Positions 1-64,000 of a DNA stretch of 64,000 bases are shown piece by piece. A program made the position numbers and the translations under genes. Numbering within the stretch: the first letter of the stretch is position 1; the number at the start of each line of letters is the position of its first letter. A model generated the notes under the pieces. It saw only the letters and a list, made by a program, of their open reading frames with translations, searched no databases and was not told the origin of the DNA. Source of the DNA: a virus; IMG/VR virus record IMGVR_UViG_3300049001_000044, positions 124,001 to 188,000 of that record; one strand, written 5' to 3'.

Positions 1-709
1 CTTTCTTGAAGTCACCCTTCTGAATGCATTCCAGCAGACCAAACTTCCAGTCAGCGGCATCAGCACTCACATCCTTCGCACTTTGCAGTTTCTTGTTCTG
101 CACATTTTGGGACAGGAGCTGGATAGTCTTGCGAATGTCAGGGTAGCCAACAGCCACGTAATCGCACAGGATCAGAGGATCATATTCCACCTTTTCCGTG
201 TCCAGCATTTCTGCCATTCGCAGCGCAACCTTCTCTTGGTCAGGGGCTTTGAACGACACCTCTTGGAATCGGCTACGCAGCGGAGGGATGACCTTGTTGA
301 CGTAGTTGCAGGTGGCGATGTAGCGGCAGTTCTCCGAGCTGTCTTCGATCAGCGAACGAAGCAGAGCTTGTGCATCGAGCGAGAGGTAGTCGAACTCTTC
401 CAACTGAATCACTTTGAACTTACCCAGTGGGAAGGTCATTGCGAAGCCAACCGCCTTGTCACGAAGGGCTTCGATCTTTTCGTCCGAACATTTCAGCCTT
501 AACACATCAGACGGATCAATTTGCAGATCGTTGATGAGGGCTTTGGAGATGGTGGTCTTTCCGGTGCCTTGCACGCCGAACAACAGGAGATTGGGAAGAT
601 CACCGCTTGCTACGATGTTCTTGAAGAAGTTCTCTTGCTTATCGTCCTGAAAGATTACTTCAGCGATAGTCTTCGGGCGATAGCGTTCAACCCACAGCGA
701 TGTTTTCAT
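1..709 (-). CDS. 44: Clamp-loader large subunit, T4 gp44-like (partial, C-terminus off the window)
   Basis: The 236 visible residues read as an AAA+ ATPase. The N-terminus MKTSLWVERYRPKTIAEVI is typical of clamp-loader subunits. Walker A GVQGTGKTT is at residues 45-53, a Walker B-like segment QLEEFD follows, and an SRF motif (LRSRFQEVSF) matches the arginine-finger SRC box. In T4, gp44 with gp62 loads the gp45 sliding clamp for the replisome. The first ATG (709-707) follows an early-type promoter. The gene is cut at base 1. Confidence 0.93.
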   Translation of the reverse strand, partial: MKTSLWVERYRPKTIAEVIFQDDKQENFFKNIVASGDLPNLLLFGVQGTGKTTISKALINDLQIDPSDVLRLKCSDEKIEALRDKAVGFAMTFPLGKFKVIQLEEFDYLSLDAQALLRSLIEDSSENCRYIATCNYVNKVIPPLRSRFQEVSFKAPDQEKVALRMAEMLDTEKVEYDPLILCDYVAVGYPDIRKTIQLLSQNVQNKKLQSAKDVSADAADWKFGLLECIQKGDFKK

Positions 710-745
710 TTTGATCCTTTAAGTGACAGCGATACCTACCGTACT

Positions 746-774
746 ATTGTAGTACGGAGGCAATCAACTTTAAA
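746..774 (-). promoter_or_regulatory. Early promoter, sigma70-like
   Basis: Minus strand TTTAAA, 17 nt, TACAAT, placed before the clamp-loader gene. The -10 hexamer lies in a palindrome with 7-bp arms (740-746 and 750-756) around a TTG loop. Confidence 0.6.
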
Positions 775-780
775 CTTCAG

Positions 781-1188
781 TCAGTCTTTGCAGTCTTCGC
801 TGATGCGAGTAGGAGGGGTAGTGCCGAAGAACTCAGGATGCTTCGCGTAGTGCGCAGCTCGTTCTTGGTGGTCTTGCTCGAGGTAGGCCTGCAGCGCATT
901 CACAACGTGCTGCGTCTCGTGAGGGGACATGTGGTAGAAGAGAGTGTCGAGAAGCTTCTTCGCCATCTCCTTTGCATCCTCGCATGTCGCACTGATGCCT
1001 TGTTCAGCAAGTTGTTCAGTGCGCCATAGCCCGGCAAAGGAGTGGGTGATTGACTCATGCGAAGCATGCTCCACGATAAGATGAAAGCGCTCATTCTCTG
1101 TCCGATAGATGAGGTACTCTTCCTTGCCACGCCATGTGGGATTACCGTTCTCTTCGGCAAACTTTTCTAACGGTTGAAGGTCTGTCAT
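781..1188 (-). CDS. Hypothetical protein
   Basis: 135 residues, acidic and His-rich in the second half, with no motif I recognise. Its ATG overlaps the stop of the upstream microprotein gene (ATGA junction), which fixes the start. Last gene of an operon, followed by the promoter of the clamp-loader gene. Confidence 0.75.
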   Translation of the reverse strand: MTDLQPLEKFAEENGNPTWRGKEEYLIYRTENERFHLIVEHASHESITHSFAGLWRTEQLAEQGISATCEDAKEMAKKLLDTLFYHMSPHETQHVVNALQAYLEQDHQERAAHYAKHPEFFGTTPPTRISEDCKD

Positions 1189-1265
1189 TTCTTCTTCGGT
1201 GGTTTTGGGAACAACGTGCAGAGGATCATCGCCAGCACCATGATCACCATGGGATGGGAGTTCAT
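1185..1265 (-). CDS. 26-residue membrane microprotein
   Basis: Short frame of 26 residues: a hydrophobic segment (about residues 6-20) and a basic KPPKKK tail, suggesting a single inner-membrane anchor with a cytoplasmic tail. Both ends overlap neighbours by ATGA junctions, the main evidence that it is translated. No known function. Confidence 0.6.
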   Translation of the reverse strand: MNSHPMVIMVLAMILCTLFPKPPKKK

Positions 1266-1600
1266 TGATAGGTCTTCAGCCAGCGATTCAGGATTTTCTT
1301 GCACTCTCTAGCTTCTTCGCCCTTCCACGCCTGCATGTTGTTGAGCATGTACATGACTTGAGATTGAACACCTCTGATGCCGAACAGCTCACCATCCTCT
1401 CCTCGACTTTGGAAGGATTTCGTCATTGCATGGGCGTAGGTCAGAGCATAGGTGTTAACGCTTGCATTCAGCATGGCGATTCGAAGGGCGTCGATGACTT
1501 CCTTGGGCACCTTCGCCTTCGCAAGTTGCACGGCAAGTTCGTCGCTCATCATTGGGCCAGGGCCTTTGTTCTTGCCCTCTAGTAGTTCATTCACTTTCAT
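1262..1600 (-). CDS. Hypothetical protein
   Basis: 112 residues starting MKVNELLEGKNKG. A longer frame continues upstream, but the ATG at 1600 is preceded by GGAG at good spacing and lies just after the upstream gene's stop, so it is preferred. The middle is helical; no recognised domain. Confidence 0.75.
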   Translation of the reverse strand: MKVNELLEGKNKGPGPMMSDELAVQLAKAKVPKEVIDALRIAMLNASVNTYALTYAHAMTKSFQSRGEDGELFGIRGVQSQVMYMLNNMQAWKGEEARECKKILNRWLKTYQ

Positions 1601-1601
1601 G

Positions 1602-1811
1602 TTAGCTCCAGCATAGTCTGAGTTTGCGCTTGACGATCTCCACTCCGGCGATTTCACGTGGATCGATCCAAGCAATGTTCTGTTGGTCTTTCTTTGGCCA
1701 CTTGATGTTGTAGCCCTCTTCACCGAACTTCCAGTCGCGGACGTTCTTAGTGACGATGGTGCCACCACCTTTCAGGATAATTCGTAGGTCGTGCAGCTCT
1801 TCAAACTTCAT
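1602..1811 (-). CDS. Hypothetical small protein
   Basis: 69 residues, beta-rich and basic at the C-terminus (KRKLRLCWS), with several Trp residues and a GGGT turn, like a small SH3-type barrel. Function unknown. Follows the large membrane protein gene in the same operon. Confidence 0.7.
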   Translation of the reverse strand: MKFEELHDLRIILKGGGTIVTKNVRDWKFGEEGYNIKWPKKDQQNIAWIDPREIAGVEIVKRKLRLCWS

Positions 1812-1820
1812 CTTGTCCTC

Positions 1821-3173
1821 TTATTTTGGATTGCCTACAACGACGGGATCAGCTTGAGCTGGCTCTTCGATGTAGTGGTTACGCAGTCTAACGGAATGGT
1901 TGGAAAGCGTGGTGTTGTCGGTAACGATGTCAGCATTGTAGGTGCTTACATCTTCAAGCGCACTACGTGGAGTGGACAGAGCGATGACATCGCGGCCGTC
2001 TTTCTCTTTCATAGTGATGCGAGGCGATGGAGTTGTCGGTTGTACAACTGCTTCTTCCTCGTGCGAGCTTTGGAGGTCTTCTTCCGGAGTGCACGCGTTG
2101 CATGGGACATAGACACCAGGGCCAACGTGGTGGTCACCATCACCGCCGCAGTAGGCGCAGTCTGGATCTTGTGCAGGTGTTTGAAGCTCCTCTACAGGAA
2201 CCAACTCCATCTGGTCAGCGGTGATTGTCGGCTTGATTTCGGCATAACCGTGTGGATTCTCAGCGATTGCTTCCTTCACTGCTTCAGCGCGCTTAGCTTC
2301 TTCATAGGCCTCTTGCTCAGCGACAAGCTCGCCTACGATGCGATCACGATCTTCCTTGGTGAAGCCGAAGTCTTCGTACACCTTGTCGATGTCTTTCTCT
2401 GAGTGAGTGTCGAACTCAGGCCCATAATTGAAGGTCTTGCCGCCCACATTGATATGCTCCATCATCTGGCTAGGCTGGGCTACTTGTTCCTTCTTCTTGC
2501 GATTCAGTTCAAGGAGAAAGTTACCTGCGATGAGTAGCGAGATAGCAAGAGGGTCGAACACAATCATGATGGTGAGGATGACCCACTTCACTGCTTCTTC
2601 AGGCGTGGTGTTGAAGGCCTTCGCAACATACATGATTGGACCGACGTGAAGCTCTTTGTCGATGTTCTTGATTTTGAGATCAGGCAGTTCCGTGTCGATC
2701 TCAGCCAACCGACCGTTCACACGATTGACTTCAGGGCCAAACTGCTTGATGAGCTGAGTACGACCACGAACGTTGTTGTCCGCGACCTTTGCAATCTGCG
2801 CGTCGATTTCTTCCTTGCGCTTTTGCAGTCTTCCCTTCTCTTCTTCAAGGGTTTGGATTTTGATGGCTTGTGTACCAGTGTCGGCGATCGCCTTTTGGAA
2901 TTCTCCTGATAGGAAGCCAAAAGCACCCGCCGATGTGATGCTTACGAGGACGATGGTGGCCAACGTCATGTACACCTTCATAGGCCACTTGATCGAAGAC
3001 CAGTGTTTGTACAGGAACGAAACGGCCATCACCTTCCCGTAATCAAGCGCAACGGATAGGACGATCACGACAGGGCTTGCTGCAAAGATTGCAGACAGGC
3101 CAACAACGGATACGTAAGTACCGATGCCTTCGATGCCGAAGGCGGCTAGGAATACGAGAAAGGCGAATAGCAT
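1821..3173 (-). CDS. Membrane protein with coiled coil and DnaJ-like zinc motif
   Basis: 450 residues. Three hydrophobic segments lie near residues 1-50 and 70-90, then a charged coiled coil (about 100-170) and another hydrophobic stretch near 195-220. The C-terminal half is long and acidic, holding CAYCGGDGDHH followed by PCNAC, a CxxCxGxG...CxxC pattern like one DnaJ zinc centre. Probably an inner-membrane protein with a cytoplasmic zinc-binding tail. No clear ribosome site precedes the ATG; the gene follows the GroES-like gene closely. Function unknown. Confidence 0.75.
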   Translation of the reverse strand: MLFAFLVFLAAFGIEGIGTYVSVVGLSAIFAASPVVIVLSVALDYGKVMAVSFLYKHWSSIKWPMKVYMTLATIVLVSITSAGAFGFLSGEFQKAIADTGTQAIKIQTLEEEKGRLQKRKEEIDAQIAKVADNNVRGRTQLIKQFGPEVNRVNGRLAEIDTELPDLKIKNIDKELHVGPIMYVAKAFNTTPEEAVKWVILTIMIVFDPLAISLLIAGNFLLELNRKKKEQVAQPSQMMEHINVGGKTFNYGPEFDTHSEKDIDKVYEDFGFTKEDRDRIVGELVAEQEAYEEAKRAEAVKEAIAENPHGYAEIKPTITADQMELVPVEELQTPAQDPDCAYCGGDGDHHVGPGVYVPCNACTPEEDLQSSHEEEAVVQPTTPSPRITMKEKDGRDVIALSTPRSALEDVSTYNADIVTDNTTLSNHSVRLRNHYIEEPAQADPVVVGNPK

Positions 3174-3181
3174 ATATGTGA

Positions 3182-3499
3182 TTAGTAGGCGTAGGTATCT
3201 TCAACGCTTGCGCCAAGAGCGCAAACTTGCTTTTCATCTGACTTCCAAAGGCGTGTGCCACCTTCGTTGAAGCCAGTGGTCCACTTGCCCGCTTCGATCA
3301 GAACGTAATCACCAACGTTGAAGTCCTTGACGTCTGGACCTACAGCGAACACCTTACCCCAACGAGCGTACTGCCCTTGAGAAAGGATGTCTTGGTTGGT
3401 GAGGATGAAGCCAAACTTGCTCTTCTCGATGAATAGACCCTCAGCGGTGTCATTCACAAATTCGAACAAGAAGCTGTCATGTAGCGGATTAAGCGACAT
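3182..3499 (-). CDS. GroES-like co-chaperonin
   Basis: 105 residues beginning MSLNPLHDSFLFEF, with the Hsp10-like run WGKVFAVGPDVKDFNVGDYV and then EAGKWTT. This matches the GroES beta-barrel pattern. T4 gp31 replaces GroES so the host GroEL can fold the major capsid protein; a similar role is inferred here. The mobile loop is only partly recognisable. Confidence 0.7.
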   Translation of the reverse strand: MSLNPLHDSFLFEFVNDTAEGLFIEKSKFGFILTNQDILSQGQYARWGKVFAVGPDVKDFNVGDYVLIEAGKWTTGFNEGGTRLWKSDEKQVCALGASVEDTYAY

Positions 3500-3520
3500 T
3501 GTAACTCCTATGGGATGAAC

Positions 3521-3772
3521 TTATTCAGCGTCGACGCCGTCATCAAGAGCGGCTTCGGATTCTGCGATACCTTCCTGTGCTAGGAATAGTGCAGAGACAG
3601 CAGATGATTGTTGAGGTTGTACTTGCTTAGTGCGGATGCCATCCTTTTCATCGATGAAACGGCGGCGATCATCAACACCGACTGGTACTGGCGTGGTCGC
3701 CAGTTGCTGCTTGATTGCGAGGACGTCAAAGTCGACGAATTGGCCGCGTGCACTGCGTGCTTTTCTGCTCAT
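3521..3772 (-). CDS. Hypothetical late protein
   Basis: 83 residues from ATG 3772 (MSRKARSARGQFVDFD). A longer frame exists, but this start has a late promoter about 65 nt upstream. The basic N-terminus followed by VDFDVLAIKQQL looks like a conserved small protein of T4-like phages whose function I cannot name. Confidence 0.75.
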   Translation of the reverse strand: MSRKARSARGQFVDFDVLAIKQQLATTPVPVGVDDRRRFIDEKDGIRTKQVQPQQSSAVSALFLAQEGIAESEAALDDGVDAE

Positions 3773-3801
3773 AAGTGAGTTCTCCGAAAAAGGGAATATG
3801 G

Positions 3802-3809
3802 GATAAATA
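3802..3809 (+). promoter_or_regulatory. Late-promoter-like motif on the plus strand
   Basis: GATAAATA on the plus strand, close to the minus-strand late promoter at 3838. No convincing plus-strand gene follows, so it may be fortuitous or drive antisense RNA. Confidence 0.3.
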
Positions 3810-3837
3810 TATAGGTTGCGTTGCAACTCGACAACCG

Positions 3838-3845
3838 TATTTATC
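3838..3845 (-). promoter_or_regulatory. T4-type late promoter
   Basis: Minus strand GATAAATA, one mismatch from the T4 late -10 element TATAAATA, about 65 nt upstream of the gene starting at 3772. Confidence 0.65.
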
Positions 3846-3874
3846 GCCACCCCGGCGAGACTCACTTTCAACAG

Positions 3875-4141
3875 TCAGGACAGAAGTTTCAATCCTTCTC
3901 TTTCGATCCAAAGGGCTAGATCGACGGCATTGTAGATGCGTTCGCCACTCGGAAGGATGATGACGAAGCCATGACCTGTAGGATTGAGCTTACCTCGTCC
4001 CATCTTCATCGTAGTATGTGCATCAACGTGCTCATCATACGGAATCATCTGGCTTTTCAGAAGGGCAGTGACCGCGATGTAATCGAAGTTCTCATTGCCC
4101 TCCTTCATGCTGAAGATGGTTGCTCTACGAGCGATGATCAT
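3875..4141 (-). CDS. Hypothetical protein
   Basis: 88 residues from an ATG that overlaps the stop of the zinc-knuckle gene (ATGA). Begins MIIARRATIFSMKEG. No recognised domain; mixed alpha/beta composition. Confidence 0.7.
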   Translation of the reverse strand: MIIARRATIFSMKEGNENFDYIAVTALLKSQMIPYDEHVDAHTTMKMGRGKLNPTGHGFVIILPSGERIYNAVDLALWIEREGLKLLS

Positions 4142-4224
4142 CGCGTCTTTCCTCTCCAAGGGCAGTTAGCAGGAGAGTGACCGTTGCCACCACATAAGGT
4201 GCACACATGGGTGTAATTAGTCAT
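4138..4224 (-). CDS. 28-residue CCHC zinc-knuckle microprotein
   Basis: The whole protein is one zinc knuckle: CTLCGGNGHSPANC fits C-x2-C-x4-H-x4-C exactly, followed by a basic tail (PWRGKTR). Such knuckles bind single-stranded nucleic acid in retroviral nucleocapsid and cellular RNA-binding proteins. It overlaps the DnaE-like gene upstream and the next gene downstream by ATGA, supporting translation. Confidence 0.7.
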   Translation of the reverse strand: MTNYTHVCTLCGGNGHSPANCPWRGKTR

Positions 4225-4729
4225 GGTAGAACTCCGATGCAGGAATTGCGTACTTAACAGGATCCACTTCGTGGACACCAATGAGGTGGAGAACAAGTGA
4301 GGCGCAAGAGGAACCCCTACCTACGCCCCACAGTTGGTTCTTGGAACGAAGAGTGTCGATGATGTAGATGAGTGTCTTGAAAATGCTGCCAAGACCGCGA
4401 GTGCGAATCTCCAGCAACTCTTCCATTGCCCTTATCACATACTTCTCACCCTTCTTATGAGCTCGATCCAAGATGTACTCATCCAAATCCATGGTCTGGT
4501 ACTTCATGGGGATATCCCATGCGAAGCTTAGCTCTTCGTTCGCCTGCTTACCTGCGTGAATCACTTCCTCAAAGTCGACCAGGTTGAACTGCTTCACGTC
4601 TTCATTCATGTGAGTGACGACGATCTGAGACGGAGAAACTCCGTGAAGCAGCAGTTCAGGCACCTTCTCAGGTTCTACTTCGTTGGCGCCGTCGAACCAC
4701 AGGGTTCGATCATTGAGGATTGTTTTCAT
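4217..4729 (-). CDS. DNA polymerase III alpha (DnaE)-like fragment
   Basis: 170 residues. The C-terminal third carries WGVGRGSSCASLVLHLIG followed by VHEVDPVKY, which aligns with the bacterial DnaE signature GPGRGSxAGSLVxYxLxITDxDPL. The preceding helix EELLEIRTRGLGSIF also fits. The protein stops just where DnaE continues to its catalytic aspartates, so no polymerase activity is expected. The N-terminal 60 residues look phage-specific. It may be a replisome-binding or regulatory relic. Confidence 0.7.
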   Translation of the reverse strand: MKTILNDRTLWFDGANEVEPEKVPELLLHGVSPSQIVVTHMNEDVKQFNLVDFEEVIHAGKQANEELSFAWDIPMKYQTMDLDEYILDRAHKKGEKYVIRAMEELLEIRTRGLGSIFKTLIYIIDTLRSKNQLWGVGRGSSCASLVLHLIGVHEVDPVKYAIPASEFYHD

Positions 4730-4904
4730 ACTTGATAGCGGAGGGATCGACGCAGTAGGATCGCTTGTTTCGCTGCATCATGATGCCATGCTTGGCATCA
4801 CATTTGGCTTTGAGCTCGGAGATTTTGGTGGCAGAATCCCATACACAATATGGGAGTGCCACCATCATCGCGGCTACTCCAAGAAGAAGCAGCTTGTCTT
4901 TCAT
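4710..4904 (-). CDS. Small membrane or exported protein
   Basis: 64 residues. MKDKLLLLGVAAMMVALPYC is a signal peptide or membrane anchor, followed by a short soluble part with two cysteines that could form a disulfide. Overlaps both neighbours. Confidence 0.65.
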   Translation of the reverse strand: MKDKLLLLGVAAMMVALPYCVWDSATKISELKAKCDAKHGIMMQRNKRSYCVDPSAIKYENNPQ

Positions 4905-5137
4905 TTCATGCCAAGGGTGTGGGCTGCGAGCTTGGATAGCACCGTCGCTGGTACTTCGATATGCGGAGCTTCAGGGACGAACAAGACGTCGCCCCATTTG
5001 CCGGTCTCCAGGAAGGTCTTGACGGATTCGCGGTGTTTCTTATTGCGAGGATTGAAGATAACCCGGGTAGGCAGGGCCTTAGTCAGGATTTTAGCTTGCT
5101 TGGCAGTATCAAAGATTTGGTCAACGATGGTTTGCAT
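4901..5137 (-). CDS. Hypothetical protein
   Basis: 78 residues, basic in the middle (NPRNKKHRESVK). No recognised domain. First gene after the early-type promoter at 5169-5197. Confidence 0.7.
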   Translation of the reverse strand: MQTIVDQIFDTAKQAKILTKALPTRVIFNPRNKKHRESVKTFLETGKWGDVLFVPEAPHIEVPATVLSKLAAHTLGMK

Positions 5138-5168
5138 ATTCAGCTCCAGTAAAATTCAACGTAAGGCT

Positions 5169-5197
5169 ATTTTACTACGTCAGACGAGCTTCAAAAA
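5169..5197 (-). promoter_or_regulatory. Early promoter
   Basis: Minus strand TTTTTG, 17 nt, TAAAAT, ahead of the gene at 5137. Matches the shared early pattern AGTTTNNN...TANAAT. Confidence 0.55.
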
Positions 5198-5198
5198 C

Positions 5199-5804
5199 TC
5201 ACACGTTGAAGATAGTCGTCAGTCCCACGACGAGTCCTGCAGCAGCGCAGATACCGGCGGCGACATAGTTCGTGGTCACAATGTCATCATCGACTCGTGC
5301 ACTTTTCACGCGCTTACGCCTCCACGCATTGAATGGACCCTCCACATACTCGTACTCAACAGTACCGTACTTGTTCTTCAGAACCAGGTAGAGAGCCACG
5401 CTCAGGAAAGTCAGGAGCAAGAAGATGCCCACTACGAGGTGGATGATCGCACCGCCCATCACCTTGAAGATGACGATGCCCATAGTGATCTTGCCCAGCG
5501 GGGTCTGGACGAAGTCGTTTGCCGCCACACCGATCTCTTTCGCGGCAGATACTGCAGCCTTTCCCATGTTGGCGCCCAGTTCACCCCATGCGGTGGCTTC
5601 GTTGCGGACGGTGGCTGAGATATTGGTGGTGCTTGTTGCCTGTTTCTGCAGTTCGGTGGCTTGCGCCATCAGTTGGGTCTTCTGCTCGGGAGTCAGCTTG
5701 CTCACATCGATCGAGCTGATATCGGATGCGCTCACAGCAGGAACTGCAAAGGCGGGGGTTACGAATGTTGCCAGAAGTGCCAGGGCGGCGAGGAACTTTT
5801 TCAT
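5199..5804 (-). CDS. Exported multi-pass membrane protein
   Basis: 201 residues from ATG 5804, chosen for its signal peptide (MKKFLAALALLATFVTPAFA) and the upstream AAGGAA. A Ser/Thr/Gln-rich soluble part follows, then two hydrophobic segments (about 110-150), a basic loop (RRKRVK) and a last hydrophobic segment at the C-terminus. Function unknown. Confidence 0.7.
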   Translation of the reverse strand: MKKFLAALALLATFVTPAFAVPAVSASDISSIDVSKLTPEQKTQLMAQATELQKQATSTTNISATVRNEATAWGELGANMGKAAVSAAKEIGVAANDFVQTPLGKITMGIVIFKVMGGAIIHLVVGIFLLLTFLSVALYLVLKNKYGTVEYEYVEGPFNAWRRKRVKSARVDDDIVTTNYVAAGICAAAGLVVGLTTIFNV

Positions 5805-5838
5805 GCTTTTCCTTTCAGGGTGGTTTGGAATGTTGTGC

Positions 5839-6123
5839 TTATCGGCCTGCTTTCGCTGCAGCTTGGCGAATGGCCTTGGCTTCCTTCTTGTTCGGCACGT
5901 GCTCACGGGTAGCGAGGATTGCTTTGACGCGATTACGGAGACCACCGATGATGTAGTTCTCATCCCGCTCTGCTTGGGTCAGCACCTCATCGCCGCAGTG
6001 GGATGGGCAGCCACAGCGGTTCATCCCACTGTAGGTGGAGTCGCGGAGGGTCATGAGAGCACGAGTCGTCAGACCTTCCAGTTCTTGGGTGCTCTTGTTC
6101 AGATATGCGTGTGCGTTTATCAT
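5839..6123 (-). CDS. Hypothetical Cys-containing protein
   Basis: 94 residues with CGCPSHCG in the middle, possibly a metal site, and a basic Ala-rich C-terminal helix. Its ATG overlaps the stop of the lipoprotein gene upstream. Confidence 0.65.
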   Translation of the reverse strand: MINAHAYLNKSTQELEGLTTRALMTLRDSTYSGMNRCGCPSHCGDEVLTQAERDENYIIGGLRNRVKAILATREHVPNKKEAKAIRQAAAKAGR

Positions 6124-6398
6124 TCGTTTTCGTCCTTATCTTTTTGGCAGGGGATGTTCTTACCCTCGATGTCTTGTTGAGGAGACAGATTATTTCCATG
6201 CTCCAGGTAGGTCACACCATCAATGCACTGCTTGAAGACGGTGTAGGCACCTGGGGCTTCGTAGTTCCTCGCAATGCGAAACATGAAGTCAGGATGATCA
6301 AGCTTACGCTGTTCCTCCTTCATCTTCACATACTCTTCTTGCGAGGGGCCACAGGCCGAGAGTGAGGCGGCCATTAAAACCAGTAGTGCGTACTTCAT
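6120..6398 (-). CDS. Lipoprotein
   Basis: 92 residues with a lipoprotein signal, lipobox LSAC at residues 13-16, then a charged mature part with two more cysteines. Adjacent to a second lipoprotein gene. T4-like phages often encode envelope lipoproteins for superinfection exclusion; that role is only a guess here. Confidence 0.7.
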   Translation of the reverse strand: MKYALLVLMAASLSACGPSQEEYVKMKEEQRKLDHPDFMFRIARNYEAPGAYTVFKQCIDGVTYLEHGNNLSPQQDIEGKNIPCQKDKDENE

Positions 6399-6685
6399 TT
6401 GACTTCCGTGTTGGTGCAGGCGGTTGGCAGGCCAGTGGTTGGGTTCAGATGCTGGGTGATGTTCTCGCCAAAGGTGACGAATTGAGCACCATCAACACAG
6501 AGGATTCGAACCGAGACGTTCAGGAAATCATTGTCGCCCGAGAACATACGAGCAGTGACGTTGATCTTCTGTTTGCCAGCAGCGGTCACGGGATGATCGC
6601 CTTTCTTCGCAGTGTTGGGTTCCTTACTACTGCATGCGGCGAGGGCAACAGCAAGAAGGCTGAGGATGAGCAGGGACTTTTTCAT
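6395..6685 (-). CDS. Lipoprotein
   Basis: 96 residues with signal peptide and lipobox LAAC (residues 15-18). The mature part is beta-rich with two further cysteines. Translationally coupled to the dCMP deaminase upstream and the lipoprotein downstream by ATGA overlaps. Confidence 0.7.
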   Translation of the reverse strand: MKKSLLILSLLAVALAACSSKEPNTAKKGDHPVTAAGKQKINVTARMFSGDNDFLNVSVRILCVDGAQFVTFGENITQHLNPTTGLPTACTNTEVK

Positions 6686-7185
6686 TTCTTCTCCGGGATG
6701 TGGTCAACTTTTACACCGTACTTTCGGAGCAGCTCGATGCCATCCTTGATACGGTATTCACGACGATAAACAACTCTTGTGATCTTGGCCTGCACGATCA
6801 GCTTGGCGCACTCAGGACATGGAGAGTCCGTCACGTAGAGGGTACCACCCTGTGCACCAATGCCACCATTTTCAGTGATCTTGAGGAGGGCGTTGGACTC
6901 GGCATGCAGCACGTCTGGCTTAGTCCTCAGCACTTTGCTTGGTGGACCACCTATACCATCTTGGCCATCATAGCCTTCTGGCATTGTGTAGTACTCGCAC
7001 ACATCATCAGCGGCTCCAGACGGCATGCCGTTGTAACCATCACTGATGATTTGCTTGTCCTTGACGATCAAGGCGCCGACCTGGAGACGATTTGCTTTCG
7101 AGCGATGAGCCCACACTTCAGCCATCTGAAGATAGGCCTCGTCTAAGTCGATGCGATTTGGATTGGTTGTGAGTTTGGTGTACAT
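6682..7185 (-). CDS. cd: dCMP deaminase
   Basis: 167 residues from ATG 7185. Zinc-dependent deaminase motifs are clear: HAESNAL (zinc His and catalytic Glu) and SPCPECAK (two zinc cysteines). It converts dCMP to dUMP for dTTP synthesis and fits the phage's ribonucleotide reductase genes. The start lies inside a 29-nt palindrome, only 5 nt after a TACAAT hexamer, so the message may be leaderless; no Shine-Dalgarno is visible. A TTG at 7212 is a less likely start. Confidence 0.9.
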   Translation of the reverse strand: MYTKLTTNPNRIDLDEAYLQMAEVWAHRSKANRLQVGALIVKDKQIISDGYNGMPSGAADDVCEYYTMPEGYDGQDGIGGPPSKVLRTKPDVLHAESNALLKITENGGIGAQGGTLYVTDSPCPECAKLIVQAKITRVVYRREYRIKDGIELLRKYGVKVDHIPEKK

Positions 7186-7207
7186 GAAGTATTGTACTTC
7201 ATGTACA
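7179..7207. promoter_or_regulatory. Perfect palindrome over promoter and start of the dCMP deaminase gene
   Basis: 13-bp arms at 7179-7191 and 7195-7207 around a TTG loop. It contains TACAAT (minus, 7191-7196) and the ATG at 7185. Upstream TTTCAT lies 16 nt from the -10. Could be an operator or an mRNA hairpin. Confidence 0.6.
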
Positions 7208-7225
7208 TTCAAATGAAATCTTCGT

Positions 7226-7564
7226 TCAGTGGTAAACCCTCGCGACCTTCACCTCTTCTTCGGGGTCAATGCCTCGATCGCTCTCGATCTCCCTAATCAC
7301 TTGACGAATGGCCTGGAAGAGTTCAGGTGAGCCCTGATCGAGCTTCTCGGTCAGGATATTGTAGAGGGCTTCTTGGATGATGCCGTGATCGCCAGCACAA
7401 TCGAAGTAGGTTTGGAAGTTTGTTGATTCGCCGTTCTCATCGAGAGGATCTGCGGCCGAGATCAAAAGTACAGCACGGTCTGTTTCAAAGTCCCCATCGA
7501 TTTCAGAAATGATGGGATCGACTGCTTCTTGCAGTTCTTGGAGGAGGGTATCGTCGGTGGTCAT
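7226..7564 (-). CDS. Hypothetical acidic protein
   Basis: 112 residues. The ATG at 7564 is chosen because AGGAG lies 6 nt upstream; an ATG at 7597 has no such site. Strongly acidic and helical, with no recognised domain. Confidence 0.7.
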   Translation of the reverse strand: MTTDDTLLQELQEAVDPIISEIDGDFETDRAVLLISAADPLDENGESTNFQTYFDCAGDHGIIQEALYNILTEKLDQGSPELFQAIRQVIREIESDRGIDPEEEVKVARVYH

Positions 7565-7603
7565 GTGCTGCTCCTGAGATGAAGGTTGGACATTCATCTC
7601 TAT

Positions 7604-7765
7604 TTAACCCTCGCGAGGTGATCGGTAATGGAACGGGTTCGATGTTTTGTCCAGGATGCGCACACTTTGCTGCAGCTTCTCCACGTGCTGGGCTTGTTCT
7701 TGGATCAGCTCTTCCAGGGTTTCCACATTGTAGAACTTCTTCAGTTGTTCGATATCATGTTGCAC
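7604..7765 (-). CDS. 53-residue coiled-coil protein (GTG start)
   Basis: A GTG with TTAGGAG seven bases upstream opens a 53-residue frame with heptad-like leucines (EQLKKFYNVETLEELIQEQ). Predicted coiled coil with a short basic tail. First gene after the promoter at 7795-7823. Confidence 0.6.
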   Translation of the reverse strand: MQHDIEQLKKFYNVETLEELIQEQAQHVEKLQQSVRILDKTSNPFHYRSPREG

Positions 7766-7794
7766 TTTGGTCTCCTAAGGTAAGTCAACGTACT

Positions 7795-7823
7795 ATTTTA
7801 CTTCAGGAAACATTCCTCATAAA
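7795..7823 (-). promoter_or_regulatory. Early promoter
   Basis: Minus strand TTTATG, 17 nt, TAAAAT, ahead of the GTG-start gene at 7765. Confidence 0.55.
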
Positions 7824-7876
7824 CTTCGACCAGTGCATGAAGGAGTTACTACTAGAACATAGTCTGGGACTTACCA

Positions 7877-7951
7877 GAGGTGCTCAGAGGTGTTCAATGT
7901 GTAGTGATGATAACTTCTATGTGCTTCTGTTAGAAGGTCTCTGAGCACCTC
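7877..7951. repeat. Long stem-loop element, copy A
   Basis: Perfect 13-bp inverted repeat (7877-7889 and 7939-7951, core GAGGTGCTCAGAG) around a 49-nt loop. Related copies are at 28681-28755 and 30635-30703, with a diverged one near 62571. It sits between a terminator-like hairpin and the promoter at 7795. Confidence 0.75.
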
Positions 7952-7962
7952 CAGAAAGCACG

Positions 7963-7983
7963 AAAGGCCCACGAGGGGCCTTT
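7963..7983 (-). terminator. Hairpin terminator
   Basis: AAAGGCCC stem with a short loop, downstream of the gene ending at 8003. The tail after the stem is only moderately T-rich on the minus strand. Confidence 0.5.
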
Positions 7984-8002
7984 GTTTGTATATAGCGGAG
8001 GA

Positions 8003-8284
8003 TTATTCCTTTGATGTCGCCAAGGTCTCCATGTAAGTGATGTCCAGACCGTCACCTTCCACATAGATGATGTCGGCAGTTCCTGTCCATCCATTTGATC
8101 GAGATCGGAATGGTAGACCCAATCCAAAGTAGTTCTTTAGGGACTGGATAATTTGGCTGGAGTTCTGCCCAAGCGAGACATAAAGTTCTGCCCTCGTCTT
8201 GTACGCTTGCATATCCACTGCGTTAGGAGTTGCGTTTGCCGTTCCCACGAAGAGGAGAGCGGCTAGGAATAAAGTTCGTTTCAT
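8003..8284 (-). CDS. Exported protein
   Basis: 93 residues from ATG 8284, with signal peptide MKRTLFLAALLFVGTANA and a likely AxA cleavage site. The mature part (about 75 residues) has no recognised domain. Overlaps the upstream gene. Confidence 0.65.
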   Translation of the reverse strand: MKRTLFLAALLFVGTANATPNAVDMQAYKTRAELYVSLGQNSSQIIQSLKNYFGLGLPFRSRSNGWTGTADIIYVEGDGLDITYMETLATSKE

Positions 8285-8511
8285 GGTCTGCGTTTTTTCC
8301 AATTGTAGGAGTCGTCCGTGACATCGACTCCGCGTTTACCGACTGACATGCTGTTCTCCGTAGAGATAGTTACGTGTTGATAACCAGCATTGCGAAGACG
8401 TTCTGCCTCTTTCAAGGACCTTCCCAGAACGTCTTCACCATCAACCATGGTCCCTTGCGCTTTACCTTCCTTGTCAAGGTAGTACACGATTGAGGTAATT
8501 TGTTGCATCAT
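8281..8511 (-). CDS. Hypothetical protein
   Basis: 76 residues with a beta-alpha-beta look (SIVYYLDKEG, then a helix, then YQHVTISTEN) and a basic tail. Two adjacent ATGs (8511, 8508) could start it. Confidence 0.65.
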   Translation of the reverse strand: MMQQITSIVYYLDKEGKAQGTMVDGEDVLGRSLKEAERLRNAGYQHVTISTENSMSVGKRGVDVTDDSYNWKKRRP

Positions 8512-8807
8512 GCGAGTTGAGCCCTCTCTTGAAGGATATCAATCAGTGCTGCTGAGTCTTTCATCCAACGAACGTACTCCACTTCAGTGAAGCCCAGGTA
8601 GTCGCGAAGGGTCAACCCACAGCCAGCTTCAGACTGATGCCACAGATCGACGAAGTTGTCGATGTTCTCTGCGAAGGCATCACCTTGCAGGCACTGTTCG
8701 ATAAAAGACGGATCGGTCTCGTAAGGTTTCAGCGCTGCGTCCAGCTCTGCGATCTTTTCCTCGGTCCATGGTTGATCCATGCCGATGAAGGGTGCGATCA
8801 AATTCAT
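8508..8807 (-). CDS. Hypothetical acidic protein
   Basis: 99 residues, helical and acidic. Contains LRDYLGFTEVEYVRWM, like small phage or plasmid proteins resembling antitoxin or HTH-adjacent helices, but no clear domain. Coupled to the Thg1 gene. Confidence 0.65.
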   Translation of the reverse strand: MNLIAPFIGMDQPWTEEKIAELDAALKPYETDPSFIEQCLQGDAFAENIDNFVDLWHQSEAGCGLTLRDYLGFTEVEYVRWMKDSAALIDILQERAQLA

Positions 8808-9592
8808 ACTTTGTCTCCAAACAGGAATTGATTAGGATTGACCAGCAGCTTGAGTTCAGGGAAAGTGGTTTCAGTACACGACCTCAGCACTGGGCCAGTA
8901 GGACGATGCGCCTCTGGGATTTTTGCCATCTGGTCAGAAGTCAGTTCGACTTCCTTCGTGACTCGATGAACGAAAGTACCATGCTTGAAGAAGGCAGGCA
9001 TGTCATCGAATGGATGTCCGATTTCTTCCAGCATTTTCTTCTTGCCTTCGCCATCCACACCATGCAGTTTGCGGCTGGAGAAGTGGGCCTGCGCTGCCAT
9101 CGAGATGGCATTCTTCACCGCGTCTTGCTGGCGCCATAGGTAGTTAAGGTATGCTTCGTTAAGGTCCTCAACTTGCCAAACGCGGCAGTCAAAGGTAGGG
9201 TAGGTGTGCTGCTTCTCAGGCAGGATGCCAGGTAGATTCTTCGTGAAGTAGCTGGTGGCGAGTGATGCCAGTACCGAGGTCAGCTTCTGGAATTTGCCAT
9301 CGAAGAGGTAGGTGCCAAGGTTGTCTTCTTCCACGTAGTAGCACAGCGAGATTTCGTCCGACTGAGTGTAGCCAACCAGAGCGTGGGTCTCTTCGACCAG
9401 GTACTTCGTGGTACCGATCATGAGGGCGCTCATGCGTTCGTCGTACGGACGGTTCAGACCCTTAGTGAAGGTGTGGAATGCCCGACCATCCAGACGAGCC
9501 ATGATCGGCTTACCCTTCACAGCTTTCCTTCCAGCTTCTGCCTGTTCGACTTCTTTCAGGCGATCACCCAGTGTGTCTTTGCTGTCGGTCAT
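8804..9592 (-). CDS. tRNA(His) guanylyltransferase-like 3'-5' polymerase (Thg1)
   Basis: 262 residues. Thg1 signatures are RLDGRAFHTFTKGL (residues about 33-46), with the metal-binding Asp, and GYTQSDEIS, with the second acidic pair. The family adds nucleotides to tRNA 5' ends in the 3'-5' direction and repairs truncated tRNAs. In a phage it may repair tRNAs cut by host nucleases, an inference. Length is normal for the family. Confidence 0.9.
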   Translation of the reverse strand: MTDSKDTLGDRLKEVEQAEAGRKAVKGKPIMARLDGRAFHTFTKGLNRPYDERMSALMIGTTKYLVEETHALVGYTQSDEISLCYYVEEDNLGTYLFDGKFQKLTSVLASLATSYFTKNLPGILPEKQHTYPTFDCRVWQVEDLNEAYLNYLWRQQDAVKNAISMAAQAHFSSRKLHGVDGEGKKKMLEEIGHPFDDMPAFFKHGTFVHRVTKEVELTSDQMAKIPEAHRPTGPVLRSCTETTFPELKLLVNPNQFLFGDKV

Positions 9593-9726
9593 TTCGCCTC
9601 CACCACGCAGCCATGTTGTACCTTCGCCAGTTGCAGTTCATGTTTCAGGTATTTGTCGTATGCTTCGTTACCACCCAGCACCAACAAGATGCCGATGATC
9701 ATGATTGCGCCCCATTTATGTTCCAT
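9589..9726 (-). CDS. 45-residue membrane protein
   Basis: One hydrophobic segment (residues about 6-19, IMIIGILLVLGG), then an amphipathic charged tail with one Cys. Ends overlap the Thg1 start and the next gene upstream. Confidence 0.6.
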   Translation of the reverse strand: MEHKWGAIMIIGILLVLGGNEAYDKYLKHELQLAKVQHGCVVEAK

Positions 9727-9898
9727 GTTTCATATCTCCTTCAAGTTGTTCACGTAGTTGTTTTGCTTCTGCTCTCGCTATATCACGATCATCTATTACG
9801 TGACTCCAGCTACCAGCGGTGAAGTAGGGATTCTCAGTAAGTTCAGGACCAGGCTTCCAATCGTCTGGCACCTTCAAGATCATGGTGAAGTACTTCAT
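9716..9898 (-). CDS. Hypothetical protein
   Basis: 60 residues: an N-terminal strand (MKYFTMILKVPDDW) and a C-terminal Ala/Glu-rich helix. Coupled to the Acb1-like gene by overlap. Confidence 0.65.
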   Translation of the reverse strand: MKYFTMILKVPDDWKPGPELTENPYFTAGSWSHVIDDRDIARAEAKQLREQLEGDMKHGT

Positions 9899-10380
9899 TT
9901 GTTTTCCCAGTCCAGATCCAAATCCTCACCATACTCTGCTCCCAACAGAACTACTTCGTTGAACGGAGGTAGGATGCCAACGTCGAAGTTGTAGGGGATT
10001 TTGTAAGAGAGGGTGATGTGCGGCTTGTAGGTTGGAAAGTCGTAAGTCGCTGGGTGTTCTCTCATCAGCTGCTCATGGCGAGCAGATAGGGTTGGCGCAT
10101 TCAACTTCATCACCAAACATTTGGTCGAATCCGCTTTACCAGGCTTTGTGTCGAACAGCTCGTATCCTTGGAAGGACGCGTAGTGCATGAAGTCGGGCTC
10201 TGCAACGTAGTCAGGTAAGTGAGTACGGCTGTAGAGTAGGGTGACATGGCGCCGATGTTCCTTCGAGTTGAGGGTGGTTGGGATGCCATGGAACTTCAGG
10301 AACTCGCTCAGCTTTTTGTTGGTAGGCTCAAGCACGCGAACAGCCGCGTACGTCCCTACTTTGGGGTCGTTGAGTTTCAT
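9895..10380 (-). CDS. acb1: Anti-CBASS 2H phosphodiesterase, Acb1-like
   Basis: 161 residues with two HxT motifs, HVTLLYS and HITLSYK, the 2H phosphoesterase signature. The context ATYDFPTYKPHITLSY and the ending LDLDW closely match T4 gene 57B, shown to be Acb1, which cleaves cyclic nucleotide messengers of CBASS immunity. It has its own early promoter, as expected for a counter-defence gene. Confidence 0.85.
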   Translation of the reverse strand: MKLNDPKVGTYAAVRVLEPTNKKLSEFLKFHGIPTTLNSKEHRRHVTLLYSRTHLPDYVAEPDFMHYASFQGYELFDTKPGKADSTKCLVMKLNAPTLSARHEQLMREHPATYDFPTYKPHITLSYKIPYNFDVGILPPFNEVVLLGAEYGEDLDLDWENK

Positions 10381-10407
10381 GTGGGAGGGATTTTGTAGAA
10401 GTGTATT

Positions 10408-10436
10408 ATTGTAGCATTTGGTGGATCACGTTAAAA
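10408..10436 (-). promoter_or_regulatory. Early promoter
   Basis: Minus strand TTTTAA, 17 nt, TACAAT, ahead of the acb1-like gene. Confidence 0.6.
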
Positions 10437-10445
10437 CTGGGTTCA

Positions 10446-10453
10446 GATAAATA
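10446..10453 (+). promoter_or_regulatory. T4-type late promoter
   Basis: GATAAATA on the plus strand, about 20 nt before the ATG at 10475. Back-to-back with the minus-strand early promoter. Confidence 0.65.
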
Positions 10454-10474
10454 CCCATTTTATAGGATCACCAA

Positions 10475-11080
10475 ATGAATCTCCTACAACTACTCGAGGC
10501 CTCTGACGAGGCGAAGAAGTACGTAGACAAGGATGGAAAAACCGTCTATCGTCTACCACGAAAAGAACAACCTCCCAATGAGGATGATCTGACTGCGCCA
10601 AGGATGAAGGCAACGAGACGTCCTCGACCCGGCGAATCTAACCTATCTCCTGAAGCTCTTGAGCTGCGCAGGTCAATGGCAACTCCGTCGAAGGACGACC
10701 TGTATGGACATACTGGCTACGACCCACGAGTCAAGCGCTTGAAGAAGGGTGAGAGAGTGGATCCAGACTTCATCGGTTCGTTGCTTCGCTTTGCACACGA
10801 ACGCAAGGGCAAGCTCTACTACATGGGCAGGGATGGTGAACGCGATCCTACTCCAATGGCAGACGTTGTTGAAGTTGGTTACACCTACAAGCAGAACCCA
10901 ATGTGGGGTACTTGGCACAAGGCGCAGACTCTGGAACTTCGCTTCCACAATGGTACAATCGTTCCTGCGACTAGACTTGGTCCGTCGCACGTGATCGTTC
11001 AAGACTACCGCTTCAAGGCTTACATGCCATCAGGTGTTGCAAAGTTTTGGAGCATCATCAGAGACCACAACAATCGCTAA
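10475..11080 (+). CDS. Late protein with capsid-targeting-like leader
   Basis: 201 residues and one of only two plus-strand genes. The N-terminus MNLLQLLEA resembles a T4 capsid-targeting leader with an LxE cleavage site, suggesting a protein packaged in the head. A basic, Pro-rich linker (residues 15-60) precedes a C-terminal domain (about 95-200) with no recognised fold. Late promoter upstream, terminator downstream. Confidence 0.75.
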   Translation: MNLLQLLEASDEAKKYVDKDGKTVYRLPRKEQPPNEDDLTAPRMKATRRPRPGESNLSPEALELRRSMATPSKDDLYGHTGYDPRVKRLKKGERVDPDFIGSLLRFAHERKGKLYYMGRDGERDPTPMADVVEVGYTYKQNPMWGTWHKAQTLELRFHNGTIVPATRLGPSHVIVQDYRFKAYMPSGVAKFWSIIRDHNNR

Positions 11081-11084
11081 GAAG

Positions 11085-11126
11085 AAAGGCCCCTAACACT
11101 GCGCGGGATGGTGTTAGGGGCCTTCT
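11085..11126. terminator. Bidirectional terminator
   Basis: Stem AAGGCCCCTAACAC with its complement (11110-11124), T-rich on both strands, between the convergent genes ending at 11080 and 11128. Confidence 0.85.
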
Positions 11127-11127
11127 T

Positions 11128-11523
11128 TTACTCCGGTGTTTTAGGTGCAGGTGGAGTTGTGCGGTCTATACTGTCTTGCGTCTTGTATGCATCACCTGGT
11201 GCGCCGTACTTGGCAAGGACTAGCTTGCTAAATCCATCAATCGAAGCAACGTAGCCGAGATAGATGGCGAACAAATCCCAGTTGAGGGTGTTGTTGAGTG
11301 TCATTTGGATCATGATCCAAGTTCCGACGATACCACCTACGAGCTGGAGAACTTTCGTCGCGCTGACTTTGTTCCCATCCCTGGTGATCATGTCGGTCCA
11401 GTTGAGGTGGCCCCTTTTGTTCGCACGCCAGAAAGCACCCGCCAAAAATAGCAGGAGACCACCAATGATGGCGCCATACAGGTTGAAGGTGAAGCCCATT
11501 ATCGTAACCATAGAAGTACTCAT
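11128..11523 (-). CDS. Membrane protein, holin candidate
   Basis: 131 residues with two or three hydrophobic segments (about 11-32, 58-75 and 80-95) and a hydrophilic Pro-rich C-terminus (TTPPAPKTPE). Late promoter just upstream. Size and topology suit a holin, and the endolysin gene is 4 kb away, but T4's holin is different and similarity was not tested. Confidence 0.55.
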   Translation of the reverse strand: MSTSMVTIMGFTFNLYGAIIGGLLLFLAGAFWRANKRGHLNWTDMITRDGNKVSATKVLQLVGGIVGTWIMIQMTLNNTLNWDLFAIYLGYVASIDGFSKLVLAKYGAPGDAYKTQDSIDRTTPPAPKTPE

Positions 11524-11552
11524 TCTGCAATATGTGGGTATTCAAGATTGAG

Positions 11553-11560
11553 TATTTATC
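11553..11560 (-). promoter_or_regulatory. T4-type late promoter
   Basis: Minus strand GATAAATA, 30 nt upstream of the gene starting at 11523. Confidence 0.65.
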
Positions 11561-11586
11561 CTGATGGCCGGATCCGGAGCAAAAAG

Positions 11587-11608
11587 AAAGGAGTCCGAAG
11601 ACTCCTTT
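11587..11608 (-). terminator. Intrinsic terminator
   Basis: AAAGGAGTC stem, TTCG-type loop, then TTCTTTTT on the minus strand, just after the stop at 11614. Confidence 0.85.
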
Positions 11609-11613
11609 TGGAT

Positions 11614-11772
11614 TCAAAACCCGTCGTCAATCAGCCACCATCCCTCTTCGAAATGGTTGTAAGCTTCGCTACCAACTTCGTACGGGCAATCCTCTAGAGG
11701 AAGAGGATGGTGGTCAATACCTTCATTGAACCACCTAAGCTGGTCTTCGCTCAGATCACTGAGCCAGCCCAT
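11614..11772 (-). CDS. 52-residue acidic protein
   Basis: Begins MGWLSDLSEDQLRWFNEG; acidic and rich in Trp. Coupled to the glutaredoxin gene by a TAATG junction and followed by a terminator, so probably a real small gene. Function unknown. Confidence 0.65.
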   Translation of the reverse strand: MGWLSDLSEDQLRWFNEGIDHHPLPLEDCPYEVGSEAYNHFEEGWWLIDDGF

Positions 11773-12023
11773 TATGTGCCGATCAGTTTTTGCAGATCAG
11801 GGAAGCCACCAATCACTGTACCATCCAGCACGATCTGTGGGACGCTCTTCGCAGTAGGGATTTTCGCTTTCAGTTCTGGCGCGGTGATGTAGGTGACACC
11901 TTCGACTTTCTCTTGGCCGACATCCACGATCACCTCATCGTATTGGATGCCTTTCTTGTTAAGCAGGTCTTTTGCTTTGTCACATTGTGGGCAGGAAGGT
12001 TTGGAGTAGACAGTAAATTTCAT
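11772..12023 (-). CDS. nrdC: Glutaredoxin
   Basis: 83 residues, MKFTVYSKPSCPQCDKAK, with CPQC redox motif (residues 11-14), cis-Pro segment SVPQIV, and GG before the last helix. It would reduce the phage ribonucleotide reductase encoded upstream in the same operon, as T4 NrdC does. The internal ATG at 12023 is chosen because residues before it are unrelated to the family. Confidence 0.9.
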   Translation of the reverse strand: MKFTVYSKPSCPQCDKAKDLLNKKGIQYDEVIVDVGQEKVEGVTYITAPELKAKIPTAKSVPQIVLDGTVIGGFPDLQKLIGT

Positions 12024-12025
12024 GA

Positions 12026-13162
12026 TTAGAATTCCGGGAGTTCGTTGTAGTTGATTTCGTTGGTCATGGAGCCGATGACATAAGCGACGGACTCGTTTTC
12101 TTGCAGTGCAGTTTGCTTCTTGTTGGAGTTCATGTGCTTGTTGAACCATGGTGCTGGAGTGGACTTGACGCCTGCATCATACTTAAGACCGATTTCTTTC
12201 AGTCGACCTTGGGCAGTCCAATCAACCAGTCCTACCATCACGCGCTCATTCATACCAATGACGCTGCCTTCTTTGAAGAGGTACTTGGCCCAGCCCTTCT
12301 CTTCGTCGATAACGGAGAGCAGCATGTCCAGGCATTCCTTCTTCGTCTCTTGAGCGACTTGAGCGAAGCGTGGATCGTCTTTGACGAGGGTGTTGAGAAT
12401 GTAGGATGTCCAGTCCACGTGCAGCATTTCATCAGAGAGAATCAGTGCGATCTCGTTTCCGTTGCCGATGAAGATCTTGTTCTCAACCATTGCCAATGAG
12501 GTAGCAAAGCTGACGGTAAAGCGGATAGCTTCCAAACCGTACGAAGCAACCATCGCCAGCCAAATTGCCTTGATGTGCTCGTGCTCACTCACGTACAGAG
12601 CCTTCTCGATGTCTGCGCTGAGTTGGATCTTCTGCGTCTTCAGCTGCTTCAGCGTTTCCTTGCGGCAGTTCAGCTGATGCAGGTCTTCGTAGTAGTCGCC
12701 AATGGAACTAACCATCGACATGATTTCGCTGTTGTCGTGAATCTTGTTGAACTCGTCCTTAGGAACGTTGTAGATGTTCCTGATGATGTGCGAGTAAGCA
12801 CGCGAGTGGATCTGTTCAAACCAAGTCCAAGTAGTGACCATTGCTTCCAGTTCTGGAACAGAACAGACTGGCGCAAAGATCGCAACGGGTGCACGACCTT
12901 GAATGGAGTCGAGTGTGGTCTGACGCAGGAGGTTGGAGGTGAAGATGTGGCGGACAGCTTTCGATGCTTCCTTGAAGTCGATCTTGTCCTTAGTAAGGGT
13001 GATCTCTTCAGGTACCCAGAATGCACCACGTTGGGTCTCGTCGAACTTTGCAATCTTGGGATAAGCGTAGTCGTCAAATCGTTGGGTGGTAACTTGACCA
13101 GCAGGGTCAAGGAACATTTGACGCTTGGAGTATTCAGGAACTTTAGTAAAATCTCGATTCAT
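12026..13162 (-). CDS. nrdB: Ribonucleotide reductase small subunit (class Ia)
   Basis: 378 residues. Di-iron ligand motifs are visible: FEQIHSRAYSHI (Glu and His) and SDEMLHVDW near residue 245 (Glu and His), with helical flanks like NrdB. It holds the tyrosyl radical needed by NrdA. It forms an operon with nrdA upstream and glutaredoxin downstream. Length is typical. Confidence 0.95.
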   Translation of the reverse strand: MNRDFTKVPEYSKRQMFLDPAGQVTTQRFDDYAYPKIAKFDETQRGAFWVPEEITLTKDKIDFKEASKAVRHIFTSNLLRQTTLDSIQGRAPVAIFAPVCSVPELEAMVTTWTWFEQIHSRAYSHIIRNIYNVPKDEFNKIHDNSEIMSMVSSIGDYYEDLHQLNCRKETLKQLKTQKIQLSADIEKALYVSEHEHIKAIWLAMVASYGLEAIRFTVSFATSLAMVENKIFIGNGNEIALILSDEMLHVDWTSYILNTLVKDDPRFAQVAQETKKECLDMLLSVIDEEKGWAKYLFKEGSVIGMNERVMVGLVDWTAQGRLKEIGLKYDAGVKSTPAPWFNKHMNSNKKQTALQENESVAYVIGSMTNEINYNELPEF

Positions 13163-13205
13163 ATTCGTCTTTGAGTTAGGAGAGGGCTTTCACCCTCTCC
13201 ATTAT

Positions 13206-15536
13206 TTACAACACGCAGCTTTCGCAGTAGCCTTCGTCTTCTTCAAGCTCTTCTACGACTTGAGCTTGAGGAGTATCCTGCAGCATTTCCTTCGCACCTT
13301 GCTTATCGACCAGGTGGTAGTAGTGGGACTTGACTCCCCACTTGTGCGCTCGCATCAAGTTACCCAGAACCAGAGTCACAGGAATCTTACCTTCAGGGAA
13401 CCACTTAGGCGAGTAGTAGGTGTCAGACGAGATGCCTTGGTCAACATAGACTTGCAGAACTGCTGTGGTCTTGATGTACTCGATGCAGTCTTTCTGGTCC
13501 CACAAAAGCTGGTAGTGATTCTTCAGCTTGCGATATTCTGGAACGACTTGAGCGAATGCGCCCGCTTTGGATTCCTTGATGATGATTAGCTGCTTGACGA
13601 GGTTGATACCGTTCGTCGAGTTGATAACCACCGAAGACGATTCGACTGGAGCAATGGCCATCAGCGTTGCGTTGCGGATGCCGTACATCTTCAGCTTCTC
13701 ACGCAGACCTTCCCAATCCAGATCTTCCGAAGGAGTGAAGTCAGTCAGTTCGTTGACGCCTTCAGCGCGCAGCTCCCATGGGAAGATGCCTTGGCCGTAG
13801 CGAGTCTTCGAAGACATTTCGCAAGGACCTTTCTCCTTAGCCAGCATCACAGATGCTTCGGTCAGATAGAAGGCCTGGTGTTCCATCCAACGCTTGACTT
13901 CAGCCAGTGCGTCTGCATCACCATATTTCATCTTGCGCTTGGCGTGCCAGTAAGCAAGGTTGGTAATGCCGATGCCCAGCGGTTCGAACTCTTTGTTGTG
14001 GAGTTCAGAATGGACGGACAGAAAGTCTTGGTACTGCAGAAGGTTGTGCAGCGCACGATGCAATACAACTGCTGGACGTTTGATGTCTTCTGGATTACGG
14101 AAGCAACCCCAGTTCAAACTGCCTAGCGTGCAAAGAGCGATACGACCGTCTGGATCATCAATCGTCTGGAAAGGACGAGTGTGCTGCATGATCTCAGTGC
14201 AGAGATTGGTCATGTACACTGGGTGGATCGACGGAACAAACGGACCCTGCTTTGCCACGTTGTCCACGTTCAAGACGTAGTAGCGACCAGTGTCGCTGCG
14301 CTCTTTGTTAAAGAGGTCTTTAACGTAGGTCTCTGCAGGAATCTGCTTGACCTTGATGTCCTTGCGCTGCTCGTACTCTTCGTACAGATGCTCGAAGTAG
14401 TCGTAGTCGCGGTAGTAGGCTTCGTACAGATCGGGTACTTCGTTCGGGTCAAACAGAGAGATGACGCCTTGACGGTAGAATCGCTTCCACATCAGAGCGG
14501 AGACACCAACGCAGTAGTCCAGGTGACGAACGCGGGTCTCGTCAGTACCTTGGTTGTTCTTCAGCACCAGAAGGTCTTCAACTTGTGCGTGCCAGAATGG
14601 GAAGTTCGTAGTTGCGGATGCGTTACGAATACCGCCTTGTGAACACGAGCGAAGGTCAGCGAACCATTTCTTCAGGAACGGAACCATGCCTGTGTGTTTG
14701 ACTTCACCACCGCGGATAGGCGCGCCCAGCGGACGGAGACGACCGATATCCAAACCAATACCTGCTCGCTTTGCAGCGTAGTCAGCCATGATTTGGCCAG
14801 ATGCGAAGATCGACTTCAGCGTGTCATCTGACTTGATAAGAACGCAAGAGGAGAATTGCTTCGTCTTGGTACCCAGGCCAGCCAGAACTGGCGTAGCCAA
14901 GGTGAAGAGGCCGTCACTGGAGGAGTTGTAGAAGTCACGCACCCAACGAAGACGATCCTTTGTCTCTGCGTGGAATGCAGTTGCGGCCGCAACTGCATAG
15001 CGGACTTGTGGGGTCTCAACTACAGAGCCAGACTTAGTGCGATCTTGAACAAGATACTTTTCAATGAGTTGGTCAACTGCTGCGTAAGGGAGGTTTTCGT
15101 CTTTGTCATGGTCAACGAATTTCTCAATTTGATCCCATTCTGCTTCAGTGTACCAGGTGAGTAGTTCAGGGGTGTAGAAGCCATTTTCAACGTTCTTCTT
15201 TACGATGTCATACAGGCGTGGGGGAGTGTAGGTACCGTAAACGTCCTTGCGCAGCATTGAGATTCGCTGCTTACCAGCGGCGTACTGGTAATTGACGTTG
15301 CCGATTTCGGGGTGCTCTTCTTCATCGATGAGGTCAATCATAGCACGAAGTGCCATTTGATCGAGCTCGCGAGTTGGCATACCATCATAGAAGTTCGCCT
15401 TGGCGGCGATCTCAATCATCGAGGTGGATACACCATCAATGCCTTCGCAAACTTTTGCGATTTGTGCTGACCATTTTTCGTGTTCGAGAAGTTCCCTTTC
15501 TCCATTTCGCTTGATGACGTACATTGCTTGCGTCAT
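13206..15536 (-). CDS. nrdA: Ribonucleotide reductase large subunit (class Ia)
   Basis: 776 residues. An N-terminal ATP-cone-like region (VIKRNGERE), the substrate-site cysteine in FSSCVLI, the active-site run NLCTEIM with LCTLGSLNWG, and the C-terminal redox pair CESC define NrdA. It reduces NDPs to dNDPs with NrdB. Its early promoter lies at 15570-15598. Confidence 0.97.
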   Translation of the reverse strand: MTQAMYVIKRNGERELLEHEKWSAQIAKVCEGIDGVSTSMIEIAAKANFYDGMPTRELDQMALRAMIDLIDEEEHPEIGNVNYQYAAGKQRISMLRKDVYGTYTPPRLYDIVKKNVENGFYTPELLTWYTEAEWDQIEKFVDHDKDENLPYAAVDQLIEKYLVQDRTKSGSVVETPQVRYAVAAATAFHAETKDRLRWVRDFYNSSSDGLFTLATPVLAGLGTKTKQFSSCVLIKSDDTLKSIFASGQIMADYAAKRAGIGLDIGRLRPLGAPIRGGEVKHTGMVPFLKKWFADLRSCSQGGIRNASATTNFPFWHAQVEDLLVLKNNQGTDETRVRHLDYCVGVSALMWKRFYRQGVISLFDPNEVPDLYEAYYRDYDYFEHLYEEYEQRKDIKVKQIPAETYVKDLFNKERSDTGRYYVLNVDNVAKQGPFVPSIHPVYMTNLCTEIMQHTRPFQTIDDPDGRIALCTLGSLNWGCFRNPEDIKRPAVVLHRALHNLLQYQDFLSVHSELHNKEFEPLGIGITNLAYWHAKRKMKYGDADALAEVKRWMEHQAFYLTEASVMLAKEKGPCEMSSKTRYGQGIFPWELRAEGVNELTDFTPSEDLDWEGLREKLKMYGIRNATLMAIAPVESSSVVINSTNGINLVKQLIIIKESKAGAFAQVVPEYRKLKNHYQLLWDQKDCIEYIKTTAVLQVYVDQGISSDTYYSPKWFPEGKIPVTLVLGNLMRAHKWGVKSHYYHLVDKQGAKEMLQDTPQAQVVEELEEDEGYCESCVL

Positions 15537-15569
15537 GTGTGTTGTTCTCCAATTATTTTGCTACATGAA

Positions 15570-15598
15570 ATTATACTATTTCGACCCAGCTAAATTAA
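15570..15598 (-). promoter_or_regulatory. Early promoter of the nrdA operon
   Basis: Minus strand TTAATT, 17 nt, TATAAT, ahead of nrdA. Confidence 0.6.
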
Positions 15599-15624
15599 CT
15601 TCAACCAGGGAAAACGAGGGCCGC

Positions 15625-15648
15625 AAGGGCGATTTTGGGTCGCCCCTT
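15625..15648 (-). terminator. Possible terminator
   Basis: Imperfect stem (AAGGGGCGA with AAGGGCGA partner, one bulge) just after the endolysin stop. No strong T run follows immediately. Confidence 0.4.
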
Positions 15649-15657
15649 GACGTAGAA

Positions 15658-16236
15658 TTACAGGGATTTGAGTGTGAAGTCGGTTACTTCGTTAATTCGC
15701 CGAGTCCATCCAACCAAGAACATCTTCTGGGATGGGTCTCGCTCTACAATAGAGTTGTAGAAGGCCGATCTGTATTGCGAAATCTTGGTGATCATGTCGC
15801 GTTGATTACCATTCGCTATTGCACGCAGGGTGTTGGGTCCAATTTGACCATCTTCGACTGCCCCGACGGAGCGCTGGAGGAACTTGTTGGCACGACCAAT
15901 TCCATGATTGACGCAGCCATCGAAATGGATCAACGCCAATGGATATGGAAGAGCATCGCATTTGCCACGCATCCAGTAGTTGGTGAAGTAAACCTGCATT
16001 GCACCATCCAAGTTCAATGCATTGACGTTGACGTCGGTGTTAGCCTTCTGCGCTACACCATACTTCGTCTCACCGCCGCGGTCATTTGGAATGTTCACAT
16101 AACCAACCTTCTGTCGCTGCTCTCGAGTTGAGATACGACCAGCGACTACGTCAGGATCAGCTGGGTTAAAGAAAGCCCCAATCTCGTAAAGCATCGCATG
16201 ATTAAATGCTTTGACGAATCCTTCTGGATACTTCAT
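15658..16236 (-). CDS. Endolysin, glycoside hydrolase family 108-like
   Basis: 192 residues. NDRGGETKYGVAQ (about residues 51-63) matches the GH108 pattern after the catalytic Glu, and the C-terminal half with NHGIGRANKFLQRSVG and DGQIGPNTL matches the peptidoglycan-binding region paired with it. It would cleave host peptidoglycan at lysis. No signal peptide, so a holin is needed. Late promoter upstream. Confidence 0.88.
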   Translation of the reverse strand: MKYPEGFVKAFNHAMLYEIGAFFNPADPDVVAGRISTREQRQKVGYVNIPNDRGGETKYGVAQKANTDVNVNALNLDGAMQVYFTNYWMRGKCDALPYPLALIHFDGCVNHGIGRANKFLQRSVGAVEDGQIGPNTLRAIANGNQRDMITKISQYRSAFYNSIVERDPSQKMFLVGWTRRINEVTDFTLKSL

Positions 16237-16263
16237 CTTGTTCTCTCCTTATTCTTGATAGGG

Positions 16264-16271
16264 TATTTATC
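16264..16271 (-). promoter_or_regulatory. T4-type late promoter of the endolysin gene
   Basis: Minus strand GATAAATA, about 28 nt upstream of the endolysin ATG. Confidence 0.7.
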
Positions 16272-16310
16272 ATGACCCCGGAGAGAACTCGATGAATGAA
16301 GTATCCTACA

Positions 16311-16820
16311 CTAGCCCGTAATGTCGCCTACGACTTTGTTGGTGAGGTGCTTGTAGAGGTCGTGCGGACCAATCACAACCGACAATTGGAGGGTCTTGCC
16401 AACGCCTTGACCTGGACCAACAGGATGGACCAATGCTTGACCTTTGTTGATCATTGGATGGACAAGGGAGATGTCTTCAACGTAATCAACCACGTCGATG
16501 TCGAGGGTACGAAGGTTCATTTCATCTGGCGCGAACACGAAGGCGATATGCTTCGAGCTACTGCATGCTTGAACCGAAACGGTGTCGAGCTGGTAGGTGT
16601 CGCGATCAGTGACTAGGATCTGCCAAGTAGCAGGGACCCAGAATTCGGAGTTGTTCACACGCAGCTTCACCGCAGCACCCGTCGTTTCCTCAAGGTAGGT
16701 GATGTGTTGCAGCATGAAGTCGGTGATTTGAGCGTTGAAGATCCAGTGATGACGAATCACCACCGGAGCAGTCAGACTGTCGATCACGTACGGTTTGCCG
16801 TAGTCAGCCAATACCAGCAT
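16311..16820 (-). CDS. Conserved hypothetical protein
   Basis: 169 residues, beginning MLVLADYGKPYVIDSLTAPV. Beta-rich, ending in NKVVGDITG. I recall similar proteins in marine T4-like phages without a function; not verified. Directly downstream of the MazG-like gene. Confidence 0.7.
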   Translation of the reverse strand: MLVLADYGKPYVIDSLTAPVVIRHHWIFNAQITDFMLQHITYLEETTGAAVKLRVNNSEFWVPATWQILVTDRDTYQLDTVSVQACSSSKHIAFVFAPDEMNLRTLDIDVVDYVEDISLVHPMINKGQALVHPVGPGQGVGKTLQLSVVIGPHDLYKHLTNKVVGDITG

Positions 16821-17555
16821 TTAGTTGCTTCCTTCCGCGTCAGGCGTAATTTCGTAGTTCGCGGTGAAACGAACCAGCTTGATCTCTGCTGGATTGCTGC
16901 TCACGTTACCAAAGTAAACGCGCTTCATGTCATCGGTGCAGAGGTTCTCGTTGATGACACCGTGGCTTTCGAAGTAGCGACGATCGTAACCAGCTTCGGT
17001 TAGAATGCGCAGACCATTCGGTGCTTGCCAACCTTCTGGTTTGACGACGTCGAATGCGTGACCGCGTTTTGTGATGCCACGTTCCTTGGAGATGTTAGCG
17101 CGTTGTACGTCATCCCATAGCTTCTCCCACGGCAGACCCATGATAACGGCAGTGCCCTTGGCGAAATAGACTAAGTCGATCAGTGCGTCCGCCTGCTCAG
17201 CGAAGTCTTGGCTTTCGATGGCCATCTTGAATTCGTCCAGCTCTTCTTGCAGACATTCTGCTCGCTCACGCAGCTTACGCTTAGTGACCATGACAGGTAT
17301 ACGTCCGCTGTCGATGAAGCCAAACTTCTGATGGAAAGCGCGAACGTCTTCCAGCTCTTTGTCGGTCGCAGGGACTTCGACTTCTTTGTATTGATCCATT
17401 TCTTTCCAGTGTTGGGTTAAGAGGCGATTGAGGATGGCTTCAGCTCCTTTGCGGTAGATGACGTAGCCATACGGGTCTTCAATCTCTAAAGGGTCCCACT
17501 CCACGATTCGATAGTCGTAGAGAAGCGCAATGTTTTCTTTCTCTTTCTTGTTCAT
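16821..17555 (-). CDS. MazG-like nucleotide pyrophosphohydrolase
   Basis: 244 residues. The core (about 75-160) carries RERAECLQEELDEFKMA and a later ALIDLVYFAKGTA, the helical metal-binding ExxE...D pattern of MazG/PRA-PH enzymes that cleave NTPs to NMP and PPi. The flanking N- and C-terminal regions are of unknown role. Start uncertain: ATG 17555 is used; a GTG at 17594 would add 13 residues. Confidence 0.75.
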   Translation of the reverse strand: MNKKEKENIALLYDYRIVEWDPLEIEDPYGYVIYRKGAEAILNRLLTQHWKEMDQYKEVEVPATDKELEDVRAFHQKFGFIDSGRIPVMVTKRKLRERAECLQEELDEFKMAIESQDFAEQADALIDLVYFAKGTAVIMGLPWEKLWDDVQRANISKERGITKRGHAFDVVKPEGWQAPNGLRILTEAGYDRRYFESHGVINENLCTDDMKRVYFGNVSSNPAEIKLVRFTANYEITPDAEGSN

Positions 17556-17653
17556 AGCAGTAGCCCAGCCAAAATGGCTGAAGTTGAGTCTCACGTATTG
17601 GAGTTGCCGTGAAGCCGATAGGCTACGGCTGAGGAAGGAGTTACTACATGAAT

Positions 17654-17682
17654 ATTATACCCCTTCCTCAATCGAAGAAAAA
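17654..17682 (-). promoter_or_regulatory. Early promoter
   Basis: Minus strand TTTTTC, 17 nt, TATAAT, ahead of the MazG-like gene. Same hexamers as the promoters at 22644 and 62511. Confidence 0.7.
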
Positions 17683-17694
17683 CTGGAACCTTAC

Positions 17695-18033
17695 TTATAG
17701 CAGCGATTGCACATCGTTGGAGTCTGAACACGGAGGAACCAACCAATAAACTGCCTTTCCATGTTCTTGCGCATACTCGATTTCACTCCGTGTTGAGTCA
17801 CCATAATAGCCGTCCCTGTTCAAAATAACAACGACATCAGAGGCGGCTATCTTACGCTTATGCGCCACGTCAAGCGCAATTTTTGTTTCGTCACTGTACC
17901 AACATTTCACCCCATTTTTATCACTGGGATAAACTGCTAACGAAAATACTGTATGCCCTGCCAACGTCAGCACTTCATTCCAGTGTTTAAAATCGGATTC
18001 AAATTTGGCACTACCGCATAGTGTGATAATCAT
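17695..18033 (-). CDS. Nucleoside 2-deoxyribosyltransferase-like protein
   Basis: 112 residues. Begins MIITLCGSAKFESDF, then KRKIAASDVVVILNRDGYYG and a GDSTRSEIEYA run with conserved Ser and Glu. This is the Rossmann-like pattern of nucleoside deoxyribosyltransferase and related small phage proteins. Substrate unknown. More A/T-rich than neighbouring genes, so possibly a recent arrival. Coupled to uvsW. Confidence 0.65.
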   Translation of the reverse strand: MIITLCGSAKFESDFKHWNEVLTLAGHTVFSLAVYPSDKNGVKCWYSDETKIALDVAHKRKIAASDVVVILNRDGYYGDSTRSEIEYAQEHGKAVYWLVPPCSDSNDVQSLL

Positions 18034-19499
18034 TGTTTCACCTTCATTGAAATTTTCTTGAGGACCGGATACTGCGCTTCCTTGTAGTACTTGTCCCGTT
18101 CTTTTGCGTGCTTCTTACTCCACTTCAGCTTGGAGTAGATGTCCACTGCTTTCAGATTCTTCTTGTCGTCTGCCATACGGAGACCACGGCCGATAGACTG
18201 AATGGCTCGAATGAACGACTTGCCCGCATCAACGAGGACTAGGCAGAAGACACGGTCAATGGAGATACCAGTCGATGCGATACCCGAGGATGCGATGACG
18301 ATGAGGTCGTCATGCTCTTCGAACATGTCGTAGTGCTCCTTACGCAGGTCCTTTGGTGATTCACCATAGAGGAAGACTGCGCCCTTAATGAGGGAGGCCA
18401 GCTTCTCACCGAATGGGATGCTATTCACCAGCACAAGGGTGTTGCCGTTGGTAGCGCACTGTGAGATGATGATGTCGGCGATCTTCTCCATTCGAGCTGG
18501 AGACTTGGTGAGGAAGGCACGCTCGGACGAGTAGTCAGGGAACTCTTCGTCGATGTAGGTCTCATCCAACTCCACTGGCTGAATCTCAACCTTTGCAAGG
18601 TAGCCATTATCCATCAACCACTTAGCAGGGATTTCCTTCAGCACTGGACCAATCGAGCTAAACAAGCTCCATTGATCGGCCTCACCCTTAGGCAGAGTAC
18701 CAGTCACACCAAAGCGGAAGGCGATGTTCTTGCCATGCTCGTTGATTAGCTTTTGAGCGACCGACGCTTTGATGCCGTGCGCTTCATCCCAGATCAGAAC
18801 GTCAAAGTTCTCCATGATCTCTGGGTTGTATTGAAGGGCCTGCCACGTAGCAACGACGTGCGTCTTATTGATGTTCTTGTCGGTGCCAGAGTACACGCCT
18901 ACGTCCATGCCCAGCAGCTCGTACCACGAAGCGGTTTGATCAACTAGGTCAGAGGAAGGAACAATCGTGATGACGCGATATCCCATCTCACCATAGATGT
19001 GGGAGATACCAGCTGTGATGGAGGTCTTGCCTGCACCAGTACCCGCGATGATGAAGCCACTGCCCGCTTCCACCGCCTTCATCACACACTCATGCTGATA
19101 AGGACGCAGCTTAAATTGGACACCCGGCTTAACCTCAACTAATCCCATGATGTCGCCACCTTCGGCCTGCGTGCAGATGCCGATGTTATCGAAGCTAACC
19201 AGCTTACCAGGAACGGTTGGGTGCTTAACAGGCCTACGGTTGTCGACTAGGTTGACATCGTATCCCCACTTGTCAATGAAGGGAAGGATCTTGTCCAGCA
19301 GTCGTACGTAGGTCTTGCCTGTGCGCTCGAAGAAGTGGATCTTACCATCCCACCGACCAAGTTTGTACAGGGGCATGAAGAAGTAGCCATCAACAAAGAC
19401 GCCGAATTCTTTGAAGAGGGATTCAATATGTTCAGGGGCGAGACCGGAGAAGTAGCACCAGACCTCGTCCTTAACGGTGAGGGTACACGTTTTAGTCAT
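18030..19499 (-). CDS. uvsW: UvsW-like ATP-dependent helicase
   Basis: 489 residues. Walker A GTGAGKTS (153-160), DEAH box in IWDEAHG, motif III GVTGTLP, and motif VI AIQSIGRGLRM give a superfamily 2 helicase. The N-terminal 100 residues match the T4 UvsW substrate-binding domain. In T4 it unwinds R-loops and recombination intermediates and ends origin-dependent replication. Next to uvsY and uvsX, as expected for recombination-dependent replication. Confidence 0.95.
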   Translation of the reverse strand: MTKTCTLTVKDEVWCYFSGLAPEHIESLFKEFGVFVDGYFFMPLYKLGRWDGKIHFFERTGKTYVRLLDKILPFIDKWGYDVNLVDNRRPVKHPTVPGKLVSFDNIGICTQAEGGDIMGLVEVKPGVQFKLRPYQHECVMKAVEAGSGFIIAGTGAGKTSITAGISHIYGEMGYRVITIVPSSDLVDQTASWYELLGMDVGVYSGTDKNINKTHVVATWQALQYNPEIMENFDVLIWDEAHGIKASVAQKLINEHGKNIAFRFGVTGTLPKGEADQWSLFSSIGPVLKEIPAKWLMDNGYLAKVEIQPVELDETYIDEEFPDYSSERAFLTKSPARMEKIADIIISQCATNGNTLVLVNSIPFGEKLASLIKGAVFLYGESPKDLRKEHYDMFEEHDDLIVIASSGIASTGISIDRVFCLVLVDAGKSFIRAIQSIGRGLRMADDKKNLKAVDIYSKLKWSKKHAKERDKYYKEAQYPVLKKISMKVKQ

Positions 19500-19530
19500 G
19501 TAGATTCAAAATTAAACGTTCAAACGAAAA

Positions 19531-19552
19531 CTGCCAACCCGAAGATTGGCAG
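19531..19552 (-). terminator. Intrinsic terminator
   Basis: CTGCCAA stem, TCTTCGGG loop, then TTTTCG on the minus strand, downstream of the uvsY-like gene. Confidence 0.75.
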
Positions 19553-19558
19553 CCAAAA

Positions 19559-20020
19559 TTACAGCACGGTCTCTTGCAGCTCAGACACACGCAGCTTTGT
19601 GATGTGTCCAACCATCCATCCCATGTTCCTCAAGTTCTCCGTAATTTCGTACAGATGGTTCTTAGTGAGGTCAACTTCGATGATGATTTGGTTCAACTCA
19701 ACGATCACTTTCTCTCCAGCAATGTACGCTTGGATGTCGCGAGTGCTTAGCTGTTTTGGATAGCCTTCAACGTACTTTTTCCAGAGCTTTGCTGTCTCTT
19801 TCTCTTTGACGTTCTGCAGCCATTCAGCAAGTGCTTTCATTTCCTGATAAGCACGACCGTAGTTTTGTTGGTGATGCGGGAGAGTACGAGCGATCTCTTC
19901 AAGCTTACGACCTTCCAGCTCAAAGACGACTTCTGCATCTTTCACTTTTTGTTCATACTTGGGAAGGATCTCGAGGATCTGCTCGAGCTTGTCCATTTCC
20001 AATGTGAGGATGAAACTCAT
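19559..20020 (-). CDS. uvsY: UvsY-like recombination mediator
   Basis: 153 residues, helical and charged. The middle (KQLSTRDIQAYIAGE) and C-terminus (NMGWMVGHITKLRVSEL) fit the UvsY pattern; T4 UvsY is 137 residues. It would help load UvsX on gp32-coated single-stranded DNA. Position between uvsW and uvsX supports the call. Confidence 0.75.
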   Translation of the reverse strand: MSFILTLEMDKLEQILEILPKYEQKVKDAEVVFELEGRKLEEIARTLPHHQQNYGRAYQEMKALAEWLQNVKEKETAKLWKKYVEGYPKQLSTRDIQAYIAGEKVIVELNQIIIEVDLTKNHLYEITENLRNMGWMVGHITKLRVSELQETVL

Positions 20021-20289
20021 GCGTCTCTCTTAATGATGAATTCTTGGGTGTCGAAATCGAAGTCAATGGATGACTCCGTTCCTAACCGCTTGTATGTTGC
20101 TGCGTCAGCATAAATTCGCGGGTACATCTCCAAGAACACCCAGTCTCCCTTAGGCGCATCGTCTAAGAAGAGGATTTCAAGGGATCCAAGTGGGGGTGTC
20201 TTGAAGATTACTGCTCGCTTCTCGCCTCCTAAGAGGCTGAGAAGTTTTGCTCTAGCGCAGTATGTGACGGCTCTACGGTTACTCGCCAT
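20017..20289 (-). CDS. Hypothetical protein
   Basis: 90 residues from ATG 20289, which overlaps the end of the small upstream gene. No recognised domain; alpha/beta mix ending DFDFDTQEFIIKRDA. Within the uvs operon. Confidence 0.65.
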   Translation of the reverse strand: MASNRRAVTYCARAKLLSLLGGEKRAVIFKTPPLGSLEILFLDDAPKGDWVFLEMYPRIYADAATYKRLGTESSIDFDFDTQEFIIKRDA

Positions 20290-20455
20290 CCTTAGCTTCG
20301 GTACCGGCGTAGCCGTCCAGCAGCTCTTTGACACGCTTCGTCAGTTTTGACTGCGAGGTGAAGACTTCACGTTGGATGTCGTATGAATCGCCTTTAGCTT
20401 CAGTGTAGGAAAGCAGGAAGCCGCCAGTTACTACTTCGATAGTCAGATGTTGCAT
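20279..20455 (-). CDS. 58-residue hypothetical protein
   Basis: Frame MQHLTIEVVTGGFLLSY to TEAKDGE. It is linked to uvsX by a TAATG junction and overlaps the next gene by 11 nt, supporting translation. Two strands then a basic helix; function unknown. Confidence 0.65.
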   Translation of the reverse strand: MQHLTIEVVTGGFLLSYTEAKGDSYDIQREVFTSQSKLTKRVKELLDGYAGTEAKDGE

Positions 20456-21537
20456 TATTCTTCGTCCTTGTCAGAGGCCAGCAGTTTGGCCAGTTCGTCT
20501 TCTTCGCCTGAATCCATAGAGTAGCAGGCGGCTTTCGGGTGTTTGAAGAGCTTAGCAGCATCTTCGTGAGTCATTTCGTTCGGACGGAAGAAGTAGACTT
20601 CACCGTCGATCGGGCCGTTGGACATCATCCAACCTTGCTTCTTACCAGGGACATCGGACTTGACGATGACGCCCAGATTTTCCAGCAGATCAACCAGGCC
20701 GGTGAAGGGGCTCATACCCTTGCCATATGGAACTTCCAGCTCGATCTTGCCGCTTGCTTTGGTGAAGCGCGACTTGTAAGCTTCAACTCGCATACGAACA
20801 CCAACAACCTCAGTGCCCTCTTTCAGCTTCAGCTTAGTGACGAGGCCGATGATCGAAGGGAAGAACTTAACCGAGTTGGTGATAGCCCATGCTCCGTCGC
20901 CCATCATAACGTCTTGGTTGTAGACGTGGTCGGTGAAGACGAACGAGATAGGCAGCATAGCCAGTTGGCCGTGAATCAGCTTCAGCATTGCCTTACGACG
21001 TTTTGCCAGCTGACCTTGGTCACCCTTAATCACGCCACCACCTTCGTAGTTCTCCATCTCAGTGGTCGAAGCCAGCATTGCGAGGGAGTCAAGGATGATG
21101 AGGATACGAGGAGAGTCAGGGTTGTCTTTGCCGTAAGCTTTGACGTAGCCTTTGAAGAACTCAGCGCAGACCGAGTTGACGTCTTCAATGGTGGTGACCT
21201 TTGCATAGGTTAGGCTGTCTTCGTCAACTTTGGCGCCGATCTTACCGAGGTAGTCCATGTCCAGAGCATTCTCGGAGTCGAGAGCGAGGACGTGATAACC
21301 AGCAAGTTGTGCGTGCTTAATGGCGTTCGACGTAAGGAAGGATTTACCAGAGCCTGAAGGACCGACGAAAGCCACCGAACGACCCAGCGGAATGCCGCGG
21401 TTCCAATCACCAGTGAGGATGTAATTGAGCGCGTAGTTACCGGTGGTGAGCCATTCTTGCGGACGACCAATGCCTACCAGTACCGAGTCGAGTTTGTTTA
21501 CCGCCTTCTTAAAATCTTTTAGAAAGGAAAGTGTCAT
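20455..21537 (-). CDS. uvsX: UvsX RecA-like recombinase
   Basis: 360 residues. Walker A GPSGSGKS (about 59-66), Walker B ILIILDSLAML, and the RecA-type core order identify UvsX. The acidic C-terminal tail (KLLASDKDEE) is typical. It forms filaments on single-stranded DNA and promotes strand exchange for recombination-dependent replication, with UvsY and gp32 encoded alongside. Confidence 0.95.
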   Translation of the reverse strand: MTLSFLKDFKKAVNKLDSVLVGIGRPQEWLTTGNYALNYILTGDWNRGIPLGRSVAFVGPSGSGKSFLTSNAIKHAQLAGYHVLALDSENALDMDYLGKIGAKVDEDSLTYAKVTTIEDVNSVCAEFFKGYVKAYGKDNPDSPRILIILDSLAMLASTTEMENYEGGGVIKGDQGQLAKRRKAMLKLIHGQLAMLPISFVFTDHVYNQDVMMGDGAWAITNSVKFFPSIIGLVTKLKLKEGTEVVGVRMRVEAYKSRFTKASGKIELEVPYGKGMSPFTGLVDLLENLGVIVKSDVPGKKQGWMMSNGPIDGEVYFFRPNEMTHEDAAKLFKHPKAACYSMDSGEEDELAKLLASDKDEE

Positions 21538-21569
21538 GTATGGATTGTCTCAAAACTATGGGAGGGAAT

Positions 21570-21594
21570 GGAGGAGTAGAGAACCTACTCCTCC
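21570..21594 (-). terminator. Hairpin after the gp32 gene
   Basis: Perfect 10-bp stem GGAGGAGTAG with a 5-nt loop, 12 nt after the gp32 stop. The following bases are not T-rich, so it may be an RNA-stabilising or partial terminator hairpin. Confidence 0.5.
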
Positions 21595-21605
21595 TACGGT
21601 CTTAA

Positions 21606-22475
21606 TTAACCGTTCTGCTGAGCACGTGCTCGTGCACGCAGAGCTTCGAGGACAGAGGACTTGCTAGCGCCGCCTTCTGCAGGAGCTTCAGATGCCGGTG
21701 CATCTTCAGCTTCGACCTTCGGTGCAGCTTTCGGTGCAGCCTTAGGAGCAGGAGCCGGAGTGTCGTCACCATCGCTTTCGCGGAAGGCTTGACCCGTTTG
21801 ATCAGCGATCAGCATCGCTTCGACAGTTGCACGATCGACGTACTTCGTGCGGTAGTCCTTCAGCGTGTACAGCGTCATTGCTTCGATGACTTCGTCGTCG
21901 AGGTCAGACTGCTTCGGTGCGAAGGAGGAAGTACCGTAGTCGGCGTATTGACCGGACTTGGTCTTCTTGATACGGAAGTTGTAGCCACCTTTCAGTTCGA
22001 ACGGTGCTTCTTCCAGGTCACCCGACTGGAAAGCCGACTGGATCTGCTTGAAGATCTTCGGACCAAACTCGATGAGTTTCACCAGAGCGTTTTGGTCATG
22101 ATCGATTGGCGACTCAACCACGATGACTTGACCGATGTACGACTTCTTGCGGTAGTACTTCTTACCCAGTTCTTCGTTCTTCTCATCGTAGTACTTACGC
22201 GAGAGATCGCATACAGGGCAGTGCTCGTTGTGCATCGACAGGCAAGGAACTTTCTTGCGTTCGCCGTTGATAGTCAGTTCGTGTTGGAGGTTTTCGACGA
22301 GGAAGCCCAGGGAGTTGGACTCGTCAAGGTCAGGCAGGAAACGTACGACTGCGATCGAGTCGTCAGGCATCTTCCAGAACGGATAGAACAGTTTCCAGGT
22401 TTGGTCGCCACCGCCGCCACCTGCGGCTTTTTGCGAGAATGCGGATTTCAGAGCGTCGAGATTAAACTTAGCCAT
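21606..22475 (-). CDS. 32: Single-stranded DNA-binding protein gp32
   Basis: 289 residues from ATG 22475, preceded by TTAGGAG. A short basic/amphipathic N-terminus, a central OB-type core with zinc site CLSMHNEHCPVCDL, and an acidic C-terminal tail rich in Ala, Pro and Glu match T4 gp32. It coats single-stranded DNA and organises the replication and recombination proteins. It has an early promoter, a late promoter and a 5' leader hairpin. Confidence 0.93.
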   Translation of the reverse strand: MAKFNLDALKSAFSQKAAGGGGGDQTWKLFYPFWKMPDDSIAVVRFLPDLDESNSLGFLVENLQHELTINGERKKVPCLSMHNEHCPVCDLSRKYYDEKNEELGKKYYRKKSYIGQVIVVESPIDHDQNALVKLIEFGPKIFKQIQSAFQSGDLEEAPFELKGGYNFRIKKTKSGQYADYGTSSFAPKQSDLDDEVIEAMTLYTLKDYRTKYVDRATVEAMLIADQTGQAFRESDGDDTPAPAPKAAPKAAPKVEAEDAPASEAPAEGGASKSSVLEALRARARAQQNG

Positions 22476-22525
22476 TTGTAAAACTCCTAAAAGGTATAAA
22501 CGAGAAAATGAAACAGTCAAAGGTC

Positions 22526-22543
22526 GTACGAAGTGCTTCGTAC
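22526..22543 (-). promoter_or_regulatory. Leader hairpin of the gp32 mRNA
   Basis: Perfect 8-bp inverted repeat GTACGAAG with a 2-nt loop, at the expected 5' end of the late gp32 transcript, followed by an A/T-rich leader. T4 gp32 represses its own translation through a 5' structure; a similar role is inferred. Confidence 0.5.
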
Positions 22544-22548
22544 AAGAC

Positions 22549-22556
22549 TATTTATA
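22549..22556 (-). promoter_or_regulatory. T4-type late promoter of the gp32 gene
   Basis: Minus strand TATAAATA, identical to the T4 late consensus. Confidence 0.75.
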
Positions 22557-22616
22557 TGGGACTTACAACAGGCATCGATCAGGGAGATCGATATGGCATC
22601 GGAAGGGAAAAGATAT

Positions 22617-22663
22617 GCAACTCGTTGTAGAGTTGATGGAGTAATTATACTCCAACGAGTTGC
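22617..22663. promoter_or_regulatory. Nested inverted repeat around the gp32 early promoter
   Basis: Outer 10-bp arms (22617-22626 and 22654-22663) and inner 6-bp arms (22637-22642 and 22649-22654) surround TATAAT. Operator-like. Confidence 0.5.
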
Positions 22664-22672
22664 TTAGAAAAA
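22644..22672 (-). promoter_or_regulatory. Early promoter of the gp32 gene
   Basis: Minus strand TTTTTC, 17 nt, TATAAT. Good sigma70-type -10. Confidence 0.7.
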
Positions 22673-22682
22673 CTGTTGGGAT

Positions 22683-23114
22683 TTACTGTTCGACGATGTA
22701 AAGGTTGTTTCCCCAATTCATCGTCCAAGCCCTCCAATCTTCCATGTTGATTGGTACTCGCTTGAGTAGAACGCGCTTTCCAGAAGAAGTTCTGCGTGCT
22801 AATACAGGTTGTTTCTTACGTCGCGATCGCTGCTTCTTCGCTTCGTTTTTGTTAGAAGGCATTATACCATACCCGCCATAGTAATGAAACTTCACTCCAT
22901 CGCGGATCAACACTTCCAACATTGCCCATTCCTTCTTGTCATTTCGACGAGGAGCGCGGAAGGCAGAGCCCGCGTACAACATTTTCCTGCGGCAAGTCGT
23001 ACACTCATGATCCTTCGTGTTGTGATGAGGACGATGGAAACAGAGTCGACAGTTGAAGCACACATACTTCCCTGAAGAGGTGAGTGGTTGGTAGAGTCGA
23101 ATTCCTGTCCTCAT
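22683..23114 (-). CDS. Zinc-ribbon-like basic protein
   Basis: 143 residues. The N-terminal third has CFNCRLCFHRPHH and CTTCRRK, a likely zinc-binding domain; the rest is very basic (KKQRSRRKKQ), suggesting nucleic acid binding. ATG 23114 overlaps the next gene's end. No specific family recognised. Confidence 0.65.
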   Translation of the reverse strand: MRTGIRLYQPLTSSGKYVCFNCRLCFHRPHHNTKDHECTTCRRKMLYAGSAFRAPRRNDKKEWAMLEVLIRDGVKFHYYGGYGIMPSNKNEAKKQRSRRKKQPVLARRTSSGKRVLLKRVPINMEDWRAWTMNWGNNLYIVEQ

Positions 23115-23296
23115 ATTAGAGACACCAAGAATTTGCCAACAGACCACAGACCAACGCCCACTAACCCAAGCAGCGTGAGAAGAATGGTGTAGCCTAGGAT
23201 TGCGTTGTTGCGTTCGCCGATGCGCTCCTCTTCAGTTGCAGGGCGAGTCAGCTTCTCAAAGAAGCCACGAGACTTCAAAGTGAAGGGGTTGATCAT
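23111..23296 (-). CDS. Single-pass membrane protein
   Basis: 61 residues from ATG 23296, with AGGAG upstream. Charged N-terminal half (TRPATEEERIGERNN) and one transmembrane helix (YTILLTLLGLVGVGLW). Function unknown. Confidence 0.65.
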   Translation of the reverse strand: MINPFTLKSRGFFEKLTRPATEEERIGERNNAILGYTILLTLLGLVGVGLWSVGKFLVSLI

Positions 23297-23472
23297 GCTG
23301 GATCTCCTGGGCGTCGATTCCATTTCGTGATTGCTTCGTCATCGCTATCACCAGCAGCTGTCGCAGTCCCGCATCCACCATTTAGGTAGTTGCAGATAAC
23401 GCGGCGCTCACCGGGATAGTTGGTATGCGAGATGATTTGCTTGTTCTCGCCGCATGTTGGGCATGGTAGCAT
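23293..23472 (-). CDS. Lar-like zinc-ribbon protein
   Basis: 59 residues. CPTCGENK near the start, a second pair in CNYLNGGCG, and the ending DEAITKWNRRP reproduce the Lar/restriction-alleviation layout (CPxCG ... C..CG ... EAIxxWNRR). Lar proteins lessen type I restriction by stimulating modification. This role is inferred from the motif only. ATGA junction with the next gene. Confidence 0.6.
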   Translation of the reverse strand: MLPCPTCGENKQIISHTNYPGERRVICNYLNGGCGTATAAGDSDDEAITKWNRRPGDPA

Positions 23473-23487
23473 TTGCGTTCTTACTCC

Positions 23488-23925
23488 TCAAAAGACGGTT
23501 TTGATTACGCCATTGCCAGTGTCAATCGAGATCTCTAACTGAATGGACATCTTGTTGTATTCGAACATGCGATAGTCATACCCAGCTTCCCACTCAACTG
23601 CCTGCTTGGTTGGAGGGCCTGCATGCCCATCAGGGTAGGTCCATGGCGAAGTGGGTTGGTAAGGGCAGTGGGTGAAGTCGTTATGGGTGTCGTCATGTTC
23701 TGCAGCCTTAAACCCTTCCAACCATTCCTTACTCTTGGGAGGTGGAGGAAGTGGCATCCAATGCGTGACCTCATCCCGCTCGAACCATCCACCGTTCGAG
23801 TCAAACGTTCTGTTCTTGGCGTCCCATTTAGCAGGCCAGACAGTAGGATGGTTTTGTGGATCAAACACCACTACCAACATCCCATCCTTTGTGGGGTACC
23901 CGTCCTTAACGTCGATCCAGTTCAT
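23488..23925 (-). CDS. DUF551-like protein
   Basis: 145 residues. The first half has W-x-D-V...VLVVVFDP...W and VTHWMPLPPPP, the pattern of DUF551 found in many phages, function unknown. The C-terminal half is rich in His, Trp and Pro. ATGA junction with coaD. Confidence 0.65.
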   Translation of the reverse strand: MNWIDVKDGYPTKDGMLVVVFDPQNHPTVWPAKWDAKNRTFDSNGGWFERDEVTHWMPLPPPPKSKEWLEGFKAAEHDDTHNDFTHCPYQPTSPWTYPDGHAGPPTKQAVEWEAGYDYRMFEYNKMSIQLEISIDTGNGVIKTVF

Positions 23926-24422
23926 TTGACTTTTGCTTTCAGTGCTTTCAGCGCGGCCTTAGGCAGGTACTTCTTCGCCACCTTTTCCCAACCATTGATC
24001 TTGACCATACCACGGATCATCGAGCTGGACACGGCGACGAGGTCTGGAGGTGGCATGACGAAGACAGTCGAAACCTCTGGCTCAATGGCAAAGTTTACCA
24101 TCTGCTGCCCATGCTCATACTCAAAGTCCACAACATTTCGCAGACCGCGAACAATAACGTCCGCGCCGAATTGCTTTGCGACGTTGGCAGTGAATGTGTT
24201 CTCTGGCAAGAAAGCAATGGTAATACCAGTCAGCCCAAGCTGTTCATTGATGCTATCCACCACTAAGTCGTAGCGCTCGTCATGATCGAAGAAGTACTTC
24301 TTGTCAGGGTTGTCAGCCACCAAGACGATAACCTCATGCGCCATCTTCTGAGCTTCCTTGATAACGTGAATGTGGCCTAGTGTGATGGGATCAAACGACC
24401 CACTAACTACTGCGATGCTCAT
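23922..24422 (-). CDS. coaD: Phosphopantetheine adenylyltransferase
   Basis: 166 residues with the full CoaD signature: SGSFDPITLGHIHVI (nucleotidyltransferase HxGH variant), VIVRGLRNVVDFEYE, and SSSMIRGM near the end. It makes dephospho-CoA from phosphopantetheine and ATP, the penultimate CoA step. Placed directly after the CoaE-like gene with overlap, so the last two steps of CoA synthesis are co-translated. Confidence 0.9.
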   Translation of the reverse strand: MSIAVVSGSFDPITLGHIHVIKEAQKMAHEVIVLVADNPDKKYFFDHDERYDLVVDSINEQLGLTGITIAFLPENTFTANVAKQFGADVIVRGLRNVVDFEYEHGQQMVNFAIEPEVSTVFVMPPPDLVAVSSSMIRGMVKINGWEKVAKKYLPKAALKALKAKVK

Positions 24423-24991
24423 TCGTGTTCTCCCACAAGGTATTCGTAGATCGCGTCACTAATTTCTTCGGCACATTCTTCTGGAGTGGATGAGGTGGTG
24501 TCGACGGTAATGTCGGCCATCTCCATCTTCTTCTCTTCGCTCATCTGGTTTGCGATAACAGACATGGCTTCTACCCTGCTCTTCTTACCCCGTGCGACCA
24601 CGCGATCAACGCGGGTGTCGAATGACGCAGTGATGTGGACGACCAAGTCAAACTCACCTTGCATGTTGGTTTCAAAGAGTAACGGGAACTCGACGAAGTT
24701 CATTCCCTCCATCGACAGCGCCTTACCCAACTTCATGCCAATCTTAAGTGAGGACTGGAGATTAACCATGTTGCGAATCTCGCGATCACTGAAGACCAAC
24801 TTACTGACGATTTCTCGATCAGTGGTTTGAAACTTTTCGTACAGCCAGTCCAACCATCCCTGCTCCGTGTACAGTTCATCTACGAACTTGTCCATTGAGT
24901 AGAAGTTGGCTCCTTCATAGAGTTGTTCCAGTTGCTTGACGATGGTGGATTTGCCTGCGCCAATCCCACCAGTGATCGCGATGTTCATCAT
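24419..24991 (-). CDS. coaE: Dephospho-CoA kinase-like protein
   Basis: 190 residues. Walker A in IAITGGIGAGKSTI (residues 4-17) is nearly the CoaE signature. A VEFPLLFET segment corresponds to the CoaE core VxxPLLFE, followed by a lid-like region and ANQMSEEKKMEMADI, as in CoaE (Q-M...K...AD). It would phosphorylate dephospho-CoA to CoA. A nucleoside monophosphate kinase is the alternative, but pairing with coaD favours CoaE. Confidence 0.8.
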   Translation of the reverse strand: MMNIAITGGIGAGKSTIVKQLEQLYEGANFYSMDKFVDELYTEQGWLDWLYEKFQTTDREIVSKLVFSDREIRNMVNLQSSLKIGMKLGKALSMEGMNFVEFPLLFETNMQGEFDLVVHITASFDTRVDRVVARGKKSRVEAMSVIANQMSEEKKMEMADITVDTTSSTPEECAEEISDAIYEYLVGEHE

Positions 24992-25299
24992 TCTCCGAAT
25001 TCCTTTTTCAGTCGTTCGTATTCTGCCTTGTCCCTTGCTACCCGCTCAGCCTTACGCTTCGCTTCCTTTGTAAGACGGGTCGCGAACTCTTGGTCCGTCT
25101 CTTCCCTCTTGACGTAGATTCGAGCGTAGGCGTAGTAGTGATCAGAATACGCCTCGCACTCTCTGTCGATGTCAAGGGTGGCGTCCTCACCATGCTCCTC
25201 GATGAGGGTTTGGATTTCCTTTAGAGCATCTTTCAGCTTGCCGTTGAGTGCGTACTTGACGTCATCGCGCGCAATGACGTCAATCATTTTCTTAGTCAC
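24988..25299 (-). CDS. Hypothetical charged protein (GTG start)
   Basis: 103 residues. GTG 25299 is chosen because GGAG lies 8 nt upstream; ATG 25287 is an alternative. The C-terminal half is a long charged helix rich in Lys, Arg and Glu. ATGA junction with coaE. Confidence 0.6.
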   Translation of the reverse strand: MTKKMIDVIARDDVKYALNGKLKDALKEIQTLIEEHGEDATLDIDRECEAYSDHYYAYARIYVKREETDQEFATRLTKEAKRKAERVARDKAEYERLKKEFGE

Positions 25300-25534
25300 G
25301 TCTCTTTCTCCAGTCAAAAGGGCGGACACCTGGCATCGCGTTCATTCTCGTCGCCAGCATGTGAGCATATTGTAACGCTTGTTCGTGGCAAGCAAAATCT
25401 CCGTTCACGACTAACGCTACGTCGTGAGCAAAGTCATGTGATTGAAGGACGACCAGTGGACCTTCTAGTCTGCGCCAGACGTCCACCTGCCACGGTCCTT
25501 GATCGTCTTCTACGTCCTCATGGTGATCACACAT
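25292..25534 (-). CDS. Hypothetical protein
   Basis: 80 residues with an acidic His-rich start (MCDHHEDVEDDQ) and a central pattern of strands and a helix. Coupled by TAATG to the kinase gene upstream. Function unknown. Confidence 0.65.
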   Translation of the reverse strand: MCDHHEDVEDDQGPWQVDVWRRLEGPLVVLQSHDFAHDVALVVNGDFACHEQALQYAHMLATRMNAMPGVRPFDWRKRRD

Positions 25535-26217
25535 TACTTCTTCTCCTTGTTCTGCTGGTCGTTGACGTACTTATTCCACTTCATCAGGGCAAGCGTCATG
25601 ATGCCAGGCAGATACTCGGCGTCAGGGACGGTGTTGATAACGCGAACTTCATCACACTCACTACCCAACAGGGCGGCTTCTTGGCGGAAGTACTGAGTGG
25701 TCAGCGCGCTGAATGGGATACTCTTGTCAGCGCGAGTAGCTTGGCGATCGTTGAGGATGCGCAGAGGAGTTTGGAACTCTGCTGCTACGATGTGGAAGCC
25801 GAACTGACCAGCAGTTCGGGCGTTCCTCAGATCGTTTACCCAACGAGTGCGCGATTTGCGGGTGACGTTCGTATTGTCCACGATCACCACGTCGTTGTTA
25901 TCACGGACTTGCAGCCACGAGGTAGTAACGAAATTGGAGAAGTCAGCACCCGCCTCATTGCAGAAGTCGAACGCCTTGCGGTAAAAGTCCACCGCTTCTT
26001 CGCGGCCAGTCGGGAAGTCGAACTTCATGTAGCGGAGATCGGGACCTCCGCACATCACACCATGTTCAGTGGCATGGAAGGCGTAGTAGGCAAGACGGCA
26101 GGTGTCCAACGAAAACACACCAACGTCTTGACCCGCATGATCAACCTTCAGCTGTTCGATGAAGGAGGATTTGCCGGAGCCCGAAGGGCCGATCAACAGG
26201 TAGGCTACTTTATTCAT
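25534..26217 (-). CDS. P-loop kinase of the polynucleotide-kinase type
   Basis: 227 residues. Walker A LIGPSGSGKSSF (8-19), a SLDTCR segment, and VVIVDNTNVTRKSRTRWV, the motif typical of AAA_33/PNK-like kinases. T4 Pnk phosphorylates 5'-OH RNA and DNA ends; a similar substrate is possible but unproven, and there is no phosphatase domain. Confidence 0.75.
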   Translation of the reverse strand: MNKVAYLLIGPSGSGKSSFIEQLKVDHAGQDVGVFSLDTCRLAYYAFHATEHGVMCGGPDLRYMKFDFPTGREEAVDFYRKAFDFCNEAGADFSNFVTTSWLQVRDNNDVVIVDNTNVTRKSRTRWVNDLRNARTAGQFGFHIVAAEFQTPLRILNDRQATRADKSIPFSALTTQYFRQEAALLGSECDEVRVINTVPDAEYLPGIMTLALMKWNKYVNDQQNKEKK

Positions 26218-26473
26218 TGTCTTTCCTATCTACGTTACCACGCACGCCTTGGTTCCAAAGTTCGCGCGTATTCACACCCACACCGCTTACGCTCTCATCG
26301 CAGTCTTCGCAGCCAACCATTGAGAACATTGCTTCGCCGAAACCCCTAGCGTTGCCGCCGCATTTGGTGCACTTGTTGTAGCCGATGATGGCGCACGAAT
26401 CACAAAGCCAGAACTTGTCATAGCCTTGGACAGTGCCGCCATGTTCTTCGCAGAACTTACCAGACTTTCTCAT
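26210..26473 (-). CDS. Zinc-ribbon protein
   Basis: 87 residues from ATG 26473 (ATGA junction with the HD gene). Three Cys pairs (CDSC, CTKC, CEDC) spaced 13-30 residues apart suggest two zinc ribbons. Function unknown. Confidence 0.65.
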   Translation of the reverse strand: MRKSGKFCEEHGGTVQGYDKFWLCDSCAIIGYNKCTKCGGNARGFGEAMFSMVGCEDCDESVSGVGVNTRELWNQGVRGNVDRKDNE

Positions 26474-27096
26474 TGCCATTCGACCAGCTCCCATTCCTTC
26501 ATCCACTCGTCGACACGAGCCAACTTCTCTGCTTGATCATCACTGACTCGACCGTGTTGATCGCTCAACAGCAAGTCCAACCAGGCACGATGGCCAACTT
26601 CACCCAGGCGTTGCATGAGGGCGGTCTTCAGAGCACGACGCTTGTCCTTGTTCTTCAGATCGAAGGGGACGTGATACTCGATCATCATCGCGATATTCGA
26701 GACATCTTGCAACGTGAAGCCCAGCAGCTCCTTCACCAACTCCATGTTCTGAGTTGCGTAGTCCACCCAGACACGAGCCGAAATCTGCTCATGACCATGG
26801 TAGGCACGATAGTTACCGCGTGCTTCGGAATACTTCTGGATTTCAGAAGGCGGTTTGCCCACGTCATGGAAGGTGTTTGCGACCAAGGTCAGCAGGCGTT
26901 GGCGATCCGAACGGTGGATGGCCAGATTTTCCATGTACCAGCGATTCAGCATTTTGGTGTGGACAGCGACGTTCGCTTCACGATGCCATGGCGAGTTCTC
27001 AACCGTGGCCTTCATGTTGGCCCACAGATCCGTCTCCTTGAACTTCGAGAAGAAGGATTCGAACCTTCGAACTGCCTCAGTGTAGGGTTGTGTCAT
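26470..27096 (-). CDS. HD-domain phosphohydrolase
   Basis: 208 residues. Metal-binding HD motifs are clear: NVAVHTKM, NTFHDVGKP (HD pair about residue 78), YHGHEQ and a later YHV and SDQHG. Such enzymes act on nucleotides or cyclic nucleotides; the substrate is not evident. Confidence 0.8.
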   Translation of the reverse strand: MTQPYTEAVRRFESFFSKFKETDLWANMKATVENSPWHREANVAVHTKMLNRWYMENLAIHRSDRQRLLTLVANTFHDVGKPPSEIQKYSEARGNYRAYHGHEQISARVWVDYATQNMELVKELLGFTLQDVSNIAMMIEYHVPFDLKNKDKRRALKTALMQRLGEVGHRAWLDLLLSDQHGRVSDDQAEKLARVDEWMKEWELVEWQ

Positions 27097-27108
27097 TCTT
27101 ATTCTCCT

Positions 27109-27567
27109 TTAGTACGTGTACCGGGCGAAGTGACCATCCAGCTCATTGCCGTAGAAGCGAGTGAGCTTGTCGCCCATGTCTTCGTCAGCGCTGATGATGT
27201 CTTCCACTTCCTCGATCACGACTGGTTTCAGTGCGATGATGTGCTCGATCATCTTGCGATATTGCACTTCATCGGTGATGAACCGTACTGAGTGATCATC
27301 ACCTTCACGACCAGCGTTTTGGACGATCATCACTGGCGAACCCTCGAACCACACGGTGGACAGACGCCAGATCCTGCGGTAGTCGAAGTCGAAATCAAAG
27401 ATGTTTCGAACCTCGACGAGAGGCGATGCCATCTCATTCAGTTCGTAGCTTTCCAAGCCAACTTCAGGGATGAAGTTGTAGTAGCAGCCCACAAGAGTGT
27501 GGAGCGGCAGATACTTGGTGGTCTTGTCCGATGTTGAGCGGGCGTAGAGTTCATTTGCAGTAGTCAT
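27109..27567 (-). CDS. Hypothetical protein, possibly leaderless
   Basis: 152 residues, acidic, beta-rich in the middle. The ATG at 27567 lies 5 nt after a TACAAT hexamer with no ribosome site, so the message may begin at the start codon. The frame and the junction with the downstream operon are sound. Function unknown. Confidence 0.7.
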   Translation of the reverse strand: MTTANELYARSTSDKTTKYLPLHTLVGCYYNFIPEVGLESYELNEMASPLVEVRNIFDFDFDYRRIWRLSTVWFEGSPVMIVQNAGREGDDHSVRFITDEVQYRKMIEHIIALKPVVIEEVEDIISADEDMGDKLTRFYGNELDGHFARYTY

Positions 27568-27572
27568 GTTGT

Positions 27573-27601
27573 ATTGTAGCTCTTCTATGTGCGTTAAGAA
27601 A
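27573..27601 (-). promoter_or_regulatory. Early promoter giving a probable leaderless mRNA
   Basis: Minus strand TTTCTT, 17 nt, TACAAT. The -10 is 5 nt from the ATG at 27567 and overlaps the end of the upstream gene. Confidence 0.55.
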
Positions 27602-28049
27602 CTTTGACCTGGTCTTCACCGCAAATTTTGCCAGTGATTCGCTTCACAAGGACTTCCTGCTGCGAATAGGCTTCCAACTCCCATGGGCGATCCACGTAGA
27701 GAAGGCCCTCCGTTTTGAAGACCTCACCTTTCCAGATGAAGATGTCCTTGCCATCATCCCGCTCTACCTTCAGCGTTCCCTCGAGGAGTTGCTTGACGTG
27801 GACCATCTCATGAGCAAGGGTGGACATCGTTCGCTCAAAGCCCAGCTTTGAATCCAGACCAACACCACACGTCCCATTCAGCAGCCCTGAAACACCAGCG
27901 TATCCTCGATCCTTGCGAAGGTCTTTCTTGACGTAGATGATCACCTTATTGTCGAAGTGGTCGATCTCCAACTCTATGGCCAACATGTGGGCGAAGCCAT
28001 GGAGGAACTTGCGCTTGGCCGCGCTGCTGCCTTCCATTGTGATGATCAT
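27594..28049 (-). CDS. Zincin (HExxH) metalloprotease-like protein
   Basis: 151 residues. LAHEMVHVKQLL (about 79-90) contains HExxH, and WELEAY about 45 residues later supplies a possible third ligand, the layout of SprT-like or other small zincins. Substrate unknown. ATGA junction with the HD gene upstream. Confidence 0.7.
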   Translation of the reverse strand: MIITMEGSSAAKRKFLHGFAHMLAIELEIDHFDNKVIIYVKKDLRKDRGYAGVSGLLNGTCGVGLDSKLGFERTMSTLAHEMVHVKQLLEGTLKVERDDGKDIFIWKGEVFKTEGLLYVDRPWELEAYSQQEVLVKRITGKICGEDQVKVS

Positions 28050-28642
28050 GCTTCACCATACTGGGCAAGTTCCCACTTGATGTTTTCCTTCGCCAGCACT
28101 TCCATCTTTTCGAATTCCTTTGTGATGAAAATCCTGGACTGCAGTGCAGCTTGAAGGAAGGTGCAACGACCGTCGACGTAGGCATCATTGTTGAACTGGA
28201 TAAACTCACGGCGAATTTCGTTCTTGTAGTTCTCGTATCGTGCGGGCTTCGCAGCCAAGATCGCCATGTCCAAGTCCAGAACCAGCTCGGATTCTTGGAT
28301 GGTGGCTTTGTGGGTCTTGGTGTCTAAGATGATCTGTTCGATGGCGTTGATGTTGGTATTTGGGAACAGATCGTTGAAGTCATCTTCGTTCTGGGCGACG
28401 TGGGTCTTCATCAACATCACCGACAACTCTTCGTTCAGTGTAGTCCCTGGAATGTACACGATGTCGTGGTACATGAGGGCTAGAACTTGTTCGTCTGACA
28501 GCGGTAGGTTCATGTTCTGCGCCATGCAGAAGATGTCCTGGATATGACGCTCGTTGTGGTAGGCCCGGTGACACTCGCGATAGTGGTGGCCAACATGGGT
28601 AGCGTACCACTTGAAGTGTCGAGCTTTCTGGAACATGATCAT
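28046..28642 (-). CDS. HD-superfamily hydrolase
   Basis: 198 residues. YHNERHI, ALMYHDIVYI (HD pair) and LDLDMAIL match the pattern of predicted metal-dependent HD phosphohydrolases. Begins MIMFQKARHF; AGGA precedes the ATG. Early promoter upstream, with the stem-loop element B overlapping it. Confidence 0.75.
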   Translation of the reverse strand: MIMFQKARHFKWYATHVGHHYRECHRAYHNERHIQDIFCMAQNMNLPLSDEQVLALMYHDIVYIPGTTLNEELSVMLMKTHVAQNEDDFNDLFPNTNINAIEQIILDTKTHKATIQESELVLDLDMAILAAKPARYENYKNEIRREFIQFNNDAYVDGRCTFLQAALQSRIFITKEFEKMEVLAKENIKWELAQYGEA

Positions 28643-28666
28643 TTCCTAAAAGAAATTAGAAATGAT

Positions 28667-28695
28667 ATTGTAGCGCACCAGAGGTGCTCAGAAAA
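28667..28695 (-). promoter_or_regulatory. Early promoter overlapping element B
   Basis: Minus strand TTTTCT, 17 nt, TACAAT. The spacer is largely one arm of stem-loop element B. Confidence 0.6.
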
Positions 28696-28755
28696 CTTCG
28701 ACCTGATGAATGTGTATGTTTATGTGATTGTCGTACGGAGGTCTCTGAGCACCTC
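28681..28755. repeat. Long stem-loop element, copy B
   Basis: 12-bp perfect arms (28681-28692 and 28744-28755) with a 51-nt loop. Shares 22 identical bases with copy C (28734-28755 against 30680-30701). Its arm forms part of the early promoter at 28667. Confidence 0.75.
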
Positions 28756-28775
28756 AGGAGGGCCCAGAAGATGCG

Positions 28776-28801
28776 CAGGAGCCTATCTCACTAGGCTCCT
28801 G
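28776..28801 (-). terminator. Terminator-like hairpin
   Basis: Perfect 10-bp stem CAGGAGCCTA, 27 nt after the stop at 28828, then element B. Confidence 0.6.
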
Positions 28802-28827
28802 TAAGAGGATCCAACAGTTGATACAGG

Positions 28828-28947
28828 TCAATCAGTAAGGAAGTGACCTTTCCGTGGTTTAGTAGGAGGCGGACACTTTCCTCGTAGCCAGTCAAGCAGC
28901 CATAGAAGTCCACCAAATACACAGAGGAAGCCGACAAAAAATTCCAT
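28828..28947 (-). CDS. 39-residue membrane protein
   Basis: MEFFVGFLCVFGGLLWLLDW is a transmembrane helix, followed by a basic Pro-rich tail (PPPTKPRKG). Last gene of the PAAR cassette. The overlapping longer frame 28791-29258 is rejected in favour of this and its neighbour. Confidence 0.5.
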   Translation of the reverse strand: MEFFVGFLCVFGGLLWLLDWLRGKCPPPTKPRKGHFLTD

Positions 28948-28948
28948 G

Positions 28949-29053
28949 TCAGTCCTTTGCAGGTGCAGGTGGAGTTGGCAGCCACATCAGCGTCAGCAGG
29001 GCAAGGGGGCCAAACATCACGAGCATGAGGGGCATAGGATCGTAGTACTTCAT
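28949..29053 (-). CDS. 34-residue membrane protein
   Basis: MKYYDPMPLMLVMFGPLALL and a Pro-rich tail; one transmembrane helix. Strong ribosome site GGAGGAAATC before the ATG, so a real gene is likely. Confidence 0.6.
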   Translation of the reverse strand: MKYYDPMPLMLVMFGPLALLTLMWLPTPPAPAKD

Positions 29054-29065
29054 GATTTCCTCCAT

Positions 29066-29362
29066 TCACGGATAATATTTCGAGACAATCGTCTCGATTA
29101 CTGCAGCGAGTATAAACAGCGAGATGCCCACCACTAACAGTGCGTTGGCTATCCTTGGCTTGGGCTTTGATGGCAACCACAGGAGCAACGCGATGAGTAG
29201 AAAATCGAGGTGGTGGAGGAAGCGAAAACCCCAGCCACCAACGTACTGAAAATGCCACTTAGTCTGCAACCCCCATTGCAGTAAGCCATTCAGGTAGTCG
29301 AGACTAGCGATGATGCTAAGAGCACCGCCTAGCACCGCCGCCAAATTGAGTAGCCTCCTCAT
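29066..29362 (-). CDS. Membrane protein, about three helices
   Basis: 98 residues with hydrophobic segments near 5-25, 50-63 and 72-90. Coupled by ATGA overlap to the hydrolase gene. Beside a lipase-like enzyme and PAAR protein it could be an immunity or anchoring protein; inference only. Confidence 0.65.
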   Translation of the reverse strand: MRRLLNLAAVLGGALSIIASLDYLNGLLQWGLQTKWHFQYVGGWGFRFLHHLDFLLIALLLWLPSKPKPRIANALLVVGISLFILAAVIETIVSKYYP

Positions 29363-30048
29363 CGCAGCCCCTGCTCGTACAGGTACTTGGCGAGCTCCCT
29401 TCGCCGCTGGCGTCCGAGTCGAGTGTTCGGTCTGTAGTAGAAGTGGCCGAAGCCGGCAATGTCTTGCGACAGCTTGTTCTCGTCTTCGAGCTGGCCTTTA
29501 GAGAGCCAGAGCTTCCACAGGGGCATACCCGCATAAATCGGATCGCCATGATGCGTTAGGTTGAGGACGATGACGCGCCGTATGTTGCCGTTGTTCTGCA
29601 ACTTCCCTAGGAAGTCTTTGCTGATCGGAGAAGCGATCAGCACCAGGTGGTCCACGATGTGGTGAAAACGGGAGTACGCCATCGCTGTATGCGCAGCCAT
29701 CAACGAGCCATAGGAGTAGCCGATCAGGTTAAATTGGTCCGCATCCACCTGCTCCAACCCTTCAATCATCCACGTTTTCTCGTTGCCAGCGGTGTTGAGG
29801 CGCAAGTCTAAGGCAGAGCGAATGGCATCCCGTATCTGACCTTGCGTGCGTTTGCCGACCCACACATGCTTGATGCCAGCTTCCTGTAACGATGCAACCT
29901 GATCGGCGATGTACGAGCCGTTCAACCCGGCACCGCCCCAGTACACGGTACCACGCGGCCTTCCAACTTTGATCTTGATTGGTGTCTTGTCTGACTTGGG
30001 CGTAAGCTCAGCCTTTACGACCACGGGTTCAAACAGAGGGGTGGCCAT
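29359..30048 (-). CDS. Alpha/beta hydrolase, lipase-like
   Basis: 229 residues. The nucleophile elbow is GYSYGS, preceded by VDADQFNLI. Later THHGDP and GFGHFYY offer the catalytic Asp and His. The arrangement resembles lipase effectors (Tle type) carried beside PAAR proteins in type VI secretion islands. No signal peptide. Substrate untested. Confidence 0.7.
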   Translation of the reverse strand: MATPLFEPVVVKAELTPKSDKTPIKIKVGRPRGTVYWGGAGLNGSYIADQVASLQEAGIKHVWVGKRTQGQIRDAIRSALDLRLNTAGNEKTWMIEGLEQVDADQFNLIGYSYGSLMAAHTAMAYSRFHHIVDHLVLIASPISKDFLGKLQNNGNIRRVIVLNLTHHGDPIYAGMPLWKLWLSKGQLEDENKLSQDIAGFGHFYYRPNTRLGRQRRRELAKYLYEQGLR

Positions 30049-30049
30049 G

Positions 30050-30565
30050 TTAGGCCCCTTCCGGCATGATGGTGATCTTGATATTGGCCGGATCGCTCAT
30101 CTCGATCCTCTCCGTCTTGCCTTCGCCGTCAGTCCTGCCCTCGATGACCCTGCCTTCGCACTCGATGCTGTACCCACGATGCATGAGTATGTCGCCTGTT
30201 GCTTCGTCATGGAGAACGAATTGCTGATCGAAACCCTCGTTCGTCTTGCCTACCCACTGGCCGTTCTCCTCCACGAAGCGGATCGGTACTTCCTCGCCTG
30301 ATGTATTGGTTACACCGTCCTTGTCGTTCAGCGTAGAGATGAGCGGGCAACCACAGCTCGTCTTCATACCGTGCAGAACTTTGGCAACGCCGTTCACCTT
30401 CGAACGCTCGTATCCCTCTGCGATAACGCAGCCTTTCGAGCAGGATATCTTCGCGCCAACCACGGCGACTGGCCTACCCATACTCTTTACAAACTCGACG
30501 CCTTCCAGTACAGTTGCGCCACAAGCGGCGAAATCATCCTTACGAATCCAACCAATGATACGCAT
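30050..30565 (-). CDS. PAAR-domain protein
   Basis: 171 residues. CGATVLEG, GRPVAVVGAKISC, SKGCVIAEG and HGMKTSCGCPLIS reproduce the PAAR repeats. PAAR proteins cap the spike of type VI secretion systems and of some phage tails (T4 gp5.4). The C-terminal half (about 90-171) is an added domain of unknown role. AAGGAAACGA precedes the ATG. Confidence 0.8.
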   Translation of the reverse strand: MRIIGWIRKDDFAACGATVLEGVEFVKSMGRPVAVVGAKISCSKGCVIAEGYERSKVNGVAKVLHGMKTSCGCPLISTLNDKDGVTNTSGEEVPIRFVEENGQWVGKTNEGFDQQFVLHDEATGDILMHRGYSIECEGRVIEGRTDGEGKTERIEMSDPANIKITIMPEGA

Positions 30566-30634
30566 GGATCGTTTCCTTTCAATTTGACTTCGATCAAAAC
30601 CTCGGTTATTGTTGAGGTTAGTTCAATAATATCT

Positions 30635-30703
30635 CAGAGGTGACCCAAGGCGTTGCTAATGATCATATAGTACGCACAATACGGAGGTCTCTGAGCACCT
30701 CTG
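30635..30703. repeat. Long stem-loop element, copy C
   Basis: 8-bp arms (30635-30642 and 30696-30703), with the conserved 22 nt shared with copy B at 30680-30701. Sits between the terminator at 30719 and the PAAR gene. Confidence 0.65.
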
Positions 30704-30718
30704 GTAAGCCCAGAATGC

Positions 30719-30748
30719 AATAGAGGACACCATCGAAGGTCCTCTATT
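30719..30748 (-). terminator. Terminator-like hairpin
   Basis: Perfect 10-bp stem AATAGAGGAC overlapping the stop of the small gene ending at 30747. Just upstream of element C. Confidence 0.6.
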
Positions 30749-30884
30749 AGAACATCTTTTCTACCAGATGTTCGCCCATTGCGTAGATGATATGGGCCAT
30801 TGCACGACCGTCCACCATTTGGCAATGATCCAGCACTGCAATGGCCAGAACTACTGACACGATGGGGAGGATAAATCCGCGCAC
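30747..30884 (-). CDS. 45-residue membrane protein (GTG start)
   Basis: GTG 30884 opens a frame with one transmembrane helix (ILPIVSVVLAIAVL) and a helical tail. AAGG lies about 10 nt upstream. Ends inside the terminator stem, so a marginal but plausible gene. Confidence 0.45.
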   Translation of the reverse strand: MRGFILPIVSVVLAIAVLDHCQMVDGRAMAHIIYAMGEHLVEKMF

Positions 30885-30886
30885 GA

Positions 30887-30997
30887 TCAATAAGCCTTGT
30901 GGGATACTTGGGCTTTGGCTTGGACCGAGATTCCTTGCGTGTACAACACAATGCCAAATGCGAGGAAGGACAACAAGATTATTCGGTTCATGTTCAT
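30887..30997 (-). CDS. 36-residue exported or membrane microprotein
   Basis: MNMNRIILLSFLAFGIVLYT is a signal peptide or anchor, followed by ISVQAKAQVSHKAY. Ideal ribosome site GGAGGTGAAC before the ATG. Confidence 0.6.
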   Translation of the reverse strand: MNMNRIILLSFLAFGIVLYTQGISVQAKAQVSHKAY

Positions 30998-31086
30998 GTT
31001 CACCTCCGAGATTTAGAATAATTTGATTGTATTACTCCTAGGAAATTTGGTGTTGACACCCATCAAACACGGAACTTGCGAACGAA

Positions 31087-31112
31087 AAAGGACTTCCCTA
31101 GGAAAGTCCTTT
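31087..31112 (-). terminator. Intrinsic terminator
   Basis: AAAGGACTT stem, 8-nt loop, TTTTTCG tail on the minus strand, downstream of the gene ending at 31123. Confidence 0.85.
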
Positions 31113-31122
31113 GCTCGAGGGG

Positions 31123-31845
31123 TTACTTCTTGGCTTTTTCCTGTTGAGCCCAGTACTCCCGCAGGAGTTTGAGATTCCACTCGTACTTGATGGGGTAGCC
31201 CTCCTTCTTGACCTCGCCGTCATTCCACTTTGGGGGTTTTCCCATCGTCATCCCCACCTTCAGGTTATTCGACAGGCAATCCGCAAAGGGAGACTTCGGG
31301 CCGACCCACGTCTTGGCGAGCTTGCCTTTCTTGTTGACCCTGCCCAGCCACAAGATGACGTCGTCGATCCCCTTGAGTTGGGCGCGGTAGCAGGGCTCGA
31401 CCGCCTTGGAGTAGAGTTTTGTCAGATGCTCCTCATAGTCCGCAGCACCCATAAGCGGCATAGGTCCCACTCGCGCCATGTACTCCCAATGGTTGGGTTC
31501 ATTGGGGTCGATCTTACGTGGGTGCAAGTCCTGGTCGCGGCGCTCGGGCCTGTCGATGATGGCACTTTGACACTCCATCTTCTTCATGAGAACGCCCTTG
31601 TAGCAGTACGTTGCCTTCTCACGATTGTTCGTCAGCTCCATGTACGTGGTCAAACTGTCGGGCTGTTTGTTCGTGCACACATAGGGTGTGCCCTTGCAGA
31701 CGACGGAAAACATCTCGCTATTGGCATCCTCCTGGGCCGCCTGTTGAAACACCTGGGGCGGAATTTGGCGGGCTTTGACGACACTGACGAGAGACGGCTG
31801 CGCTTGGGCGACGCCGACCACGAAGAGCAATGCGAGGGCTTTCAT
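31123..31845 (-). CDS. Exported protein with TonB-C-like domain
   Basis: 240 residues. Signal peptide MKALALLFVVGVAQAQ. The C-terminal 110 residues (AVEPCYRAQL, VILWLGRVNKKGKLAKTWVG, FADCLSNNLK and then MGKPPKW) resemble the TonB C-terminal or AgmX-like fold of periplasmic proteins, with paired cysteines. Function in the phage unknown. Confidence 0.6.
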   Translation of the reverse strand: MKALALLFVVGVAQAQPSLVSVVKARQIPPQVFQQAAQEDANSEMFSVVCKGTPYVCTNKQPDSLTTYMELTNNREKATYCYKGVLMKKMECQSAIIDRPERRDQDLHPRKIDPNEPNHWEYMARVGPMPLMGAADYEEHLTKLYSKAVEPCYRAQLKGIDDVILWLGRVNKKGKLAKTWVGPKSPFADCLSNNLKVGMTMGKPPKWNDGEVKKEGYPIKYEWNLKLLREYWAQQEKAKK

Positions 31846-31920
31846 GACGTTCTCCTTGAAGTAAGAGGTGCTGTTTTTATTTTACTTCAAAGAAACCTTT
31901 GCGCATTGACGAGAAACAAA

Positions 31921-31943
31921 AGGGGCCCCCAGGTGGGGGCCCC
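31921..31943 (-). terminator. Intrinsic terminator
   Basis: GGGGCCCCC stem, then CTTTTGTTTC on the minus strand, after the gene ending at 31957. Confidence 0.85.
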
Positions 31944-31956
31944 ACATCAAATCAAA

Positions 31957-32244
31957 CTACTGCACCACACCATCTTTAAAGGTCGTATTGTTACCTACGC
32001 GTACCCAAATACCCTTGTTCAAGTCGAGCAGCTCAATGCGACGTTTGTCAGATCGAATAGGCGCGACACTGGAGCCAAGGTTTTTAGTCCACATATTTTT
32101 GGCAACGGACCCGAAACAATTCCTACACGCTATCTCTGCGTTTTCGCATTTGGTGCTCATCCTTATGACACCATTCTGTTTTGGACCCTTGCGATAATTG
32201 TCGCCTTCGTCGCCCCATACGACAGCCCAATAAAATTGGCTCAT
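31957..32244 (-). CDS. Hypothetical protein
   Basis: 95 residues from ATG 32244, with GGGGA upstream. Begins MSQFYWAVVWGDEGDNY; contains CENAEIACRNC, a possible zinc or disulfide site, and a basic middle. Function unknown. Monocistronic, between two terminators. Confidence 0.65.
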   Translation of the reverse strand: MSQFYWAVVWGDEGDNYRKGPKQNGVIRMSTKCENAEIACRNCFGSVAKNMWTKNLGSSVAPIRSDKRRIELLDLNKGIWVRVGNNTTFKDGVVQ

Positions 32245-32260
32245 GTTTTTCCCCAAAAAG

Positions 32261-32284
32261 GGGCCTCCCTTTTACAGGAGGCCC
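32261..32284 (-). terminator. Intrinsic terminator
   Basis: GGGCCTCC stem followed by CTTTTTGGGG on the minus strand, downstream of the gene ending at 32313. Confidence 0.8.
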
Positions 32285-32312
32285 AAGGCACGAACAACTA
32301 GGGGAGGTGGGA

Positions 32313-32711
32313 TTATCTGCCGCCGTTCCCGCTTGCGGAGTGGCCGGCGCGGCGTGCTCCGCCCGGATCGCCAGGGCGAAGTTCTTCATTCCCCTTCAAG
32401 CGACTGTCAGATTCGGGGTGGTTGACCTGGCCACGGCCGTCAGTCGCGCGAGGTCCGTTCCTCCGGACGTTTGCATTGTAGCGGACGTTGCGGCCAAAGA
32501 AGCGCGAGAGCTGGTCGATATCGGAAGGATTCAGCGTGCGCTCCTGGATGCCATCGCCGGTAACTTTGACGACTTCCTGCCCCTGGAAGTCGCCTTCACC
32601 CTGCATGGTCTCGTAGGTGACTTCGCCCACGCTGATTTTGCGGCTCACATGTTGCTCGACGATCACTGCCGGTTGCTGTTGACCCTGATCCTTGTCTTTC
32701 TGAGTTGCCAT
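32313..32711 (-). CDS. Hypothetical hydrophilic protein
   Basis: 132 residues, Gln-rich N-terminus (KDKDQGQQQPAV) and a Gly/Arg/Asn-rich, probably disordered C-terminus (GGARRAGHSASGNGGR). The central region (about 20-75) may fold. Higher G+C than the replication genes. Function unknown. Confidence 0.65.
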   Translation of the reverse strand: MATQKDKDQGQQQPAVIVEQHVSRKISVGEVTYETMQGEGDFQGQEVVKVTGDGIQERTLNPSDIDQLSRFFGRNVRYNANVRRNGPRATDGRGQVNHPESDSRLKGNEELRPGDPGGARRAGHSASGNGGR

Positions 32712-32771
32712 GATATTTCTCCTGAAAAATTAAAGGAAGGAAATTTCAACTTCGTCGTTGTCGACAGTTTA

Positions 32772-32777
32772 ATTTTA
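32772..32777 (-). promoter_or_regulatory. Possible promoter
   Basis: TAAAAT on the minus strand upstream of the gene at 32711; no matching -35 at 17 nt. Weak. The rest of the 32712-32957 gap shows only this and the terminator at 32918. Confidence 0.3.
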
Positions 32778-32917
32778 CTATAGATGCGAGCAAAAGTGTG
32801 TTATGCACATAACATAGACGCACATTTTTTTGAAGCAACATTTTCTAGAAGTAATTGCACCCACGTTAATGTTGATTCCCCTGGGGGAGTGCGGTGATTT
32901 CTCAGAAACAACACAAA

Positions 32918-32937
32918 AAGGGAGCCTAGGCTCCCTT
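32918..32937. terminator. Bidirectional terminator
   Basis: AAGGGAGCC-TA-GGCTCCCTT with A/T runs on both sides, downstream of the gene ending at 32958. Confidence 0.8.
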
Positions 32938-32957
32938 AGTTTTTGGTGCGGTGGGTT

Positions 32958-33032
32958 TTAGCGTGAGGCGAGAATGCCCACAACGAGCGCGAGTGCGATG
33001 ATGATCAGCGGCGCGGCGTACTTCCAGTTCAT
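32958..33032 (-). CDS. 24-residue membrane microprotein
   Basis: MNWKYAAPLIIIALALVVGI and ASR: almost entirely one transmembrane helix. ATGA junction with the upstream gene and a terminator just after the stop. Confidence 0.55.
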   Translation of the reverse strand: MNWKYAAPLIIIALALVVGILASR

Positions 33033-33304
33033 GCACCCTCCGGCTTTGTGAAGTGAACCCTCATGCATGGGCGGCCCTCGGCTTCAGGCACCAGCCCGCC
33101 CCATGCCCACATGTGATCCAAGTTGTAGATGAGGCGACGACGCTGGTACTGGTCGTCGCCAATGCCGAGCATGGGGTTGTTCACGTCCACGAACACGGTA
33201 GGGGAATCGCCCCTCTCGACATGGCCCAGGCGGTTCAACTCCACCCACGGGCCTTCAGGATTTTTGGGTGGTTCACCATCGGTGACGAAGATAAGATGCG
33301 TCAT
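33029..33304 (-). CDS. Hypothetical protein
   Basis: 91 residues, beginning MTHLIFVTDGEPPKNPEGPW; Trp- and Pro-rich. Shares its start with the last base of the upstream gene. Function unknown. Confidence 0.6.
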   Translation of the reverse strand: MTHLIFVTDGEPPKNPEGPWVELNRLGHVERGDSPTVFVDVNNPMLGIGDDQYQRRRLIYNLDHMWAWGGLVPEAEGRPCMRVHFTKPEGA

Positions 33305-33609
33305 TAATCATCCTCTACATGTAGTGGGAATACTTCAATTGCGTTGCGAACTTCTTGCATGGCCTCGCGAACGGCCTGGCTCATGTTCATGAAGTTCTGG
33401 GCAGCCTTCCAGCAGGCGTGGAGGTAGTGGGTCTTCTCGAGCATTGACCGTTCAGGGATGACGTTCTCGAACAGGTCCTTCTTGGCCAGGCGGAGTTCGT
33501 TCGCCGCACCATTGCAGATGACTGCCCGGAATTCCACCGGCACGGGGATGATGGCGCCAGGGGTAGGGATTGCAACAGCTTGGGCCATACGGATAGGTTT
33601 CGCTTCCAT
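33304..33609 (-). CDS. Hypothetical protein
   Basis: 101 residues: a Pro/Ile/Val-rich first part and a long C-terminal helix (MSQAVREAMQEVRNAIEVF). Function unknown. GGAGG precedes the ATG. Confidence 0.65.
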   Translation of the reverse strand: MEAKPIRMAQAVAIPTPGAIIPVPVEFRAVICNGAANELRLAKKDLFENVIPERSMLEKTHYLHACWKAAQNFMNMSQAVREAMQEVRNAIEVFPLHVEDD

Positions 33610-33710
33610 GCTTCCTCCAACGTTTGTGTTTCGATAAGGCTATCGTATCACAACCTGGTAGAAAGTACACAGAAAGAATTGTAACAGGTGTTTGTTACTT
33701 AGAAGAAACA

Positions 33711-33728
33711 AAGGGCCCGAAGGCCCTT
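33711..33728 (-). terminator. Intrinsic terminator
   Basis: AAGGGCC stem, TTCG loop, TTTGTTTC tail on the minus strand, after the gene ending at 33749. Confidence 0.8.
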
Positions 33729-33748
33729 ATAATAGAAGTTGTTTGGGA

Positions 33749-34087
33749 TTATTTCCGCTTGCTGTGTCTTCGGGCGGATTCTTCGAGGAGGGGAGTAACT
33801 GCATATCGGTTTTCGAAGTCGCGAGGGTTTCGTTTGTAGGTCGTGTTGACCTCGCCTGTACCCATGGTGAACACGCAAACCGCATGGACGATGTGGGGAG
33901 AATCCTTTTCAAAAATTTCAGCTCTGACGGCATATCCCTTCTTGGGATCATACACGTGTTGATTCGCGAGATAACCACTGGCCCTTTCGGCGGCTGGGTT
34001 AGGATGAATACAAGGTACCTTCTTGATGACCTCAAGTCTTTCATTCATGTACGCGATGACGATGTTCCGTTCTTTCCGCTCTACCAT
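33749..34087 (-). CDS. Hypothetical basic protein
   Basis: 112 residues from ATG 34087 (MVERKERNIVIAYMNERL), with GGAAGGA upstream; the frame is open further but upstream residues look non-coding. C-terminus very basic (ARRHSKRK). Function unknown. Confidence 0.65.
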   Translation of the reverse strand: MVERKERNIVIAYMNERLEVIKKVPCIHPNPAAERASGYLANQHVYDPKKGYAVRAEIFEKDSPHIVHAVCVFTMGTGEVNTTYKRNPRDFENRYAVTPLLEESARRHSKRK

Positions 34088-34097
34088 ATTTTCCTTC

Positions 34098-34589
34098 CTA
34101 CCTTGCAAACGTGAAGCCCAACATAATGAGCATGAGATCACACCAATGCTTTGCATGGGCATCTTGTTCGTTGAGTACAGGGAAGCCACGAGCAACCCAA
34201 TTAAGCTGATCTACGGATTCGGGGTCGGCTTCAGGATTCATGCCAGGCAGCCACGTGTTGAACATCCGCACCCTCACGCGCGGCACGGTGTCGATGTACG
34301 CAACCAAATCCTTCATGCGATTCGGATTACCGCCCTGGACAATCAAGCAATGGTTCCCCACCGCATCTCGTGTCCACTCGGGATCGATGATTACGGTGTC
34401 TAGGCGCGATGGGGTACAGAAGATCCGCCGAGGAACACCCAAAACATCTGCGGTGTTCTTGGCATCCATTAGCCCCTTCATCCATTCCTTCGCGTCGGCC
34501 GTTTCCTCTTGGTAGAACTTCTCCACGTCAAGAGGATTATACCCGTCGAAGTAGGCCTGTTGGCCGGCTATGTAAGCCGGCGTTTTCAC
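34098..34589 (-). CDS. Hypothetical protein
   Basis: 163 residues. N-terminal AYIAGQQAYFDGYNP and the end WCDLMLIMLGFTFAR, mostly helical. Overlaps the next gene by ATGA. No domain recognised. Confidence 0.65.
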   Translation of the reverse strand: MKTPAYIAGQQAYFDGYNPLDVEKFYQEETADAKEWMKGLMDAKNTADVLGVPRRIFCTPSRLDTVIIDPEWTRDAVGNHCLIVQGGNPNRMKDLVAYIDTVPRVRVRMFNTWLPGMNPEADPESVDQLNWVARGFPVLNEQDAHAKHWCDLMLIMLGFTFAR

Positions 34590-34804
34590 TTGACCACCTC
34601 CGCAACCCGCACGACCTCACCGACGGACAGGTAGTGGAAGTTCAGGGTGCTGGTTTCGCGGCACAGGCGGGAGACGCATGCGGCGGGGTATCCAGTGTGG
34701 CGATCCCGATCGTGCTCGACTACCTTCCAATCGGGATGGTTGTTTATGAAGGTTTCCCGCACAACCTCGAAGTCACCCTCGTTACGGAATCCGAAGATCT
34801 GCAT
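34586..34804 (-). CDS. Hypothetical protein
   Basis: 72 residues, alpha/beta, with three Cys/His-rich spots. Function unknown. Part of a three-gene operon from 35130. Confidence 0.6.
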   Translation of the reverse strand: MQIFGFRNEGDFEVVRETFINNHPDWKVVEHDRDRHTGYPAACVSRLCRETSTLNFHYLSVGEVVRVAEVVK

Positions 34805-34812
34805 GTTGCTCC

Positions 34813-35130
34813 TTACACGGTGGGTTCGAAAGCGAAGAACACGTGATGGACGTCTTCACGACCGCGAACGATCATGTAGTCGTCGTACTTGTAAACCGCA
34901 GGACCTTCCGTGTTGAACACGTCGCCGCACAGACCATTGATTTGGGGATGACGATTATCACCCACATCCACCCGCTCCCACGATCCCTCAATCGACGATA
35001 CCGCATTGATGTCGATGTCAAAGTAGGCGCAGAGGTCCGTGGGGGTCTGGGGAATTTCGTCAATATCCGGGTTACCACTATCCACGATGTCCTCGAGTTC
35101 GGACACCACACTATCTATAAGCGAAGCCAT
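34813..35130 (-). CDS. Hypothetical acidic protein
   Basis: 105 residues, strongly acidic in the first third (SELEDIVDSGNPDIDEIP). Function unknown. A TATAAT (35160-35165) lies 30 nt upstream without a good -35. Confidence 0.65.
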   Translation of the reverse strand: MASLIDSVVSELEDIVDSGNPDIDEIPQTPTDLCAYFDIDINAVSSIEGSWERVDVGDNRHPQINGLCGDVFNTEGPAVYKYDDYMIVRGREDVHHVFFAFEPTV

Positions 35131-35203
35131 TAATCCTCCAATTGTTCAGGTCACTTGTAATTATACTGTACCACAAGCACAATTGAATGTACACAAGAAA
35201 ATT

Positions 35204-35243
35204 GTAACAGAGAGATCAAGGGAATTTCTTCCCTCTCTGTTAC
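35204..35243 (-). terminator. Terminator of the terminase gene
   Basis: 11-bp stem GTAACAGAGAG with a second inner stem (AGGGAA/TTCCCT), then AATTTTCTTG on the minus strand. Confidence 0.75.
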
Positions 35244-35258
35244 AACTCGTTACAGATT

Positions 35259-36827
35259 TTAGAGAATTGAGAAAGGCACAGGATCACCGCCGAAGTGGTC
35301 AAAGTTCGGTTCGGTTTCGTCTGCGTCAGGAGCCATCGTTTCGTACACGAGCTCTCTGGCCTTTTCATCGTAGTGGGAAAGGCGATGCATTAGCTTCATG
35401 ACCACTGCCATTGCCATGATGGTATCGTCAGTCGCGCCGATCTTCGCCTCATACGATCCACCTTTGGCCACGAAGTTCTTCAGTTCGAAGAGTAAGATGT
35501 CGGAGTTGATCTTCAAACCGTTGTTAATTCTCTCAACCAAGTTTTTCATCTGCATGCAGGTGACGAGCTTAGATTTACCGGTCGTGTAGGTACCGAACTT
35601 GCCTGGTGTTTCGTCGTACCGCTCTACGCCATCCAAGTAGGTACCACCGTCTGGGCTATCATCGTTTTGGATCATGGCGACTAGCGCTTCACCCACACCG
35701 TTTCGCTCAAAAGACCACACAACTTCAGCGCGCCGACGATTTTGATCTGGCTTTCTCAGCTCTTTCAACAGCCACTTGATCTTAGCATAGATGAGAGGGA
35801 TGTTGACGTTATTCAGTCTCAGCTCAGCGACTTGTTCCAAGCTTGGGAACTCCACAACCTGAATTGCAGTGAAGTCTTTTCCGTTACCTGTGGCCGGATC
35901 AACGCCGACGAGATAAGTTTTGTTTGCTCCACCGACGTCTTTCCAGAACCTGAAACCCATCTCTTCACGGATGTGCGGCTTAGCACGCATCGCATGCAGG
36001 CAACGTGAGTCAATGAGCAACGCCTCGCTAGAAAGGAATTCGCAGTCAAGTTCTTGGCGGGCCTTAACCGGACCAAGTTTGCCGATCATTTCGTCGTAGT
36101 ACTTTTGCTCCCGGTCTGGGTGCTGATACCACATCGCCCTGATAGGTTTGAAACTGTTTTGACCACTGTTTGCGCCTCGCCACAGCTGCGCGAAGAGGTC
36201 AGAGTCGCCGTTAGGGGTCGAGGTTAGAACGAACTTACCACCAGTCGATAGAGACGGTGCAAGCGATGCCCACATCTCGTCTTGAATACGACGAGATAGG
36301 AACGCGATCTCGTCAATGAAGAGGAAGGATGGCGAGCTACCACGACCTGTCTTTTCCGAAGTTGCTTCGCACTTGATCTTGGCGTTGTTGTCGAACTCGA
36401 TAGAAGTACGTGAGTAGTATTTGCAGCCTGGCTTGATCCACTCTGGCAATTCCTCATACGCAAACTTGATACGAGACATAATTTCGGTTGCGTGAGCCAT
36501 TGCTTTCGACGCAATGATGCAGAGTTTGGGTTCGTCTTTGTTGGCAAAGCAGGTGAGCCAGATAACGTACATCGCAACGACGGTGGTTTTACCCATCTGA
36601 CGTGAGGCAAGAATGATCGTGTCCTTATTGTTGTGGATGGACGTGATCATCTCTTTCTGGTACTCATAGAGGATCATTGGCACGGCGCCCTTTACAGGGT
36701 CAACGACCATGATGTAGTTTTCGATGAAGTAGATTGGGTCGCGCTGACACCGCACGAGCTCTTGGATGAGCTCAGGCGTGTACTCGTTGGTAGAGTTTGG
36801 GCGCTTAATCGCTGGATTAGCGGGCAT
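35259..36827 (-). CDS. 17: Terminase large subunit gp17
   Basis: 522 residues. Walker A SRQMGKTT (75-82), Walker B FLFIDE, coupling motif TSTP, and nuclease residues in GVDPATGNGKDFT, VVWSFERNGVG and TDDTIMAMAV identify gp17. It pumps DNA into the prohead and cuts concatemers. Late promoter 60 nt upstream. The gp16-like gene is separated from it by six inserted genes. Confidence 0.97.
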   Translation of the reverse strand: MPANPAIKRPNSTNEYTPELIQELVRCQRDPIYFIENYIMVVDPVKGAVPMILYEYQKEMITSIHNNKDTIILASRQMGKTTVVAMYVIWLTCFANKDEPKLCIIASKAMAHATEIMSRIKFAYEELPEWIKPGCKYYSRTSIEFDNNAKIKCEATSEKTGRGSSPSFLFIDEIAFLSRRIQDEMWASLAPSLSTGGKFVLTSTPNGDSDLFAQLWRGANSGQNSFKPIRAMWYQHPDREQKYYDEMIGKLGPVKARQELDCEFLSSEALLIDSRCLHAMRAKPHIREEMGFRFWKDVGGANKTYLVGVDPATGNGKDFTAIQVVEFPSLEQVAELRLNNVNIPLIYAKIKWLLKELRKPDQNRRRAEVVWSFERNGVGEALVAMIQNDDSPDGGTYLDGVERYDETPGKFGTYTTGKSKLVTCMQMKNLVERINNGLKINSDILLFELKNFVAKGGSYEAKIGATDDTIMAMAVVMKLMHRLSHYDEKARELVYETMAPDADETEPNFDHFGGDPVPFSIL

Positions 36828-36886
36828 GTAGTTCTCCTAAGTTAGATATGCAGGGATAACGTGTGACGTTTTGGAAACCCTGCAGA

Positions 36887-36894
36887 TATTTATT
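36887..36894 (-). promoter_or_regulatory. T4-type late promoter of the terminase gene
   Basis: Minus strand AATAAATA, 60 nt before the gp17 ATG. Confidence 0.6.
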
Positions 36895-36913
36895 AGGAGA
36901 ACCTGTGCGTCAG

Positions 36914-37372
36914 TTAGTTGTGACCGTAATCGATCTTGCTCTTCAAGATCATTTCAAGAGCCGTATGCAGTTCCATTCCTGACAGATTCTTCTTCAACCA
37001 TTTCGTTGCGAGCTGGTTAGTGAGCTTCTCGTTCTGATATATTTTGCCTGGCGACTTGACCGTCATCCATGCGTGATACGCTTCGTGAGCTGCTTGAGCC
37101 ACATCCGCTGCATCTCGACTTTGAAGATTGATAAGGTAAATGGTTCCCGGGGTATCAGCTGCGGTTAACCCCAGCTCAGCCATCCAATCCTCTACTTTCC
37201 CCTTCAGCGGAGGAGTAAAACCTGGCTCATCGCCCTGTTTAACCATGTATGCGCCGGCCTTCATGTCATCAGTATCGGTCACGACTTTATCCTGGCCCAG
37301 AATATCTTTTACGACATCTAGGGCGGTGAAGCGTGTGGGCGTTCTAGCCTCGAAAAGTTCGTGTAGTTTCAT
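36914..37372 (-). CDS. Zincin-like protein with capsid-targeting-like leader
   Basis: 152 residues. MKLHELFEA resembles a capsid-targeting leader (as in T4 Alt, LFDE) cut after the Glu. AAHEAYHAWM contains HExxH, and a later ELHTALEM could give the third ligand. A packaged protease is inferred. First gene of the cargo block between gp17 and gp16. Confidence 0.65.
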   Translation of the reverse strand: MKLHELFEARTPTRFTALDVVKDILGQDKVVTDTDDMKAGAYMVKQGDEPGFTPPLKGKVEDWMAELGLTAADTPGTIYLINLQSRDAADVAQAAHEAYHAWMTVKSPGKIYQNEKLTNQLATKWLKKNLSGMELHTALEMILKSKIDYGHN

Positions 37373-37400
37373 TTTAGGAGCTCACGTAATTTCATTTTCT

Positions 37401-37673
37401 TTATCCGAATAGTTTGTTGCCGCCCTTCTTGATCCGTAGCTTCTGTGCGGTTTCAAGGTCACGACGGATGGTTGCATATCGAGTGGCTTCCTTCTTGAAG
37501 AAGTCAATTTGGTCCTGTGTGGGAGTGAACCCATCCTCCGTCTGACAACGAGCGACTTCCTGCTTAGCCAAATACTCGATGAAGTCTGAGTAGTGGTTGA
37601 CGCGCTCGTTGCTGACGAAGAAAGCCGTTCTTACCGGCTTTCCACTATCATCATGGATTTTGATCTCGTCCAT
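37401..37673 (-). CDS. Hypothetical protein
   Basis: 90 residues with no leader of the MRFK type. Helical C-terminal half, ending IKKGGNKLFG. Overlaps the next gene by one base. Function unknown. Confidence 0.65.
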   Translation of the reverse strand: MDEIKIHDDSGKPVRTAFFVSNERVNHYSDFIEYLAKQEVARCQTEDGFTPTQDQIDFFKKEATRYATIRRDLETAQKLRIKKGGNKLFG

Positions 37674-38329
37674 TACGCTTTGCGTTTGAGGATATCCTTA
37701 TCCTCGTTCTTGATGCGCTGCTCGAGGTCGGTCCAATTCATGCGACCATGATCGTGCTTTTCAATCTCTTCCAACTTAGCACGAACTTCGGCGCCGAGGG
37801 TATCGAAGATTTCGAAGAATGCGTATTTGTAGCGGTTGCCTGCCAACTTGTTGCGCTTCGCCTTCATGCGCTCACGCTTCGTAAAGATGTTCATGAAGAA
37901 CACCGCATCTGGGGCTGAGAGGTTATCGGCGAACTCATGGTCAGAAAGCCTGTCGTCGACTTCTTTATCAGTCATGAGATCATGAGGAATGTCAGATGCG
38001 TTGCCAAAGTCTGCACGACCTGCAGTTGCACCAGTCACAGTGCTCTTACGCTTATCCGGACGAACCCAACCTGGACGACCACCTTCACGGACGACACCTT
38101 CACCCAGCACTTCACCTTCTTCGTCGTCCATGTCATACACACCATACGCGCGGTCTTCGCCTGGGATGTGTGCCCAGAACATGTGCTTACCATCTTCGAC
38201 ACCGCCCTTGAAGCGAATCTTGTCGGCCTTATCAGGGTAGGCCTTCTTCACGGCATCCATCCATTCATCGCGGTCTTTGATTGTCGCCTTTTCACTGACG
38301 ATGTTTTGGAGTTCACGTAGTAGTTTCAT
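37673..38329 (-). CDS. Possible packaged protein
   Basis: 218 residues. MKLLRELQNIVSEK begins like a longer targeting leader with VSE as a possible cut site. The middle is acidic and Gly-rich; the C-terminal 80 residues are helical and basic. Function unknown. Confidence 0.65.
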   Translation of the reverse strand: MKLLRELQNIVSEKATIKDRDEWMDAVKKAYPDKADKIRFKGGVEDGKHMFWAHIPGEDRAYGVYDMDDEEGEVLGEGVVREGGRPGWVRPDKRKSTVTGATAGRADFGNASDIPHDLMTDKEVDDRLSDHEFADNLSAPDAVFFMNIFTKRERMKAKRNKLAGNRYKYAFFEIFDTLGAEVRAKLEEIEKHDHGRMNWTDLEQRIKNEDKDILKRKA

Positions 38330-38372
38330 ATTCTTTCCTAAGATTGTTGCGGCCTATCGGCACATCCCTTAT

Positions 38373-38984
38373 TTACTTCAAGCTCTTGATAAAGGGCTCT
38401 ACCTGATCCATGAAGGTACTTTCGTTTTTGTTGAAGATGTAGAACTTTTCGCACTTGATCATGATTTCGCTGTTCGATTTCAAGCACTCTTGGAAGTGAT
38501 CGTTGTGGAACCATGCAGCGTTGTTCATGTCCTGCATTACCAGCGTGATGGCCTTCTCTGTGGCCACATCATAGTCCTGTTCACCATCGCGATTTCTTAC
38601 AACGTCGCGGTGCATCTCCATGTTGCCGGTCAGATCATGGAAGTCCGGGCTGCACAACCATTCAAACTTACCGATCGGAAAAACCACCCCTAGCTGATCA
38701 CCATAAAGTAGAGCGTTGTTGGCGCTGCCAGAAGTGAAGAGACCGTTGCGGAATGGGAACCCAAATTCCTTCTTGAAGAATTCATTGGCGCGATCATGAA
38801 GATCAGTTGGACTGTCACGAGGGCCAGTGCGCTCACGGAACGGGATGATGGCATGGTCAGGTACGTGCTGCGCTGCATGGTGAAGATACCTATCTCCCTT
38901 CAGAGAGAAGTAGTAGGCGCAGTCCTTCTTGAACTGTTCTAAGTTAAGCGGCGCGGACTCTTGGAGGTATTGCTTGAATCTCAT
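38373..38984 (-). CDS. Packaged ADP-ribosyltransferase-like protein
   Basis: 203 residues from ATG 38984 (ATGA junction), leader MRFKQYLQE. Similarity to 45532 and 46389 is clear: GLFTSGSANNALLYGD, then VVFPIGKFEW, and a late SNSEIMIK. The S-T/S-G segment and the closing Glu fit an R-S-E ADP-ribosyltransferase, but the first Arg is hard to place. Uncertain. Confidence 0.6.
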   Translation of the reverse strand: MRFKQYLQESAPLNLEQFKKDCAYYFSLKGDRYLHHAAQHVPDHAIIPFRERTGPRDSPTDLHDRANEFFKKEFGFPFRNGLFTSGSANNALLYGDQLGVVFPIGKFEWLCSPDFHDLTGNMEMHRDVVRNRDGEQDYDVATEKAITLVMQDMNNAAWFHNDHFQECLKSNSEIMIKCEKFYIFNKNESTFMDQVEPFIKSLK

Positions 38985-39700
38985 TTGTACCACCCATCGA
39001 TCTTGTGCTTGATAACGTCCGCATCCATTACATCGGAAAGGTACTTCGATTTCTGGCTGCGAATTTTTTCTGCCATGCGCTTGCCAATCGGGTTAGCGAT
39101 TGGAGCGTCGTAGAAATTGGTCATCGATGCGAACGCCTTTCTAAGCACCGCATCGGTTAGCTCACCCTCGTCATTCTTGATCTCGGCGAAGAATGAGCTG
39201 AATTCCTGCTTAAAGAATTCCTTGTTCTCCGCTGACCGCTTGTAGACTTGCTGAATGAATTCGGGATCCACATCGCGCTCTTGACGAGTTGCTGCGCGCT
39301 TAAGCGCCGTTTCAAGTGGTGTGTCAACGAACACCATGCCTACGTCATAGCCCAGCGACTTCAAAATACCAGCACGCTGAAGGATGTTTTCTGCACTGTT
39401 CGATGTACCATCAATAAGCAGTGGCAGCATACCATTCAGATAGTTGCCCAACATGCCTTTCGTGATGCGATGGGTCTGATCTTGGAATGCAATCCAGTTC
39501 ATGCTGTTGACGCGACGACCAGTCTTGAGTGTGAGGTACTCGGTGGCGATGTCGGTGTTGATGACGCGAGGTTGGATCGCACCACTGATTTTCTTCCCAG
39601 TGTACGACTTACCAGAGCCCGGAATGCCGACGACGAAGACAGCTTTGAAAATTCCGCGATCTTCGATTGATTCTGAAATGAACTCTTTGAATGAAACCAT
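38981..39700 (-). CDS. P-loop kinase with capsid-targeting-like leader
   Basis: 239 residues. Leader MVSFKEFISE, then Walker A VGIPGSGKSYTG (about 24-35), a DGTS segment and RAATRQERD, the layout of small nucleotide/zeta-toxin-type kinases. The long C-terminal region (about 170-239) is unassigned. Injected kinase inferred. Confidence 0.65.
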   Translation of the reverse strand: MVSFKEFISESIEDRGIFKAVFVVGIPGSGKSYTGKKISGAIQPRVINTDIATEYLTLKTGRRVNSMNWIAFQDQTHRITKGMLGNYLNGMLPLLIDGTSNSAENILQRAGILKSLGYDVGMVFVDTPLETALKRAATRQERDVDPEFIQQVYKRSAENKEFFKQEFSSFFAEIKNDEGELTDAVLRKAFASMTNFYDAPIANPIGKRMAEKIRSQKSKYLSDVMDADVIKHKIDGWYK

Positions 39701-39733
39701 GATGTTCTTTTATGATTGGGATACAGGCTCTAT

Positions 39734-41059
39734 TTACTTCATGTGAGACTGAATGTACTCAAGAGCGTCGTCAGTTAGTTCACCCATATTCAGCGAAGGC
39801 CACCGATGGAAGAAGTCTACGAACGCATTCTCAACCTTCCTGTGAACTGCATGGCCGCCCTGTCGAAGAGCATGAACAACGCCCGCAAATAGACGTGCAT
39901 CGATCGCAACACATGGACCGCTGAACCAACACTCAACATTCGTTGGTAGCTTCCGTCCGAACTCAACCATCTTTAAGTTCAGGGTGTCAGGGTGGAACAT
40001 AACAGCGGCAAGAGCTTGAAGTCCCCTTCCCTTATTCTTGCTGAGGATGTCCATCAATTCTTTCTTCGGCGTTTCTTCAAATGCATCGCACCATCTTTCA
40101 GCGAAATCGTCGGTGTTGCTGTCGATGAAGTCGTTGATAGCACTGACGCTGGCCATAGTCATTTGTTTCCCATCGCCAAGTTCCAGCCCGATATCCTCTA
40201 AGAGGTGCTCGAACTCGTCAGAGAACAAATCGACATCAATACCATCAGACCAAGACGTGACGATATCGTTGTGAATGAAGTCATCCACATTACTCACCAC
40301 CACTTTGGTGCCATCGAATGGAACGATGACCATCGGCATACCATAGCTCGCCGCTTCAGCAATGTTAGAAGAGCAGATAAGTGACTTGCTTCGCGATGGA
40401 AAATCCTTCATGCTATCAGAAATGTCCATCATCAACTGGTAGATGTTGTTCGTATCTCTTGAGGTGCGCTCGCCCTGCGATGCGTCGATCGTCATAACTG
40501 CGACGTCATGCTTGAATCCGCGGAAGAGCAGACCACCAGTCGAAATTGCTTGAAGGCCGCGTGAGCAGTGCTTGTTGAGAAGGTCAACAGCTTTCTTCAC
40601 ATCGACATACTCGACGGCCCATGGCTTGACGACCGCCTCAGTGATTGGCTTTGGCTCGCGCTCCATGATGTCGCCTGTGATCTTCTTGAAGCCATTGCGT
40701 TGGTACCATGCCTTGAGCTGTGTCTTGGTTAGATTCTTCCCCTCCCTTCCGCCTGCGTTCTTAAGCGGCTTAACAGTGAGGTCCATCTTCACCTGATGCT
40801 TGTCAGCCAGGTCGGTCAGCCACTTCATGAACTCACGAGCGTTGCCTTGGTTCTTCTCAATCGACATGATGCTACTGATGTGGATCATGCCTTGCCACTT
40901 GCTAATCTCCGCCATCATTTTGTCCTGCCAGATGGCCATACGTGGACTCCAAGGATGCGGGGTCGTTTGTTCATGATACTCTTTCATGAACGCATCGAGG
41001 CCTGGGTTCGCCTTCAAACTTATGCGAACTACCTCTGATAGGAACTGTTTGAATCTCAT
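39734..41059 (-). CDS. GNAT-like plus ADP-ribosyltransferase-like fusion with leader
   Basis: 441 residues. Leader MRFKQFLSE. Residues about 60-130 (MIHISSIMSI, then LKAWYQRNGFKKI) look like a GNAT acetyltransferase. About 165-270 carry GLLFRGF, DFPSRSKSLICSSN, AASYGM and MVIVPFDG, which match the tandem paralogues at 53-58 kb. The last 150 residues are unassigned. Arg, SxS and acidic residues fit an ADP-ribosyltransferase. Confidence 0.6.
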   Translation of the reverse strand: MRFKQFLSEVVRISLKANPGLDAFMKEYHEQTTPHPWSPRMAIWQDKMMAEISKWQGMIHISSIMSIEKNQGNAREFMKWLTDLADKHQVKMDLTVKPLKNAGGREGKNLTKTQLKAWYQRNGFKKITGDIMEREPKPITEAVVKPWAVEYVDVKKAVDLLNKHCSRGLQAISTGGLLFRGFKHDVAVMTIDASQGERTSRDTNNIYQLMMDISDSMKDFPSRSKSLICSSNIAEAASYGMPMVIVPFDGTKVVVSNVDDFIHNDIVTSWSDGIDVDLFSDEFEHLLEDIGLELGDGKQMTMASVSAINDFIDSNTDDFAERWCDAFEETPKKELMDILSKNKGRGLQALAAVMFHPDTLNLKMVEFGRKLPTNVECWFSGPCVAIDARLFAGVVHALRQGGHAVHRKVENAFVDFFHRWPSLNMGELTDDALEYIQSHMK

Positions 41060-41529
41060 TTGATCTCTTTCGTCTGCGAGTCGATGGTGATCATCTTCAA
41101 GATGTCGTTACGGTCGGCGACGACGATGTTGTTGGTCGTCTTACCACCATTCGCGTAAGGAATGAACTGGTTAACCTTCTTTCTTTCCACCTTGATCTTC
41201 GCCTTCGAGGTAGCAGCGGCGAGTGCGATGTTTAGATAGGTAGCAGCGACCTCAGCGTTACGTGCGGCGTAGCGAGGCTCGATAATCTCGGTGTAGGCGA
41301 TCTGATTCTGGAAAGTGCTAATTGCGGAGTTGTACACCTCGTCAATCTTCTTCTCAGTCTCAATGTCATCCGCGTCCTTCACGTCTGGCTGCGGCTCAGT
41401 AGGTTGAACGTTGCTAGGTTGGGTGACATCAGTCATTCCATACTCTTGCTCAATATCGAACTCAACACCGCTCGTTGGGTTGAATGAACCTTCTTCGATG
41501 TTGAAGACGTCTTCTAGTGGGTGTTTCAT
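41056..41529 (-). CDS. 16: Terminase small subunit gp16-like
   Basis: 157 residues. An acidic N-terminus, a central helical part (EIIEPRYAARNAEVAATYLN) and the C-terminal NNIVVADRNDILKMI, which aligns with T4 gp16 NATVFMGSPTELMDEI. gp16 recognises DNA and regulates gp17. Normally adjacent to gp17, here separated by 4.2 kb of other genes. Confidence 0.6.
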   Translation of the reverse strand: MKHPLEDVFNIEEGSFNPTSGVEFDIEQEYGMTDVTQPSNVQPTEPQPDVKDADDIETEKKIDEVYNSAISTFQNQIAYTEIIEPRYAARNAEVAATYLNIALAAATSKAKIKVERKKVNQFIPYANGGKTTNNIVVADRNDILKMITIDSQTKEIK

Positions 41530-41540
41530 TTTCTGCTCTC

Positions 41541-42797
41541 TTATTCAAATGGCCATGGGCCCGGTTTTTCGCCGGTTTTTCTCTGTGCTTGGAACTTGGC
41601 GATCTTTTTCTTGATCATTTCCTTGGTGTTCCACAGATCGAAATTTCCTGCTGCGTATCTTGCGAACAGCGCCATGATCTTTTCAAAGGTCTCGTCGCCA
41701 CGTTTGTTGGACATAACCAACTTGTAGTACTTCTTTCGATACTCTTCAACCTCAGCCTTGTTGTCGATGGCCAATGCATATGCTTGCGCGCATCTAGATA
41801 CGGCGTTGATGACCTTGTCTTCCATGGACAGATAGTCACTACCAACGGATCTAAACTCGACGTGACTGCGCTTTAGATTGACTGAGACGTATTTACCCAG
41901 ATCGCGTCTTGATTGTAGCTGGTCAGCGGCGATTCGAGTCACGCCATTACGCATCAACCTCAGTTGCTTCTCAACGAACTCTGGATCGCGGCTAAGTGCG
42001 TCCTTCATGTTCCGGTACATTGACTCGCAGTACCTATTCGTCTCACGACCAAATTCAGCAAGTAGGTGTTCGTCACCCAGGAACAGCACCAGCTTTACCA
42101 TGTCAAGTTTGTTATGACCTTCGCCACTCACGTTAATGTGGAGCCCGCATGACGCGTTCGTCTCTGCGCCATTCTCTTTTAACCACGCGAAGACGTTCTT
42201 CAGAGCAGTTAATCCTTCGCTGATTGAGCTGTAAACAGGGCTAACCATCTCAATGCCAAAGTTGGCCTTTATGCTGTCGTCAGGTTCAAACGTCCACTTG
42301 GTCGATACCTTCGTCGCTTCGTTGTGCTCACCGAAAACAGTTGGCTCTTCTACGTTTAGGTCTTTTGCGAACTTAGCCGCAATCGCTTTAGCAGTGTTGA
42401 TGAACTCAAGGTAGGGGTCATCTGACGCTTCATCGTAACCGTGGGGCAGATCGTACCCGTAAACCTCAGCAAAGTCAGAGAATGAGAAGATGGATTTGCT
42501 GGTCATGTAGGATAAGAAGGTGGTACTAATCTGACCGCGGCTTCCCGCAAGGGATTTCCATCTTTGATAGTCATCATCTAACTTATCGAAGGCGTCATCG
42601 GACATGCTGAAGAAGTTAGCGATGACGTTTGGTGTAATGTCGTAATCAAAGCGCACACCCTTTTTACCAGTGAGTTTCTCAACGTCATCGAAGAATACTT
42701 CCAGTTCGAATCCCACTTGTAGAGGAGATGATGATGCGAAGCTCTTGAGCGCGCTAGGGCTCATCCTAACCTCGTTAAGATAATCTTTGAATTTCAT
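41541..42797 (-). CDS. Amidoligase-like protein with capsid-targeting-like leader
   Basis: 418 residues. Leader MKFKDYLNE. Motifs of the putative amidoligase family are visible: VGFELEVFF (about 28-36), FGIEMVSPVYSS, and CGLHINVSGEG (the GxHxH-like site). This ATP-grasp-like family is predicted to form amide bonds, perhaps modifying proteins or peptidoglycan. Packaging is inferred from the leader and location. Confidence 0.7.
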   Translation of the reverse strand: MKFKDYLNEVRMSPSALKSFASSSPLQVGFELEVFFDDVEKLTGKKGVRFDYDITPNVIANFFSMSDDAFDKLDDDYQRWKSLAGSRGQISTTFLSYMTSKSIFSFSDFAEVYGYDLPHGYDEASDDPYLEFINTAKAIAAKFAKDLNVEEPTVFGEHNEATKVSTKWTFEPDDSIKANFGIEMVSPVYSSISEGLTALKNVFAWLKENGAETNASCGLHINVSGEGHNKLDMVKLVLFLGDEHLLAEFGRETNRYCESMYRNMKDALSRDPEFVEKQLRLMRNGVTRIAADQLQSRRDLGKYVSVNLKRSHVEFRSVGSDYLSMEDKVINAVSRCAQAYALAIDNKAEVEEYRKKYYKLVMSNKRGDETFEKIMALFARYAAGNFDLWNTKEMIKKKIAKFQAQRKTGEKPGPWPFE

Positions 42798-43321
42798 TTC
42801 TTCGCGCCTCTTGTAGTACCGGTAGTCTTTCTAGTACCTGCTGGTTTTTTCGCCTGTTTCGCCTGTTTCTTTGGACCCTGCTTGAAGAGGGACTGTTCAG
42901 TGATGACGCGGAACTTCATGCCGTTCTGACGACAGAAGACCTCAGCGGCTTTCCACTTGGCGATATTTACTGCCAGCGCCATCTTGTCACGATCGCTCTT
43001 TGCCTTTTCAGCCAGCGTCTCTTTCAACGGCTTGACTTCCAACACTTCTTTCTGAATGTTGCCGTCCTTATCCTGATAGACCACGACGAAGTCAGGGAAG
43101 TATCTGGCCGGTTTGAAGCCTGGACGTCCAGTCACAGGGTCAATGACCGGTTTGAGATAAGGAATGACAAGCTCTTCACTACCCCACTTGATGACAGCCT
43201 GTGAACTATCCAGGAACTTCATCATAGCAATTTCCCACGATGAACGGAACATGATGTTCGTTGCATCACCTGCGTATTTCTGCGGATTCTTTGGAACGAA
43301 TCTTCCTTGTGCGAAACCCAT
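42794..43321 (-). CDS. 4: Head completion protein gp4-like
   Basis: 175 residues. MGFAQGRFVPKNPQKYAG, MFRSSWEIAMMKFLD, WGSEELVIPY and FPDFVVVYQD match T4 gp4 (also called gp50), a nuclease-like protein that finishes filled heads. The basic C-terminus (KKPAGTRKTTGTTRGAKK) is an extension. Confidence 0.85.
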   Translation of the reverse strand: MGFAQGRFVPKNPQKYAGDATNIMFRSSWEIAMMKFLDSSQAVIKWGSEELVIPYLKPVIDPVTGRPGFKPARYFPDFVVVYQDKDGNIQKEVLEVKPLKETLAEKAKSDRDKMALAVNIAKWKAAEVFCRQNGMKFRVITEQSLFKQGPKKQAKQAKKPAGTRKTTGTTRGAKK

Positions 43322-44484
43322 TATGCGTATTCTCCATCGTCGCTAGACTCTTGACTTGCCAGCGATTCGACCACGCTTGGTGAGGTGGTGTTGTCAGCTA
43401 AGAAGTTCGTCGATGGTCGAGCGAATGATTGATTTGTTTTTCCTAGTGGATTGACTTTGTTTCCAACCACTGTGTCCTGTACAGAAGATGCACCACCGTC
43501 TGAGATGGTAGTGAAGTTAGGAGTCGCGTAGTCGCGGTACCCCTGATTCAGTGCGCTACCATTTGCGCCACCTTGTGCAGAGCTCCCACCATTACCGTCC
43601 ATCGGAATATCGCCGCCCATAAACAGTGGACCGCCTGTCTCAGTGGTGAAGGCGTTGACGTGATCCATGAAGACAGAGTCGAAGTCAACTGACATCGTGA
43701 TGATGTTGAAGTTGCCGCCGTTCTCATGGTCCATATCGTCGATATCGATGTTGGTGAACTTTGGGTTCATGAAGATGAAGTTCACAACCTTCACCCACGC
43801 CGAAGGAGTCTTTACGTCGCTGTTCCTCTCAACGAAGATTTGGTGGACGGTCATTTCTTCCAAGATGTTCTTCGCATCATTTGGGAGTGGTCCACGCCAT
43901 GCGGTGTTGTTGTCGCTGCCATAATCGAAGCCATAGTCTTCATGCGTCATCGAAGGCATGAACTGTCTGCGAGAGATCGGTTGAATGAGCTGACGGTACA
44001 TGTTGACGAAGCCCAATCCATTATTGCCAACGTCGTCGAAGAATGTCAAGCTAACTTCTCGGTTGCGGATGGACTTCAACACCTTAGTGCGGAAGTTGTA
44101 GAGGTTTACTTCCTCATAGTCGAAGTCGTGTTTAGGACGATCAACGTGGCGAACGATGAAAGTGAGATTCTCTTGGAGCTGCTTCACCGGATAACCCATC
44201 GACTCGGCGTAGGCGATGATAGCTGGGTTGAACTTGAAGCTCACCTTGAACATGAACTTCAGCTTAGGATTGAATGCTACGTTGTTCTTGATCAGATCAT
44301 GAGCGTAGTCAGACGAAATCCATTCCGAAGGAGCGCCTTCTGATTGTGATGCGGTGGATGCTTTGGAGGTCGAGCCAAAAGACATCTTCTTGTCTTGCCC
44401 GCTAACAGCGGCGCCGAATTTGTCAAGCGCGTTCTTCTCCAAATTGACACCCGATGGGATCATTTTTGAAATATCTTTTGGCAC
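43321..44484 (-). CDS. Virion structural protein, tail-tube-like fold candidate
   Basis: 387 residues. Segments such as FKVSFKFNPA, HDFDYEEVNLYNFRTKVLKS and SLTFFDDVGN match structural proteins of T4-like phages with the tube/gp54-type fold. The C-terminal 120 residues are Gly/Asn/Ser-rich. Position next to gp4 and gp19 suits a tail or baseplate part. Exact T4 equivalent uncertain. Late promoter upstream. Confidence 0.6.
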   Translation of the reverse strand: MPKDISKMIPSGVNLEKNALDKFGAAVSGQDKKMSFGSTSKASTASQSEGAPSEWISSDYAHDLIKNNVAFNPKLKFMFKVSFKFNPAIIAYAESMGYPVKQLQENLTFIVRHVDRPKHDFDYEEVNLYNFRTKVLKSIRNREVSLTFFDDVGNNGLGFVNMYRQLIQPISRRQFMPSMTHEDYGFDYGSDNNTAWRGPLPNDAKNILEEMTVHQIFVERNSDVKTPSAWVKVVNFIFMNPKFTNIDIDDMDHENGGNFNIITMSVDFDSVFMDHVNAFTTETGGPLFMGGDIPMDGNGGSSAQGGANGSALNQGYRDYATPNFTTISDGGASSVQDTVVGNKVNPLGKTNQSFARPSTNFLADNTTSPSVVESLASQESSDDGEYA

Positions 44485-44511
44485 GATTATTGTCCAGGTG
44501 GTTGTACGGTT

Positions 44512-44519
44512 TATTTATG
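44512..44519 (-). promoter_or_regulatory. T4-type late promoter
   Basis: Minus strand CATAAATA, 28 nt before the gene starting at 44484. Confidence 0.65.
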
Positions 44520-44540
44520 AAGCCGGACGGCGCGCAAAAG

Positions 44541-44561
44541 AAAGGGAGCCCGAAGGCTCCC
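44541..44561 (-). terminator. Intrinsic terminator
   Basis: GGGAGCC stem, TTCG loop, TTTCTTTTG tail on the minus strand, after the gene ending at 44580. Confidence 0.85.
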
Positions 44562-44579
44562 ACGTTCAGCTAGCTTGTA

Positions 44580-44837
44580 TTAAGCTGCTTCGTCGGTCTT
44601 TGGTGCGTCTTCAGCTGGAGCTGGAGTTTCGACAGGCGCTTCCACCTTCTCTTCAACTACGGGCTCAACTACTGCTTCGACTTCCTTAACGACTTCTTCT
44701 ACCTTTTCGACAACTTCGTCGACGACGTGCTTCACTTCTTCAGCGACGTGTTGAACAGCGTGAGCTGCCTCCACGACGAAGTCAAGCTTGACGCCTGGCA
44801 GAGAGGCTAACATGCGGAGGTAATCTGCTTGCTTCAT
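44580..44837 (-). CDS. Acidic low-complexity protein
   Basis: 85 residues. After a short N-terminal helix the protein is a Val/Glu/Lys repeat (VEKVEEVVKEVEAVVEPVVE) and a Pro/Ala/Asp tail. It may form a helix or a disordered spacer. Lies directly downstream of the tail tube gene. Confidence 0.65.
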   Translation of the reverse strand: MKQADYLRMLASLPGVKLDFVVEAAHAVQHVAEEVKHVVDEVVEKVEEVVKEVEAVVEPVVEEKVEAPVETPAPAEDAPKTDEAA

Positions 44838-44838
44838 A

Positions 44839-45429
44839 TTACAGGTTACCGTTCAGTGCAGTGCCGTATCCAGCACCCATCAGTTCTTGACGTGCGTGGT
44901 CGTAGCGGATGGAAAGGGTGATAGTTGCTGCGTCAGAAGCCGAGTAGTCCAGATCACCGTAGTCCGCAGACACGATGAAGCAGCCTTCAAGACGCCATTC
45001 TTCAACAACACCTTCGTTACCGTCCAGCTGTTGCAGGATAGTACCGAATTTGTAATCAGAACCAGTAGCACCAGCATTCAGCCAGTCGCCTGGAAGATCG
45101 CCACCGATCAGGCGCTGCTGAGTTTCAAGTTGACCTTGAACTGCAGCCGAGGCCAGACCAGTAATGTCGTCTTCGAGGGTCAGAGAGACTGGATCCCAAG
45201 TGTGCTTACCAGCAATGTACGCCACCGAGTTGTAGCGGTGGATTGGAACTTCTTCAAACGAAAGATTCGGGCGAGTGATAGTCGTGGCCTGACGAGTCAG
45301 TTCACGCGAGCTCGCCGATGGAACGAGGCGTGCGAGACCAACGAAGGTCACCTGCCAGCGGTGCTTTTGCTTTGGATGCAGGATACCAAATCCCGCTCCA
45401 GGAATACCCATCTGCGATAGAGTAGCCAT
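44839..45429 (-). CDS. 19: Tail tube protein gp19
   Basis: 196 residues. ITRPNLSFEEVPIHRYNSV followed by AYIAGKHTWDPVSLTLEDDI is the characteristic tail tube signature. Hexameric rings of this protein form the tube inside the sheath. Late promoter at 45487. Confidence 0.93.
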   Translation of the reverse strand: MATLSQMGIPGAGFGILHPKQKHRWQVTFVGLARLVPSASSRELTRQATTITRPNLSFEEVPIHRYNSVAYIAGKHTWDPVSLTLEDDITGLASAAVQGQLETQQRLIGGDLPGDWLNAGATGSDYKFGTILQQLDGNEGVVEEWRLEGCFIVSADYGDLDYSASDAATITLSIRYDHARQELMGAGYGTALNGNL

Positions 45430-45486
45430 GTTTTCTCCTTAGTACTAACTAAAAGTGGTGTCAGGTCACCGGTTGTCTACGAGACT

Positions 45487-45494
45487 TATTTATT
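45487..45494 (-). promoter_or_regulatory. T4-type late promoter of the tail tube gene
   Basis: Minus strand AATAAATA, about 58 nt before the gp19 ATG. Confidence 0.6.
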
Positions 45495-45531
45495 CAACCC
45501 CGCAGTTTACCGGTGCCGGTTCTTGTGTTAC

Positions 45532-46392
45532 CTAAATCTCATCTGCGCTCTTGATCTGTTTCATCAACCAATCATAGCGCTCTTGACGGTTGAAGTGCGT
45601 ACCTTTCAACCCAGCCTTTTCCATCTCTTCCTGCACCATTGAATATGGGACCATGTAGTATCCGTCAGTGCGATAGAAGAGGATCTCATGACCGCTCTTC
45701 ACAGCTGCTTCCAAGTCTTCATTGTCTAGGTAGAGGGTGTCAAAGGCGTTGTGGAGAGATTGGACCAATTTGCCATAGGCGTTCTTTACCTGAGACCACA
45801 TTGCTGCGGGTGGTTGGTTGGAGATCGTCTGTAGCGTCATATCCTCACCCGCGTCATTACGATTTGCAACCCATGTTGCGGGTGTCATCTCATACGAGAT
45901 GTCTTGGAAAAGTTGACCTATGCTCCCTGCATCGGGCTTTGGAGCGTCATTCATCCTTTTAAACTCTGCCCCGATCTGTTGCATGATCTGTCCTTCTTCA
46001 TCATAGGAGTCAGTGATGTCCGTTGACCATCCATATTTGAAGTCGCCTACTGGGAAAAAGAATCCTAACTCTCCATACTCTGATGTCATGGCGGCGTTGC
46101 CTGACGCGAACACAGTTCTAGTACGCACAGATGGGACCTTGCGGGCAAGCTGATATCCTGCGTTGAAGACAAAGTTGAATGCCTTGCCAGAGTCACGAGG
46201 TGGTCGCTCAGTGGGATGAGGGGTGAACCCTGCTCTCATGTACCGTGCAGACACTCCACGAAAAATTGGAGCAGTGGGGTTGGCGTGCAAGTAGGGCTTG
46301 CATCGATACTTGATGTCCTCGCACACTTGTCGGAAGTTCAGTCCAAGTGCTGGACGATCGTCTTGTTCTAAGATGAAGTCTTTGAATCTCAT
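45532..46392 (-). CDS. Packaged ADP-ribosyltransferase-like protein
   Basis: 286 residues. Leader MRFKDFILEQ. IFRGV (about 44-48), RPPRDSGKAFNF, RTRTVFASGN, SEYGELGFFFPVGDF, and later KSGHEILFYRTDGYYMVP. The Arg (RG), the ASG/S-T-G site and a late Glu match the R-S-E class. Closest relatives here are 46389 and 38373. Between gp19 and gp18. Confidence 0.6.
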   Translation of the reverse strand: MRFKDFILEQDDRPALGLNFRQVCEDIKYRCKPYLHANPTAPIFRGVSARYMRAGFTPHPTERPPRDSGKAFNFVFNAGYQLARKVPSVRTRTVFASGNAAMTSEYGELGFFFPVGDFKYGWSTDITDSYDEEGQIMQQIGAEFKRMNDAPKPDAGSIGQLFQDISYEMTPATWVANRNDAGEDMTLQTISNQPPAAMWSQVKNAYGKLVQSLHNAFDTLYLDNEDLEAAVKSGHEILFYRTDGYYMVPYSMVQEEMEKAGLKGTHFNRQERYDWLMKQIKSADEI

Positions 46393-47168
46393 TGGAATAG
46401 CATGCCTTTCAAAGCATTGAATTTGTCTAATGCGGTTTTGCCTGGGATGTCTGACGCTGGAATCATGTAGTAGCCGTCTGACTTGGTGATCATGATCTCG
46501 TTTCCTGATTCGATAGCCCTACCTAGATCATCATTTCGGTAGTAGTCTTGGAATGTTTCCTTACAAGCAGCCACCAGAGCCTCACTGGTCACTCCCAACT
46601 CTTTCTGAATAGTTGCATTAGCCTTACCATTGAGAATGTCTCTGGACCACACTCCCTTGACCCAGAGCTTTTGCCAGACCTCTCGACCCATTCGAATGTC
46701 GTCATTGTCTGTTGGATGTTCCACGTCTGGCTTGAAGCCATGCTGTATCAGATTTCTAACGATGCTGCGGTAGAAGTAGTAGTCAAAATCCAGCACATCG
46801 CCAATAGTGCGTGACCAGTAGAATTCGAACTCACCCTTAGGAAATACGAAGGATAGATCCCCATAGACGCGTGCATTCTTTTCATCACCAGTTGCAAAGA
46901 CCGTCTTAGTCCGAACATCTTGTATGCCGAAGGCAGCAATGAACCCTACGTCAAACATGAAGTTGAAAAGTGGGGTAGTGTCTCTAGGATGGCGATTTGT
47001 TGGGCGCTCATAGTAACCGCGTTGCGCTCCGTGAAAACCACGCATCATACCTTTTCGCTCATGCTCGATTTGAGAGAGGTATGGTTGGCAATCTTTCTTA
47101 ATCTCTGCGACAATCTCTTCCAGGTTTCGGAAGGTTTGGTTCTCTTGTAGGAATGTTTTGAATCTCAT
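46389..47168 (-). CDS. Packaged ADP-ribosyltransferase-like protein
   Basis: 259 residues from ATG 47168 (leader MRFKTFLQEN), with GGAG upstream. MMRGFHGAQ, NRHPRDTTPLFNF, RTKTVFATGD, RVYGDLSFVFPKGEF and SGNEIMITKSDGYYMIP parallel 45532. Paralogue pair, coupled by overlap. Confidence 0.6.
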   Translation of the reverse strand: MRFKTFLQENQTFRNLEEIVAEIKKDCQPYLSQIEHERKGMMRGFHGAQRGYYERPTNRHPRDTTPLFNFMFDVGFIAAFGIQDVRTKTVFATGDEKNARVYGDLSFVFPKGEFEFYWSRTIGDVLDFDYYFYRSIVRNLIQHGFKPDVEHPTDNDDIRMGREVWQKLWVKGVWSRDILNGKANATIQKELGVTSEALVAACKETFQDYYRNDDLGRAIESGNEIMITKSDGYYMIPASDIPGKTALDKFNALKGMLFQ

Positions 47169-47189
47169 TATGTGCTCCATGCGATGGGG

Positions 47190-47197
47190 TATTTATG
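47190..47197 (-). promoter_or_regulatory. T4-type late promoter
   Basis: Minus strand CATAAATA, 22 nt before the ATG at 47168. Confidence 0.65.
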
Positions 47198-47222
47198 TGA
47201 TCGCCCGGGCGCCGCGCAAAAG

Positions 47223-47244
47223 AAAGGAGCCCGAAGGCTCCTTT
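47223..47244 (-). terminator. Intrinsic terminator
   Basis: AAAGGAGCC stem, TTCG loop, TTCTTTTG tail on the minus strand, after the sheath gene. Confidence 0.85.
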
Positions 47245-47261
47245 CAGCTTCAAAACTTTGA

Positions 47262-49121
47262 TTACTTCATCGATGCGCCGGTAGACAGCACGCGCATTGG
47301 GATGTAGATGAATTCAGCCGCTTTGACTGGCTTGATTGCAACGTCCAGGTACAGCTCGTTGTTCTCAATGCGTTGTGGGGTGTTGTTCGACTCATCGCAC
47401 AGGGTGACGAAGTCGTACAGACCGCGCTTAGCCAACACGTCGTTCAGCAAACCATCCGCTGCCGACTTGAGGTTGTCACGAGTGATCTTGTCGTTAGGTT
47501 CGAAGACGAATGGGAATGCGCCTTTACGCAATGCGCGCTTCAGGTACATAACCAGACGAACAACGTTCACGCGGTCCAGAGCCGAAGCGCCTGGTGCGGA
47601 AGTCTTCTGACCCCAGATCAACAGACCTTGTCCTGGGAAGAACACGATCGGGTTGACGTTCTTACCGAACTCATACAGGTTATCGCGCTGACCCTGGGAG
47701 AGATTGCTCTCAACGAAGGTGGTTGCGGTACCGAGGGTGCCAGATACGAAGCCAACGGTTTGGATGCCAGTTACGACACCGCGACGTGCACCTGCTGGAG
47801 CGAACCATACGTACGACTGGTTGTCGCTGTAAGCGTAAGTGCGGAGTGCGATACCCGAAGGTGCGCAGACAACGTTACGGCCATCGAGGTTGGAAGCCAG
47901 ACCCCATGGGAAGTAGTACGCGACGTCATTCGACGAGACACGCTCAGAGGTCATCGACCAAACTGCGGTCTGCTCAGGGGTCTTGTTGACTGGAGTGTCA
48001 GCGATTACGAATGCTTCTTCGTTCACGTCTACGGACAGAGCGACGAGGTCATCAACAACTTCTGGGAAGCCAGGAGCAACGATGAGGTTGTACTCGTACA
48101 TTTCCGAACGTACTTCGGTGTTCGAATTGATTTCTGCTGCAAGAGCAGTTGCGATTGCTACACGCTTAGCTGCATCGTTCGCGCCCAGTGGGTTGAACAG
48201 ATTCACAGGCTGCAGGGTGAAGCGGAACATATCACCAGCTGCGAAAGCGACATCGCCCGCATTGATGAGGAAGTTCACGTAGTTGTTGTCGTAAGGAACA
48301 CCAACCAGACCATTCGAGGTTTGACCAGATGCCGAACCGCTGACTTCGTAATCAGTGTCAGAGATAAAGGTGATAGTCCAAGTCTCGTTTGCAACAGGCG
48401 AGGAAGCCAGGAGCGAAGAGTCAGGAAGGATGTTGACCATCTTACCGTTACCAATGCGCTCGAGTTCTTCGGAGGTGTACACCAGATCGAACTGGAAGTA
48501 GTCGTCCTCGTTGAATGGAACCGAACCTTCAGTGATGGTGAAGTTGACCTTCGTCGAAATGAAGTCTGCGTCAAGGCTGCCGGTACCGATGATACCCGAA
48601 ACAGAACCAACGACGGTGTAATTCGTGGAGCTAGTGAATACAACGCTGATTGTTTCTGGACGAACGAATGCCGATGCTGCGACGATGTGACCGATCGTAC
48701 CATTGCCGATACCGAACAGAACTGCATCGGACGCAACAGGGGTACCAACGCCGACGAACTGTTCAGTTGCATCAGTGAGGTCCACGTTTGCGCGAACGAC
48801 GTATGCACGGTTACCAACGCTAATGAACTGATTCAGAGCCATCAAACCGTATTCATTGCGAGCATCACCGTGGAACTCGTTGCCACCGGAGTCTTTCCAG
48901 AAGTAAGGAACACCGTAGAGCGATACCGACTGACCAAGAGAGGTCACGGTTCGGACTACCGAGTGTTCGTTTGTGCCAGCCGCAGGTGTTACACCATTTG
49001 GCTGAAGCTTGCCCTTACGGGTTGCCACGAAAAAAAGTGGCACGGTTGGGGCTGATGCTGGGATGTAGAACGAATCGTCTACGACGGTTACGCTTACACC
49101 TGCGCTAACTAGCGAAGCCAT
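47262..49121 (-). CDS. 18: Tail sheath protein gp18
   Basis: 619 residues. The N-terminus (SLVSAGVSVTVVDDSFYIP followed by ASAPTVPLFFVAT) and the C-terminal contractile core, with RVNVVRLVMYLKRALRKGA and ENNELYLDVAIKPVKAAEF, match T4 sheath proteins. A large inserted middle (about 120-310) has internal repeat-like units with GSVSGIIGTGSLD and GSASGQTSNGLV. Contraction drives the tube through the cell envelope. Confidence 0.93.
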   Translation of the reverse strand: MASLVSAGVSVTVVDDSFYIPASAPTVPLFFVATRKGKLQPNGVTPAAGTNEHSVVRTVTSLGQSVSLYGVPYFWKDSGGNEFHGDARNEYGLMALNQFISVGNRAYVVRANVDLTDATEQFVGVGTPVASDAVLFGIGNGTIGHIVAASAFVRPETISVVFTSSTNYTVVGSVSGIIGTGSLDADFISTKVNFTITEGSVPFNEDDYFQFDLVYTSEELERIGNGKMVNILPDSSLLASSPVANETWTITFISDTDYEVSGSASGQTSNGLVGVPYDNNYVNFLINAGDVAFAAGDMFRFTLQPVNLFNPLGANDAAKRVAIATALAAEINSNTEVRSEMYEYNLIVAPGFPEVVDDLVALSVDVNEEAFVIADTPVNKTPEQTAVWSMTSERVSSNDVAYYFPWGLASNLDGRNVVCAPSGIALRTYAYSDNQSYVWFAPAGARRGVVTGIQTVGFVSGTLGTATTFVESNLSQGQRDNLYEFGKNVNPIVFFPGQGLLIWGQKTSAPGASALDRVNVVRLVMYLKRALRKGAFPFVFEPNDKITRDNLKSAADGLLNDVLAKRGLYDFVTLCDESNNTPQRIENNELYLDVAIKPVKAAEFIYIPMRVLSTGASMK

Positions 49122-49182
49122 GTTATTCTCCTTGTCTTAAATTTTGCCGGTTCTATCATGTCACGCCGGCTGATGACCTACC

Positions 49183-49190
49183 TATTTATG
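49183..49190 (-). promoter_or_regulatory. T4-type late promoter of the sheath gene
   Basis: Minus strand CATAAATA, about 62 nt before the gp18 ATG. Confidence 0.65.
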
Positions 49191-49233
49191 AGATGGTCGG
49201 GTTCCAGTTGCAGAAAAATCAAAGTTTGGACAC

Positions 49234-49983
49234 TCATTCCTTCGTCCCATCGATTACGGTCTGGCCATATTTAGTCGTGAACGGGATCATGTCGCCGTTT
49301 TCGTCGAACTCACCAACGCTAAATCCTGCGAGGTCACCAATCGTGATGAAGATCTTCTTCACCATGTCTTCCTTCACGTCGACAGGGCCAGCAATGAAGA
49401 TAGGGATTTCGAAGGAGAGGGTCCACGAAATGACGCGACGGTCGGTACCGGATGGATAGTTCTCTTCATTCGACAATCCTATCAGCTCGACACGAGTCAG
49501 CTTGGTCCAGTCGAATGCTGCGTCAGACGTTTGGATCTGCAAGTCAGGATCGAACAGCATCAGGATCTGTTCAAGGATCTGATGGCTTTGCTGCGTGTTA
49601 CTTGCACAGATAGTTAGGTCGACTGCCATCACATACTGGATTGGCATGACCCTAGTCACTACCTTCAAGTCTTGCGGGTAGACACCACCGGCTGGTAGGA
49701 AGGTCTTCTTGTCGACGACGCCGATACCCTTACGCACCGGCGAAAGAGACAGGCCTGTCATGTTCGCAGCCATTGCAGGAAGCGAGAAGGGTTTGTTCTG
49801 AGTGTTGCCTGCATTGATCGCAGCAACGACTCTGTCTCTGCTACCGATCACGATAGGGACAGTGATGAATTCTGGCTCGTCGCACTCACCCTTACCAGTC
49901 TGCACCTTCATACCAGCGAAGATGTTGCAGAATTGTAGGAGGTAGGAGCGGAGTTGTCCGTCGTAATAATAGAAATCCATCAT
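49234..49983 (-). CDS. 15: Tail completion/sheath stabiliser gp15
   Basis: 249 residues. MMDFYYYDGQLRSYLLQFCN, FITVPIVIGSRDRVVAAINA and RRVISWTLSFEIPIFIAGPVD resemble T4 gp15 (FYNSSFRRY ... VPITYASKE ... RRRIEWSLTFEV). It caps the tail terminus and binds the neck. Confidence 0.85.
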   Translation of the reverse strand: MMDFYYYDGQLRSYLLQFCNIFAGMKVQTGKGECDEPEFITVPIVIGSRDRVVAAINAGNTQNKPFSLPAMAANMTGLSLSPVRKGIGVVDKKTFLPAGGVYPQDLKVVTRVMPIQYVMAVDLTICASNTQQSHQILEQILMLFDPDLQIQTSDAAFDWTKLTRVELIGLSNEENYPSGTDRRVISWTLSFEIPIFIAGPVDVKEDMVKKIFITIGDLAGFSVGEFDENGDMIPFTTKYGQTVIDGTKE

Positions 49984-50546
49984 GATGAAGCGACCTCTCT
50001 TAATTCTTGAAGTGAAATTACCGATTTTCTTCCCTTCGAGACGTTGTCAAACTTGGGAATAAATCGAAGATTAAAAATGTGGGCTAGTATTTCTGGCTCA
50101 ACACCGTTATCAAATCCGTGCTTGATAGAGTACTTATGATCAAGCTCGTAGCCCTGTCCCCATTTATCATAGTCAGGAAGAGCTGAAAGATCATTCTTTC
50201 TTGAGAGAAATGCAACCCGATTCCTATACTGAATCAACTGTTGTTTGTACTCTTCCGAGGTTTGATATTTCTCACGGAGAGCTTTGCTGATGGCCTGACC
50301 TCTCTTATTTAGATCAACCGATTTGGCAATCTTGCGGCCCCGCTTTTGCAAGCCGCTTACCCCATTCTCGTCGACAGCGGATAAGGTCTCAATGATTTTC
50401 TTCCCATGTTCTTTGAAGTAGTCAGGATTCTTAGCAAGCTTAGCCGCCTTGATCGCCTGACCTCTTCTTTGAAAACCTGTGAGACCGTCTTCTCCAACCT
50501 GAGACATCTTAGCATGCCAGTTAGCTTTGGCCGCAGGGGTTCTCAT
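49980..50546 (-). CDS. Free-standing HNH homing endonuclease-like protein
   Basis: 188 residues. Two NUMOD3-like DNA-binding repeats (GEDGLTGFQRRGQAI and DENGVSGLQKRGRKI), then YELDHKYSIKHGFDNGVEP and an NLRFIPKFDNVSKG run, an HNH-type site of the phage homing endonuclease group. More A/T-rich than flanking late genes. Lies between gp15 and a leader-bearing pair; ATGA overlaps suggest it is expressed with them. Confidence 0.75.
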   Translation of the reverse strand: MRTPAAKANWHAKMSQVGEDGLTGFQRRGQAIKAAKLAKNPDYFKEHGKKIIETLSAVDENGVSGLQKRGRKIAKSVDLNKRGQAISKALREKYQTSEEYKQQLIQYRNRVAFLSRKNDLSALPDYDKWGQGYELDHKYSIKHGFDNGVEPEILAHIFNLRFIPKFDNVSKGRKSVISLQELREVASS

Positions 50547-51058
50547 TTTGGCATCATCCGTTTAATAGTTGGAAGCAGTGATTGCAGGGCGTGGTGAATG
50601 TCGTAGCGATATTTGGTGAAGCGAGACAGACTGTCTTGCCCAGTAGGCCACTTCTGTTCATCACTCCACTTCTTCAGGACCTTCATACCGTCGATGTAGT
50701 CTTCAACGGCCTTTAACACCACCTCACCGTGCTTGTCCATGAACTGTTTCGCCAAGTCGTAGTGCTCATCACGTGGATCATTGTTGAAGTAGATTAGATC
50801 CGGGATCGTAGTGTTGGCTTGGTACTCCTTTGCAATAGGAGCGAGCTCAAGGCGATACCGCTTAAGTGAGTCGTTCATCTTAGCACGCAAGACCACGAGT
50901 TGATCGTCAACGTACTTCTCCAACTCTTCCTGCTTCTGGAAGGCGTTAGGGAGATCATCAGCGATTGACTGAATCTTCTTTCTGAAGTCATCACTGCGCT
51001 TCTTCTTGAAGTCATCGTCTGCGTCGATGACATTCTCAATGAATGGTTTGAATCGCAT
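50543..51058 (-). CDS. Leader-bearing helical protein, paralogue of 51058
   Basis: 171 residues from ATG 51058 (TGATG junction). Leader MRFKPFIEN, then a charged, helical protein with KKKRSDDFRKK and RLELAPIAKEYQANTTI. The last motif matches the neighbour's RLELAPVISGFHSDVTI, so the two are duplicates. Packaging is inferred from the leader. Confidence 0.65.
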   Translation of the reverse strand: MRFKPFIENVIDADDDFKKKRSDDFRKKIQSIADDLPNAFQKQEELEKYVDDQLVVLRAKMNDSLKRYRLELAPIAKEYQANTTIPDLIYFNNDPRDEHYDLAKQFMDKHGEVVLKAVEDYIDGMKVLKKWSDEQKWPTGQDSLSRFTKYRYDIHHALQSLLPTIKRMMPK

Positions 51059-51579
51059 CACGCACCTCTCATGTCGTTGATTGCACGCTTGACTTGATTG
51101 CGCAGCTCTCTTCTTGCGTGCTTCACCGCATCAAGCCCATGGCGTTCCTTTAAGGTCTGCAGCCAATTGAACAGGTCGTTTAGGCCTTTCTCGTACTCAT
51201 CGACTGCGGCTTTGACTTCAACATAGTGATCCTTCACGAACTTCGTCACGTCTTTATTAGGTGAACCGCTACGATGGGAGTTGTGTGCGATAAGCTGCAT
51301 GATGGTTACGTCAGAATGGAATCCACTGATGACAGGTGCCAGCTCCAACCTATACTTTTTCAGTTTCTTTTCAAACGCGACTTGGAGTTGCTCAATGCGA
51401 TCCTTGACCTTTCCGCGTTCGCGCTGTGCGTGACCGTTAGCGTGAGCTTTTTCCCGCTCTAGCTGTTGAAGGTATCCTTCCGTGTCGAAGTTCCTATCTT
51501 GAGTAGCCTTGGCACGACGCGCCTGGAATTTGTCGCGGGCGTCGATTACCGCCTCTTGAATGAAATCTTTGAATCTCAT
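51058..51579 (-). CDS. Leader-bearing helical protein
   Basis: 173 residues. Leader MRFKDFIQEA, then a basic, helical body rich in Arg, Lys and His, shared in layout with 50543. Could be a DNA-condensing or internal head protein, as T4 IP proteins are. No fold recognised. Confidence 0.65.
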   Translation of the reverse strand: MRFKDFIQEAVIDARDKFQARRAKATQDRNFDTEGYLQQLEREKAHANGHAQRERGKVKDRIEQLQVAFEKKLKKYRLELAPVISGFHSDVTIMQLIAHNSHRSGSPNKDVTKFVKDHYVEVKAAVDEYEKGLNDLFNWLQTLKERHGLDAVKHARRELRNQVKRAINDMRGA

Positions 51580-53438
51580 ATTGTTTTCTTCCCAATGCTT
51601 TGCTTGGTGGAGGAGTTTAGAATCTGATGCATGGTCGGTTTAGCCGAAGTGTACTCAGTGCGACGATCTTGCTCAATGAAGATCCAACGGTTCTTCACAG
51701 CGCTGAAGCGGTGCAGTCGTGGAGCAATCTTCGTATCAGTTGGATAGTAGAGACGGAAGTATTCACCATCCTTCGACTTCGTTGGGTCAGGGAGTTGGTA
51801 GCCTTCGACGTACGGTTCACCATTCTTTGGTAGACCATCTTCGACATAGGTAGGCGCCCTTGCTTTCATCTTCACTGGCGCTGGTTGACCCTTCGCGTTT
51901 CCAGTAGGAACAGGCGGAGTCATGTGCACCATTTCAATGCTCAGTCCATCATCTGATCCGCGTTCAGGAACCGCTTTCGCTGCCGCCTTCATCGTCTCTT
52001 CGGTTACTTCCAACACAGACTCATCAATGTGACCAGCACCATCAGCAAGGATCGTGTCAGCGGTGAGATACTTCTGAGTGTCGAACGTGCCGAAGATGTC
52101 TCTCGTTTCTTGCGACGGGATTGCCTCTTGAGCTTGGAAGCGGTAGAGCACTGGCTTCCATCCAGTTGTGTAGCCAACAGACGCCCATCCAGTGTCGGTA
52201 ACTTCCAAGAACTTCTTCACAGGACGAAGGTTATGATCGTACTGCATTTCAGGAATGACCTCGATGATGTCACCGGTAACGATAGGGCGACCCATCAGTT
52301 GGACCATCACGGCATATGATACAGTGAACGAGTACTGATCGAGAATGTTCAGACCGAATTTTGACAGATCGGAGATACTGTCGTTCGTGCTATACTGCGC
52401 CTTGATTCGCAGTGGCTGCTTCGCGTAGTCACGGTCCCTGTTCTCTTGGAAGAACAAGTCTTGCACGTTATTGATGTCAGTTGGTGGGCTATCAAGAATG
52501 TCCAGCTCAAGCACTTCCCAGCTATCGGTTCCAGTGAACATCGTTGGTACGACACGAATCGCTTTCACCAACAACTCCGTCTGTAAATTCATCGTGACAG
52601 GAGATACAGACTGGACTAGGTTGAACACGCCCACTCGCTTCCAAACGTAGTTGATTGGGAAGCTAAACATGTCGCCTGTCATAAAGTCCACACCGCCACC
52701 AATCAACGTGAAGTTGACGATTGTGGAGACAAACTGTGAATTTACCGTTGCGACGCCAAGTTGCTTCATAGCACCCACGACCGGCTTCCACATAACTTGG
52801 AAGGACGTTGAGTTGATTGCCACGAGCGTCACTACGCCTGCGACCGGGTTCTGTCCTATTGCTGTTGGTGTGAGCGTGCCATTGCCAAGACCACTGAAAG
52901 TAACCTCACCAAATTCTACCTTACCATCTGCGATCTCAACTCTAACTTGCTTCGCAAAATTGAAGGCAGTGTTACCTTGCTTGATGACGACGGCGCCCAC
53001 CTTTACCCAGTTAGGTTTTGCAGGGCTATTTTCTGGCTCGTTGCCAGGCCGAGCAGTGACGATACCAAAGTCAACACCTACATAGGCTTTTCCTGCTACG
53101 TCACTACCTGCTTGGAAGCTTCGCCATGCACCGTTGTTGATGTTGGAAATTGGGAAGCCAGGTGCTGGGGTCGATGACATCAGCGTGCCTTTAGACAGCA
53201 CACTACCATCACCTTGCTCATGCACACCTAGCAGCTTGTAGATGTTGAGTGGGGCACCATTGATGTTGAGATTCTCTGCAGCGTAGGACTCCTGCAGCGC
53301 TGTTTCATTGCGAGCGCAGAGGTCTTCCTCACCAGAGATTTCCCACTCGCCCATACAAGGATTAGTGGGAACGTACGAAGGTGTATCGTCGTGTTGGGTG
53401 TTTAGGCTACCAGCCGCGTCTTCGCAAGGGTAAGTCAT
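51576..53438 (-). CDS. 14: Neck protein gp14-like
   Basis: 620 residues, longer than T4 gp14 (256). Located between the gp13 and gp15 genes as in T4. The central region (about 75-420) looks like beta-sandwich units with repeated motifs also found in the sheath insert. The C-terminal 120 residues (RLYYPTDTKIAPRLHRF, FIEQDRRTEYTSAKP) may be the neck part. Assignment is mostly positional. Confidence 0.5.
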   Translation of the reverse strand: MTYPCEDAAGSLNTQHDDTPSYVPTNPCMGEWEISGEEDLCARNETALQESYAAENLNINGAPLNIYKLLGVHEQGDGSVLSKGTLMSSTPAPGFPISNINNGAWRSFQAGSDVAGKAYVGVDFGIVTARPGNEPENSPAKPNWVKVGAVVIKQGNTAFNFAKQVRVEIADGKVEFGEVTFSGLGNGTLTPTAIGQNPVAGVVTLVAINSTSFQVMWKPVVGAMKQLGVATVNSQFVSTIVNFTLIGGGVDFMTGDMFSFPINYVWKRVGVFNLVQSVSPVTMNLQTELLVKAIRVVPTMFTGTDSWEVLELDILDSPPTDINNVQDLFFQENRDRDYAKQPLRIKAQYSTNDSISDLSKFGLNILDQYSFTVSYAVMVQLMGRPIVTGDIIEVIPEMQYDHNLRPVKKFLEVTDTGWASVGYTTGWKPVLYRFQAQEAIPSQETRDIFGTFDTQKYLTADTILADGAGHIDESVLEVTEETMKAAAKAVPERGSDDGLSIEMVHMTPPVPTGNAKGQPAPVKMKARAPTYVEDGLPKNGEPYVEGYQLPDPTKSKDGEYFRLYYPTDTKIAPRLHRFSAVKNRWIFIEQDRRTEYTSAKPTMHQILNSSTKQSIGKKTI

Positions 53439-54277
53439 TTGTATTGCTCTAGGAATTCTTTGAATACGTCTTCACGAATGAAGAGCGCTTTACCTTCTAT
53501 CCAAGCTTCAACGCCTGGCTTCTCAGGGACGGTTGCTTTTGCAGCGATTGCCGTCGTGAGGTTATTTATCGAAGGATCAAGACAGTACTCCAGCAATTCT
53601 TCAAAGTTCGAAAACCCTTTCTTCGCCATCGTGCGAACTGCTGCTTCAATTGACACCACGTCCTGGTGACTGATTTTGACCTTGCCCGCATCGGCCTTCT
53701 CGACTAAGTCGTAAAGCATCTTCATCGTCCATCCACGAAGAGTGCCACGAATTGCTTCAGCGTCGGTGTCAGGGACGATTCCACGGTTAATCAGCTTCAT
53801 CAAGCTCATTAGGAGGCCATTGAGGGAGTTTAGTCCTGGCAAGCCAATCGATTCCTCCAGCACTGGGAATGATTTCCAGATATCGTGCGAGTTGCACTTA
53901 CCAACCTTCGCGTCATCAGCTGGGATCACGTAGAAGATGTCGCCATATCCAGACGCAATGCGATCGGTCGACGCACAAATGTAGGCGCTCTCACGGCTAG
54001 GATATGCTTCCCATTTCTTAGAAGTGGCGATGAACTTCGTGTAGTAGTTGTGAGTGTTCTTACTCACACGTTTGAAGGAGGTGGAGTCACCCAATTGGTA
54101 CTCGCCCTTGGTGCCGTCGACACCGCGCACCAAGTTTAGCTTACCATCTTTTACCCTCTTCATAACCTTAGACGCATTCGCTTTAACCCACTCCACTGCC
54201 TCATTGTAGCTGACAGCTTTTGATGATGGGACTTTTGGAAGAGCAACCTCTTCCATGATGTAGTCTTTAAACCGCAT
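53435..54277 (-). CDS. Packaged ADP-ribosyltransferase-like protein, tandem copy 1
   Basis: 280 residues. Leader MRFKDYIMEE. LVRGV (Arg of the first motif), LGDSTSFKRV, YPSRESAYICAST, SGYGDIFYVIPADDA, then VEAWIEGKALFI at the end. The most divergent of six tandem paralogues; the closing REVWI-type Glu is present as VEAW. Confidence 0.6.
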   Translation of the reverse strand: MRFKDYIMEEVALPKVPSSKAVSYNEAVEWVKANASKVMKRVKDGKLNLVRGVDGTKGEYQLGDSTSFKRVSKNTHNYYTKFIATSKKWEAYPSRESAYICASTDRIASGYGDIFYVIPADDAKVGKCNSHDIWKSFPVLEESIGLPGLNSLNGLLMSLMKLINRGIVPDTDAEAIRGTLRGWTMKMLYDLVEKADAGKVKISHQDVVSIEAAVRTMAKKGFSNFEELLEYCLDPSINNLTTAIAAKATVPEKPGVEAWIEGKALFIREDVFKEFLEQYK

Positions 54278-55109
54278 AGAGTTCTTCTTTCAATTGGTTG
54301 ATTAGTTTATGGGTGTGCGAACCCATGCGATCACTTTCGATGCGGATAAACACGCACTCACCGCGAATCCAAATTTCTCTAGCCTCGTTCACGCCACCGT
54401 AATCACTCGCATCAGTGTGTAAAAACTTGTTCAGGGTAGGGTCGAAAATTCGTTCGAAGAAGGCCTGAAGATCAGAGTCCTTCTTACCCCTCATGTTAAC
54501 GATGACGGCGCGAATCGTGTCTGCTTCATAATCCTGCAAAGTTCCTACCATTTCCCGTAACATGTCGGCAGTAATTTCGCTTAGCTCATTCCTGAACTGG
54601 TCAATGTTGTCAGGGTCCAGCTTGTACTTGTGGTTGGAGAGCAGTCTCACCCATCCAAAGAACTGGTTCAGATCACCAATGTCAGGGAACCCAGTGCCGC
54701 GAAGACCCTCTCTAAAGCTGTACCAGAAATCACCGTCAGGACAAATACCCATGTGTGCGTTGTCGGATGGAATGACGAGGAAGGCCTTACCATACTGCCA
54801 CGCAGTCTGCTCAAACGATGAGCAGATCCATGCTTGATCGCGACGGGGATAATCGCTCCAACGTGGTGATGAAGAGACGAGAGCGTTCGTCTCATTCGAA
54901 GTGAAGGCGGCCTTACGTTTGAACTTGCTGCTGTCGCCGACAGCATAGTCCTGTTGCAGTGGCATGCCACGGAAGATTGCGACGTCAGGATTATCGAATA
55001 GGGCGTTAGTGTACCACTTCGAGTTCTTCCTAATCCAATCGTACGCTTCCTCTTTCGAGATGGCGGTGGATTGAGGTCCACCCTCAGCAAGGTATGCTTT
55101 GAATCTCAC
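54267..55109 (-). CDS. Packaged ADP-ribosyltransferase-like protein, tandem copy 2
   Basis: 280 residues. Leader MRFKAYLAEG. IFRGM (Arg47), VGDSSKFKRKAAFTSNE, YPRRDQAWICSS, WQYGKAFLVIPSDNA, and AREIWIRGECVFI. Overlaps both neighbours, so translation is coupled. Confidence 0.62.
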   Translation of the reverse strand: MRFKAYLAEGGPQSTAISKEEAYDWIRKNSKWYTNALFDNPDVAIFRGMPLQQDYAVGDSSKFKRKAAFTSNETNALVSSSPRWSDYPRRDQAWICSSFEQTAWQYGKAFLVIPSDNAHMGICPDGDFWYSFREGLRGTGFPDIGDLNQFFGWVRLLSNHKYKLDPDNIDQFRNELSEITADMLREMVGTLQDYEADTIRAVIVNMRGKKDSDLQAFFERIFDPTLNKFLHTDASDYGGVNEAREIWIRGECVFIRIESDRMGSHTHKLINQLKEELYAV

Positions 55110-55969
55110 AGCTCCAACTCCTTACGCAGGAATTCGATGATGTCGCGATCGCTGTTGCCAGTGACCTTGATGAACGCGGCTTTACCGTTGATCCATACTT
55201 CTCGTCTGCTGTCGACGCCACGATAGTCTTCGCCCTTTGTGTGGATGAATCCATTTGCATTTGGATCGAGTGCTTTTTCCAACCATTCGTCCATGTTGTC
55301 AGCGTGCATTTTCTTCATCGACTCTACAAGAGGTCTAACAATGCGAATGTCTTGCATCGACTCCTTCAACTCTTGCTCGTTATACTTGCTGAGCGAGTGA
55401 CGAAGCTTTGTAGGATTATTCTCTGGCATCGGAGTGGAAGGGGTGTTGAGCTTGTCAATGAATCGATTAACGTCATCGACGTCAAAGAAGCCAGACCCTT
55501 TCAAACCTACCTTGTCAAAGCATGCCCAGAAGTCATACGATGGACAGACACCGATTCGTGCTGTGTCCGCAGGAATGACAAAGTACAGACTACCTTCTGC
55601 ATCAGGATCCTTTGAACTATACCCACGAAATGCATAGAGGTCTGCGCCCGACAGGGAGGTGGAGCAGATGTACGCGCTCTCACGTGGTGGGAACGACTGC
55701 CATTCAGGATAGGTTGGGATGAGCGAGTGAATGTGATTGCTGGTGTTTGCGGCTCTCCTTCTGAAGAGGCGTGAATCACCGATAGCAAAGTCATCAAAGG
55801 AATCACGCATGCCGCGATAGATTCGATTGTTGGTTTTGCTATCATCCAAAATGCTGTGGATTCCTTCCGCTGCATTCTTTTGAATCCAATCTACTATCTC
55901 TGCTGCGTGAGACGTAACGGTGAATGGCTTACGGTATTCTTGCTCTTGTAGGTATGACTTAAACCGCAT
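55106..55969 (-). CDS. Packaged ADP-ribosyltransferase-like protein, tandem copy 3
   Basis: 287 residues. Leader MRFKSYLQEQ. IYRGM, IGDSRLFRRRAANTSNHIH, PPRESAYICSTS (an STS motif), LYFVIPADTARIGVCPS, and RREVWINGKAAFIKV. This copy shows the RG, STS and xEVW elements most clearly and is the best case for an R-S-E ADP-ribosyltransferase. Confidence 0.65.
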   Translation of the reverse strand: MRFKSYLQEQEYRKPFTVTSHAAEIVDWIQKNAAEGIHSILDDSKTNNRIYRGMRDSFDDFAIGDSRLFRRRAANTSNHIHSLIPTYPEWQSFPPRESAYICSTSLSGADLYAFRGYSSKDPDAEGSLYFVIPADTARIGVCPSYDFWACFDKVGLKGSGFFDVDDVNRFIDKLNTPSTPMPENNPTKLRHSLSKYNEQELKESMQDIRIVRPLVESMKKMHADNMDEWLEKALDPNANGFIHTKGEDYRGVDSRREVWINGKAAFIKVTGNSDRDIIEFLRKELEL

Positions 55970-56792
55970 CTTTCAAAGTCCTGATAATTTTTTCGATGTT
56001 GTGACCGTCGACCTTGATGAATGCGGCTCTACCTGCAACCCACACTTCACGATCACCAGTACGTTTGTGATAATTAGACGCCGTGGTCTGTGAGAACTTA
56101 TTTAGCTCGGGGCCAAGGACGATCTCAAGCAGGTCGTCCATGTTATCGACATCCAGATTATTCATCGCATCAACGACGGCAGTGTGGTAGACTTTCTTCA
56201 TCACATCCTTCGTCCATGATCGAAGCACATCATGCAGCTTCTCTGAATCGGTCTCAGGAAGATGGACATTCAGAGTTTCAGCGGTGGTGGTGAGGAAGGT
56301 GTTCAGGTCTGCAACGTCATTGATGTTCCAAAGGTCAGCATGAGCTAGACCTCTTTCGAACGATGGCCAGAAGTCATCACGTGGGCAGATGCCGATGTGG
56401 GCGTTATCTGCTGGGATGACTAGGAATGGATCGTAGCGTGATGAGTATTTAGCAGCAGTGTGCAAGTTGTCGGCGCAGATGTATGCGCTCTCACGACTAG
56501 GATAGTTCTTCCATCGTGGCGAAGTGGCAATGAATGAGTTGACGAAGTTTTTGGTGTTAGCCGACTTCCTCTTGAACATAGCCGAGTTACCCACTGCATA
56601 TTGAGTATCAGACGGCACGCCTCTCACGATGTAGTTGTCAGCACTTAACACATTCGTGATGTAGTGGGAGGCATGACGCTTGCACCACTCCCTAAATGGG
56701 CCGATAGGGATAGGAGCGATGACTGGTTTGTCGCTCATCCCGGCTCCTAGCACGTGGAAGTCCGACTCATTAATGAATTGCTTAAAGCGCAT
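55959..56792 (-). CDS. Packaged ADP-ribosyltransferase-like protein, tandem copy 4
   Basis: 277 residues. Leader MRFKQFINES. IVRGV, VGNSAMFKRKSANTKNFVN, YPSRESAYICADN, PFLVIPADNAHIGICPR, and DREVWVAGRAAFIKV. Confidence 0.62.
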   Translation of the reverse strand: MRFKQFINESDFHVLGAGMSDKPVIAPIPIGPFREWCKRHASHYITNVLSADNYIVRGVPSDTQYAVGNSAMFKRKSANTKNFVNSFIATSPRWKNYPSRESAYICADNLHTAAKYSSRYDPFLVIPADNAHIGICPRDDFWPSFERGLAHADLWNINDVADLNTFLTTTAETLNVHLPETDSEKLHDVLRSWTKDVMKKVYHTAVVDAMNNLDVDNMDDLLEIVLGPELNKFSQTTASNYHKRTGDREVWVAGRAAFIKVDGHNIEKIIRTLKDAV

Positions 56793-57687
56793 TCAGCCAC
56801 TCCCTTACTTTTTTCTCTGCTGATTCGTAATCATATTCGTCGACAAATTCACTGATCGAGATGAACGCACATGTGCCGCCAATCCATACTTCATGATCAC
56901 CTTCCACATGGAAGGTCTCGCCCTTAGTGTGAGTGAAACCAGAAGCGGCTGGATCCAGTAGGCCTTCTAAGAACGTTAGCATGGACTCACGATAGTCCAT
57001 CTTCTCGGCGATCATCTTAATCCTTCTACTGTACTCGTTATGGAAGTCGACATGAATCTTGTCCGACATGTCATGAAAGTCTTTGTTAGTATCAGGGTGA
57101 TCACCAATCATGTCTTCCAAGTCTTCACGCCAAATGCTTCTCAAAATCCTGGTAAGTTCTGCGTAGTCAGTGCTGTTGTCAATTGGTTCACCAAATCGTT
57201 GGCATATGGCGCTCAAGACTTCGTTCATCATCTCAACACCGCCACCTTTGAACATTTTATCGAACTCTTTGAAGCCGCACCAGAAGTCGAAAGCTGGAAC
57301 AACGCCAATTCCCGCATCGTCAGCAGGAATTACCAGGTAGGGGTCACCAAAGTTGTTCGCGTTATCTAGGTCAGTAGTGCATATGTAGGCGCTCTCACGC
57401 TTAGGATAGTCTTTCCATTTAGAAGAGCGGGAAACCAACAAGTTGATGAAGTTGGAAGTGTTTGCCGCCTTTCGAACGAATTTGCTCGTATCGCCTAGAC
57501 CGTATGGGTGATCTTCCCTACCCATTGAAAGACCACGCCAAATAATTGGACCACCACGAAGCAGACCAGCAACATGCGCCTTGCTATGCTGCTTAATCCA
57601 CTCAACCACTTCTTCCTTTGATGTTGGAGAAGCATGCGGGTAGCTGTACTTCTCCTCTTGTTCCTTTAGGTAATCTTTGAATCTCAT
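56782..57687 (-). CDS. Packaged ADP-ribosyltransferase-like protein, tandem copy 5
   Basis: 301 residues. Leader MRFKDYLKEQ. IWRGL, LGDTSKFVRKAANTSNFIN, YPKRESAYICTTD, PYLVIPADDAGIGVVPA, and DHEVWIGGTCAFISI. A longer helical insertion (about 170-240) than the other copies. Confidence 0.62.
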   Translation of the reverse strand: MRFKDYLKEQEEKYSYPHASPTSKEEVVEWIKQHSKAHVAGLLRGGPIIWRGLSMGREDHPYGLGDTSKFVRKAANTSNFINLLVSRSSKWKDYPKRESAYICTTDLDNANNFGDPYLVIPADDAGIGVVPAFDFWCGFKEFDKMFKGGGVEMMNEVLSAICQRFGEPIDNSTDYAELTRILRSIWREDLEDMIGDHPDTNKDFHDMSDKIHVDFHNEYSRRIKMIAEKMDYRESMLTFLEGLLDPAASGFTHTKGETFHVEGDHEVWIGGTCAFISISEFVDEYDYESAEKKVREWLNAL

Positions 57688-58589
57688 TCTAACTCTTCTA
57701 CCCAGTCAAGTGGGTTATCGGCGTGGCCGATAACTGCTACCTCACCATGCACCCACACCTCATGGTCTCCATGAATGTCGAACTCTCTTCCATTTAAGAC
57801 TTGGAATTTGTTCGTGTATGGATCCATCGACTTGGACAGCCATTCATACAGGCTGTCTCCCATGTTCGGGCTCTGCAGGATGGTTTCACGGATGATTTTC
57901 GCCCAACGCTGGTTGTAATCGCGGGTGTGGTCAGGATGGTCGTTGTCGAACCCTTCCAACTGATTTACGAAATCGTGAAGCTTCTCGGTGGTCACATCGC
58001 TCAACACCCTTCTCATCTCGTCAAAGGTCATCTTCTGCTCATCTAACTTCAGATTCATTTCTTCTTTGATGAACTCCAGCATCGTGTTGATGGAGTCGAC
58101 GTTCTTGTGTCTGCGCTTTAGGAACGAAAAGCTGTCCCAAAAATCTGACTCAGTGCAGATTCCGATTTGCGCGCTGTCGGCAGGAATGATTAGTGCAAGG
58201 TCACCATACTGTTCCGCCTTGTGCTCGTTCGTCGTGCAGATGTATGAAGACGAACGAGGTGGGAACCGCTTCCATGCTGCGTCATTGCTCACCAACAAGT
58301 TGATGTAATTGGCAGTATAGGCTGCACGACGCTTGAGCGATCTCGAATCACCAATCAAGTACGGTGCCTCTGCCGTGAATCCACGATAGATCGGTGATGC
58401 GCTGCCATCCTTCAGCTTCTGAATGTAGCGAGAGGCGTTCTTCTTAATCCACTCCTTAACCTCATGCTCTTCGACCCGCCGCATGTTTTGAAAGTTTGGG
58501 GTGGAGATCGTCTCCTCATCGTCGTCCCATGGAAAAGTCGGTTCACCGTTGTTTCGATATTGCTCTTTGATGTAGTCTTTGAATCTCAT
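57684..58589 (-). CDS. Packaged ADP-ribosyltransferase-like protein, tandem copy 6
   Basis: 301 residues. Leader MRFKDYIKEQ. IYRGF, IGDSRSLKRRAAYTANYIN, PPRSSSYICTTN, LALIIPADSAQIGICTE, and DHEVWVHGEVAVIGH. First of the array after the gp13 gene; all six have small overlaps with their neighbours. Confidence 0.62.
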   Translation of the reverse strand: MRFKDYIKEQYRNNGEPTFPWDDDEETISTPNFQNMRRVEEHEVKEWIKKNASRYIQKLKDGSASPIYRGFTAEAPYLIGDSRSLKRRAAYTANYINLLVSNDAAWKRFPPRSSSYICTTNEHKAEQYGDLALIIPADSAQIGICTESDFWDSFSFLKRRHKNVDSINTMLEFIKEEMNLKLDEQKMTFDEMRRVLSDVTTEKLHDFVNQLEGFDNDHPDHTRDYNQRWAKIIRETILQSPNMGDSLYEWLSKSMDPYTNKFQVLNGREFDIHGDHEVWVHGEVAVIGHADNPLDWVEELE

Positions 58590-58591
58590 TT

Positions 58592-60445
58592 TTAACCGAT
58601 GAAGAATGCTGTGTTGCCGAAGTTGACGCCACCGTTACCAGCTTCGTAGTCAGTGATTTGACGAAGCAGCTCAGCGAAGTCTTGGTTCGCTTCTGAGATA
58701 AGCATGTCGCCGTTCAACGTCAATCCGCCGTTAGGACCTGCAACAGAGCCGTATTTAGAGCGGATCATACCCAACGTGTACTTCAGTTCGGCTTCAGCCC
58801 AGCCTTGAATCCACTGCTTAGCCCAACGGTCATTGATCAACTCTTGTTCAGTTCTTTCAATCACGACTTCCAACACCACACGTTCAGATCTGGTTTGAAT
58901 GTCGCGATATAGAGTGAGCTGTCGAGAGGCTTCATCCCAAGTGTACATGATGTTGCCAGCGAAAATCTTCTCAAACATCTCAGCCATCTGCGACACAAGG
59001 TGGATGGAAACCAAGTCGATGTTTTGGCCGTTGTAGAACTGCTCAATGAATGGCTGCGAGTAGATGTTAGAACCACCGAATGCGTTCATCGAGGACTGTG
59101 AAACACGGTGAATCTTCAGTATGTTGACGATCTTGTCAGTGCCTAGGCGCGGATCATTGAGGTAGTAGGTGGACTGATTGTTCTTCACCGTGAAGAGAAT
59201 GTGGCGATGCTGATACGCGTTGTCAGCACGACGACGGAACTCGTCAAGAGCATTATCGATTGCGACGTTGAACTGTTCTTCAGCCAACTCAATGCAGATC
59301 TTTGGCCAACCCATCTGGTTCTTCAGAGTCTTGATGAGGCGCAGGCGCTCATCATAGCTACCGTCGGTGCCAATACCGATCTTGTCAGACGTTGCAGAGC
59401 CTTCGCTGTCAGTATCAGCCTTGTTCCATTTGTCACCATCCCATACCAGCAAATCTCTACCCACGGTCTGATAGAAGAAGTCGCCAATAGTTGGAGGAGC
59501 AGGAGGTTGGTAGTCGCAAACTGTATCGCCGGTAATTGCGGTGGTCCACTCACCCGGGCCTGTCTGGAATTGGAAGAGATTGCCAGTGAATGGCAGCCAC
59601 TGCCCCAATGTGAAGACGTACATCTGAGGGGTTGGCATTGCACCAAGCGGGTCTTGCCCCATGTTGTAAGAGATGTCGCCTGGTTGCGCATCGCTTGGGG
59701 TCTCACGAAGGAACCTACCAAGAGGTACGTAACCTGAACCGAACTTAACACGGGTATTCGATGCATTGCAGTCCACCCACATACCACCTACGAAGAAGAC
59801 AAGCTTGTTGTATGTGATGTCGTAGAAGATATGATTTGGTCCGACAGGTGGCGCCGTACCAACAGGAACAGTATCAGTCGAAGTCTCAAGCCAAGTGCTA
59901 GTAGCGGCGTTCCACACCAGCACTTTGTTCGAGGCATGGTCATAGTACGCTTGACCATTCGATGGGTTGCTTGGAGGAATAGACTGAGCTGGGATAGAGC
60001 CGGCGTAAGTGTCAACACTGCGCTCATTCACCGTGGTTTCGATCGCGTAGGATTGAACGCCAATGGTGAAGTACTGCAGGATGTTGGATGCGGCATGGAT
60101 GGACGCGTAGTAGACCTTGTTAGGATCCACATTCGAGACGTCAACGGACACGATGGTTAGATCATCGTTGAAGTATCCATACGAAGCGGCGATTACTTGA
60201 GCAGTGCCGATCTTGTCAGCAGGTGCTGCGAAATTGGTAGATGGCGTGTAGCGCTTGCCATCCTCTGGGTATTCATCACCAGAGAATCTGCTTTCTGAAA
60301 GCAGGACGACTGCGCCGTCAATCACATCAGAGATTGGATAGGTCCAAGTAACTCTCAGCGAGTTGTTTGGGATTTGCTGGACTTTGACGGTCATCTTGCG
60401 ACCGTCAATCCATAGATCATGAGCGTTGTTTTGGAGGTCAGACAT
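58592..60445 (-). CDS. 13: Neck protein gp13-like with large N-terminal extension
   Basis: 617 residues. The C-terminal 260 residues, with WPKICIELAEEQFNVAIDNA, DEFRRRADNAYQHRH, RSKYGSVAGPNGGLTLNGDM and related segments, match T4 gp13. The N-terminal about 350 residues hold beta-rich repeats including NGQAYYDHASNKVLVWNAAT-type segments (recurring as NHIFYDITYNKLVFF and GDFFYQTVGRDLLVWDGD), as in carbohydrate-binding or adhesin-like modules. Late promoter upstream. Confidence 0.75.
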   Translation of the reverse strand: MSDLQNNAHDLWIDGRKMTVKVQQIPNNSLRVTWTYPISDVIDGAVVLLSESRFSGDEYPEDGKRYTPSTNFAAPADKIGTAQVIAASYGYFNDDLTIVSVDVSNVDPNKVYYASIHAASNILQYFTIGVQSYAIETTVNERSVDTYAGSIPAQSIPPSNPSNGQAYYDHASNKVLVWNAATSTWLETSTDTVPVGTAPPVGPNHIFYDITYNKLVFFVGGMWVDCNASNTRVKFGSGYVPLGRFLRETPSDAQPGDISYNMGQDPLGAMPTPQMYVFTLGQWLPFTGNLFQFQTGPGEWTTAITGDTVCDYQPPAPPTIGDFFYQTVGRDLLVWDGDKWNKADTDSEGSATSDKIGIGTDGSYDERLRLIKTLKNQMGWPKICIELAEEQFNVAIDNALDEFRRRADNAYQHRHILFTVKNNQSTYYLNDPRLGTDKIVNILKIHRVSQSSMNAFGGSNIYSQPFIEQFYNGQNIDLVSIHLVSQMAEMFEKIFAGNIMYTWDEASRQLTLYRDIQTRSERVVLEVVIERTEQELINDRWAKQWIQGWAEAELKYTLGMIRSKYGSVAGPNGGLTLNGDMLISEANQDFAELLRQITDYEAGNGGVNFGNTAFFIG

Positions 60446-60475
60446 TGGAAGCCCTGTCGATATTGTACGATCAGG

Positions 60476-60483
60476 TATTTATC
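60476..60483 (-). promoter_or_regulatory. T4-type late promoter of the gp13 gene
   Basis: Minus strand GATAAATA, 31 nt before the gp13 ATG; overlaps the end of the epimerase gene. Confidence 0.65.
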
Positions 60484-61321
60484 GATCGCTGGGGTAACCG
60501 TTAGCCTTCCATTCTCTTATGTAGTCAAGCACTTTAATTTTTGGTTCCCAACCACTGGGACGCAGGAACTGATTGGCGCAGGTATAGGGAGGATCGCCTG
60601 GCCTAGCGGCACGATATTCGATGTCAAGTGAGGTGTCACGTTGGAACTCTTCAACGATCTCTTTCACCGTGACTGATGCTTCACCACTGCCAAGTTCGTA
60701 AAGATTCCAACCAGGACGAAGCGCCATGTGGTCCATCACCTGAACGAGTCCTTCACAGACATCATCAACGTGCGTATAGTCTCTAATGATCGAACCATCG
60801 CCTTCGATGAAGAAGCCGCGACACGTTGTCAATCCTATCTTGCACTGCTTGACGAGGGTAGTGTAGGAGTAGGCGAACGCTTCACCAGGCCCATACACGT
60901 TGAAAAGACGAACTGAGCATGCGTGAACCTTGTAGGTGTCACGGTATAAGTCCACAAGTTGCTCACCCATTGCTTTCGACAACGCATACGGATTGCGAGC
61001 GAGATTTGCGAACTTAGCAGACGACGATGAGATGAAGATCAGCTTCGTAGTTGGATTCTTACGACAGTACTCCAGCACCTTCGTCAGCGATGTGATGTTG
61101 TTCTCAATGCTACCCGCTGGATCAACAAGTGAGATGCCGAGTCGTGGGGTTGCGGCAAGATGGAAGATGAAGTCCAACTCACCAAACTGGCCCAAGTCTG
61201 TGTCTTGCACCAACTGACCATCAACCTTGTCAATGATGAAGACGTCTTCAGTAATTTCCGAAAGATGGTTAACGAGGCGTGTGCCGATGAAGCCACGCCC
61301 ACCAGTGACTAGGATTCTCAT
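60479..61321 (-). CDS. NAD-dependent sugar epimerase/dehydratase
   Basis: 280 residues from ATG 61321. MRILVTGGRGFIGTRL is the Rossmann NAD site. The catalytic triad is visible as Ser in FISSSSAKF and the YALSK motif (YxxxK). Extended SDR family, acting on nucleotide sugars (GDP-mannose or UDP-glucose type). Sits beside late virion genes, so it may alter a surface sugar of host or virion; substrate unknown. Confidence 0.85.
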   Translation of the reverse strand: MRILVTGGRGFIGTRLVNHLSEITEDVFIIDKVDGQLVQDTDLGQFGELDFIFHLAATPRLGISLVDPAGSIENNITSLTKVLEYCRKNPTTKLIFISSSSAKFANLARNPYALSKAMGEQLVDLYRDTYKVHACSVRLFNVYGPGEAFAYSYTTLVKQCKIGLTTCRGFFIEGDGSIIRDYTHVDDVCEGLVQVMDHMALRPGWNLYELGSGEASVTVKEIVEEFQRDTSLDIEYRAARPGDPPYTCANQFLRPSGWEPKIKVLDYIREWKANGYPSDR

Positions 61322-61782
61322 GAAAATATTACCGTCCCACGTGTTGCAGCAGTGCATGGCAAGATGCCTGCTAGGGTGTCATCGCTAGGCGTGCCATCAA
61401 AACAGAGTGTGGAGATGGAGTGACCTTTACCTGCGTTTGGCCCGCTCAGGAACTTGACTAGACTTCCATCACTGAACTCATACCTTTCTTTCGTCCTACT
61501 ACGAAGGAGTCCGATGTAGAGATCGGAAGGTAGGCTGTCCAGCATCTTACCAAATTCTGCAGCGCGTTCACGCCGGCTTTGAACATTGGTCGATACTACG
61601 AGATGGGTGCGAAGAGGTTGGAAGATTGCTTGCCACAGAATGTAGGCGAGGGATTGCTCCACGCCTGCTTCATTCTGTTCACCTTGCTTGATAGTAGGTG
61701 GTGTGATGCCTAGTTGGGATTCGCAGAAGTACTCAAACGAATCTCTGCAATGGATGAGGGTGAGGAGTTGGGATGGTGACAT
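61318..61782 (-). CDS. Terminase-like paralogue lacking ATPase motifs
   Basis: 154 residues. Aligns by eye with gp17 from residue about 75: SLAYILWQAIF against AMYVIWLTCF, then THLVVSTNVQSRRERAAEFG, KMLDSLP, and GPNAGKGHSISTLCFDGTP against TGRGSSPSFLFIDE. The Walker A lysine region is replaced by QNEAGVEQSL and Walker B DE by FDG. Stops before the nuclease domain. Probably inactive as an ATPase; a regulator or remnant. Late promoter upstream. Confidence 0.55.
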   Translation of the reverse strand: MSPSQLLTLIHCRDSFEYFCESQLGITPPTIKQGEQNEAGVEQSLAYILWQAIFQPLRTHLVVSTNVQSRRERAAEFGKMLDSLPSDLYIGLLRSRTKERYEFSDGSLVKFLSGPNAGKGHSISTLCFDGTPSDDTLAGILPCTAATRGTVIFS

Positions 61783-61788
61783 GGAATT

Positions 61789-61796
61789 TCTAAATA
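61789..61796 (+). promoter_or_regulatory. T4-type late promoter, plus strand
   Basis: TCTAAATA on the plus strand, 28 nt before the ATG at 61825. Back-to-back with the minus-strand motif at 61810. Confidence 0.5.
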
Positions 61797-61809
61797 GTCG
61801 TTTGAGACT

Positions 61810-61817
61810 TATTTAGG
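61810..61817 (-). promoter_or_regulatory. T4-type late promoter
   Basis: Minus strand CCTAAATA, 28 nt before the ATG at 61782. Confidence 0.5.
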
Positions 61818-61824
61818 ATTCACC

Positions 61825-62052
61825 ATGATCAAGGTTCGTGCACGTGCTTGGCCGCACATGTTCAAAGCGGGAGAAACGGTCGAGGCAGTGATTAAGAAGG
61901 TCAACTGCCACGACGTTATGGGAGAGGAGTTGGCGGAGCTTCTACAGAAGTACCACGAAATCAATGGGAGTCATGTTCCAAGGGCGGCAACACAAGCGTT
62001 AATTCCTGTGTTGGTCCGCCATCAGACGAAGGTGTTTGGCAAGAAGCGTTAA
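61825..62052 (+). CDS. Hypothetical small protein, plus strand
   Basis: 75 residues. MIKVRARAWPHMFKAGETVE, basic and helical, ending VRHQTKVFGKKR. Plus-strand gene with its own late promoter, converging on the gene ending at 62049 with four bases of overlap. Function unknown. Confidence 0.65.
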   Translation: MIKVRARAWPHMFKAGETVEAVIKKVNCHDVMGEELAELLQKYHEINGSHVPRAATQALIPVLVRHQTKVFGKKR

Positions 62053-62474
62053 TTGCCTGGCATCAGGGTGATGAGGCCAGAGATTTCACGGTCTTCCTTC
62101 ACCACATTCGGTGCTGGCCAGCTCGACTTGGTTTTGGCTTCCTTCGCCGCATGCTTGATGCGGGCTTTTTCCGCCTTCTCGCGGTCCTTCAATGAACCGA
62201 AGACTGCACGGAAACGGTAGGAGATTTTCAGCACGTCGTCATCGACGGACTCCAACGTGTAGTAGATGTTCTCGAGGGCGTAAAGGGTGGGGTCTTGCGC
62301 CTTGGTTACGCCATGGAATTGTGCGATGATGTTATGGATCTTCTGAAGATCCGGGCCTTTGGCCGACATGACGTTCGCTGCGAGATTTGCGAGATTCGAA
62401 ATGCCCAGCTCCATGTCTTCCCACTTGCTGCCGAGTTTAACTTGGAAGGATTGGCGTTCGATAACTGCAGTCAT
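62049..62474 (-). CDS. Hypothetical protein
   Basis: 141 residues, helical. N-terminal 30 residues contain MTAVIERQSFQVKLGSKW, and a basic stretch (KDREKAEKARIKHAAKEAK) suggests a coiled coil. Preceded by one of the strongest early promoters. Function unknown. Confidence 0.7.
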   Translation of the reverse strand: MTAVIERQSFQVKLGSKWEDMELGISNLANLAANVMSAKGPDLQKIHNIIAQFHGVTKAQDPTLYALENIYYTLESVDDDVLKISYRFRAVFGSLKDREKAEKARIKHAAKEAKTKSSWPAPNVVKEDREISGLITLMPGN

Positions 62475-62510
62475 ACTTGCTCCTTAGAGGATGTGTCAAC
62501 GTGATGAGTA

Positions 62511-62539
62511 ATTATACGTCATTGTGAGGAGCTGAAAAA
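62511..62539 (-). promoter_or_regulatory. Early promoter
   Basis: Minus strand TTTTTC, 17 nt, TATAAT. Confidence 0.7.
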
Positions 62540-62570
62540 CTAGCTGTCTACAATACGACACAGACATATT

Positions 62571-62660
62571 CTGAGACTTACTAGAGGGGCCCAGTGATGA
62601 CAAAAGAGCTTCGATGCTATTACTAACATCGAAGCTCTAGAGGTGCTCTGGGAGGTCCTG
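62571..62660. repeat. Diverged stem-loop element, copy D
   Basis: Shares the AGAGGTGCTC core and the flank GACTTAC with copy A, but its loop holds a terminator. Assigned as a relative, less certain than A-C. Confidence 0.45.
62602..62638 (-). terminator. Intrinsic terminator
   Basis: 12-bp perfect stem AGAGCTTCGATG (62605-62616 and 62627-62638), then TTTTGTC on the minus strand, downstream of the gene ending at 62663. Confidence 0.85.
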
Positions 62661-62662
62661 AC

Positions 62663-63439
62663 TTACACGATGATCAGAGACGTTCCGCATTCACTGCAGA
62701 ATTTAGCCGTCGCTTTGTTCATGTGATGACAGGTCGTGCATTTTGGTTTTGCTTTGACTGTGATCGGCTGCTCAACCTTGCCATTCTCTGTCTCGCCAAG
62801 CAGTTTCAGTACCATGACTTCCTTAACACCATCTCCAGTAAAGCTGGTAGTGTGGAACTTCTGATCACTGACAGATCCTTTTACGGTGATGCCAACATCA
62901 TTCTGTGGCATAGGAGCAGAATAGGAAGTAGCAGATGCCGAAGCAGAGCAGGAGAGAGTGGAGTTGCCTCTGGCAATTAGATCACTGCCACCGTAGGAGG
63001 TGTTGGAAAGCCAGGTGGTGGAGACAGCATCAGCAGATTTGCTAATAGCACCCCTAAACATTGCGCTGTCCCAGTTGATCTGCGGAAGCATCTGCTCGTA
63101 TTCGAACTCGATTCGAACCAGGCCGTCTTCTACGAAGATACCCCTTGCTCGTTCGACGTTGTTGGTGCGTTCGATGAACTTGAACTTGTTACCGCTTTCG
63201 AGATTACCGTTGTCGATGAAGCGTTCCAAGTCAATGCTTTGGTTCGCACGAACAACCAGGCCGTCGCCAGTCACTCGTACACCATCAATGTCGATGTGCA
63301 CAATAGCTCTGCGAGAGTTTAGGTTCTTGAGGGAGATTTGGTATTCAGAATTGAATGGGACGTAGACTTTGTCACCATCGAACTCGCGGAGGACGCGATT
63401 GTTTACCTTGATGGCTGCGGCCATTTTGTTGGAGTACAT
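62663..63439 (-). CDS. Virion or surface protein with C-terminal zinc ribbon
   Basis: 258 residues from ATG 63439 (AAGGAAATAA upstream). IKVNNRVLREFDGDKVYVPF and HIDIDGVRVTGDGLVVRAN recall conserved beta-rich proteins of marine T4-like phages. A Ser-rich middle (about 150-170) and the C-terminal CTTCHHMNKATAKFCSECG zinc ribbon follow. A late promoter lies about 82 nt upstream, so it is likely late and possibly structural. Confidence 0.65.
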   Translation of the reverse strand: MYSNKMAAAIKVNNRVLREFDGDKVYVPFNSEYQISLKNLNSRRAIVHIDIDGVRVTGDGLVVRANQSIDLERFIDNGNLESGNKFKFIERTNNVERARGIFVEDGLVRIEFEYEQMLPQINWDSAMFRGAISKSADAVSTTWLSNTSYGGSDLIARGNSTLSCSASASATSYSAPMPQNDVGITVKGSVSDQKFHTTSFTGDGVKEVMVLKLLGETENGKVEQPITVKAKPKCTTCHHMNKATAKFCSECGTSLIIV

Positions 63440-63500
63440 CAATTTATTTCCTTCTGACGATTCTTAAACCGCTCACAGACTAGGGAGCGCAAAATTAAAG

Positions 63501-63540
63501 TCTGTTGACGTCGATACGGATATTTATCTTCGTCAACAGA
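63501..63540 (-). terminator. Stem-loop containing a late promoter
   Basis: 10-bp arms TCTGTTGACG and CGTCAACAGA around a loop holding GATAAATA. Lies just after the stop at 63547; terminator and promoter elements are combined. Confidence 0.55.
63521..63528 (-). promoter_or_regulatory. T4-type late promoter
   Basis: Minus strand GATAAATA in the loop of the hairpin at 63501-63540, ahead of the gene starting at 63439. Confidence 0.6.
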
Positions 63541-63546
63541 CCTGTG

Positions 63547-63768
63547 TCAGGCGATAGGAGTGAGGGTGCCGAAGTCGTCGATGATCGCCTTTGGATAACT
63601 GATGAACTTCTCGTTCTCAGATGCCCAGTAGCGACCATTGAAGGTGACCTTGCCGTCACGTTCGTGCGTATTATGGAGGGTAGTAGCGAAGCATCGCCAG
63701 AAGGAACCCACTTTCATAACCCACGCGTACGATGATTCACCACTTACGATGATCATGTCGCTGATCAT
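63547..63768 (-). CDS. Hypothetical protein
   Basis: 73 residues from ATG 63768, which overlaps the stop of the next gene upstream (ATGA). Aromatic-rich (SSYAWVMKVGSFWRCF). Function unknown. Confidence 0.65.
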   Translation of the reverse strand: MISDMIIVSGESSYAWVMKVGSFWRCFATTLHNTHERDGKVTFNGRYWASENEKFISYPKAIIDDFGTLTPIA

Positions 63769-64000
63769 ACTGCGAAAGCGATCAGTGCTGCGTAGATGAT
63801 CTTGCAGGCGAAGTGGATAGCTTGATCCGTGTTCAACGTGATTTTGTTCTCGCACTTCAGGAAGTCAGTGAAGCCATGAGCGATGAGTTCGACCGCTGCG
63901 AAAATCAACCCGATGTTTTGGCTACCAGTTGCGAGAGCGGTGACAATGCCGACGAAGCCTGCATGGATAAAGGAGTGGGCGAAGAGTGCGTGCTTCCAAA
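63765..64000 (-). CDS. DUF3307-like membrane protein (partial)
   Basis: The visible C-terminal 77 residues contain WKHALFAHSFIHAGFVGIVT, AAVELIAHGFTDFLKCENKI and AIHFACKIIYAAL, matching the membrane-protein pattern of DUF3307 in T4-like phages. The start lies beyond the window. Function unknown. Confidence 0.6.
   Translation of the reverse strand, partial: WKHALFAHSFIHAGFVGIVTALATGSQNIGLIFAAVELIAHGFTDFLKCENKITLNTDQAIHFACKIIYAALIAFAV

Follow-up and report, generated by a model that had tools for sequence, protein, structure and literature searches.

The region analysed here, referred to as the window, is a stretch of 64,000 nucleotides that runs from base 124001 to base 188000 of a virus record of 343,229 bases. 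Its sequence places genes for a large terminase, a tail sheath protein, UvsX, gp32 and the ribonucleotide reductase NrdA in the window, and by these predicted hallmarks the source genome is that of a phage. On the minus strand lie two neighbouring genes (Table 1) predicted to encode the last two enzymes of coenzyme A (CoA) synthesis, with coaE upstream of coaD. An earlier note on this DNA had proposed just such an adjacent pair, and both reading frames are confirmed, the stop of one and the start of the other sharing an ATGA. Co-translation, which the same note had put forward, is suggested by this overlap; taken alone the overlap is weak evidence, since almost every gene of this stretch overlaps a neighbour. 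What argues for a pairing beyond chance is that it is kept in a diverged relative and recurs, in adjacent or fused form, in other phages (see below). The small open reading frame directly upstream of coaE matched no known family, and scans for promoters and terminators yielded site numbers no higher than in shuffled sequence.

Table 1. Features discussed in the text. Positions are those of the window, except in the last line, where they are those of the whole virus record.
Feature	Position	Strand	Remarks
DUF551 protein, directly downstream of coaD	23488..23925	minus	PF04448; ATGA overlap; kept in L001
CoaD, predicted pantetheine-phosphate adenylyltransferase (PPAT)	23922..24422	minus	166 aa; TIGR01510, PDB matches, residues
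coaE/coaD start/stop overlap, ATGA	24419..24422	minus	4 nt; direct sequence reading
CoaE, predicted dephospho-CoA kinase (DPCK)	24419..24991	minus	190 aa; PF01121, TIGR00152, AF2 fold, residues
113-aa open reading frame, directly upstream of coaE	24988..25329	minus	ATGA overlap; kept in L001
HD-superfamily hydrolase, proposed third module member	28046..28642	minus	198 aa; phrog_19425
Large terminase	35259-36827		related to terminases from other giant-phage records
Tail sheath	47262-49121		
NAD-salvage pair: NAMPT-type phosphoribosyltransferase and NMN adenylyltransferase/Nudix	~76217-77731 and 79206-80339	minus	outside the window

The window CoaD is, as predicted from its sequence, a pantetheine-phosphate adenylyltransferase. 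It scores 143 bits (E = 7e-42) against NCBIfam TIGR01510, for which the curated cut-off is 103.3, and 34 of its 35 sequence matches in the PDB are named phosphopantetheine adenylyltransferase. The active-site motifs are all found (S/T-x-GH, Lys, RGLR, D, E and SSS, the last at S132-S134), and every active-site position is present: S9, F10, H17, K41, R92, G93, R95, D99, E103, S132 and S133. These catalytic positions are almost invariant among 80 phage CoaDs. A tree of phage and cellular CoaDs resolved no cellular source of the window enzyme.

The assignment of CoaE had leaned on the segments GGIGAGKST and PLLFE, both of which are present, and it holds in the profile searches that had been suggested as a check on the two genes, where each exceeds the cut-offs of its curated models. 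The kinase reaches 87.1 bits with Pfam PF01121 (cut-off 27) and passes NCBIfam TIGR00152 narrowly, its 66.3 bits standing only 0.75 bit above the cut-off of 65.55. An AlphaFold (AF2) model built from a 43-sequence alignment has a pLDDT of 96.1. When this model is compared with the PDB using Foldseek, ranks 1-30 are all dephospho-CoA kinase structures, headed by T. thermophilus TT1252, deposited under its locus name (E = 6e-14), and including at rank 26 the kinase part of mouse CoA synthase (2f6r). The first nucleotide kinase, an adenylate kinase, follows at rank 31 with an E-value of 6e-7, about seven orders of magnitude behind the best match. Mutagenesis of mycobacterial CoaE found Lys14, Asp32, Leu114 and Arg140 to be essential or important (PMC3019153). 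The window enzyme, at around 22-34% identity to cellular ones, keeps the equivalents K14, D34, L104 and R130, and K14, D34 and R134 are invariant in all 23 CoaD-linked phage CoaEs found.

Two features that are typical of cellular CoaE, though not known to be essential, are missing. The HP motif (H in 84% and P in 90% of the cellular set) gives way to S81-L82, and the conserved asparagine near the C terminus (N165, 97% of the cellular set) to T165. Taken together with the marginal TIGR00152 score, with weak PHROG matches to thymidylate, dNMP and guanylate kinases (dNMP/thymidylate E ~2e-7 or worse) and with the carriage of dNMP kinases by many phages, these losses could be read to mean that the kinase has come to use a different acceptor, such as a deoxynucleoside monophosphate, and that its place beside coaD is incidental. 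We regard this as very unlikely. CoaE is the best family in Pfam, NCBIfam and Foldseek alike; the T4 gp1 dNMP kinase has neither an equivalent of the CoaE catalytic residue D34 nor the PLLFE segment; and the clade to which the window CoaE belongs includes chains fused to CoaD. The HP motif, moreover, is lost from nearly all CoaD-linked phage CoaEs, the fused ones included, so that its loss does not single out the window enzyme. An identity as a nucleotide kinase was rejected on profiles, fold and the gene fusion to CoaD, and membership of the phage dNMP kinases on the weakness of the PHROG matches and the lack of shared CoaE residues in T4 gp1.

Profiles, modelled fold and residues agree that the window CoaE is a predicted dephospho-CoA kinase. 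The earlier note had named beforehand two findings that would count against the pair, namely a better fit of the kinase to a nucleotide kinase family and inactive residues in the CoaD site; neither was seen, and the identification of CoaD and CoaE therefore stands. The two proteins resemble bacterial CoaD (TIGR01510) and CoaE (PF01121/TIGR00152) in full-length homology, fold and catalytic residues. They differ from them in that their genes are adjacent and overlapping, in the absence of the HP motif and N165 from CoaE, and in a few additional residues near the C terminus of CoaD. A separate reading of the genes as anti-phage defence was also discarded: CoaE drew only weak matches in PADLOC, and CoaD drew none.

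A second virus contig, L001, encodes homologues of both enzymes, 57% and 77% identical in amino acid sequence to those of the window. There, too, coaE precedes coaD, though one additional small gene separates them, and gp32 and uvsX lie alongside. In this comparison synonymous sites are at or close to saturation, whereas replacement sites are not (dN/dS of about 0.05 for CoaD; pN 0.28 and pS 0.79, the latter saturated, for CoaE), which argues for purifying selection on both genes. Large phage genomes can hold isolated metabolic passengers, and the pair might on that general ground be regarded as functionless host genes, decaying or picked up by accident. With strong purifying selection, intact residues, an order kept in the diverged L001 and recurrent fusions elsewhere, such an origin is barely credible here.

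In order to place the pair among other phages, viral contigs were scanned with an alignment of phage CoaDs. At least 157 CoaD loci were confirmed, and 80 of these, forming 62 clusters at 80% identity, were examined. In 23 of the 80 a gene for CoaE lies no more than 3 kb from that for CoaD, often with an overlap of a few bases, and junctions of ATGA or TAATG type recur among the adjacent pairs. The remaining 57 loci have no CoaE within 3 kb, a point that tells against the two-step reading given below, since CoaD must often be of use where no phage CoaE is close by. Single-sequence scans of the viral contigs for CoaE and HD proteins (see below) brought nothing new.

At ten of the examined loci the two activities are joined in a single frame, as CoaE-CoaD in L157, L158, L159 and L161 and as CoaD-CoaE in L207, L217, L222, L225, L231 and L232. 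Eight fused chains, covering all fusion types, were scored against curated libraries. L157, L159, L161, L217 and L222 score above the curated cut-offs for CoaD and CoaE alike; L232 exceeds that for CoaD and passes PF01121, just missing TIGR00152 (61.4 against 65.55). In the CoaE tree the window, L001 and the four CoaE-CoaD fusions fall in a phage-only clade of ten (support 98/93), and the CoaD-CoaE fusions group apart, in a clade of their own, in both the CoaE (98/95) and the CoaD tree (99/100). The simplest reading of these trees is that CoaD and CoaE were joined on two separate occasions, in opposite orders. Terminases of two of the fusion-bearing phages are 40-42% identical to that of the window. 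Since giant-phage relatives fuse the two activities in either order, it appears that phages have repeatedly assembled a CoA synthase of their own. The 735-kb phage LR756501 also has the two genes side by side, CoaD before CoaE, and its CoaE groups with Bacteroidota enzymes and not with that of the window; this pair is the closest instance in INPHARED, where neither fusion type found a full-length match.

The eukaryotic CoA synthase COASY (PPAT-DPCK) likewise unites both activities, and the phage CoaD-CoaE fusions share its domain order. The window, in contrast, holds two genes and no single COASY-like polypeptide, its fused relatives have the reverse order (CoaE-CoaD), and the CoaD parts of the phage chains match the bacterial TIGR01510. 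The phage enzymes may be seen as compact counterparts of COASY in viruses of prokaryotes.

A few records met in these searches deserve separate mention. In L038 (G003, a 170-kb virus record) CoaD is followed, with a 7-nt overlap, by a P-loop protein that resembles a diverged CoaE but is without the PLLFE segment. A coaD has been reported for Microcystis phage PhiMa05 (PMC8093824). We set this PhiMa05/MaAM05 instance aside because the coaD concerned (L026; MW495066.1, 33430-39843) is flanked by rplA, rplK, nusG, secE and tRNA-Trp and is likely to be bacterial DNA. Several short or host-named Listeria, Enterococcus, Salmonella and Staphylococcus 'phage' records with CoaD or CoaE also resemble host chromosomal DNA, so that counts of these genes in phages would be inflated by their inclusion.

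Within the phage genome, neither a CoaBC-type flavoprotein nor a pantothenate kinase of type III (CoaX), the type that the search covered, was found, nor was a gene for a carrier protein. An effect of the pair on CoA would therefore depend on 4'-phosphopantetheine made elsewhere. Two acetyltransferase-like genes are possible users of CoA in the phage. The NAMPT-family and NMN adenylyltransferase/Nudix genes listed in Table 1 lie about 1.5 kb apart, and a NAMPT-family gene is present in 22 of 33 CoaD-bearing virus records, that of the window included; a role of the CoA pair in cofactor maintenance is therefore plausible.

We put at about 0.85 the probability that the window pair is a working end-piece of CoA synthesis, made from one message, which converts host 4'-phosphopantetheine to CoA as part of a cofactor-maintenance kit with NAD salvage. 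CoaD would combine 4'-phosphopantetheine with ATP to give dephospho-CoA, which CoaE would then phosphorylate to CoA. That the kinase acts on the product of CoaD is suggested by sister phages, which hold both domains in one chain. The overlap of coaE and coaD would allow a single message to yield the two proteins at roughly equal levels. In the infected cell the phage would draw on 4'-phosphopantetheine of the host, since no genes for the preceding steps were found in its own genome, and the CoA pool would be kept up or raised; a raised supply, in the view of the earlier note, would redirect host metabolism. The CoA and NAD-salvage pairs may thus be parts of a wider kit.

A different use of CoaD is suggested by work on the E. 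coli PPAT, which caps pppA-RNA in vitro, with evidence in vivo pointing the same way (PMC10761072). The phage enzyme might mainly cap 5'-pppA transcripts with phosphopantetheine, yielding CoA-RNA, so that the pair would serve RNA modification and not metabolism. This is highly improbable: the RNA reaction is some 280-fold less efficient than dephospho-CoA synthesis (PMC10761072), and a dephospho-CoA kinase that is co-conserved or even fused would be left unexplained.

The end-piece reading may extend to a third gene. The gene for the HD-superfamily hydrolase of Table 1 shares the strand of coaE and lies 3 kb upstream of it, and the protein is a homologue of the C-terminal domain in a 386-aa CoaD-HD fusion from LR756500. 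Members of this HD family are also joined to CoaD in L191/L192 and to CoaE in L169. An 801-kb megaplasmid of Variovorax sp. PBL-E5 (L236) encodes a CoaE-HD chain that is 38% identical over its full length to that of L169; coaD comes next, and the two genes share an ATGA. The family occurs in 10 of the 33 CoaD-bearing virus records. Leaving the window aside, HD lies within 3 kb of CoaD in five of the nine records with both, against about 0.4 expected by position (P ~2e-5), a figure that is optimistic because the HD profile was partly built from those loci. The AF2 model of the HD protein has a pLDDT of 94.6, and a structure search with it gave only remote PDE/HD fold matches, with E-values above 0.01.

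Two side observations concern these neighbourhoods. The megaplasmid genes sit a few kilobases from a DpdB-like gene and a CRISPR Cas6e gene. In the window, a P-loop kinase and an HD protein encoded separately at 25534-26217 and 26470-27096 (minus strand) match the two halves of the 343-residue phrog_6931, a further case of a split/fused pair, here next to the CoA genes.

E. coli acyl carrier protein phosphodiesterase is itself an HD-superfamily enzyme. It is tempting, if decidedly speculative, to suppose that giant phages and megaplasmids share a mobile HD/CoaE/CoaD module, its parts separate or joined in various ways, in which the hydrolase would release 4'-phosphopantetheine, with acyl carrier protein of the host as one possible source, for conversion to CoA by the CoA synthase. 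If so, the phage would at one stroke halt lipid synthesis in the host and restore CoA, beside its salvage of NAD.

The hydrolase also enters a reading of the locus as a counter-defence or repair module, in which the CoA and NAD-salvage genes would restore cofactors depleted by immunity while HD supplies or recycles a CoA intermediate, such as 4'-phosphopantetheine from holo-acyl carrier protein. The NAD-salvage pair, the frequency of NAMPT-family genes in CoaD-bearing records, the fusions of HD to CoaE or CoaD and the E. coli phosphodiesterase all lend themselves to this idea, but we know of no phage defence that depletes CoA. The HD protein has no Pfam acyl-carrier-phosphodiesterase match and resembles PDE/HD folds only remotely, its family is found in under a third of the CoaD-bearing records, and metabolic genes are abundant in giant phages anyway. 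There is a precedent in other phages, in which the reconstitution of NAD+ against NAD-depleting defence is established (PMC12774641). On balance we think a counter-defence role unlikely. The NAD+ reconstitution pathways (NARP) resemble the end-piece reading in that a phage rebuilds a host cofactor, and the present genome has both NAMPT-type and NMNAT/Nudix genes; CoA, in contrast, is a different cofactor. A tie of the CoA pair to the anti-NAD-depletion strategies of other phages is conceivable but unsupported.

Sizeable as is the share of all enzymes that require CoA, phage control of this cofactor has to our knowledge hardly been studied. Both genes have been met in phages before. Here coaD and coaE are named among viral auxiliary genes of snow viromes (PMC11097641), coaE is noted in Xanthomonas phage X1 (PMC13384950), and Caulobacter and Brevundimonas jumbo phages carry CoaD or CoaE; the passages concerned describe no overlapping pairs, fused CoA synthases or link to HD. 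CoaE was not found in the annotated phages Bambus, BL47 and Mx1. The window pair alone is thus a modest finding, as both genes are known phage auxiliary genes, and novelty rests on the fusions and HD links seen among its relatives, of which we found no description in the open-access papers searched. An overlap in one phage and two separate, opposite-order fusions elsewhere suggest that phages repeatedly benefit from linking the two steps. The linkage opens a direct test of what limits CoA in infected cells and of whether the linked HD hydrolase feeds the pathway.

Two further features of the genome are unconnected with CoA. At least 16 proteins, encoded at 38373-58589 of the window and at 29519-31536 and 63434-64237 of the genome, start with an MRFK(D/Q/T/S/A)(Y/F)(L/I)xE-like leader, and several of them form a tandem paralogous array (phrog_11975, 12810 and 15932). 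Internal head proteins of T4 bear a capsid-targeting leader with an LxE/IxE site for the prohead protease, which the MRFK leader resembles. Finally, a Thg1-like tRNA-His guanylyltransferase is encoded at 8804-9592 of the window (minus strand), matching PF04446 with 104 bits.
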